Source: Cytophagia bacterium (GTDB lineage Bacteria > Bacteroidota > Bacteroidia > UBA7662). Taken from it: a DNA stretch of 34,950 nt. This document shows positions 1-34,950 of the stretch, piece after piece. The position numbers were made by a program, and so were the translations under genes. The stretch is from positions 1 through 34,950 of the forward strand of contig RFOZ01000004.1 of the NCBI GenBank assembly GCA_009926405.1, given 5' to 3'. The notes below the pieces were generated by a model. That model was given only the letters and a program-made list of their open reading frames with translations. It was not told the DNA's origin and did not search any database. The stretch's first letter is position 1. Every line of letters starts with the position of its first letter.

Positions 1-2
1 AG

Positions 3-248
3 GGTCAAAACGTGGATTCCCGGGTCATCCGCATCAGCATTGATAGCTTGTCGGTTTATCATCTCGAACAAAAGCCTTTGTCAAAACTTGAATTGCAGGC
101 CGAAATCCGAACCTTGGCCGCGACAGACACGGGTCAAACCCTCTTGTTGCAGGCTCATCAACGGGTGCCTGTCCAGGAAGTGGTGGATGTGATGCAATGG
201 TCCCGGGAAGCCGGTCTCAAAATGGTGTTAGCAACCGACCCTCGATGA
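3..248 (+). CDS. exbD: ExbD/TolR-family biopolymer transport protein, C-terminal part (5' truncated by window edge)
   Basis: Open frame runs to the window start. The C-terminal sequence (VIRISIDSLSVYHLEQKPLSKLELQAEIRTL...LLLQAHQRVPVQEVVDVMQWSREAGLKMVLAT) has the ExbD periplasmic-domain pattern. A TonB-like gene follows. Confidence 0.75.
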   Translation, partial: GQNVDSRVIRISIDSLSVYHLEQKPLSKLELQAEIRTLAATDTGQTLLLQAHQRVPVQEVVDVMQWSREAGLKMVLATDPR

Positions 249-985
249 AGGCAACGATCGGACGTTCCGGTTCGGCTTGGCTGATTTCCCTGGTTCTTCA
301 TGGGTTCCTGCTGTTCTTGATGGCGTTGCTCCATCTTGGATTGCCTGTTGAACCACCCCGACCATCCCCCGGAGGGGGCTTGGCTTTGGCCTTGGGTGTC
401 GAAGATGGGCAGGAGGAGGTCGCGCCTGCCTTGCCGCCAAGTGGTAGCGACAATACCGGGTCGGATCAGCCTGAGCCGGTTCCTAACACCCCCACCCTGA
501 ACCAAAGCATTACCCAGGACCAAGAAGAAGCCCCCGTGGTCACCCCCAATCCTGTAAACAAACCGATGGATCCCCGCCTTCAGAGGCTTTTACAACGCCA
601 GGGTCAACCGAACCCCAACAGCGGAAAAACCGAGGCTTCCAAGGGCCAAAAAGACGGCACAGCGTCGTCCAACAACTCGGGGCAATCGGGCGGTGGAGGT
701 TTTTCGGCCCATGGGGAAGGTTTGGAGAACCGTGGGTTTTCAAAAAGTCCTGACCCCGAGGATTTTCGAATCCTGGATGCCCGGGTTGTAATTCCCATCG
801 AAGTGGACAGGGAGGGAAAGGTCCGAGTCACCGGTCCACCCCTCAGCACCAAGCCCCTTAATGCCCAACAAAAACGTGCTTTGGTAGAGGCCACCCAAAA
901 CGCTCGTTTTCGCCCCAACCCGGAATTGGCGTCCATGCAGCGTGGCAAATTGGTTTTTGAATTGCAAATCAAGAGCCGGTCTTGA
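245..985 (+). CDS. TonB-like energy transducer (single N-terminal TM, Pro/Gly/Asn-rich linker, TonB-like C-terminal domain)
   Basis: N-terminal hydrophobic segment (WLISLVLHGFLLFLMALLHLGL), low-complexity linker, C-terminal 'VVIPIEVDREGKV...ALVEATQNARFRPN...GKLVFELQIK'. ATG at 245 overlaps the exbD stop (ATGA); the ORF-track start at 197 is probably too early. Confidence 0.65.
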   Translation: MKATIGRSGSAWLISLVLHGFLLFLMALLHLGLPVEPPRPSPGGGLALALGVEDGQEEVAPALPPSGSDNTGSDQPEPVPNTPTLNQSITQDQEEAPVVTPNPVNKPMDPRLQRLLQRQGQPNPNSGKTEASKGQKDGTASSNNSGQSGGGGFSAHGEGLENRGFSKSPDPEDFRILDARVVIPIEVDREGKVRVTGPPLSTKPLNAQQKRALVEATQNARFRPNPELASMQRGKLVFELQIKSRS

Positions 986-2322
986 TGGAAAAATTCCAGT
1001 CTTACGAAGAAACCTACCGATGGTTGTTGGAGCATTTGCCCATGTATCAACGGATTGGTCCGCCGGCCTACAAGGAGGGCTTGGATCGTATTAAGGCTTT
1101 GTGCCAGTTTCTTGAACAGCCCCAAGACCGGATGGGTTTTGTCATCCATGTCGCAGGAACCAACGGCAAAGGCTCTGTTTGCCATGCCATAGCCTCGGTC
1201 TTGCAGGCCTGCGGTTACAAAACCGGACTCTTTACGTCCCCCCACCTCCGGGATTTTAGAGAACGCATTCGGATCAACGGCCAATGCATCGGGCCGACCG
1301 AGGTCATGGCCGGAGTTGATCGGATGCGCCAGGCGCCTGGTTCTTTGGAAGCTTCCTTTTTTGAGTTTACCACCGCCCTTGCCTTTGAGCATTTTGCATC
1401 CCATCGTGTTGATTTTGCGGTCATTGAAACAGGTTTGGGGGGTCGTTTGGATTCCACCAATGTGGTGAAACCGGGTTTGACAGCCATCACCCACATTGAT
1501 TGGGACCATATGAATTTGTTGGGTAATGCTTTGCCGCTCATCGCTGCCGAAAAAGCGGGCATCATCAAGAAGGGGGTGCCTGTGGTCATCGGGCGAACCC
1601 AGGAAGAGGATGTCAACCGTGTTTTTGAGAACAAGGCCCATGAACTACGCTGCTTGTTAACCTACGCTGATCGGGTATATCGACTTGAATCCACGGGAGA
1701 GTCCCTGGCGATGGGGTTGGCAGAATGGAAGGTATTGCGCTTGGGACGGGCTCAAGAACAACCCCTGCAAACGGATCTGCTTGGACATACCCAAGGTGAA
1801 AACCTAGCCCAAGTTTTGACCATGGTGGAAGTACTGCGTAATGCAGGCGTAGAGCTGGAAGAACCCAAAGTTCGAGAGGGTTTGTTATCGGTTGTTCGTA
1901 ACACAGGAATGCAAGGGCGTTGGCAGGTATTGGGGCAAAACCCCTTGCGCATTGTTGACGTGGCTCACAACCCCGAAGGAATTCAACACGCCCTTGAACA
2001 AGCGGCCACCTACCGAAAACCAGAATCATGGTCGGTGGTCTTGGGTGTCTCGGCGGATAAAGACATCGATCCGATCCTTCACAGAATGCCCAGGTCGGCG
2101 CGGTATTATTTTGCAGCGCCCGATAACCCGCGGTCATTGCCGGCCGAAGTTTTGGCTCAAAAAGCCAACGCCGTCGGTTTGGAAGGGTTGGCCTACAAAT
2201 CCGTTGAAGAGGCTTGGAATCAAGCGGTTAATGAATCAAATCCCCATGGTTTGGTGCTGGCCCTGGGGAGTTTTTTTGTGGTGGCCGAAATCCCCCTCGT
2301 AGACTCTACATCCCATGGCTAG
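985..2322 (+). CDS. folC: Bifunctional folylpolyglutamate synthase/dihydrofolate synthase
   Basis: Mur-ligase-like motifs HVAGTNGKGSVCHAIASVL, TGLFTSPHLRDFRERIRING, ETGLGGRLDSTN, VDVAHNPEG. ATG at 985 overlaps the upstream stop (TGATG). Confidence 0.95.
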   Translation: MEKFQSYEETYRWLLEHLPMYQRIGPPAYKEGLDRIKALCQFLEQPQDRMGFVIHVAGTNGKGSVCHAIASVLQACGYKTGLFTSPHLRDFRERIRINGQCIGPTEVMAGVDRMRQAPGSLEASFFEFTTALAFEHFASHRVDFAVIETGLGGRLDSTNVVKPGLTAITHIDWDHMNLLGNALPLIAAEKAGIIKKGVPVVIGRTQEEDVNRVFENKAHELRCLLTYADRVYRLESTGESLAMGLAEWKVLRLGRAQEQPLQTDLLGHTQGENLAQVLTMVEVLRNAGVELEEPKVREGLLSVVRNTGMQGRWQVLGQNPLRIVDVAHNPEGIQHALEQAATYRKPESWSVVLGVSADKDIDPILHRMPRSARYYFAAPDNPRSLPAEVLAQKANAVGLEGLAYKSVEEAWNQAVNESNPHGLVLALGSFFVVAEIPLVDSTSHG

Positions 2323-2776
2323 CATCGACATTTATACCGATGGTTCTGCCCTTGGGAATCCGGGCCCGGGTGGTTATGCTGCCGTGCTTTTGAGTGGTGA
2401 TCGGCGTCTTGAAATCAGCGGCGGGTTTGCATGCACCACCAACAACCGCATGGAACTTATGGCCGTGCTTGAGGCTCTCCAAGCATTGAAGGGAAACGAC
2501 CACACCATTCGTTTGTACAGCGATTCCAAATACGTGGTGGATGCCTTTGTAAAGGAATGGATAAGGGGTTGGCAACGCAGGTCTTGGAAAAATGTCAAAA
2601 ACGTCGATTTGTGGGAGAGGCTTTTGCCGCTGACCCAAAAGCACCGAATAACCTGGTGCTGGATTAAGGGCCATGCCGAAATTCCCGAAAACGAACGCTG
2701 CGATGTACTGGCCAAAGCCGCGGCTGGTTTACCGGGCCTCCAACCGGATACCGGCTACCTTGCTTCCATTCTTTGA
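2315..2776 (+). CDS. rnhA: Ribonuclease HI
   Basis: IYTDGSALGNPGPGGYAAVL, NNRMELMAVLEAL, LYSDSKYVVDA, WIKGHAEIPENERCDVLAK: canonical RNase H1 motifs. Confidence 0.95.
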   Translation: MASIDIYTDGSALGNPGPGGYAAVLLSGDRRLEISGGFACTTNNRMELMAVLEALQALKGNDHTIRLYSDSKYVVDAFVKEWIRGWQRRSWKNVKNVDLWERLLPLTQKHRITWCWIKGHAEIPENERCDVLAKAAAGLPGLQPDTGYLASIL

Positions 2777-3351
2777 AAAAGAGCGCGGAGGGCAAGGGCC
2801 CTGTGCGAATATTGATTTTTGATAGCGGGCTCCAACTGAGCTAAACTAAATCCTTGGAAATTATCAGGTTCGAAAATCGGATCGTAACCAAAACCGTTCT
2901 GACCAACTGCTTGCCGAAGGATACGACCATGCCATCGACCTTCGACCCAAAGAGGATCCCCTTGACCGTCCCACCAACACAAAACACAAACAAAATAAGC
3001 CTCTCTTTCTTCGAGGTCTTTCATATTGGCGAGCAAAAGCCGAAGGTTCTCGGAATCGGACGCGGTCGGTCCGGCATAACGGGCGCTGTGCAAGCCCGGT
3101 TCACCTCCGAGAGCCGGAACTATCAACCCTGAATCATCGGCCAAAGCCGGAAAACCACTGGCCCAATGAGCCGATTCGGCCTTTAAAAAAGCGTTCTGGG
3201 CAAAGGTTGTACCCGTTTCGGAAGGAACCTCGGTCAATCCGCAGTCGGCCAAGCTTAGGAGTTGAACCCTGTCCAGGGTCCATTGCGCCTTAAATTCTCT
3301 GGTTTTCCCTTGGTTATGGGTCGCAAGGACCCAAGTATCTTGCGTATTCAC
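2755..3351 (-). CDS. rdgB: RdgB/HAM1-family XTP/dITP pyrophosphatase
   Basis: VLATHNQGKTREF, FPALADDSGLIVPALGGEPGLHSARYAG, GFGYDPIFEPDNF: family motifs. 3' end overlaps rnhA by 22 bp (convergent). Confidence 0.95.
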   Translation of the reverse strand: MNTQDTWVLATHNQGKTREFKAQWTLDRVQLLSLADCGLTEVPSETGTTFAQNAFLKAESAHWASGFPALADDSGLIVPALGGEPGLHSARYAGPTASDSENLRLLLANMKDLEEREAYFVCVLCWWDGQGDPLWVEGRWHGRILRQAVGQNGFGYDPIFEPDNFQGFSLAQLEPAIKNQYSHRALALRALFQRMEAR

Positions 3352-3357
3352 GTTTGC

Positions 3358-3810
3358 TTAGGCCGAAAAGTCTTTCCAGCTTTTGATTTGTTGCCAAAGT
3401 GTTTTTTTGGCATCGGGATCTTCGAGCATATGGCGCAAGGAAACGGAGCTCACCCATAAATCAGGTCGCTGGCCTCCCGAGCCAGTTACAGGTAGCTGAA
3501 TTCCAAAAGCAATTAAACGATTTTTGATCCAGGGTTCCCACGAAATTACCGGTCCGGTATGCAAAAAAACTGCATCCATGGATAGGTTCAGGGCTCCCAG
3601 AATTTTGGACAAGAGTTCCGTTTCAAGGGAGTTCGGGGTTTGGTCAACAACCACAATCAACAAAGTTGCAGAAAAAGGGTCGTTGGGGCTCTTTGGGGAG
3701 GCAGGCTGGGTCAGATATACCAGGGTATCCCGTCCCAGGACCCATTCTTCCCACAGGGCATCCCCGACCTGCTGGTTCCAAAGCGGGGAACTTAGGGTGT
3801 TAGAGTCCAT
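3358..3810 (-). CDS. Conserved hypothetical protein of about 150 aa; possibly related to DNA polymerase III psi (HolD)-like small proteins
   Basis: Intact ORF 6 bp upstream of rdgB on the same strand. C-terminal pattern 'LIAFGIQLP...VSSVSLRHMLEDPDAKKTLWQQIKSW' resembles small psi-like proteins. Weak, from memory only. Confidence 0.6.
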   Translation of the reverse strand: MDSNTLSSPLWNQQVGDALWEEWVLGRDTLVYLTQPASPKSPNDPFSATLLIVVVDQTPNSLETELLSKILGALNLSMDAVFLHTGPVISWEPWIKNRLIAFGIQLPVTGSGGQRPDLWVSSVSLRHMLEDPDAKKTLWQQIKSWKDFSA

Positions 3811-3851
3811 GTCTTACCGAGTTAAGTATGCAAATTACGCGGTATTTGACC

Positions 3852-3859
3852 TATTTTTG
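3852..3859 (+). promoter_or_regulatory. Candidate Bacteroidota -7 element (TATTTTTG) for ilvE
   Basis: Exact match to TAnnTTTG, 14 bp before the ilvE ATG at 3874. No TTG at the expected -33 spacing. Confidence 0.45.
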
Positions 3860-3873
3860 GACAAAAACCTGCC

Positions 3874-4929
3874 ATGGACGCCATTCCAATTACCCGCCTT
3901 CCTGTTTCGCGTCTAACCTCTGTGGATTTTGAGGATTTACCTTTTGGAAAGGTCTTTGCCGATCACATGTTTGTGGCAGAATACGAAGGAGGACGTTGGC
4001 AAAACGCCCGCATTGTCCCCTACGGTGAAATCCCTACCAATCCAGCTATTTCAGCTCTGCATTACGGTCAGTCCATTTTTGAAGGCCTCAAAGCCTATCG
4101 CAATCAAAAGGATGAAGTTCAAATCTTTAGGCCTTACGATAACATGAGTCGTATGATTCGTTCAGCAGGACGACTCTGCATGCCGGCCGTTACCGAAGAT
4201 ATTTTTATAGGCGGCCTCAAGGCCTTGATTGAATTGGACCAAGAATGGGTACCCCGCCAACCAGGATACTCCCTTTATATCCGACCTTTTATGTATGCGA
4301 TCGATGAGTATGTTGGTATTCGCCCCTCGGATTCGTATCGCTTTATTATTTTCAATTGCCCGGTCGGGAATTACTACACAGCCCCGTTGCATGTCAAGGT
4401 CTCTGATCGTTATGTGAGGGCCTTTCCAATGGGCACTGGGTTTGCCAAGGTTGCCGGCAATTATGCCGCCGGAATGCTACCCCTCAAACATGCCCGGGAA
4501 GCCGGGTACGATCAACTCGTTTGGTTGGATGGCAAGGAAATGAAATACATCGAAGAATCAGGGACCATGAATTTGTTCTTTCAGATTGGAAACACCCTGG
4601 TGACCCCCATTGCGGACGGAACCATTCTGGAGGGTATTACCCGTGATAGTATTCTAGGACTTGCCATCGAAGCCGGTTTGCCGGTCGAGGTCCGCAAAAT
4701 CAGCATCGACGAAGTTGTCGCCGCCTACGATCGTGGTGAACTCAAGGATGCTTTTGGCACCGGAACAGCCGCCACGGTGGCGCCCATTTCCAGTATCACG
4801 GTTCAAGATCGACGCTTGGAACTTCCCGCGATGGAAAACCGTACCTATTCAACCCTCTTGGGTCGGATGCTGGATGATATCAAGACCGGCAAAACCCAAG
4901 ACACCCGCGGTTGGATTATGAAAATCTAA
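3874..4929 (+). CDS. ilvE: Branched-chain amino acid aminotransferase
   Basis: Fold-type IV PLP aminotransferase: LHYGQSIFEGLKAYR, KVAGNYAAGMLPLKHAREAGYDQLVWLDG, YIEESGTMNLFF, FGTGTAATVAPI. Confidence 0.93.
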   Translation: MDAIPITRLPVSRLTSVDFEDLPFGKVFADHMFVAEYEGGRWQNARIVPYGEIPTNPAISALHYGQSIFEGLKAYRNQKDEVQIFRPYDNMSRMIRSAGRLCMPAVTEDIFIGGLKALIELDQEWVPRQPGYSLYIRPFMYAIDEYVGIRPSDSYRFIIFNCPVGNYYTAPLHVKVSDRYVRAFPMGTGFAKVAGNYAAGMLPLKHAREAGYDQLVWLDGKEMKYIEESGTMNLFFQIGNTLVTPIADGTILEGITRDSILGLAIEAGLPVEVRKISIDEVVAAYDRGELKDAFGTGTAATVAPISSITVQDRRLELPAMENRTYSTLLGRMLDDIKTGKTQDTRGWIMKI

Positions 4930-4974
4930 CCCGCCCAAGACTTCTCAATCCCTTTCTCTTTAACCCTATACCTT

Positions 4975-6318
4975 ATGTCCATTCCTCCCTTGAAACGATT
5001 GTTAGGAACCGTATGCGCTGGCCTACTCCTCATGAACGCGTTGGTTACCCAATCAACGGCCCAAGTGATTTCTTTTGAACGATATTCCTTGCCCAACGGC
5101 CTCAAAGTGCTTCTACACCAGGACACCACCACCCCTATTGTGGCCGTTACGGTTTCCTACAAAGTGGGTAGCAAAAACGAAGATCCCCAACGCACCGGTT
5201 TTGCCCATTTCTTTGAGCATTTGCTCTTTGAAGGTAGTGAAAACATTGGTCGAGGGGAATACATGAAATTGGTTAAAACTAATGGCGGTGTCCTCAATGC
5301 AAACACCTTTTATGACCGAACTTTTTATTTTGAAATCCTTCCTTCCAATCAATTGGAACTGGGTCTCTGGATGGAAAGTGAGCGGATGCTTCATGCCAAA
5401 ATCGAAGATCAGGGTATTGAAACCCAGCGCGAAGTAGTTAAAGAAGAAAGGCGTCAGCGCTATGATAACACCCCCTACGGTGGTCTGTTGGATCAGACCA
5501 TGCGCCGAACCTTTTTGGCACACCCTTACGGTCGCTCGGTCATTGGTTCGATGGACCATCTAAATTCAGCCCGCAAAGAAGAATTCATGGACTTCTACCG
5601 CACCTTCTATGTCCCTGATAATGCGGTGTTATCGATTGCCGGCGATTTTAACAATGCCCAAGTCAAAGCATGGATTGATCGGTATTTTGGAAATATTCCT
5701 GCTTCGACCCGCCCCATTCCCCGCCCAAATCCCGAAGAGCCTATCCAAACCACCGAGCGCAGGGACACCGTTTACGATAACATCCAATTACCAGCGGTGG
5801 TGCATTCCTTCAAAATGCCGGCCCAAGGCACCCCTGATTTTTATCCGATGAGCATGCTGACCAGTCTTCTTTCCCAGGGAGCCTCTTCGCGCTTTCAAAA
5901 ATCAATAGTTGACAAAGAACAAAAGGCCGTGGCTGTCGGAGCATTTCCTTTGGGTATGGTGGACCACAGCGTAGCAATTATGTATGGTATCGTGAATATG
6001 GGCGTTGGTCCGGATAGTTTGGATGCATCCATGCGTGCCCAGTACCAAAGGATTCGGGATGAATTGACGGACCCCAAGGAACTTGCCAAACTGGTGAACC
6101 AACTCGAAAACGATCGAATCGCTCAATTAGGCAGTGTTCAGGGCATCGCTGAACAATTGAGTGATTATGAATTGTTCTATGGAGATGCCAACTTGATTAA
6201 CACTGAATTTGAGCGTTTTCGCCAAGTAACACCTCAGGATTTGCAACGAGTAGCGCGCCGGTATTTGGTTCCGGAGAACCAAGTCACTTTGTACTACCTA
6301 GCTCATCCCAAACCGTAG
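4975..6318 (+). CDS. M16-family zinc metallopeptidase (active type), secreted
   Basis: Signal peptide MSIPPLKRLLGTVCAGLLLMNALVTQSTAQ; inverted zinc motif HFFEH in GFAHFFEHLLFEGSENI; downstream REVVKEERRQRYDNTPYG. Confidence 0.92.
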   Translation: MSIPPLKRLLGTVCAGLLLMNALVTQSTAQVISFERYSLPNGLKVLLHQDTTTPIVAVTVSYKVGSKNEDPQRTGFAHFFEHLLFEGSENIGRGEYMKLVKTNGGVLNANTFYDRTFYFEILPSNQLELGLWMESERMLHAKIEDQGIETQREVVKEERRQRYDNTPYGGLLDQTMRRTFLAHPYGRSVIGSMDHLNSARKEEFMDFYRTFYVPDNAVLSIAGDFNNAQVKAWIDRYFGNIPASTRPIPRPNPEEPIQTTERRDTVYDNIQLPAVVHSFKMPAQGTPDFYPMSMLTSLLSQGASSRFQKSIVDKEQKAVAVGAFPLGMVDHSVAIMYGIVNMGVGPDSLDASMRAQYQRIRDELTDPKELAKLVNQLENDRIAQLGSVQGIAEQLSDYELFYGDANLINTEFERFRQVTPQDLQRVARRYLVPENQVTLYYLAHPKP

Positions 6319-6345
6319 TTTCCCACCCCTTTACCCTCCTATTCC

Positions 6346-8547
6346 ATGGCTTCTTCCTCCAACTCATTTCGCATGTTACGATTTTTGATTCTTTTGATTG
6401 GTCTTTTAGGGTCCGGACTTCATAACGACCCAATCTTGGCCCAAGGCACCAAATCATTGCCCAAGGCCAAATCCTCCAAAGTCCTTAAAACTCCACCGCC
6501 GACCCAAGCACCGGTTCCTTTGGACCGCAGCGTTCGACCTTCAGCGGGTCCTGCCCCGGAAATTCGTTGGTCCGAAGCCGAGCGTTGGGAATTGCCCAAC
6601 GGGCTAAAAGTTTTTTTGGTTCGTAACACCAAATTACCCAGGGTCTCTGTTTCCCTCGTTTGGGACTACGATCCCGTGGCCGAAGGTTCCAAGGCAGGGG
6701 TCTCCGCTCTTACCGGCGAAATGATCCGCAGTGGAACCCGGGACAAAACCAAGGAGGCTTTGGATGAGGCCATCGACGGCTTAGGAGCGACCCTTACAAC
6801 ATCATCCAATGCGTTGTATGCTTCGTGTTTGAGTCGAAACACCGCACCTTTGATGGCTCTTATTGGTGAGATGCTGACCCAGCCTGCCTACAGAGCCCAG
6901 GAATTGGAGCGCTTGCGTAAGCAGTCTATTTCGGGCCTTGAAAGCGAGCAGACCAATGCTGAATCCATTGCGGGCCGCGTACTACCTCGCTTGCTTTACG
7001 GCTCAACGCATCCCTATGGAGAAATCCAAACCCAAAAAGGTCTTGAATCCATTACCCTGTCCGATTGTGAAAGCTTTAGGGATCGTTACCTCAGACCCAA
7101 TGTGGCTTATTTGGCTTTGGTTGGCGATATTGACAGGGCTACCGCCGAATCCTTGACCCGCCAAACCTTGGGGAATTGGGCTGCCGCCGAAGTTCCAACC
7201 CAAAAATACCCGGTTCCGACCAATGCAAACGGTGTTAGGGTGGTGATTGTTGATCGTCCCCAAGCGGTTCAAACGGTTATTCGAATCGCCAACACCGTGC
7301 AACTGGTTCCAGGTTCTCCAGATTACATTCCGTCGATGGTTATGAATACCATTTTAGGGGCCAGCGATGCCCGCCTCTTTGATAACCTGCGAGAAACCCA
7401 CGGGTATACGTACGGGGCCTATTCCTCGCTGACCCGGGATCCCTTGGTTGGGCAATTCAGGGCGTATGCCCAGGTGCGCAATGCCGTTACGGATAGTGCT
7501 ATTCGTGAATTTTTTTATGAATTGAACCGTATCAGGGATTCCCTGGTTCCGGCCGATGAACTACAAGGTGTCCAGAATTATCTCAACGGTACCTTTTCAA
7601 TCGCATTGCAGAATCCCCAAACTGTGGCAGGATTCTACATTGATCAGGAACGTTACCGCATGTCGCCCACCTATTTCCGCAACTATCTCCAAGATTTAGC
7701 CCAGGTAGATCGCGAAGCGGTGCAGACCATGGCGCGCAAAATGATACAGCCTGCGTCTTGTGTTGTGTTATGTGTGGGAAAAGGCAGTGAAATCGCCCCA
7801 AAGCTTCGTTCCATGGACAGCGACGGGGTGATTGAGTGGCTTGATTGGAATGGAGAATCGGCCCCGGATCCTACGGCCTTGAAACTACCAGAAGGTACCA
7901 CCTTGACCTCTGTTCTTGACAAGTACATTGTCAACACGGGGGGTGCCAAAAACTGGTCCAAAGTAAAGGGTCTGCGCATGACCATGTCGGCTACCCTCCA
8001 AGGGATGAACCTTGAAATGATCCAAACCAAGCAAACCAAACCCGCTGCTTCGCTCACCAAAGTCCGCCTCAACAATTCCATGGAGCTTACGTCGGATTTG
8101 TACATCAAAGGCAAGATGACCCGCAAATCCATGCAGGGAACCAAAGAAGTTGAAGGGGAAGAACTGGCCCACGAAGCCATGGAAGCCACCCCGTTACCTG
8201 AAATGTTATGGATGAACGGGCAACACCCAAAACTTAGTTTGGCAGGTGCTGTGATGGTTGATGGTCAACTTTGTGCCAAATTGGATTGGAAATTCGAGAA
8301 TGGGACCATCGAAAGCCATGTTTACAATCTACAAACCGGACTCAAAGTGCAATCCATGCGTGTTTCCAAAGGTCCTGACGGCAAAGACGCCTTGTCGACC
8401 ACCGGATACGATGATTACCGCGATCTGGGCAAGGGCCTCAAAGTACCCCACAAAGTCAAAATAAGCATGGGCCCCGAATCCATTGAATTCAACCTTACCG
8501 AGGGCGTATTGAACCCACGCTTTAGCGAAGCTGACTTTAAACACTAA
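6346..8547 (+). CDS. M16-like protein (apparently non-catalytic partner) with an extra C-terminal domain
   Basis: M16 fold motifs (WELPNGLKVFLVRNTKLPRVSVSLVW; LRETHGYTYGAYSSLTRDP). The HxxEH position reads ALTGEM. Extra ~200 aa C-terminal beta-rich region from about nt 7921. Confidence 0.85.
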   Translation: MASSSNSFRMLRFLILLIGLLGSGLHNDPILAQGTKSLPKAKSSKVLKTPPPTQAPVPLDRSVRPSAGPAPEIRWSEAERWELPNGLKVFLVRNTKLPRVSVSLVWDYDPVAEGSKAGVSALTGEMIRSGTRDKTKEALDEAIDGLGATLTTSSNALYASCLSRNTAPLMALIGEMLTQPAYRAQELERLRKQSISGLESEQTNAESIAGRVLPRLLYGSTHPYGEIQTQKGLESITLSDCESFRDRYLRPNVAYLALVGDIDRATAESLTRQTLGNWAAAEVPTQKYPVPTNANGVRVVIVDRPQAVQTVIRIANTVQLVPGSPDYIPSMVMNTILGASDARLFDNLRETHGYTYGAYSSLTRDPLVGQFRAYAQVRNAVTDSAIREFFYELNRIRDSLVPADELQGVQNYLNGTFSIALQNPQTVAGFYIDQERYRMSPTYFRNYLQDLAQVDREAVQTMARKMIQPASCVVLCVGKGSEIAPKLRSMDSDGVIEWLDWNGESAPDPTALKLPEGTTLTSVLDKYIVNTGGAKNWSKVKGLRMTMSATLQGMNLEMIQTKQTKPAASLTKVRLNNSMELTSDLYIKGKMTRKSMQGTKEVEGEELAHEAMEATPLPEMLWMNGQHPKLSLAGAVMVDGQLCAKLDWKFENGTIESHVYNLQTGLKVQSMRVSKGPDGKDALSTTGYDDYRDLGKGLKVPHKVKISMGPESIEFNLTEGVLNPRFSEADFKH

Positions 8548-9095
8548 GCCTTTGAATCCGGGTCATTTTCCCCTGGATTGACCTCCTGAAAAATTGAACG
8601 AAGTTCATGGGCTTCGCTCGGCTTCATACGTCCCCCCAAGACCAATCGCAATTGGCGTCGCCTTAGAGCACCCTGGAATTGTTTGATTTCGTCCGGGGTT
8701 TCTGGTTGCAAATCAGGGACGGCGGTTGGTTGACCGGCATCGTCCACAGCCACAAACGTGAAGTAAGCTTGGTTGCAAAGGTGTCGAATCCCCTGGGGGA
8801 TGTTTTCGCACCAAACTTCCAAACGTACCTCCATGGAGGTTTGGAAAGCGCGTGTAACGGTGGCGGTCATGTTCACAAGGTTGCCCAAGCGGATGGCTCG
8901 GTTAAAGCTCACATTATCGACGCTAGCCGTTACAACGATACGGTTGGCATGTTTTTGCGCAGCAATGGCGGCACAGATATCCATCCAATGCAAAAGCCTT
9001 CCCCCCATCAAGTTGTTTAGGGTATTGGTGTCGTTTGGCAAAACCAGTTCGTTCATAACGGTCTGGGAATGCGTTGGGGATTTGGTTGGGCGCAT
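8544..9095 (-). CDS. Acyl-CoA thioesterase (hotdog fold, cytosolic acyl-CoA hydrolase type)
   Basis: NTLNNLMGGRLLHWMDICAAIAAQKHANRIVVTASVDNVSFNRAIRLGNLVNMTATVTRAFQTSMEVRLEVW. ATG at 9095 chosen over the longer ORF (9239), which would run into the upstream gene. Confidence 0.9.
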   Translation of the reverse strand: MRPTKSPTHSQTVMNELVLPNDTNTLNNLMGGRLLHWMDICAAIAAQKHANRIVVTASVDNVSFNRAIRLGNLVNMTATVTRAFQTSMEVRLEVWCENIPQGIRHLCNQAYFTFVAVDDAGQPTAVPDLQPETPDEIKQFQGALRRRQLRLVLGGRMKPSEAHELRSIFQEVNPGENDPDSKA

Positions 9096-9099
9096 AGAA

Positions 9100-10959
9100 T
9101 TAGGATACAATGATTTTGAAACAACGGACCTTGCCGTCCTGCGTTCGCACTTCAAGGAAGTACAGACCCGCCGAGGGAATCCCCGTGGGACGAAAGGCCC
9201 AAGCGCGGAGACCCTCCGAAGGTTCCTCCCAAGGATCAAGGGATTCTATCTGACCACCCATCCTTCGCCCGTTTAAGTCGTACAAACTCATCTGCTGAGG
9301 AGGAGATAAACCTTTGTAAATCAAAGGTTCCTGGTTTGGATTCCATGGATTGGGATAACAAATTTTTGAAAGCGGAGGTTCTGTTGATGCGATCGATGCA
9401 GGGTATCGAAATGGGCCTCCCAGAACCGGTCGTATCATCCATGAACCCGCGATTGAGGACTCTTCCCAGATGCCTTGGGTATTATACCAGCGGTTGTAAC
9501 GGACAAGGGTATCGTTGCGGTCCAATCCGATGTTAAGAAGACCGGATGTTTCTTGTTGCCAACCTACATAAAACGAATCGGCAACCGGCAAGGGTGGATC
9601 AATTCCAAAAAACACAAAATGCCCCAGGCTATCGCCGTAAACCGGACGGTAAGGAATGCTTGAACGGTAGAGTTCCTGGGAACCACGCCCTCTTTCTTGG
9701 ACTTGGGACCAGACTTTGAGAACAAAGAGTTCGTTGGCTGCGTTGGCAGCTGCTTGGGTGAAGTACATCCAAACCCCTCGAAGCGAATCGGGTTGGGCAA
9801 GCCAAAATTTATAGGCGACCGAACCCGCCACCACGTTGATACCGTACCCCGTTTCGGCTGTACCATCGTCGTAGGCCAGGTAATTCCAACAACGAATGGA
9901 TTCGCGCATGGTATCGTTGGCTGGATTAACATCGCCTGGGGCCTGAGCCAAGTATTCCAAAACCAAATCCAAACTATCCCCCATCGCGTTGGGAACATCA
10001 AAACGGGGATAAACCATGCCGAAATTTTGGGCCGTTCCAAGGTTGGGTAGGTTGAGTACCGGACTGTTAAACCAAGGGGAACTCCGTCCGTTTTGCAAAA
10101 CCTTGTATTGATGGGATACCGATGTCGCAACGCCGTTGTTGGTTAAATCGTAACCATGCAGAGGGTTTAGAAATCGCAGCGTATCCCCCATCAATTGGTT
10201 GAGCGGCATGCTACGGTACGGCCGGAGGTACAGGGCATTGGTATGCACGGGTGAGACATCATTGCGCAAAGAGTCCCCTGCATTCCGGCCGCTGCCAAAG
10301 CGCACATAGTCCATATGCCAAACATCCACCAAACCCGTCAAAGAACCGTGGGTGGACCACCGCATAACAAACCCATCGTAAAGAAAACCGGTATCCCTAA
10401 CCGGGATCATGACCGTTTTAAAGGGCTGAATCGAACTTCCCAAGGCGTACCAAACCCTTTGCCAAACCCCGGTGCGCGTCCTGAATTCCAACAAAAACGA
10501 ATCCACCGGTTCGGGGGCCTCACACCACCCCGCTGGTTGATACGAAAAACTGAGGTACAAGGAATCTTGGACCAGGTACGAACCCAATCGTAAGGGAAGG
10601 GATTGCAGACGATCGGCGCGGCCTACTGCCAACAAGGAGGAGCCATCGTAGGGGTAACCGGCCGAGTCCAACCCGTCAAAGGTCACAAAACCCTGCGATG
10701 GGGGTCGCACGGCCATATCGTTGTTGCGGTAAACGGATGAATATTGCCAAAGCGCCACCCTGGGTCTGGCCCCGGTGTAGGAGAAATCATCCTCAAATGG
10801 CAAATCAAGGGTGTCCTGGAGTCTAAAAGCTCCATAGTTTGGAGCCACCCAGGCCCTTGGGTTTCTCGTCGGCGGCATCGTGACCTCCTGACCCCTGGCA
10901 CCCAGGAAACAAAACAGGCCGGCAATCCATACCGGTAGAAAAATTAGTCGGCTAGCCAT
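9100..10959 (-). CDS. Secreted protein with T9SS type A sorting domain
   Basis: Signal peptide (MASRLIFLPVWIAGLFCFLGARGQ). C-terminal 'CYPNPWNPN...MSLYDLNGRRM...LYFLEVRTQDGKVRCFKIIVS' is a type A CTD. Confidence 0.85.
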   Translation of the reverse strand: MASRLIFLPVWIAGLFCFLGARGQEVTMPPTRNPRAWVAPNYGAFRLQDTLDLPFEDDFSYTGARPRVALWQYSSVYRNNDMAVRPPSQGFVTFDGLDSAGYPYDGSSLLAVGRADRLQSLPLRLGSYLVQDSLYLSFSYQPAGWCEAPEPVDSFLLEFRTRTGVWQRVWYALGSSIQPFKTVMIPVRDTGFLYDGFVMRWSTHGSLTGLVDVWHMDYVRFGSGRNAGDSLRNDVSPVHTNALYLRPYRSMPLNQLMGDTLRFLNPLHGYDLTNNGVATSVSHQYKVLQNGRSSPWFNSPVLNLPNLGTAQNFGMVYPRFDVPNAMGDSLDLVLEYLAQAPGDVNPANDTMRESIRCWNYLAYDDGTAETGYGINVVAGSVAYKFWLAQPDSLRGVWMYFTQAAANAANELFVLKVWSQVQERGRGSQELYRSSIPYRPVYGDSLGHFVFFGIDPPLPVADSFYVGWQQETSGLLNIGLDRNDTLVRYNRWYNTQGIWEESSIAGSWMIRPVLGGPFRYPASIASTEPPLSKICYPNPWNPNQEPLIYKGLSPPQQMSLYDLNGRRMGGQIESLDPWEEPSEGLRAWAFRPTGIPSAGLYFLEVRTQDGKVRCFKIIVS

Positions 10960-11687
10960 AGGTCCACAAAATCCAACGCACGAACCTGCGATCCATTGCC
11001 TCCTGCCATCGGACGCTGGCGAACGATGAGGGCCTGACTACTATCCCCCACCGTTCCCAAGTAATGCACGGAACCCAGAGACAACGAGGATTCGGCCAGG
11101 AAAATCCTGGCTTCGTCCAAGGTTAACCCCGTCAAATTGGGGACCTCCACCAGCGAATCCGAATTGTTAAACCCAACCAACAAATCAATAACACTTCCTT
11201 TGGGCAGCATTTGGCCTGTGCGTACTTCCCTGCCTTTGTGTTGACCTCCAAGCACGACCTGGTGAGCCAGGTCAGGCTTCATAATTAACTGCCCAACCAC
11301 AAAACCCTTGTTGGTCAAATCCATGGTGGCTTTGCGCAAGGACAAGTCGGTCAAGTCAGGTACGGGCATGGACGGTAAATCCGAGAGGTTCAAGGTCAAA
11401 TAAACCGTGCGACCGCTCTTGACTTGGAAACCAGAGTCGGGGTCACTCAGGACCACCGCCGAAGGATCCAGGCCTTCGGCATAAACAGAATCCACAACCA
11501 TGAACCGAAGACCCCGGTCTTCTAATTCCCTTTGGGCATCTTCGAGGGATAACCCGCGCAATGCCGGAACAGAAATCGCATCTCCATGCGATGTATACCA
11601 ACCCAAGGTACCCCAAACAACCAGGGCCAAGAGGGCATTAAAGCCAAGGAAAATCACCAAAAACCGACGAAAAGGATGCTGAGTCAT
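10944..11687 (-). CDS. Membrane-anchored PASTA-domain protein (no kinase domain)
   Basis: N-terminal TM (FLVIFLGFNALLALVVWGTLGWY) then three PASTA-like repeats: VPALRGLSLEDAQRELEDRGL; VPDLTDLSLRKATMDLTNKGF; VPNLTGLTLDEARIFLAESSL. Confidence 0.9.
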   Translation of the reverse strand: MTQHPFRRFLVIFLGFNALLALVVWGTLGWYTSHGDAISVPALRGLSLEDAQRELEDRGLRFMVVDSVYAEGLDPSAVVLSDPDSGFQVKSGRTVYLTLNLSDLPSMPVPDLTDLSLRKATMDLTNKGFVVGQLIMKPDLAHQVVLGGQHKGREVRTGQMLPKGSVIDLLVGFNNSDSLVEVPNLTGLTLDEARIFLAESSLSLGSVHYLGTVGDSSQALIVRQRPMAGGNGSQVRALDFVDLWLAD

Positions 11688-14380
11688 GGCTTGGTTCCGG
11701 AGTTAAAAAGGTTGGCTCTTTGAAGGCCCCTTTCAATGAGTTGAGCAATGAATTGGTGAGGTGTGTACTGAGCCAGGGCAGCTTGGTGATAAATACAAGT
11801 GGCAGGGGTCATCCCCGGCAACGAATTAATTTCTATGATGTGAACCACCGGCGGGCCCATCGCTGGAATGCTTACAAAGGCGTCAATGCGGCAATAACCC
11901 TCCACCCCTGTCCATTCTGCGGCATGACGGAGTTCTTCCTGAACCCGTTCCATGATTTCGGCTTGGCGTCCCGAATCGCTCGAAAAGCGTGCCGGGGTGA
12001 TATTGGTTCCCTGTCCCGCCAAGAATTTTTCTTCAAGGCTCAAGATGCCCGATCCGGCTATGCTTTCGGAGGGCTCAAAAACCTCAAATTCACGTTGACC
12101 ATTGGGCAAGGAGCGAATCATCATAGCCCCGGTGATTTCAAGGAAATGATCACCATCCCGTGCCTGTATAAATTGTTCCAACAAAAAACGATGGGCCACT
12201 CCGAACAGTTCAGGATCATGGATACCCAAGCGATCAGCCGATTCTTTGGGCCACGTTCCTTCTTCGCGAAAACAAAGCTGGGCATAGGCTTCCAAGTCAA
12301 GGATGTTCTCCAGACGACATACCCCGGTTGAACAACCATCATCCACCGGTTTTGCGACGAGGGGCCAAGAACCTAAGCCCTGAACCCACGGACTTTTGGC
12401 CTCCGAAAACCAAAACGCTTTGTCCACCAACCATTGCTCTGCGACCGACATTCCATGAGCGGATAATAACCGACCTGTGGCGTATTTGTCAATGGTCAAG
12501 GCACTGCTCGCCGGCCCGGAACCGTTGTAGGGTATCCCCAATTCCTCGAGACGCTTTTGGATCGTTCCATCTTCCCCGGGTCGTCCGTGCAACGCAATAA
12601 AAACAAAATCGACCAGCTGGGGTAACCTTTCCCACGATACCGCGACGGCTTTTTCCAAAGAATGAGGGGCATAAACAGAAAGCACCTCCTCAAAATCCTT
12701 GCGGATTCTGTGAAGGATGGGGGGTCTCTCCTTGCCTTCCAAACCACGCACAATGTCATCGGCATGGTCTTTGAGATGCAAGTGCATGGGCAATTGATGA
12801 AGATTCCACTGAGAATCCGAACCACTTAGAAACAAACTAACCGGTTCCATTCCTTCCATGGAACTTAGTTTTTCGAAGATGTTTCGGCCTGATTCCACGG
12901 AGATATGACGTTCAGAGGAATAGCCACCCATCAATACACCGACTCGTAGTCGCTTTTGGGAATTTTCACGACGGATCTTACCAAAATGATCCAACCTTTG
13001 GGCTAACAAACGAGCTGCCGATAAGCCCGGTTGGGCCTTTATCCGCGCATCCAACGAAATGCGAATCAGATAAGTCAAAAAGGCAGAAGGACTCAGACCC
13101 AATTCAGCGGCTTGTTGAAAGAAAAAAGAAGAGGGCATCATGCCCGATGTGGTGTTGGGATCGTTGAGGACGATTCGTCCGTTGTTGCAATAAAACCCGT
13201 CGATACGGGCATAGACCTCCAAATCAAAAGATACAAAGAGCCGAACGCATTCTTTGCGTAGTTCTTCAATGGCTTCCTCGGGCAAATCAATCGGTGTTTT
13301 TTTGCGGGCAAAACCCGGTAAATATTTCGACCGATAATCGTAGAATTTTGCTGTGGGGACAATTTCAGTGGGTGGCAAAGCGGCCGCCGAACCGTCTGGT
13401 TTTTGGAGTACAATGCACGAAAACTCCTTGCCGATCAAAATTTCTTCGATGAGCACTTCGGTTTCGGCATCTTGTGCTTCCAGATAACACAAGGTTCCCG
13501 AAGGCTGGGCTTGTAGCCAAGCCATCCACTCGTTGGGGCTTTCCCAAAAAAGTTGATGCTCCAAGTCCCTGGCTGGAAATCCGGGGCCGCTTCGAAAATC
13601 AGCCAAGGTTTCCAAGGCGGATGGTCCACGACGTAGCCAGGCATCCCGCTCCAACCGAACACAAAAAAAGGCGCGATCCAAGGCTTCTTCCAGGGAGTCT
13701 TTGTTAACTGTTTCCAGGACGGATAAACCAACACTGCTCCCTTGGTTGGCGGATTTGACAACGCATCCGGATGGAAAGTCCTTGGCAATCGTGGTCAACA
13801 ATGCCTGACGATCTGTGGAATTGGCATAGACCCAAGCGCTCCGGTCCACTTTGGCAAAGCGAGGCACCTGCCAACCCGCGGCCTGCATTTGTTCCCGCTG
13901 CTTGACCTTGTTCATACCCCATGCGCCGGCAACGGGACCACAACCTGAATAGGGCAATCCCAAAAAATCCAGCATGGATTGCACGCGGCCATCTTCCCCG
14001 TTCCGACCATGCAGAGCCAGGAAAGCAAAATCGATGCGTTCAGGGAGTTTTTCCCATGCCAAGGGCTCTCCAATCGCTTTTAGCCAACCTTCGGCTTGGT
14101 CTGCGTTGTAAGGGATTTGTTCGGCGTAGGGCAACCAAACCAGTGAACCGGTGGGATTTTGTTGAGCTGGGTAAAAATCGCGCAGACTGCCTTTGTACAA
14201 ATACGACCAATCCAGCAAAACCAATTTCCCAAAAGAATCCACCAAAAAGGGGGAAACCTCAAAAATGGATTTATCGAGAGTATCGTAGACCGTGCGCCCT
14301 CCGGCAAAAGAAACTTCGCGCTCGCGGGAATTACCACCGAGCAAGACGCCTATTCGAATTTTTGGATGGGTTGGCTTCAA
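11684..14380 (-). CDS. Tandem fusion of two D-alanine--D-alanine ligase-type ATP-grasp modules
   Basis: Module 1: KIRIGVLLGGNSREREVSFAGG...ALHGRNGEDG...VVKSANQGSSVG...LNDPNTTSGMM. Module 2: RVGVLMGGYSSERHISVESG...ALHGRPGEDG...AKPVDDGCSTGV...IIEINSLPGMTPAT. Proposed TTG start at 14380 gives a 4-bp TTGA overlap with the upstream ferredoxin stop; the ORF-track start at 14524 lies inside the ferredoxin gene. Confidence 0.88.
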   Translation of the reverse strand: MKPTHPKIRIGVLLGGNSREREVSFAGGRTVYDTLDKSIFEVSPFLVDSFGKLVLLDWSYLYKGSLRDFYPAQQNPTGSLVWLPYAEQIPYNADQAEGWLKAIGEPLAWEKLPERIDFAFLALHGRNGEDGRVQSMLDFLGLPYSGCGPVAGAWGMNKVKQREQMQAAGWQVPRFAKVDRSAWVYANSTDRQALLTTIAKDFPSGCVVKSANQGSSVGLSVLETVNKDSLEEALDRAFFCVRLERDAWLRRGPSALETLADFRSGPGFPARDLEHQLFWESPNEWMAWLQAQPSGTLCYLEAQDAETEVLIEEILIGKEFSCIVLQKPDGSAAALPPTEIVPTAKFYDYRSKYLPGFARKKTPIDLPEEAIEELRKECVRLFVSFDLEVYARIDGFYCNNGRIVLNDPNTTSGMMPSSFFFQQAAELGLSPSAFLTYLIRISLDARIKAQPGLSAARLLAQRLDHFGKIRRENSQKRLRVGVLMGGYSSERHISVESGRNIFEKLSSMEGMEPVSLFLSGSDSQWNLHQLPMHLHLKDHADDIVRGLEGKERPPILHRIRKDFEEVLSVYAPHSLEKAVAVSWERLPQLVDFVFIALHGRPGEDGTIQKRLEELGIPYNGSGPASSALTIDKYATGRLLSAHGMSVAEQWLVDKAFWFSEAKSPWVQGLGSWPLVAKPVDDGCSTGVCRLENILDLEAYAQLCFREEGTWPKESADRLGIHDPELFGVAHRFLLEQFIQARDGDHFLEITGAMMIRSLPNGQREFEVFEPSESIAGSGILSLEEKFLAGQGTNITPARFSSDSGRQAEIMERVQEELRHAAEWTGVEGYCRIDAFVSIPAMGPPVVHIIEINSLPGMTPATCIYHQAALAQYTPHQFIAQLIERGLQRANLFNSGTKP

Positions 14381-14736
14381 GGTTGGGCCTGGTCGTGGAG
14401 GTATTGTTTGCGATTCAAGAGGGTTTCGGTTGATTCGCGGCGATCCGGGTCCGGTACACAGCAATCCACCGGACAGACCGCCGCGCATTGCGGCTCTTCG
14501 TGAAAGCCCTCGCATTCGGTGCACTTGTCCGGTACGATAAAATAAATATCGTCCGAGACCGGTGTTTGCTCATCGTTGGCATGGGTGGTGCTGCCGTCGG
14601 GTCGTAGGACCAATCCACGGAGGGCGGTCCCCTGAGCATAGTTCCAGGAAACACCGCCTTCGTAAATCGCATTGTTGGGGCATTCGGGTTCGCAGGCCCC
14701 GCAATTAATGCACTGGTCGGTGATGATAATGGCCAT
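14377..14736 (-). CDS. 4Fe-4S dicluster ferredoxin
   Basis: MAIIITDQCINCGACEPECPNNAI and VPDKCTECEGFHEEPQCAAVCPVDCC: two 4Fe-4S-type cysteine clusters. Confidence 0.93.
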   Translation of the reverse strand: MAIIITDQCINCGACEPECPNNAIYEGGVSWNYAQGTALRGLVLRPDGSTTHANDEQTPVSDDIYFIVPDKCTECEGFHEEPQCAAVCPVDCCVPDPDRRESTETLLNRKQYLHDQAQP

Positions 14737-14754
14737 GGATTCCTATTTTCTTTG

Positions 14755-14762
14755 CAAATTTA
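14755..14762 (-). promoter_or_regulatory. Candidate Bacteroidota -7 element (TAAATTTG on minus strand) for the ferredoxin-ddl-PASTA operon
   Basis: Exact TAnnTTTG match 18 bp upstream of the ferredoxin ATG (14736). Confidence 0.45.
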
Positions 14763-14771
14763 AGCTTTATC

Positions 14772-15887
14772 ATGCCCTCCCCCTCCTCATCTTTTGGCCA
14801 AGTTCGGGAACCTTTGTTAGCCTGGGCTGCCTGGCTAAGACAAAGCCCTCATCAATCGTCCTGGCAGGCTTTTACGGCCCAAACAGCGGCCCTTAACCCT
14901 TGGTTTGAGGAACCCATGGTCCGGCATGCGGTGGAGGCCTGGTCCGAGGCCCTGTCCCCAACCGACGTCGAGGCTTGGCTGACCAAGGCGGAAGACCAGG
15001 CTTGTGCATCCAGAACCTCTTTGGATATTGGCCTGGTCCTACCGGGAAACCTGCCCCTGGTAGGCTTGCACGATGTGTTATGCGTTCTTGTTGCCGGACA
15101 CCGGGCCCAAGTCAAACTTTCGTCAGACGATGCCGGACTGACCCTTTGGGCCTTGGAGGGGTTGTTCAAGGCATGGCCCCCTTATAAATCCGCGGTTCGG
15201 GTGGTGGACAGGGTGGTTCGCCCGGATGCGGTGATTGCCACCGGTTCAGCATCCACCCTGCCTTATTTTGAACAATACTTTGGCCACCTCCCCCGCCTGC
15301 TTCGAGGGCATCGAAATTCAACGGCCATTGTTTGGGGGGACGAAGATGTTACAGACTGGCACGGGTTGGCTTCGGATGTATTCTTGTATTACGGGAAAGG
15401 ATGCAGGAATGTAAGCCGCATCCTCCTTCCCGAAGGATACGATCCCATCCGCTTGTTGGATGGCTTGGGCCAATGGGAATGGCAAGGCCAAAACCATCGG
15501 TACCGCAACAACCTGGATTACCAAATGGCTTTGCAAATCATTGACAGACAGCCGTATTTGCAAAACGGATCCCTGGTCCTTCGCCAAAACCCGGACCCCC
15601 AGTCTCCTTTGGGTGTCCTGCATTGGGATGTCTTCAAAAATTCCTCCGAACTGATGTCGCTGATTCAGCCTTGGCTGCATCAGACCCAGTGTTTTGTTGG
15701 CAAGAACCTCCCCGAACGATTGGATCCTGACGGCGAAATTCAACGTTGGATGGGGCCTGAAAATTGGACGGTTTTTCGGAAGCAATGGACCGGGCTTGGT
15801 CAAACCCAAAAGCCAGGTCTGTTTGATTATGCGGATGGAATAGATACGATGGAATTCCTGCTAAAGCTACAAAATTCAGGTGTTTAG
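14772..15887 (+). CDS. Acyl-CoA reductase (LuxC-like)
   Basis: LGLVLPGNLPLVGLHDVLCVLVAGHRAQVKLSSDD-type region plus FLYYGKGCRNVSRILLPEGYD (LuxC active-site Cys motif). Confidence 0.85.
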   Translation: MPSPSSSFGQVREPLLAWAAWLRQSPHQSSWQAFTAQTAALNPWFEEPMVRHAVEAWSEALSPTDVEAWLTKAEDQACASRTSLDIGLVLPGNLPLVGLHDVLCVLVAGHRAQVKLSSDDAGLTLWALEGLFKAWPPYKSAVRVVDRVVRPDAVIATGSASTLPYFEQYFGHLPRLLRGHRNSTAIVWGDEDVTDWHGLASDVFLYYGKGCRNVSRILLPEGYDPIRLLDGLGQWEWQGQNHRYRNNLDYQMALQIIDRQPYLQNGSLVLRQNPDPQSPLGVLHWDVFKNSSELMSLIQPWLHQTQCFVGKNLPERLDPDGEIQRWMGPENWTVFRKQWTGLGQTQKPGLFDYADGIDTMEFLLKLQNSGV

Positions 15888-15888
15888 A

Positions 15889-15911
15889 CCTGGGCCCAAA
15901 AATGGCCTAGG
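15889..15911. terminator. Candidate bidirectional hairpin between convergent genes
   Basis: CCTGGGCC-CAAAAAT-GGCCTAGG: 8-bp stem with one G.U pair and a 7-nt loop, in the 19-bp convergent gap; its 3' arm extends over the stop codon of the minus-strand gene. No strong U-tract. Confidence 0.45.
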
Positions 15912-17058
15912 CTTCGTGCCAAATTTTGCGGAGGATTTCCACGACACGGTCCATCTCTTCGGCGGTGTTTCGTGAGCCAAGCGAAAATCGAACCGTCGTA
16001 CGATCGGCGGGTACGCCCAATGCTTCCATTACATGGGAACGGGTTTGGGCACCGGAACTGCAAGCACTCCCACCGGATGCACAGACCCCTTCGATATCCA
16101 GGTTGAACAATAACATTTCGCCTTTGGGATGCGGTGGAAACGAAAGACTCAAAATATGGGGTAAACGCGGTCCCTTCCCATCACCATTGAATTCCAGTCC
16201 CGGAATAACCCCTTCAAGGCCTTGACGAAGGCGATCTCGTAGATTCGCCAATCGTTGACGCCGTTCATCCATGGTTTGGATCGCTTTTTCGAGAGCTCGG
16301 GCCATCCCGACAATGCCGGCCAAATTCTCGGTTCCACCTCGCATGTTGCGCTCTTGGGAACCCCCTTGAATCAAGGGACCCCAGGAATGACCCCCACGCA
16401 AATAAATGAACCCGACTCCTTTGGGTCCGTAGAATTTGTGGGCCGATCCACTTACAGAGTGAATTCCCAATTCCTGTAAATTCAAAGGCACGTGGCCCAC
16501 GGTTTGAACCGTGTCCGAATGAAAAAAGGCCTGATACTTATTGCAGAGACCGGCTACCACTTCCAAATCCAGTAAATTGCCCAATTCATTGTTGGCATGC
16601 ATCAAGGTGACCAAGGTCCGGTTGGACGTGCCAAGGTCCTGGGCCAAGAGCATTTCCAGGTTCTTCAAGTCCAAGACACCCTGTTCATTATGCTTTACCC
16701 AATCAACGCGGATACCCCTTAATTGGGCTAAATTTTCCAGGGTATGCGTGATGGCATGATGCTCCAATTTGGATGATATAATGCGTTGAACATCACCTTG
16801 TTCAACGAGATATCGGCAAATCATGTTATCCGATTCGGTCCCCCCGGAGGTAAAAAACAATTCCGATGGGGCACAACCCAAAAGGGCGGCCATGCTCTTG
16901 CGCGCTTTCTCAATTAGAATACGGGTTTCTCGACCCAAAAAATGAATAGAGGAAGGATTCCCGTAACATTGACGCATGGTCTCTGCCATCAGATCCACCA
17001 CCTCCTCATCCATGGGCGTTGTGGCTGCGTTGTCGAGGTAAATACGCTGGGTACTCAT
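15907..17058 (-). CDS. Cysteine desulfurase (NifS/IscS family)
   Basis: IYLDNAATTPMDEEV, MHANNELGNLLDL, FHSDTVQTVGHVPL, SVSGSAHKFYGPKGVGFIYLRGG (PLP Lys), SGGSACSSGAQTRSHVMEALG. Confidence 0.93.
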   Translation of the reverse strand: MSTQRIYLDNAATTPMDEEVVDLMAETMRQCYGNPSSIHFLGRETRILIEKARKSMAALLGCAPSELFFTSGGTESDNMICRYLVEQGDVQRIISSKLEHHAITHTLENLAQLRGIRVDWVKHNEQGVLDLKNLEMLLAQDLGTSNRTLVTLMHANNELGNLLDLEVVAGLCNKYQAFFHSDTVQTVGHVPLNLQELGIHSVSGSAHKFYGPKGVGFIYLRGGHSWGPLIQGGSQERNMRGGTENLAGIVGMARALEKAIQTMDERRQRLANLRDRLRQGLEGVIPGLEFNGDGKGPRLPHILSLSFPPHPKGEMLLFNLDIEGVCASGGSACSSGAQTRSHVMEALGVPADRTTVRFSLGSRNTAEEMDRVVEILRKIWHEA

Positions 17059-17062
17059 AGGC

Positions 17063-18439
17063 TTAGGCTAGAAGAATTTGACGGGCCTTTTCGGCCAAGG
17101 CCTTGGCCTCTTCCTCACTTTTGGCTTCCGTATAAATTCGCAGGATGGGTTCAGTGTTCGACTTTCGAACATGCAGCCAGGCATGATCCAGGTCAATTTT
17201 GAGTCCATCTTCCCAATTTTGTTGACCCTCCGAAAAGGCTTCGGACAATCGCTGAAGCAGGGCTTCTGGTTTTTGGGTAGGATCAAAGGATACCTTTTCT
17301 TTGGCCATTTCGTAGGTAGGATAGGTATTTCGCAAGGTTTTGGCGGAACAAGCACGAAGGGCTAGATGGGAAAGGAACAAAGCAATGCCCACCAAGGCAT
17401 CCCGACCATAATGCAGTTCAGGGACGATGACACCGCCGTTTCCCTCACCACCAATGACAGCTTTCACTCGTCGCATGGTCCGTACCACGTTAACCTCCCC
17501 TACCGCAGAGGCATGGTATTCTTGGCCATGTCGCTCGCATACATCCCTCAAAGCCCTGCTGGAACTGAGGTTGGAGACGGCAGGACCGGGATGAATGCCC
17601 AGGATATAATCCGCGATGGCCACCAGGGTGTATTCTTCACCAAAGAGAGATCCGTCTTCGCAGACAAAGGCCAGGCGGTCCACATCCGGGTCCACCACAA
17701 TACCCAAATCAGCCGATTGATTCACAACGCCCGAACACAATTCTTCTAAATGTTCACGCAATGGTTCCGGATTGTGCGCGAAGCGACCGTTGGGTTCCGC
17801 GTTCAAAACATCGATTTTTTGGACTCCCAACCTGCGAAGCAAAGCGGGTACGGCCAAGGCACCGGTCGAATTGATTCCGTCCACCATGATTCGCCATCCC
17901 ATGCGGGCAATAGCCTCGGCATGAACCGTGGGCAAGGCCATGATTTCATCCAGATGTTCTTCCAGGGCTCGTTCATCGGTATGGTACTGGCCCAGTTCTT
18001 CCACCGATGAATAAGCTGCCACCTCCCCAGCCTGTACCCTGTTTAACAAGGCGGCTCCCTCCTCCGATCCAAGGAAACAACCTTGATGATCCAATAATTT
18101 GAGAGCGTTCCATTCACCGGGGTTGTGAGAGGCGGTGAGTACGATGCCACCGGCCGCATGAATTCGTGGAACTTTGGTTTCGAGGGTTGGGGTGGTGGTT
18201 AAACCCAGGTCCAGGACATCCAAACCGCAGGCCATCAGGGTTCCTGTAACCAAACGACTAACCATTTCACCCGATACCCGGGCATCTCTGCCCACTACGA
18301 TGCGTAATCCACGGTTATTACTCCGAATGTATTCGGCATACGCTGTGCAGAATTTGACTAAATCAACGGGGGTCAGGCCTTCTCCGGGTTGACCACCAAT
18401 GGTCCCGCGGATGCCAGAAATGGATGCTATGAGTGTCAT
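17063..18439 (-). CDS. glmM: Phosphoglucosamine mutase-like alpha-D-phosphohexomutase
   Basis: SGIRGTIGG, VGRDARVSGEM, GIVLTASHNPGEWNALKLL, VDPDVDRLAF, GGEGNGGVI, RKSNTEPILRIYTEA. ATG at 18439 chosen because the longer ORF overlaps dapF. Confidence 0.85.
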   Translation of the reverse strand: MTLIASISGIRGTIGGQPGEGLTPVDLVKFCTAYAEYIRSNNRGLRIVVGRDARVSGEMVSRLVTGTLMACGLDVLDLGLTTTPTLETKVPRIHAAGGIVLTASHNPGEWNALKLLDHQGCFLGSEEGAALLNRVQAGEVAAYSSVEELGQYHTDERALEEHLDEIMALPTVHAEAIARMGWRIMVDGINSTGALAVPALLRRLGVQKIDVLNAEPNGRFAHNPEPLREHLEELCSGVVNQSADLGIVVDPDVDRLAFVCEDGSLFGEEYTLVAIADYILGIHPGPAVSNLSSSRALRDVCERHGQEYHASAVGEVNVVRTMRRVKAVIGGEGNGGVIVPELHYGRDALVGIALFLSHLALRACSAKTLRNTYPTYEMAKEKVSFDPTQKPEALLQRLSEAFSEGQQNWEDGLKIDLDHAWLHVRKSNTEPILRIYTEAKSEEEAKALAEKARQILLA

Positions 18440-18443
18440 ATTG

Positions 18444-19325
18444 TCAGACTGCTTTGGTTTCCACTGCCCAGGAATAGGAAGAGCGTGCAATGCCGGGCCA
18501 AAGGCCTTTGAAGGTGCCGTTGGCCGGTCCTGCGAGGTATAAATCTTCAAAAGTTGACCCGTTGTAGCGACCCCCGACCTTCATGAGGCCACCTCTAAAC
18601 TGAACGAGAACTTCGAAATTCTCTTGAAGTTCGGCGTTGTCTTTTTGTTGCATATACAACAAAACACAGGCAACCGCACCGGTACCGCAACTGAGGGTTT
18701 CGTTTTCAACGCCTCGCTCGTAGGTGCGCACTCTTAAACGGTTGGTATCCAAAATTTCCATGAAATTGACATTCGTTCCACCCACCCCAAAGAGGGCATG
18801 CTCTCTTAGAACCTTGCCTTCCCGCAGGACCGGGTAGTTCACCAAATCCCTAACCTGTACCACTAAATGAGGAGAACCGGTATCGATAAAAACCCCTATT
18901 TCCAGGACATTCCAAGCACCGGGTTCGTGCATGCTTAGGCGATATTCTAAATCATCGGTCCGCCAAACATGGTGCGGGCCGTCGCTTGCCTCAAAGGTTC
19001 CGGATTTTTCATTCCCAAAATACCCTTTCGAAAATCCATAAGCCGCGGCACACCGGGCACCGTTCCCGCAAAGGGAGCCCTCGGCACCATCGGCATTGAG
19101 GTAATGGAGGTAAAAGGCTCCCGTTGCGGTTTTGGGTGGCAATAGAATCAAAACACCATCGGCACCGACCCCAAATCGCCGATCGCATACCAAAGACATC
19201 GCATCGTGGGCCTTCCAAAATCCGCTCTCCAAGCGCTCCAAAACGGTCGGTTGCTCCGAACGGGTCAAATCAACTAGCACAAAATCATTCCCGCAGGCCT
19301 GGTATTTATAAAATTCAAAAGTCAC
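18444..19325 (-). CDS. dapF: Diaminopimelate epimerase
   Basis: YKYQACGNDFVLVD, NADGAEGSLCGNGARCAA, GTNVNFME, ERGVENETLSCGTGAVACVL: both catalytic Cys motifs. Confidence 0.93.
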   Translation of the reverse strand: MTFEFYKYQACGNDFVLVDLTRSEQPTVLERLESGFWKAHDAMSLVCDRRFGVGADGVLILLPPKTATGAFYLHYLNADGAEGSLCGNGARCAAAYGFSKGYFGNEKSGTFEASDGPHHVWRTDDLEYRLSMHEPGAWNVLEIGVFIDTGSPHLVVQVRDLVNYPVLREGKVLREHALFGVGGTNVNFMEILDTNRLRVRTYERGVENETLSCGTGAVACVLLYMQQKDNAELQENFEVLVQFRGGLMKVGGRYNGSTFEDLYLAGPANGTFKGLWPGIARSSYSWAVETKAV

Positions 19326-19355
19326 GGAGGCTTGTTAGGTTAAATTTCGTCTTTG

Positions 19356-19363
19356 CAAACATA
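19356..19363 (-). promoter_or_regulatory. Candidate Bacteroidota -7 element (TATGTTTG on minus strand) for dapF-glmM-cysteine desulfurase
   Basis: Exact TAnnTTTG match 30 bp upstream of the dapF ATG. Confidence 0.45.
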
Positions 19364-19465
19364 CGATTCGGGTAGGTGTTTCGTTAAGGCAAAGGTCCGA
19401 GGCCTTGCCATGTTTGGCACGGTTTTTGGTGGCTTCAAACTGTAATTCATACAAAAACGATCGAT

Positions 19466-20932
19466 ATGACCAAACTTCGTCAATGGGGTGGAACCCTGCT
19501 TGTTGCTTTCCTCGGAAGCCTCTTGGGGGCTTGGATTGTGTACGGATGGTCCGGACAGTCACCCTTCCCCTCAACGGGCTGGAACACACCGCCCGCTAGC
19601 CTTACCCATTTTCCTGAACACATTGTTGAACATCCCAACTTTGTGACGACAGCATCCGTGGTTACGCCCTGTGTTGTGCACATCAAAACCAAGGGTCAAA
19701 GCGCAGGTTCCCTTCAAGGCACCTTGCCACCGGGCATGGACATGTTCCGCGATTTCTTTAATGGACCGGACATGATGCCCAAGGGGCCTTCCATGGGATC
19801 CGGTTCAGGCGTTATTATGTCCGAAGACGGTTACATCATTACCAACAACCATGTCATCAAAGACGCCGACGAAATCGAGGTTATCCTCAACGACAAGCGG
19901 AGCTTCAACGGCAAGGTCGTTGGACAAGACCCTAGTTCGGATCTTGCGCTTCTCAAAATAGAAGCCACCCTTTTGCCTTATGTCAAAATGGGCAACAGCG
20001 ATGCCTTGCAGGTCGGTGAGTGGGTCCTCGCTGTAGGCAATCCCTTTAATCTCAATTCAACCGTGACGGCGGGTATTGTCTCGGCCAAAGCACGCAACAT
20101 TAATATTTTGGGCGGTGGCACCAGCTTGGAGGCTTTTATTCAAACCGACGCCGCGGTGAATCCCGGGAACAGTGGAGGGGCCTTGGTAAATGTTCAGGGC
20201 GAATTGGTCGGAATTAATACCGCCATCGCATCCAGCACCGGTGCCTACCAGGGTTATTCCTTCGCAATCCCCTCCAATTTGGTGGCCAAAGTCATGGACG
20301 ATATCAAACAATACGGTACGGTTCAGCGTGGATTCCTTGGAATACAGATTCGTGATGTCGATGCAGCCCTGGTCGAAAGCGAAAACCTCAAAGTCAACAA
20401 CGGAACCTATGTAGCTGATTTTATGCCCAATTCGGCCGCCGAAGAAGCCGGTATCCAAAAAGGAGATGTTATCACCAAAGTCCAAGGTCAGGATATCAAA
20501 ACCACTCCTGAACTCATGGAAATTGTTGGACGCAGGCGTCCAGGCGAAAAAGTTCAGTTGGAAATCAACCGCAAAGGCAAAACCTTGGTCTTTGAGGTGA
20601 AGTTGCGAAATTCGGATGGGAAAGCAGAATTGGTCAAGGCAACCCCCAAAGAGGATGATACCGCTTGGTTGGGCGCTCAATTAGAAAAAGCCGGCCGAAA
20701 AGAGCTGGAAAGTCTTCGCCTGGAATTCGGAATCAAGGTCACCCAATTATCCAACGGCAAACTCAAAGAGAGCGGAATACGCGAAGGTTTCATCATTACC
20801 AAGGTGGATAAAGTCGAAGTCAATTCGCCCAAAGCCCTCAAAGAATTGATTCAAGGCAAAAAGGGAGGCTTGCTCATCGAAGGGGTTTACCCCAACGGAA
20901 CCAAGGGTTTTTATGGGATTGAAATCCCTTAA
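19466..20932 (+). CDS. DegP/HtrA-family periplasmic serine protease with PDZ domains
   Basis: Hydrophobic N-terminus. Catalytic region: GSGSGVIMSEDGYIITNNHVI (His), SSDLALLKIE (Asp), NPGNSGGALVNVQGELVGINTAI (Ser). PDZ: RGFLGIQIRDVDAAL...GIQKGDVITKVQGQDI, followed by a second C-terminal PDZ-like region. Confidence 0.95.
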   Translation: MTKLRQWGGTLLVAFLGSLLGAWIVYGWSGQSPFPSTGWNTPPASLTHFPEHIVEHPNFVTTASVVTPCVVHIKTKGQSAGSLQGTLPPGMDMFRDFFNGPDMMPKGPSMGSGSGVIMSEDGYIITNNHVIKDADEIEVILNDKRSFNGKVVGQDPSSDLALLKIEATLLPYVKMGNSDALQVGEWVLAVGNPFNLNSTVTAGIVSAKARNINILGGGTSLEAFIQTDAAVNPGNSGGALVNVQGELVGINTAIASSTGAYQGYSFAIPSNLVAKVMDDIKQYGTVQRGFLGIQIRDVDAALVESENLKVNNGTYVADFMPNSAAEEAGIQKGDVITKVQGQDIKTTPELMEIVGRRRPGEKVQLEINRKGKTLVFEVKLRNSDGKAELVKATPKEDDTAWLGAQLEKAGRKELESLRLEFGIKVTQLSNGKLKESGIREGFIITKVDKVEVNSPKALKELIQGKKGGLLIEGVYPNGTKGFYGIEIP

Positions 20933-20946
20933 GGCCCATTGGGCCT
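20932..20946. terminator. Candidate bidirectional hairpin between convergent genes
   Basis: AGGCCC-ATT-GGGCCT, a perfect 6-bp palindromic stem that fills the 14-bp gap between the htrA stop and the minus-strand stop. Confidence 0.45.
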
Positions 20947-21825
20947 CTAAAGGGTTTGGAGGTAAGCCAAAACAGCCTCGACTTCCATCGAGTCACCTTG
21001 CCATCGACCGGCTTCTCCGGCCCCTTTTTGGTAGTGTTCTAACACATCTCGAAGTGTTGCAGCTTGTCCATCATGAAAATAGGGCGCTGTTTTCTGTAGA
21101 TTTCGCAATACCGGGGTTCGAAGCCGTCCCCGGTCCTCTTCCTTCAAGGTCACAGCGGCCCGACCCAATTCATTCATTCGGTTTGGGAGGTTGAGGTTGT
21201 AGTACCCCCCATCGCTTTTGGCCTCTCCGTTATGGCAACGAATGCATGCGGCTTCTCCCTCAAAGAGCGATCGGCCCCTAGCAATCAGGGTAGGGTTGTT
21301 GGGGGGTGCGGTGTTCAAATCCTGGCGACCTTGTTCGCTCAGTTCCAATAGATAACGCTGCAAGGTCAACAAATAGGCCGAGGCTGGATCGGTGGATGGG
21401 TAGAGTCGCGTCAAAAGTTCATGATAGCCAGGATAAGCCTTTAACTTTTGATTTAAGGACCTCGGATCAAAAGCCATATCACCGTGCGCAGTGATGGCAG
21501 CCAAAACAGCCAAGCTTCCTATTTGGAGGGGTGGTACTCCCCCATCCGCCATGAGAGGCAGGTTAGTGGGTAGTCCCCATAAGGTCGGTGTATTCCTTCG
21601 CGTTTGGCGAGCAAAAGCTCCTACGGACAAAGGCAGTGTATCGGCAAAGGCATGCTCAGGACGATGACAAGAAGCACAGGAAACACGACCATCCGCCGAA
21701 AAGCGCTCATCCTCGAACAAAACGCTGCCCAAGGCGAGTTTTTCTGCATCCGGATTGGTGTGGGGTCGGCAAGCCGCAAAGCCCCCCAACAAGGCCAACA
21801 GAATTACGAACCTAAGGGGCGACAA
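20947..21825 (-). CDS. Diheme cytochrome c peroxidase/MbnH-like lipoprotein (copy 1)
   Basis: Lipobox LLGGFAAC; two heme motifs CASCH and CIRCH; C-terminal '[32 protein letters not shown]'. Confidence 0.9.
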
Positions 21826-22897
21826 AATGGGGATTCAAGGCCAAGGTTGTATCGGTCAGGGATTGCAAAAAGGCAACCAAATCTGCTTTGTCTTGGGGGC
21901 TTAAGCGCAGTCCCCCGTTTTGGACCCGGAGATTGGCGTTGAGTGTGGAACTGGATTGCACTCCGCTGTTGTAATGTTCCACAACTTCTTCGAGGGTCGC
22001 GAACCGACCATCGTGCATATAAGGCGCCGTTAATCCCACATTTCGCAAAGAGGGGGTCTTGAATTTGCCCCGGTCGGAGGCCAACCCGGTAACCACCTGA
22101 AATCCAGGTTTGAGAACCGAATCCAACCCGTTGTTTTCAAAAGAACGATTGGTAAAAAGGGCGGTTCCATGGCAATGAAAACAATCCGCCCCTACGGGTC
22201 TTCCGGAACCAGGTGCGGAATATTCCCGCATAAAAAGGTCAAAGCCACGCTGTTCGGAAGGTGTTAGGTTGGCGAGTCCCATACGGGATAAATCAAAGCG
22301 TGATCGGTACGAAGTAAGACTCAGAAGGTACTGCTCCAAAGCCCATTGAAGTCGCTGTATCGTGATACTTTCATCCCCAAAGGCCTTCCCAAACGCGACT
22401 CGATAGGCTTGGTCTCCGCTTAAACGCCCCAAAGCCTGCCCCAAGGACAAATGCATTTCCACCGGATCCTGAATCGGCTGCAAAACCTGATCCCTCAAGT
22501 TGGGCGAACGCCCATCCCAAAAAAATCGATTCGCCCATAACAAATTAAAAAGAGGCATCGCGTTAAATTTCCCCAAGGCCCCACCGATCCCCTTGCTATA
22601 AACCACGGTATCCGAAAAGGCCCGGTTGGGATGATGGCAGGAAGCGCAGGATACCGTGTAATCCAAGCTCAGTGTTTTGTCAAAAAATAAACGTTTTCCC
22701 AGCGCCACTCCTTCCACCGAGGGCGGATTGTCCTGAGGCCAAGGCAGGTTGGGAAATCCTAGACCGGGCGGGGGACTATCCGGAACAAAAGTCGTTGGTT
22801 TGGGATAGGAGGTCGGTTCATCGGGACCACATGATACCAGGAGTCCGCACAAGGCCCCAAGCCAAATTCCAAAAATTCTTGAGCGCAAGACCAACAC
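21812..22897 (-). CDS. Diheme cytochrome c peroxidase/MbnH-like lipoprotein (copy 2)
   Basis: Lipobox-like GLLVSC; heme motifs CASCH and CFHCH; C-terminal '[32 protein letters not shown]'. Confidence 0.9.
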
Positions 22898-22907
22898 GAT
22901 TGGTACC

Positions 22908-23693
22908 TTAGGGTGTTACAAGGCCTTTCCAAACATAGGCCGATGCCAAATTGTAAGCGAGTTTGGAAGCCACCCGATCTCCCAGCGAAGAATGCGAAAA
23001 GGAGGAAGAATCGGTGATGGAATGGGTGTGGGTTCCATCAAAAAATCGACGCATTTGCAATTGGACTGAGAGATCAGCCGAGGGACCTTCCAAAGCCACG
23101 GATGAAAACGGCAAAATCACGGTCCGTAACATTTCATCACCCCCCAGATGATACGAAAATCCTCCGTTCACCGGCAGGTTAGGACGCTGATACTGCCCTT
23201 CCATTTTGAAGAAAATATAACCACTGTTCCAATTCCAATGCATATGTGCACTGTTCAGCAAGGAAAGAGGATGGCTGGGTGGCCAAGAAGCTGGATCGCT
23301 GTGATTTAGAAGGGAATCCAAACCAACACGAAACCTTAGGGCCGTGTAGGTCCCGGCAGGAACCAAGGGAGCCAAACGCCAACGGGATTGGGTTTGTCGC
23401 TCCAAATCTGCATAAAAAACGGCATCCGGGAATTCCAGCCAAGAGCTGTCGGTACGCTGCAAGGCAAAACCGCTGAGATAATATTGACAATGATTAATTT
23501 CAATTTGATTCATGAGAGTGGGTAACCACGCACGATTTAGTTCCAACGATGACGAATCGTAACGGTGGTCCAACCGCAAATACAAACCGGCTTCGTTAAC
23601 AACCGGTGGATGCGGTGGGTGGGTATCGCACGATTGCATGGCAGCCGAGAGAAACAACCAAGCAAGTCCAAAAAATTTAGAGAACGTCTTCAT
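22908..23693 (-). CDS. MbnP-like copper-associated lipoprotein
   Basis: Lipobox-like SAAMQSC. Core 'LYLRLDHRYDSSSLELNRAWLPTLMNQIEINHCQYYLSGFAL...TALRFRVGLDSLLN...SAHMHWNWNSGYIFFKMEG' matches the MbnP pattern as I recall it. Adjacent to diheme peroxidases, as expected for MbnP/MbnH. Confidence 0.75.
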   Translation of the reverse strand: MKTFSKFFGLAWLFLSAAMQSCDTHPPHPPVVNEAGLYLRLDHRYDSSSLELNRAWLPTLMNQIEINHCQYYLSGFALQRTDSSWLEFPDAVFYADLERQTQSRWRLAPLVPAGTYTALRFRVGLDSLLNHSDPASWPPSHPLSLLNSAHMHWNWNSGYIFFKMEGQYQRPNLPVNGGFSYHLGGDEMLRTVILPFSSVALEGPSADLSVQLQMRRFFDGTHTHSITDSSSFSHSSLGDRVASKLAYNLASAYVWKGLVTP

Positions 23694-24144
23694 CGTTGTT
23701 GGCTAAAGGGGTGCGGTAAAGATCTGGTTCATCCATCGACCAGAGGCATTGAAGTCCTTCACCATCAAAAAGCATCCAACGAACGGGGGCTGGAACCAAA
23801 ACCAACTTGGCTTTGCGACTGCTTTGATTTTCAACGACCCAATCCACGATAACACCTTCGTCCATGGGGAGTTCATAGGCCCCTTCTTCCACCACCGAAT
23901 CCCGGTAAACAGCTGCCATATAGGCTGTTGGCAGCAGGACTTCCTGACCTGGAAAATGAACCTCGTGTAATTTCTGCAAAATGCTCTCCAAAAAGGCACC
24001 GTGTTCGCGATTAAAGGCATCCTCCGCATCCAGCAATTGGTCTTCGGCCTCGTCGTATTCAGGGTCGGCGTAGCCCAATTCGGCTAAGCGGTTCCTCAGG
24101 GTTACCAATTGCAACAAATCTTCATCAATAGGGTTGATTTCCAC
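23677..24144 (-). CDS. Conserved hypothetical acidic protein
   Basis: Intact ORF (MEINPIDEDLLQLVTLRNRLAELGYADPEYDEAEDQLLDAEDAFNREHG...VLLPTAYMA...DEGVIVDW...KLVLVPAPVRWML). GTG at 24144 is preferred over TTG at 24174 because a TAnnTTTG element overlaps the longer start. Confidence 0.65.
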   Translation of the reverse strand: MEINPIDEDLLQLVTLRNRLAELGYADPEYDEAEDQLLDAEDAFNREHGAFLESILQKLHEVHFPGQEVLLPTAYMAAVYRDSVVEEGAYELPMDEGVIVDWVVENQSSRKAKLVLVPAPVRWMLFDGEGLQCLWSMDEPDLYRTPLANNDEDVL

Positions 24145-24163
24145 GGCATTTTGATTGAATACC

Positions 24164-24171
24164 CAAAAATA
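24164..24171 (-). promoter_or_regulatory. Candidate Bacteroidota -7 element (TATTTTTG on minus strand) for the hypothetical-MbnP-MbnH operon
   Basis: Exact TAnnTTTG match upstream of the GTG start at 24144. Confidence 0.4.
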
Positions 24172-24178
24172 CAACGGC

Positions 24179-24208
24179 TTGGGCTGGCTGGGTCGGGTTT
24201 TATCTTTG
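24179..24208 (+). promoter_or_regulatory. Bacteroidota promoter TTG-N19-TATCTTTG for the phosphohexomutase gene
   Basis: TTG at 24179-24181, 19-nt spacer, TATCTTTG at 24201-24208: matches TTG-N17-23-TAnnTTTG. ATG follows 4 nt later. Confidence 0.6.
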
Positions 24209-24212
24209 GGTC

Positions 24213-25616
24213 ATGACAATCAAATTTGGAACCGACGGTTGGCGAGCCATTATTGCCAAAGACTATACCATCGAAAACGTTGCCCGGGTTGCCCAGGGTA
24301 CTGCAACATGGCTTTTGGAAATGGATCCCTCCCCTACCGTTGTTTTGGGTTCGGATTGCCGCTTTGGAGGGCGAATGTTTGCGGAAACCGTCGCGCTGGT
24401 CATGGCCCAAAACGGGGTTAAGGTCCTTTGGGATCAGAACGATTTTGTTTCAACCCCCATGGTTTCTTTGGGAACAGTTCAAAACAAAGCCCATGCCGGT
24501 GTTATCCTAACGGCCAGCCACAACCCCCCCTCTTACAACGGTTTCAAAATCAAAGCCTCGTACGGTGGGCCGGCCATTCCTTCGATGATTGCAGCAGTCG
24601 AAGCCATGATTCCCGATCAGCCCCCCCCTATTCAAAACACCATCGCCTATTGGAAAGAACGCGGAAGGATTGTTGATGTGGATTTATACACCGCTTATTT
24701 GGATGAAATCCGTCGAAATTTTGACCTGGAATCCATGCAGCCCTTATCAGCGCACCTGGCCTTTGATGCCATGTATGGGGCTGGCCAGAGGGTTATTCCG
24801 GATTTGTTTCCCAAGGCGTTGAACCTTCATGGCTCCTACAATCCCGGCTTTGCGGGACAGGCTCCCGAACCCATCGCTCGCAATTTGACCGAACTATCGC
24901 AGCTTCTGGCCAGCGACCCGTCCCTGGGGATGGGCTTGGCCGTTGATGGGGATGCGGATCGTATCGGGCTGCTGAATGCGTCGGGTGACTTTGTGGATTC
25001 GCATCATATTTTGATGCTCTTGGTGGCTTACCTAGCCGGGGTCCAGGGCAAAAAGGGGGATGTGGTCGTTTCTTTTTCGGTGAGTCCCCGTATGGAACGT
25101 TTATGCAGACATTTTGGGTTGAACCTGGTGGTGACGCCCATTGGTTTCAAATACATCTGTGAAATCATGACCCAAGGGGGTGTTTTGGTTGGAGGCGAAG
25201 AATCCGGAGGAATCGCCATTGACGGTTATATCCCCGAAAGAGATGGCCTATGGATCGGGCTTACCCTCATGGAATACATGGCCAAATCCGGTAAAACGCT
25301 CGAAAACCTCATTGAGGAAGTTTATGCCGTTTCCGGACCTTTTTATTACGATCGCTGGGATTTGCATATTGAAAACGACCACAAAGCCCGGGTTCTGGAC
25401 GGCTTGGCCTCCGGGGCTTACGCTGCCTTTGGTCCGTACACGGTCCAGCGTACCGAAACCATCGACGGTTACAAATGCTGGTTAACCGATGACGAATGGG
25501 TCATGTTTCGCGCTTCGGGCACGGAGCCGGTCCTTAGGATTTACGCTGAATCCAATTCCCGTTCCGAAACCGAAGCGATTCTCAAAGCTGCCCAAACCAC
25601 CCTCTACGGAGCGTAA
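24213..25616 (+). CDS. Phosphoglucomutase/phosphomannomutase family (alpha-D-phosphohexomutase)
   Basis: IKFGTDGWRAIIAKD, VILTASHNPPSYNGFKIK, AVDGDADRIGLL, VGGEESGGIAIDGYIPERDG, FRASGTEPVLRIYAES. Confidence 0.93.
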   Translation: MTIKFGTDGWRAIIAKDYTIENVARVAQGTATWLLEMDPSPTVVLGSDCRFGGRMFAETVALVMAQNGVKVLWDQNDFVSTPMVSLGTVQNKAHAGVILTASHNPPSYNGFKIKASYGGPAIPSMIAAVEAMIPDQPPPIQNTIAYWKERGRIVDVDLYTAYLDEIRRNFDLESMQPLSAHLAFDAMYGAGQRVIPDLFPKALNLHGSYNPGFAGQAPEPIARNLTELSQLLASDPSLGMGLAVDGDADRIGLLNASGDFVDSHHILMLLVAYLAGVQGKKGDVVVSFSVSPRMERLCRHFGLNLVVTPIGFKYICEIMTQGGVLVGGEESGGIAIDGYIPERDGLWIGLTLMEYMAKSGKTLENLIEEVYAVSGPFYYDRWDLHIENDHKARVLDGLASGAYAAFGPYTVQRTETIDGYKCWLTDDEWVMFRASGTEPVLRIYAESNSRSETEAILKAAQTTLYGA

Positions 25617-25621
25617 CTTTG
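25614..25621 (+). promoter_or_regulatory. Candidate Bacteroidota -7 element (TAACTTTG) for rnpB, overlapping the upstream stop codon
   Basis: TAACTTTG = TAnnTTTG; its first three bases are the TAA stop of the phosphohexomutase gene. It ends 4 nt before the inferred rnpB 5' end. Confidence 0.5.
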
Positions 25622-25625
25622 GAGT

Positions 25626-25940
25626 GGTTGCGCGTTCCGCCGCTGGCACCTTGGTGCTAGAGGAAAGTCCGGACAACGCAGAGCGCCAGGCTTTGGAAAC
25701 AAAGGCCGGGGGAACCCGGTAGAAAGTGCCACAGAAAAGAACCGGCCGTAAGGTCATGGGTGAAAACGTGAGGTAAAAGCTCACGCGCTCCGATGGTGAC
25801 ATCGGTTTGGGGTAAACCTCCTGGGTTGCAAGGCCGTGTATACCGGGGCAGCGTTGCTCGCGCGTTCCCGGGGGGTAGGCCGCTTAGATAAATGGTGGAA
25901 ATGCCGCAAGGCATACAGAATCTGGCTTACAGCGCAACCT
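25626..25940 (+). ncRNA. rnpB: RNase P RNA (bacterial class A)
   Basis: Conserved core GAGGAAAGTCCGGACA, CCACAGAAAAGAACCG, and 3' ATACAGAATCTGGCTTAC. Terminal P1 helix GGTTGCGC (25626-25633) pairs with GCGCAACC (25932-25939), followed by eight T. Confidence 0.95.
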
Positions 25941-26016
25941 TTTTTTTGTACGGGATGATTCCATCATTCGGAATGTTCACAAAAGGTGCGGTTTGTTCAC
26001 TAAATTAGACATTCCA

Positions 26017-27399
26017 ATGCGCATACTGGTTGTTGATGACGAGGCCCCCATCCGGGATAGCCTACAAGAAATACTTGAAAGCGAAGGCTTTGAAGTTGGA
26101 TTGGCCGGGGATGGTCTACAGGCCCTGCAAATCTTGACCGATTCTGAATTTGATTTGGTCCTCAGCGATATCAAAATGCCAAGGATGGACGGCATGGAGT
26201 TGTTGACCCATTTGGCCAAGAATTTCCCTCGATTGCCTGTGGTTATGATTTCGGCCCATGGCACGGTCCAAACCGCGGTTGAAGCAACCAAATTGGGAGC
26301 ATTCGATTTTATTACCAAGCCCCTGGACCTGGACCGCTTGCTGATCACTTTGCGCAATGCCTTGCAGATAAGCACCCTCAAACAAGAGGCCCTTTCGTGG
26401 TCCAACGACGATACCGATCCGGTCGAATTGCAGGGTCGTTCCCCCGCTTTGATAAGCCTCAAGGAAACCCTCCAAAGGGTGGCCCCCACCGAAGTTCGAA
26501 TACTCATTGCCGGACAGGCAGGAACCGGAAAAGAATGGATTGCCCGTTTTATTCATCGACTGAGTCCACGCAAAAACGGACCCTTTGTTTCGCTTAACTG
26601 CGCAACCATTCCAGCAGATCGATTGGAATACAGGCTTTTTGGGCGAAGCGAAGAACAGGGAACGGAGGGAATTCATCGTGGATCCTTCAACCAGGCCATC
26701 GGTGGAACCCTCTTTTTGGATGAAATTGCGGATTTACCCGGACCAGCTCAGTTAACCTTGGTACGGGTTTTGGAATCCATGGGAAATACAGGAGGAAATA
26801 CCCGCAATGGGGTTCGCATCTTGGCCGGTAGCCAAAAGGACCTGATTCATCTCATTGATCAAGGTCTGTTTCGGTTGGACTTGTACCATTTGTTAAGTGT
26901 TATTCTAGTGCACCTTCCTGCTTTAAACCAAAGACGGGAAGACATCCCTATGCTAGCGGGAATTTACCTTAACCAAATCTGCCGTCAATACCAGCTTCCC
27001 CCCCGAACCTGGGATCCCGAGGCTTTGCGCGCTTTGCAGTCCATGCCATGGACGGGTAACTTACGAGAACTCAAGAACGCTGTTGAACGTTTGGCCTTGC
27101 TGGGCGGTTCTCCTATTACCACGTCCGACATCGACCTCTACCTGCGACCTTCGGGATCGGCAACGGAATCAATGGGTCCGGAAGGAACAAAAGTAGAAGG
27201 ACAAACCTTGGAGAAATTATTGCAAGAGGGTAATTTTCAGCGCTTTAAGGAGCAGGCCGAAAAGCTCTTCGTTGAACGAAAATTAGAGGAGCATGGCTGG
27301 AATATCGCTAAAACGGCCGAAAGTATGGGAATCCAACGTTCGCACCTGTACAACAAACTCGAACGCTTTGGCCTGACCAAGCCAAAAAGCCGTTCCTAG
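26017..27399 (+). CDS. NtrC-type response regulator (receiver + AAA+ sigma54-activator-like + Fis HTH), with degenerate sigma54-interaction loop
   Basis: Receiver: ILVVDDEAPIRDSL, LVLSDIKMPRMDG, ISAHG, ITKP. Walker A: IAGQAGTGKEWIARFIH. Walker B: GGTLFLDEIADLP. C-terminal Fis-like HTH: GWNIAKTAESMGIQRSHLYNKLERFGL. ATG at 26017 preferred over the TTG at 25993. Confidence 0.9.
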   Translation: MRILVVDDEAPIRDSLQEILESEGFEVGLAGDGLQALQILTDSEFDLVLSDIKMPRMDGMELLTHLAKNFPRLPVVMISAHGTVQTAVEATKLGAFDFITKPLDLDRLLITLRNALQISTLKQEALSWSNDDTDPVELQGRSPALISLKETLQRVAPTEVRILIAGQAGTGKEWIARFIHRLSPRKNGPFVSLNCATIPADRLEYRLFGRSEEQGTEGIHRGSFNQAIGGTLFLDEIADLPGPAQLTLVRVLESMGNTGGNTRNGVRILAGSQKDLIHLIDQGLFRLDLYHLLSVILVHLPALNQRREDIPMLAGIYLNQICRQYQLPPRTWDPEALRALQSMPWTGNLRELKNAVERLALLGGSPITTSDIDLYLRPSGSATESMGPEGTKVEGQTLEKLLQEGNFQRFKEQAEKLFVERKLEEHGWNIAKTAESMGIQRSHLYNKLERFGLTKPKSRS

Positions 27400-29513
27400 C
27401 GAATCACTCGAATAGTGCCGGAATAGGACACGATGTTCTCGTCGTCCCGGACCTTGAGAAGATAATAATAATTACCGGCTTCTAGACCAGGGGCATCCCA
27501 ATCGTTTTGATAATCATCCGAATGATAGACAGATTGACCCCATCGATTAAAAATGGTGAATGCTGAACCGGGATAGAGGTACAAAAATTTGATACGAACC
27601 TTGTCGTTGATATCGTCTCCGTTAGGTGTTATGACATTGGGCACTACAACCTCCTTGAAGGGTACCCCAAATTCCAATACATTGGAATACGAACGATAGA
27701 CCGCATCGGGACGCTGGGTGTACAATCGTAGTTTATACGAACCTCTTTTGAGAGGCTTACGCAAATTCCAAACGGTATCGGCAATCATGGAATCCATCAA
27801 GACCCAACCAAATTGAGGCCGCTTAATATCCAAAACTTCCAGGTTATAACGTGCCGTGTCCCAGCCTACGTAGGTATTCCAACGGAGTTGCATGGTGGTA
27901 TCGTCATCGGTCGTTGGAGGATCATTCACAAGCCGAATGGTGCTCACAGTCTTGGAGCGAAGGTTTTGAAATCCGTTAATGAGATTCAGGTTCAAATTGT
28001 AACTCAACGACTCATCACGGGGTAGTACCGGGGCATAAACATCCCGGTGGGTTAAGGTATCTACGTTGGGTTCGATCCAAAAACGATTCGAAAAACGAAT
28101 CGGATTTTCACCGGGACGATATCTAAAAAGGTTGTACCCGTTGAACCAAGACCGCAGAAGGGTATCGTTGTCCGGGTCAATTTTCCAATTCAAGATAACC
28201 GCATTCTCGTTGAGGGTATCCAGGGTAACGTTTTCCAACAAAAGGGGAGCTCGATAATCAGGGCAACCACTCACCTTGATTTTGAGCGTATCAAATTCAT
28301 TCATGTAGAGATCGCATCGGTTACCAAAAGTGTTGTTGTCGGTTCCTTTACGACTAACCAAGAAATAAGTGCCATTTTTTTCAAAGCCCTTGGTGAGTCG
28401 AAGCCATATATTCCGGGTTCTTCCATCACTAATACAGGTATCGGGCCGGGCACTTTGAATTTGGACCAAGTCACCATCCGGATCATAAAGCCTGAATTCT
28501 GATCCATCACGGGCAATGGAATTGCAAGCCACCAGTGAATTTAGTTCGACTTTGTAGGTGGTATCCGTCGTACATAACAAAGAATCCACAGCTTTTTTGA
28601 AAGCCGGTCGGATATTGTCACAATAACGCCCAATCCCAAGAATAACCTGTACATCCACTTTGACATAACCGATCAAGGTACCCTGCCTGAACTCACTGAC
28701 CTGCAAAACGAAAATTGCCGTTTGTTGGACATTGGAAAGAAAGTTGAGATTACCGTTATTCGGGTTGATATTGATGGTATTGCCCACCACATTGGCCGGC
28801 ACTTGGGCTGTTCGAGGTGCCAAATAATTGGCGTTGGTATTCCAACCAGTCCTTGCAGGAACCAACGAATACACCACGGAATCCCCTTGAGGTTCAGAAA
28901 CATCAAAAACCACGGTCACAGGCTCTTGGATGCAATAGGCCGGCACCTGAAACGAATTGAAACGGGCCGAGGTATTACCTGCCGGTATATTGTTATTGAG
29001 GTAGGAATCAATAAAAAAGTTTTGCTGACCGGGTGCAGGTCCCAAGGTATTGTTGGTGTTACGACAACACCATCCTGTATTGACGTTGGTTCCCCAAACA
29101 AAGTACCATTCATTGCACGTAGGGGTCGTTGTGGAAAAAGGTAAGGTCACCGTTCCGGTCCATTTGTACTCCTGCAAGCCATAACGGGTTCCCCCATTGC
29201 AGGTGCTGGGATCAATCGTACAAGCCGTAACAACCTCAATGCCGGTACCTGGAACCCATGAAACAGGCAATGTATAGGTCTGACCACAACCGTTGCGGTA
29301 ATACATGCTCATGTTCGGGGTGGTAAAGGGCCCCTGCATAATTGAGTTACAATCTCGGTATACCGTTAAGGTAATTTGATACTCGTTCGGATTGGCCAGT
29401 TTGGTGTAGGTAATATTTCCACCCGCAAGGTGAGTTGCTTGGGAAACCCCAGGGGCTAAACAAAACATAGCCAATACAAAACATCCAACGATAAATTTCG
29501 GAATTCGTGTCAT
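27396..29513 (-). CDS. Secreted T9SS type B cargo (gliding-motility-associated C-terminal domain)
   Basis: Signal peptide; N-terminal THLAGGNITYTKLANPNEYQITLTVYRDCN; C-terminal VVPNVITPNGDDINDKVRI...FTIFNRWGQSVYHSDDYQNDWDAPGLEAGNYYYLLKV. Confidence 0.9.
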   Translation of the reverse strand: MTRIPKFIVGCFVLAMFCLAPGVSQATHLAGGNITYTKLANPNEYQITLTVYRDCNSIMQGPFTTPNMSMYYRNGCGQTYTLPVSWVPGTGIEVVTACTIDPSTCNGGTRYGLQEYKWTGTVTLPFSTTTPTCNEWYFVWGTNVNTGWCCRNTNNTLGPAPGQQNFFIDSYLNNNIPAGNTSARFNSFQVPAYCIQEPVTVVFDVSEPQGDSVVYSLVPARTGWNTNANYLAPRTAQVPANVVGNTININPNNGNLNFLSNVQQTAIFVLQVSEFRQGTLIGYVKVDVQVILGIGRYCDNIRPAFKKAVDSLLCTTDTTYKVELNSLVACNSIARDGSEFRLYDPDGDLVQIQSARPDTCISDGRTRNIWLRLTKGFEKNGTYFLVSRKGTDNNTFGNRCDLYMNEFDTLKIKVSGCPDYRAPLLLENVTLDTLNENAVILNWKIDPDNDTLLRSWFNGYNLFRYRPGENPIRFSNRFWIEPNVDTLTHRDVYAPVLPRDESLSYNLNLNLINGFQNLRSKTVSTIRLVNDPPTTDDDTTMQLRWNTYVGWDTARYNLEVLDIKRPQFGWVLMDSMIADTVWNLRKPLKRGSYKLRLYTQRPDAVYRSYSNVLEFGVPFKEVVVPNVITPNGDDINDKVRIKFLYLYPGSAFTIFNRWGQSVYHSDDYQNDWDAPGLEAGNYYYLLKVRDDENIVSYSGTIRVIR

Positions 29514-29514
29514 T

Positions 29515-31473
29515 TTATTTGATTATTTGAAGGGGGCCAAACAGCGGTTCTTTGTCGATGACCCGAACAACATAGAAATAATTGCCGGCAGGGATATCGG
29601 TTGGTGACCAATCGTTTTGGTAATCATCGGAATTGTAAACTACCTGGTTCCAACGGTCGTAAATAGTGACCTTGGTTCCAGGGAAATAAATCAAATCCTT
29701 GATCGTAAAAAAGTCGTTGGTGCCGTCACCGTTCGGAGTAATCACGTTGTAAACAACCACCGGCCGGTCAAGGATATCGAAAGCAATCCAGTTGGAATGG
29801 GCTGTCAGGCTGCTGTCATCGTTGACGGCCTGAACCCAAGTCCGGTATCGACCCAATTTGGTGCTTTTTTGGATTTCATAAAGGGTATCCGTTGTTGAAC
29901 CAACCCAAAAACCAACCGTATCGTTGACCAGGGTGGTGTAAATATTGTATCGCGGGTTCTCGAAGGCCTTGTAAGGGGTCCACCGGATACGACCCGGACC
30001 TCTGTTTCCATTGCGCAATGTGGTATCCGCTGGTTGGACAAAAATATTGTTGACGGAGTCGCCGTGATCGGTCAGGCCGTAATACTTCATCTCCAAGACT
30101 GCCAGGAAATCCCGGGGACCCTCCGTTGGGTCCTGAACCTTGGTCACCAAGGTTGTATCGCTTAGACGATTCACCGAAGCAAAACGAAACCATTGATCGG
30201 AATGCAGGCCATCGTTTTTGAACAAAACATAACGCTTGAAATAGGTGGTGTCAAAATCCACCGGGGTGGACCAGGTTAGTTTAACTTCTTGATTATCCGG
30301 TGAAACATCCACATTGAGCATGTTCACCGGTGTGTTGTATTCGTAACAATCGTCCAGGCGGACAACGATGGTATCAAATTCTTGGGCTCCTGAACCACAA
30401 TCTCCGAGGAGGGTATTGTTATCAAGGCCACGACGCACCACCAGATAATGATCCCCGTTCACCAAAAAATCAATGGCTGATTCCACCGTTACCGAATCGG
30501 TGCGGTTGTTAACGCAGGTATAAGACACTTTCCGTATCTGCATTAATTGGCCGGCAGGATTGTACAGTCGAAAATCGGTCCCGTTGGTATCGATGCTGTT
30601 GCAGGTAAGGGCTCCCGCTTTGACTTTGAGCCCTATTTGACGGGTATAACAAGCGGGTTTCACCACCGGCCAATACGAAGTGGTGTCTATAGATTTGAAG
30701 CCGCCAAAGTAAACCCCCTGGCATTGCCCTACCGGGGAGAACAACCAACCTTCGCTCTGCGATGCGTTGGGATAGACCAGACCGGGGGTTGTTGGAGCAA
30801 CGACCCATTGGGTCGAATTGCGGGACCAAACGGGGGGGGGCTGGCCAATAGAGGTGTTGTTCACAACGTATGCAACCGTTCCTGTTGCATTGTGAAGGCC
30901 CAAAACGGCGGTTCCGCCGGCCCAGGTAGTGCAATTGGGTTTGTTCTCAATAAATACCTCGATGGTGTTGTTGCACTCGTTCAAAACGATTTGGAAAGTC
31001 CCCAACAACGAGGTACACTGGTACATGGGTAATTGGAAGAAGGAAACCACCATTTTGCGGTTGGGATAGGTTCCAACCTGTTGGTACGAAATGTTGCCGT
31101 TCCCATTCAAGTTGGACCACCAGTCCTGCCAGGGCCCCATAACGCAATTGCGGGGAACCGACACATTGGTGCTGGGAATGGGCGCTGAGGTGTACGTGCT
31201 GGGTTGCCCCGGAGAAAAGCTCACCCAGCCATTGGTGCCGACCCAAAACTGGGTATAGGTGTTTCCAAAATAACAAAAACTAAAGCCCAGGGGAAAAGGA
31301 CCGGCGATGCCGTCGTCTGCCGAGGAGAACTGGCCGGTTAAGGACGAGCCTCCGTAGGGAGCCGGGGCAAAGGGAATCGGCGCTATGGTGTAGGTCTGGG
31401 CCCAGCCACGAAGGGCTGACCATCCCAAAAGAATGGTAAGTACCAGAAAACGTAGAAAGGTTGCTTGGGTCAT
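29515..31473 (-). CDS. Secreted T9SS type B cargo, paralogous C-terminal half to the neighbour; nidogen-like N-terminal region
   Basis: Signal peptide MTQATFLRFLVLTILLGWSALRGWAQ; N-terminal PFPLGFSFCYFGNTYTQFWVGTNGWVSF; C-terminal VYNVITPNGDGTNDFFTIKDL...VTIYDRWNQVVYNSDDYQNDWSPTDIPAGNYFYVVRV. Confidence 0.9.
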   Translation of the reverse strand: MTQATFLRFLVLTILLGWSALRGWAQTYTIAPIPFAPAPYGGSSLTGQFSSADDGIAGPFPLGFSFCYFGNTYTQFWVGTNGWVSFSPGQPSTYTSAPIPSTNVSVPRNCVMGPWQDWWSNLNGNGNISYQQVGTYPNRKMVVSFFQLPMYQCTSLLGTFQIVLNECNNTIEVFIENKPNCTTWAGGTAVLGLHNATGTVAYVVNNTSIGQPPPVWSRNSTQWVVAPTTPGLVYPNASQSEGWLFSPVGQCQGVYFGGFKSIDTTSYWPVVKPACYTRQIGLKVKAGALTCNSIDTNGTDFRLYNPAGQLMQIRKVSYTCVNNRTDSVTVESAIDFLVNGDHYLVVRRGLDNNTLLGDCGSGAQEFDTIVVRLDDCYEYNTPVNMLNVDVSPDNQEVKLTWSTPVDFDTTYFKRYVLFKNDGLHSDQWFRFASVNRLSDTTLVTKVQDPTEGPRDFLAVLEMKYYGLTDHGDSVNNIFVQPADTTLRNGNRGPGRIRWTPYKAFENPRYNIYTTLVNDTVGFWVGSTTDTLYEIQKSTKLGRYRTWVQAVNDDSSLTAHSNWIAFDILDRPVVVYNVITPNGDGTNDFFTIKDLIYFPGTKVTIYDRWNQVVYNSDDYQNDWSPTDIPAGNYFYVVRVIDKEPLFGPLQIIK

Positions 31474-31538
31474 GAATGGGCGCTGGTCCGTTGGATGTTG
31501 GAATTAGTCAGGACGAAAAATACCGCTGATTTGCCCAA

Positions 31539-31571
31539 AAACCTTGACCAAGACCGCAATTTTCAAGGTTT
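31539..31571. repeat. Inverted repeat (9-bp perfect arms, 15-nt spacer) in the divergent intergenic region
   Basis: AAACCTTGA (31539-31547) and TCAAGGTTT (31563-31571). Confidence 0.6.
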
Positions 31572-31611
31572 AATCCGCTTTTAAAGGTCCCAATACGGGG
31601 TCCAATTGGCT

Positions 31612-31619
31612 TACTTTTG
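31612..31619 (+). promoter_or_regulatory. Candidate Bacteroidota -7 element (TACTTTTG) for lepA
   Basis: Exact TAnnTTTG match ending 7 nt before the lepA ATG (31627). Confidence 0.5.
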
Positions 31620-31626
31620 CGTACCC

Positions 31627-33414
31627 ATGAAACATATCCGGAATTTCTGCATCATCGCCCACATTGATCACGGTAAAAGCACCCTGGCGGATCGGCTCCT
31701 GCAGATTACCAGGACAGTGGATGACCGGGATTTGCAGGCCCAGACCCTGGATGATATGGATTTGGAACGGGAAAGAGGCATCACCATCAAGAGCCATGCC
31801 ATACAAATGAATTATCGTCTTGATAACCAAGACTATATACTCAACCTTATCGATACCCCGGGCCATGTGGACTTTTCGTACGAAGTGTCCAGGGCTATTG
31901 CATCCTGCGAGGGGGCTTTATTGATCGTTGATGCCTCTCAAGGCATTGAAGCTCAAACGATTTCGAATCTGTACCTGGCCCTGGAACATAATTTGGAAAT
32001 CATTCCCATTCTTAATAAAATGGACCTTCCTTCGGCATCCCCCGAAGAAGTTAAGGACCAGATCGTTGAATTAATCGGCTGCAAACGGGAGGATATTCTG
32101 CCCGCCAGTGGCAAAACCGGCCAGGGTGTTGACAAGGTGCTGGAGGCGATTGTTCATCGAATCCCTGCACCCCAGGGCGATCCCGAGGCCCCATTGCAGG
32201 CCTTGATTTTTGACTCGATGTACAACAATTACCGAGGCGTTGTGGCCTATTTCCGGGTTTTTAACGGAAGGATTCGTACCGGGGAAAAGGTCAAATTTGT
32301 CAATTCCGGCAAGGAATACCTGGCCGATGAAATCGGTATCCTCAAGCTCAAGCCCCAACCCAGGGAAACCGTTGAAACCGGGGATGTAGGGTATATCATT
32401 TCCGGCATCAAACAGGCCCGTGAAGTCCAGGTCGGCGATACCATCACCAGCATGGAGCGACCCTGTGCGGAAGGCATCAAGGGTTTTGAAGAGGTTAAGC
32501 CCATGGTTTTTGCAGGGATTTATCCTGTGGATACCGAAGATTACGAGGAACTTAGGGATTCCATGGAAAAGCTTCAGTTGAACGATGCGTCCTTGGTTTT
32601 TGAACCGGAATCCTCGGCAGCATTGGGATTTGGATTTCGTTGCGGTTTTCTGGGAATGTTGCACATGGAAATCATTCAGGAGCGCCTCGAAAGAGAATTC
32701 AACATGACGGTCATCACCACGGTTCCCAACGTTTCGTATTTCTGCCAAACCACCAAAGGCGAAATGCTAACCGTGAACAACCCTTCCGATCTCCCGGATC
32801 CCAGCCATATTGATTTTATCGAAGAGCCCTTTATCCACGCCCAGGTTATTACCAAGGCGGATTTTATCGGGCCCGTCATCGAATTGTGCATGAACAAGCG
32901 GGGCGTCATTACCAACCAAACCTACCTGAGCTCCAACCGGGTCGAGATTACCTTCGATATGCCTTTGGGGGAAATCGTTTTTGACTTCTACGACAAACTC
33001 AAAACCATTTCCAGAGGGTACGCATCTTTTGACTACCACCTGATTGGTTACCGTCAATCACGTTTGGTCCGCATGGATATTCGGCTTAACAGCGAACCGG
33101 TGGATGCCCTTTCGGCCCTAATCCATGCCGACAAGGCCTACGATTTGGGCAAAAAAATGTGTGAAAAGCTTCGAGAATTGTTGACCCGTCAACAATTTGA
33201 AGTCGCAATCCAGGCCTCCATCGGGGCCAAAATCATTGCACGCGAGACCCTCAAAGCCCTGCGCAAGGACGTTACAGCTAAATGTTACGGTGGGGACATC
33301 TCCCGTAAACGCAAATTGCTCGAAAAACAGAAAAAAGGCAAAAAGCGAATGCGCCAGGTGGGCAATGTAGAGATTCCACAAAGCGCCTTTTTGGCGGTTC
33401 TCAAACTGGACTAA
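31627..33414 (+). CDS. lepA: Elongation factor 4 (LepA)
   Basis: [62 protein letters not shown], and the LepA C-terminal domain ([41 protein letters not shown]). Confidence 0.98.
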
Positions 33415-34307
33415 TGCCTTTAGGTCACGGCGCACCTCTCATCCTGGACGGCCAGGCTACCGCTGAACAAATCCGCGAGGAATTGCGGGAACTGAACCGC
33501 GGGCGGTTGTTATCAGGACTCCGTCCCCCCCACCTTACCGCGGTTTTGGTTGGCAACGATGGCGGAAGCGAAACCTACGTGGCCCACAAAATCAAAGCCT
33601 GTGCTTCGGTCGGCTTTGGTTCCGAGATTATTCGACTCGAGGCCACTATAACACAACATGAACTGATGGCTGTGGTCCATCGCCTCAACCAAGACAGCGG
33701 CGTTGACGGATACATCGTGCAATTGCCTTTGCCCTCCCATTTGGATGCTACGGAAGTAAACCTAGCTATGGCCCCCACCAAGGATGTGGATGGTTTTCAT
33801 CCGGTGAACCTGGGACGCCTGGCTTTGGGTTTGCCTTGTTATAAACCGGCAACCCCATCGGGGATCCTGGAATTGATTCATCGCAACCACATCGATATCA
33901 GCGGAATGCACGCCGTGGTCTTGGGAAGGAGTTCCATTGTGGGTTCCCCCCTGGCCCAAATGCTCTCCCGGAATTCCAACCCCGGGAATTGTACGGTCAC
34001 CCTTTGCCATTCCAGAACGGTTGACTTGAAGGAACATTGCCGCCGAGCGGATCTTTTGGTCGCCGCTTTGGGACAACCAGGCTTTGTGACAGCGGACATG
34101 GTTCGTCCCGGCGCTGTGGTCATTGATGTTGGAACAACGCGGGTGGTGGACTCCACCAAGCGCAGCGGCTATGCATTGCGTGGAGATGTATGCTTTGACG
34201 AAGTCGCCCCACTCTGCAGGGCCATCACACCGGTCCCCGGTGGTGTGGGACCTATGACCATCGCCTCCCTCTTGCAGAATACCTGGTTGGCCGCCAACCG
34301 AACCTAA
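33414..34307 (+). CDS. folD: Bifunctional methylenetetrahydrofolate dehydrogenase/cyclohydrolase
   Basis: AVLVGNDGGSETYVAHKIKAC, GYIVQLPLPSHLD, PTKDVDGFHPVNLGRL, VVLGRSSIVGSPLAQML, VTLCHSRT, TPVPGGVGPMTIASLLQNT. Start overlaps the lepA stop (TAATG). Confidence 0.97.
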   Translation: MPLGHGAPLILDGQATAEQIREELRELNRGRLLSGLRPPHLTAVLVGNDGGSETYVAHKIKACASVGFGSEIIRLEATITQHELMAVVHRLNQDSGVDGYIVQLPLPSHLDATEVNLAMAPTKDVDGFHPVNLGRLALGLPCYKPATPSGILELIHRNHIDISGMHAVVLGRSSIVGSPLAQMLSRNSNPGNCTVTLCHSRTVDLKEHCRRADLLVAALGQPGFVTADMVRPGAVVIDVGTTRVVDSTKRSGYALRGDVCFDEVAPLCRAITPVPGGVGPMTIASLLQNTWLAANRT

Positions 34308-34310
34308 GCC

Positions 34311-34910
34311 ATGGACAAGCTTCCGGTCATGGAGCAGTTCCTGAGCCTGCAAGGCGAAGGATACCACAGCGGCCGCCCGGCCTATTTTATTCGTTTGGGC
34401 GGATGCACCGTGGGCTGTGTTTGGTGCGATGTCAAAGACTCATGGGATGCCCAAGAACATCCTTCCCAATCCGTCGAAGAATTGGCCGAAGCCGCTGGCT
34501 CCTCCGGTGCCCGGTCGGTGGTCATCACCGGTGGAGAACCCTGCACCTATGATTTAGGAGCGCTCTGCACGGCCTTAAAAAATCGGGGATTGGAAATTTG
34601 GCTCGAAACGTCCGGGGTCTATCTGCTTCGAGGCGAATTTGATTGGGTGTGCTTGTCACCCAAAAAATTCCGTGAACCCTTGACTGAATCGCTCGGCCAA
34701 GCCAACGAATTCAAAGTCGTTGTATTTCATCCCTCGGATTTGGATTGGATGCAAGAATTTGTTGGGAAGTTGCGATCCGACTGTCGACTTTTTGTTCAAC
34801 CGGAATGGAGCAAAAGAGAAAGCATCGCCCCTCTCCTGGTTCGTTTTGTGCAGGAAAATCCAAGATGGACCTTGTCCCTTCAAACCCACAAATACCTTGA
34901 GATTCCATAA
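34311..34910 (+). CDS. queE: 7-carboxy-7-deazaguanine synthase (radical SAM)
   Basis: MEQFLSLQGEGYHSGRPAYFIRLGGCTVGCVWCDVKDSW (CX3CX2C), VVITGGEPC, CLSPKKFREPL. Confidence 0.93.
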   Translation: MDKLPVMEQFLSLQGEGYHSGRPAYFIRLGGCTVGCVWCDVKDSWDAQEHPSQSVEELAEAAGSSGARSVVITGGEPCTYDLGALCTALKNRGLEIWLETSGVYLLRGEFDWVCLSPKKFREPLTESLGQANEFKVVVFHPSDLDWMQEFVGKLRSDCRLFVQPEWSKRESIAPLLVRFVQENPRWTLSLQTHKYLEIP

Positions 34911-34950
34911 AATTCTTGGACTGTTAGGGGTCTTGGTTTTCGGGTGGGCC
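34897..34950 (+). CDS. Probable 5' start of a secreted or membrane protein gene (truncated by window edge)
   Basis: TTG at 34897 opens a frame reading (M)RFHKILGLLGVLVFGWA, a signal-peptide-like stretch overlapping the queE 3' end. No ATG is available in that frame nearby. Confidence 0.35.
   Translation, partial: MRFHKILGLLGVLVFGWA

Follow-up and report, generated by a model that had tools for sequence, protein, structure and literature searches.

The locus described here raises the question of why a member of the Bacteroidota should place two non-identical diheme enzymes next to a single MbnP-like lipoprotein. An earlier note, made from the sequence of the window (the whole stretch analyzed, 34,950 nucleotides of contig RFOZ01000004.1), had proposed a copper module outside any methanobactin operon, with two enzymes possibly acting on different Trp residues or in sequence. 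Based upon the homology, fold and conservation of the proteins, the order of the genes, and the residue losses and purifying selection seen in them, all of which were computed here, we favor, with moderate confidence, a stand-alone MbnP–MbnH module with a dedicated second MbnH paralogue, in which the first enzyme, termed alpha, would make kynurenine at W153 of the MbnP-family protein, a copper site would form, and the second enzyme would play an accessory role.

The gene set itself is present as that note had described it, with minus-strand open reading frames, lipoboxes, two CxxCH motifs per enzyme and a 17-bp overlap between the acidic gene and the MbnP gene:

22908..23693, minus strand: MbnP-family lipoprotein gene (261 aa, lipobox SAAMQSC, MHWNWN motif)
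21812..22897, minus strand: alpha enzyme gene, MbnH-family diheme lipoprotein (361 aa, lipobox GLLVSC)
20947..21825, minus strand: second (beta-position) enzyme gene, divergent MbnH/MauG-family diheme lipoprotein (292 aa, lipobox GGFAAC)
23677..24144, minus strand: acidic cytosolic protein gene (GTG start, pI 4.07)

The alpha and second-enzyme genes overlap by 14 bp and a 10-bp gap lies between MbnP and alpha, while scans of the locus for promoters and terminators returned nothing exceeding chance. The MbnP–alpha–second enzyme block is intact in 13 genomes from four genera, all belonging to the window's family; in three further genomes of the family parts of the block are present at the ends of contigs, and one genome, 87% complete, lacks it altogether. 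The second-enzyme gene is found in every family genome whose locus is uncut by a contig end. Given this constant gene order and dN/dS values of about 0.06-0.22 across the three genes, the gene set stands well beyond chance.

The first issue is whether the lipoprotein is truly related to MbnP. It matches Pfam PF20243 (3e-35, 122 bits; gathering cut-off 27), and its score against the MbnP equivalog model TIGR04052, which is defined by four Cys and a WxW motif, is 45.8 bits, below the curated cut-off of 140. The four-Cys motif is missing from the window protein, whose only two Cys are the lipobox residue C22 and C69. A PDB search with the single sequence yielded no meaningful match; a profile of 19 relatives matches Methylosinus MbnP (7L6G, 2.6e-4) in an alignment where the WNW, the Met before it and the NHS each fall opposite the same residues. 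The AlphaFold model of the window protein (pLDDT 91.7) points in the same direction, as chains of 7L6G are its sole Foldseek matches in the PDB with E < 0.001 (2.6e-9), at a modest TM-score of 0.52, a fold match that does not establish site geometry. The proposed MbnP homology is thus borne out by both profile and fold. Three sites are of particular interest:

23229..23237, minus strand: WNW motif, residues 153-155, with W153 (predicted kynurenine position) and W155, aligned to the WNW of Methylosinus MbnP
23301..23303, minus strand: His131 codon, candidate copper ligand, aligned to the NHS of Methylosinus MbnP
23241..23243, minus strand: Met151 codon, candidate copper ligand, aligned to the Met of Methylosinus MbnP

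The first Trp of the MbnP WxW motif reportedly becomes kynurenine, and Cu(I) is said to be bound in MbnP beside one His and one Met. W153 is invariant in 58 aligned MbnP relatives, at identities down to 18%, which supports our main reading. MbnP-family proteins that lack this Trp, such as those at L048:6730-7485 and L049:5409-6164, have no diheme gene nearby, which likewise speaks for it. Two points count against our main reading, namely that the candidate copper ligands come from one alignment and that three MbnPs (loci L198, L205 and L207) have Val at position 153 despite a nearby diheme gene. Other loci carry variations of their own: a gene with a TonB-receptor plug domain lies near the MbnP-family gene of L048, and the MbnP at L112:4528-5484 carries a type IX secretion sorting domain at its C-terminus, a sequence feature that suggests surface delivery by a route other than a lipid anchor.

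The next issue is whether alpha is equipped to oxidize such a Trp. Alpha matches CCP_MauG (PF03150) at 8.5e-49 and its best PDB match is Methylosinus MbnH (6E1C, 2.4e-46). Against the MbnH model TIGR04039 it scores 228.7 bits (9.6e-68), below the curated cut-off of 362.85, and by this measure it is a relative of MbnH and not an equivalog. The same applies to the cassette as a whole: judged by these profiles, the window MbnP, alpha and the second enzyme are members of broad families and not curated equivalogs. Alpha retains the complete set of residues known from the PF03150 superfamily, i.e. two CxxCH motifs, the sixth-ligand Tyr, the Trp between the hemes and the distal Gln/Pro/Glu:

22634..22648, minus strand: alpha heme motif 1, CASCH, residues 84-88 (sequence)
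22169..22183, minus strand: alpha heme motif 2, CFHCH, residues 239-243 (sequence)
22517..22519, minus strand: alpha inter-heme Trp127 codon, within FFWDGR (alignment; role per PMC6405878)

Alpha also evolves under purifying selection (dN/dS 0.07-0.12). Since both window enzymes belong to the CCP_MauG family, they could in principle be ordinary periplasmic peroxidases that came to lie beside MbnP by chance. We consider this highly improbable. The sixth-ligand position is occupied by Tyr in both window enzymes and in 118 of 123 enzymes neighboring MbnP, whereas classical CcpA (1IQC) has Met; diheme–MbnP adjacency is conserved in most loci sampled across the class; and the two enzymes, both at this locus, are the only CCP_MauG proteins found in the window's genome (78% complete), alongside one MbnP. 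It was correct, then, to view both enzymes as MbnH/MauG-like. Neither of the two outcomes named beforehand as fatal to the proposal, a lipoprotein unrelated to MbnP and a pair of enzymes that both group with classical CcpA and do not co-occur with MbnP, was observed.

How the two enzymes relate to one another becomes clearer from a wider sample, which comprised 98 DNA stretches around MbnP genes of the class and 80 loci with relatives of the second enzyme, with 129 diheme enzymes adjoining MbnP in the alignment. The trees separate one set containing the window alpha and, less certainly, Methylosinus MbnH from a second clade, termed beta (SH-aLRT 90-96); the placement of 6E1C differs between the two trees. 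The inter-heme Trp is present in 82 of 85 alpha enzymes versus 3 of 30 beta enzymes, and beta enzymes outside the window genus mostly keep the distal residues (Gln in 23, Pro in 28 and Glu in all 30 of 30). Beta enzymes of the Chitinophagaceae score at least as high as alpha on TIGR04039 (289 vs 246 bits). As beta enzymes of other families match their alpha neighbors on this model, we regard both groups as MbnH-family and do not claim alpha alone as the true MbnH. Alpha and beta occur together at 26 loci. Of these, 13 belong to the window's family, and the other 13 come from outside it, among them Edaphocola, an Ignavibacteriota MAG and members of several further families. Their gene orders are MbnP–alpha–beta, MbnP–beta–alpha (as in Edaphocola, of the Chitinophagaceae), or MbnP flanked by alpha and beta. 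The recurrence of two non-identical diheme enzymes beside MbnP across Bacteroidota is therefore supported. This division of MbnP-linked enzymes into alpha and beta groups, drawn from sequence comparison, is new here; a literature search that left the main MbnP papers outside its scope found no description of alpha/beta pairing, and an earlier notice is possible. A raw Fisher test that compared dual with single loci for Trp loss (p 0.004) was not relied upon, since near-copies and one clade drive the result. Among the sampled loci there are also alpha-like enzymes in which the distal Gln/Pro/Glu segment is deleted or changed (L046, L098, L099, L103, L107, L111, L116 and L124), and these mostly adjoin MbnPs with MxWPxxMGGGYHF in place of MxWxWNxGYIF. 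At L120:5091-11631 and L095:4941-6534, two or three MbnP genes share one or two diheme enzymes.

The second enzyme of the window is a more divergent protein. It matches CCP_MauG at 3e-28, does not reach the curated cut-off of TIGR04039, and as a single sequence matches the family more weakly than alpha, while a profile of its positional orthologs has 6E1C as best PDB match (5e-55). The residues concerned are as follows:

21664..21678, minus strand: second enzyme heme motif 1, CASCH, residues 50-54 (sequence)
21232..21246, minus strand: second enzyme heme motif 2, CIRCH, residues 194-198 (sequence)
21547..21549, minus strand: Ala93 codon replacing the inter-heme Trp, within LMADGG (alignment)
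21031..21033, minus strand: Tyr265 codon, axial-ligand position kept (alignment)

In the alignment the second enzyme has A/G/A/D where alpha has W/Q/P/E, such that neither the inter-heme Trp nor any of the three distal residues (Gln, Pro, Glu) is retained. The Gln position is uncertain owing to a three-residue insertion nearby, but no Gln occurs where the spacing would place it. Of its relatives in the window genus, three keep the Trp and share the other losses. Gln103, Pro107 and the distal-pocket Glu are conserved across bCCPs, MauG and BthA, and changes at these positions harm the peroxide-binding step (PMC6405878). By comparison, BthA forms bis-Fe(IV) without an inter-heme Trp (PMC6405878), so loss of that Trp alone does not mean inactivity. 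What counts against the second enzyme as an independent peroxidase is consequently the loss of the distal residues more than that of the Trp. Both CxxCH motifs and the Tyr are nonetheless retained and dN/dS (0.10-0.22) is near that of alpha, which indicates a working gene.

The second enzymes of the window genus form a long branch that lies outside beta in the best trees, although a joint clade with beta remains acceptable under an AU test (p 0.08); this placement counts against our main reading. The second enzyme is orthologous to beta by gene position only, its tree placement being long-branched. This branch, together with the Chitinophagaceae scores above and the loci where beta adjoins MbnP without alpha, would fit a scenario of redundant paralogues, in which beta would be an earlier or alternative form of MbnH that catalyzes the same reaction under different conditions and, in the window genus, is in decay. 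This scenario is unlikely in our estimation, given the purifying selection just mentioned, the presence of the gene at every uncut locus of the family, and the co-retention of both enzymes across several families. At about a dozen loci beta is the only diheme gene adjoining MbnP within the stretch examined, from which it follows that beta is probably able to act alone in other lineages; this counts against our main reading.

An additional dimension is provided by the inheritance of MbnP. In the MbnP tree, one supported clade of 51 rows takes in all 43 beta-partnered proteins, and the remaining 53 rows include none. A further position is relevant here:

22992..22994, minus strand: His234 codon (His in 43/43 beta-partnered MbnPs and 11/61 alpha-only MbnPs)

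His152 and His131 are often present in beta-partnered MbnPs as well. We considered whether His131, His152 and His234 had arisen in adaptation to beta and set the idea aside, because the association is strong but confounded with descent and amounts to 3-5 independent pairs. As the beta-partnered MbnPs are one lineage, the data show co-inheritance and not repeated adaptation. Co-inheritance of two enzymes with a single MbnP clade is also what one would expect if both were fully active on MbnP at different or successive steps, e.g. with alpha converting W153 to kynurenine and the second enzyme oxidizing it further or modifying W155 or another residue. The invariance of W155 in 28 of 28 dual-locus MbnPs and the largely intact distal residues of beta outside the window genus are compatible with this scenario as well. 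We nevertheless find it rather doubtful, as the second enzyme of the window genus has lost the very residues tied to the peroxide-binding step, and no Trp beyond W153 and W155 is common to dual-locus MbnPs across families. An additional Trp as a second oxidation target was rejected on the latter grounds, and the suggestion that the two enzymes act on different Trp residues is weakened accordingly. Of the original idea of two non-identical enzymes, the recurrence with MbnP holds, whereas equal partners working in sequence now appear less likely than an enzyme plus an accessory, since the window's second enzyme is without residues considered necessary for peroxide activation in this superfamily.

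The acidic protein had likewise been included in the proposed module, a placement that its distribution does not bear out. Of the 21 genomes of the order, 20 carry its gene, which resides elsewhere in the genome in a third family of the order and also occurs in some sampled genomes without MbnP. The protein has no Pfam match and no signal peptide was seen; its AlphaFold model is confident (pLDDT 87.6) and finds no PDB fold match. We therefore rejected it as a module component and judge it to be a neighbor, not a functional part. The gene precedes the MbnP block, and its 17-bp overlap with MbnP is not general, as an aldehyde dehydrogenase gene lies between them in two other genera and in a sister family (e.g. 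L041:4954-6315 and L058:4405-5784). Relatives of the acidic protein are also scattered in other families (L222, L230-L234). No known copper gene was found among the genes beside the cassette in the window's family, which counts against our main reading. Two further proteins recur near MbnP in the wider sample, at 20 loci each, and neither has a Pfam or NCBIfam match. One, not in the window cassette, is an exported protein of ~300 aa, mostly with an N-terminal CDxCGC motif (L115:7766-8680, L186:6879-7805 and 18 others). The other is a small protein with a CxNxxxPxxxCxGxC-like motif (L186:4509-4907 and 19 others), which by its sequence possibly handles metal.

The genomic background is consistent with a stand-alone system. 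A search for methanobactin MbnB found no match in the window's genome (1.24 Mb, 78% complete), in accord with the view that the module lies outside a methanobactin operon. The genome encodes c-type cytochrome assembly proteins, so the cell should be able to make these hemes. A heme-copper oxidase subunit was not found in this 78% complete genome; 19 of 21 genomes of the order encode the oxidase, indicating that the cell has a copper enzyme to supply. A link between the cassette and a missing cytochrome oxidase was dropped, because the relatives have the oxidase and the gap is probably due to incompleteness.

Several characterized systems provide useful comparisons. The MbnP–MbnH pair of Methylosinus trichosporium OB3b (7L6G, 6E1C) shares with the window the MbnP fold, the WNW, the NH and M positions and an adjacent MbnH-type diheme gene; the window differs in its lipoproteins, its lack of the four-Cys motif, the second MbnH-family enzyme and the absence of an MbnB match. 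CorA–CorB and MopE–SACCP of methanotrophs similarly combine a surface copper protein bearing a Trp-derived kynurenine with a co-transcribed diheme CcP-like gene (PMC3912023), kynurenine in the window being a prediction. However, CorA/MopE have no marked sequence similarity to MbnP (PMC3621798), one enzyme is involved, and the copper site consists of two His plus kynurenine. MauG resembles the window enzymes in its diheme fold and axial Tyr, and alpha in its inter-heme Trp and Gln/Pro/Glu, but its substrate is methylamine dehydrogenase and the window enzymes score far below the TIGR03791 cut-off. Like the second enzyme, BthA of Burkholderia lacks the inter-heme Trp and keeps Tyr–His ligation (PMC6405878), whereas it retains the distal Gln/Pro/Glu that the second enzyme, tied to MbnP, has lost.

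Based upon these comparisons, several steps can be envisioned for the favored module. Firstly, the MbnP lipoprotein would be exported. Secondly, alpha, with its full catalytic set, would oxidize W153 of the WNW to kynurenine, following the precedents of Methylosinus and CorA/MopE. By the same analogy, this kynurenine would let MbnP bind one copper ion together with surrounding His/Met. Thirdly, the second enzyme would work on the same MbnP, presumably not as an independent peroxidase in the window genus and most likely as an accessory diheme subunit, either as an electron/hole relay or as a partner of alpha in a complex. We infer kynurenine formation, copper binding and this physical partnership; the accessory role is suggested by the residue losses, the purifying selection and the strict co-occurrence. 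Copper uptake would be a plausible purpose of such a module. More generally, and quite tentatively, one Bacteroidota MbnP lineage may possess a two-enzyme, kynurenine-forming copper system comprised of one catalytic enzyme and a Trp-less partner, which in some genera would have become a heme-bearing pseudo-peroxidase serving as a relay or scaffold.

So far, copper sites built on kynurenine have been described in a few methanotrophs, and the present loci bear on how widely such sites occur and on how a diheme enzyme without an inter-heme Trp delivers oxidizing power to a protein substrate. The occurrence of Trp-containing and Trp-less MbnH with one MbnP lineage offers natural comparisons among loci with alpha only, beta only, or both, which may inform the roles of the inter-heme Trp and the distal residues.
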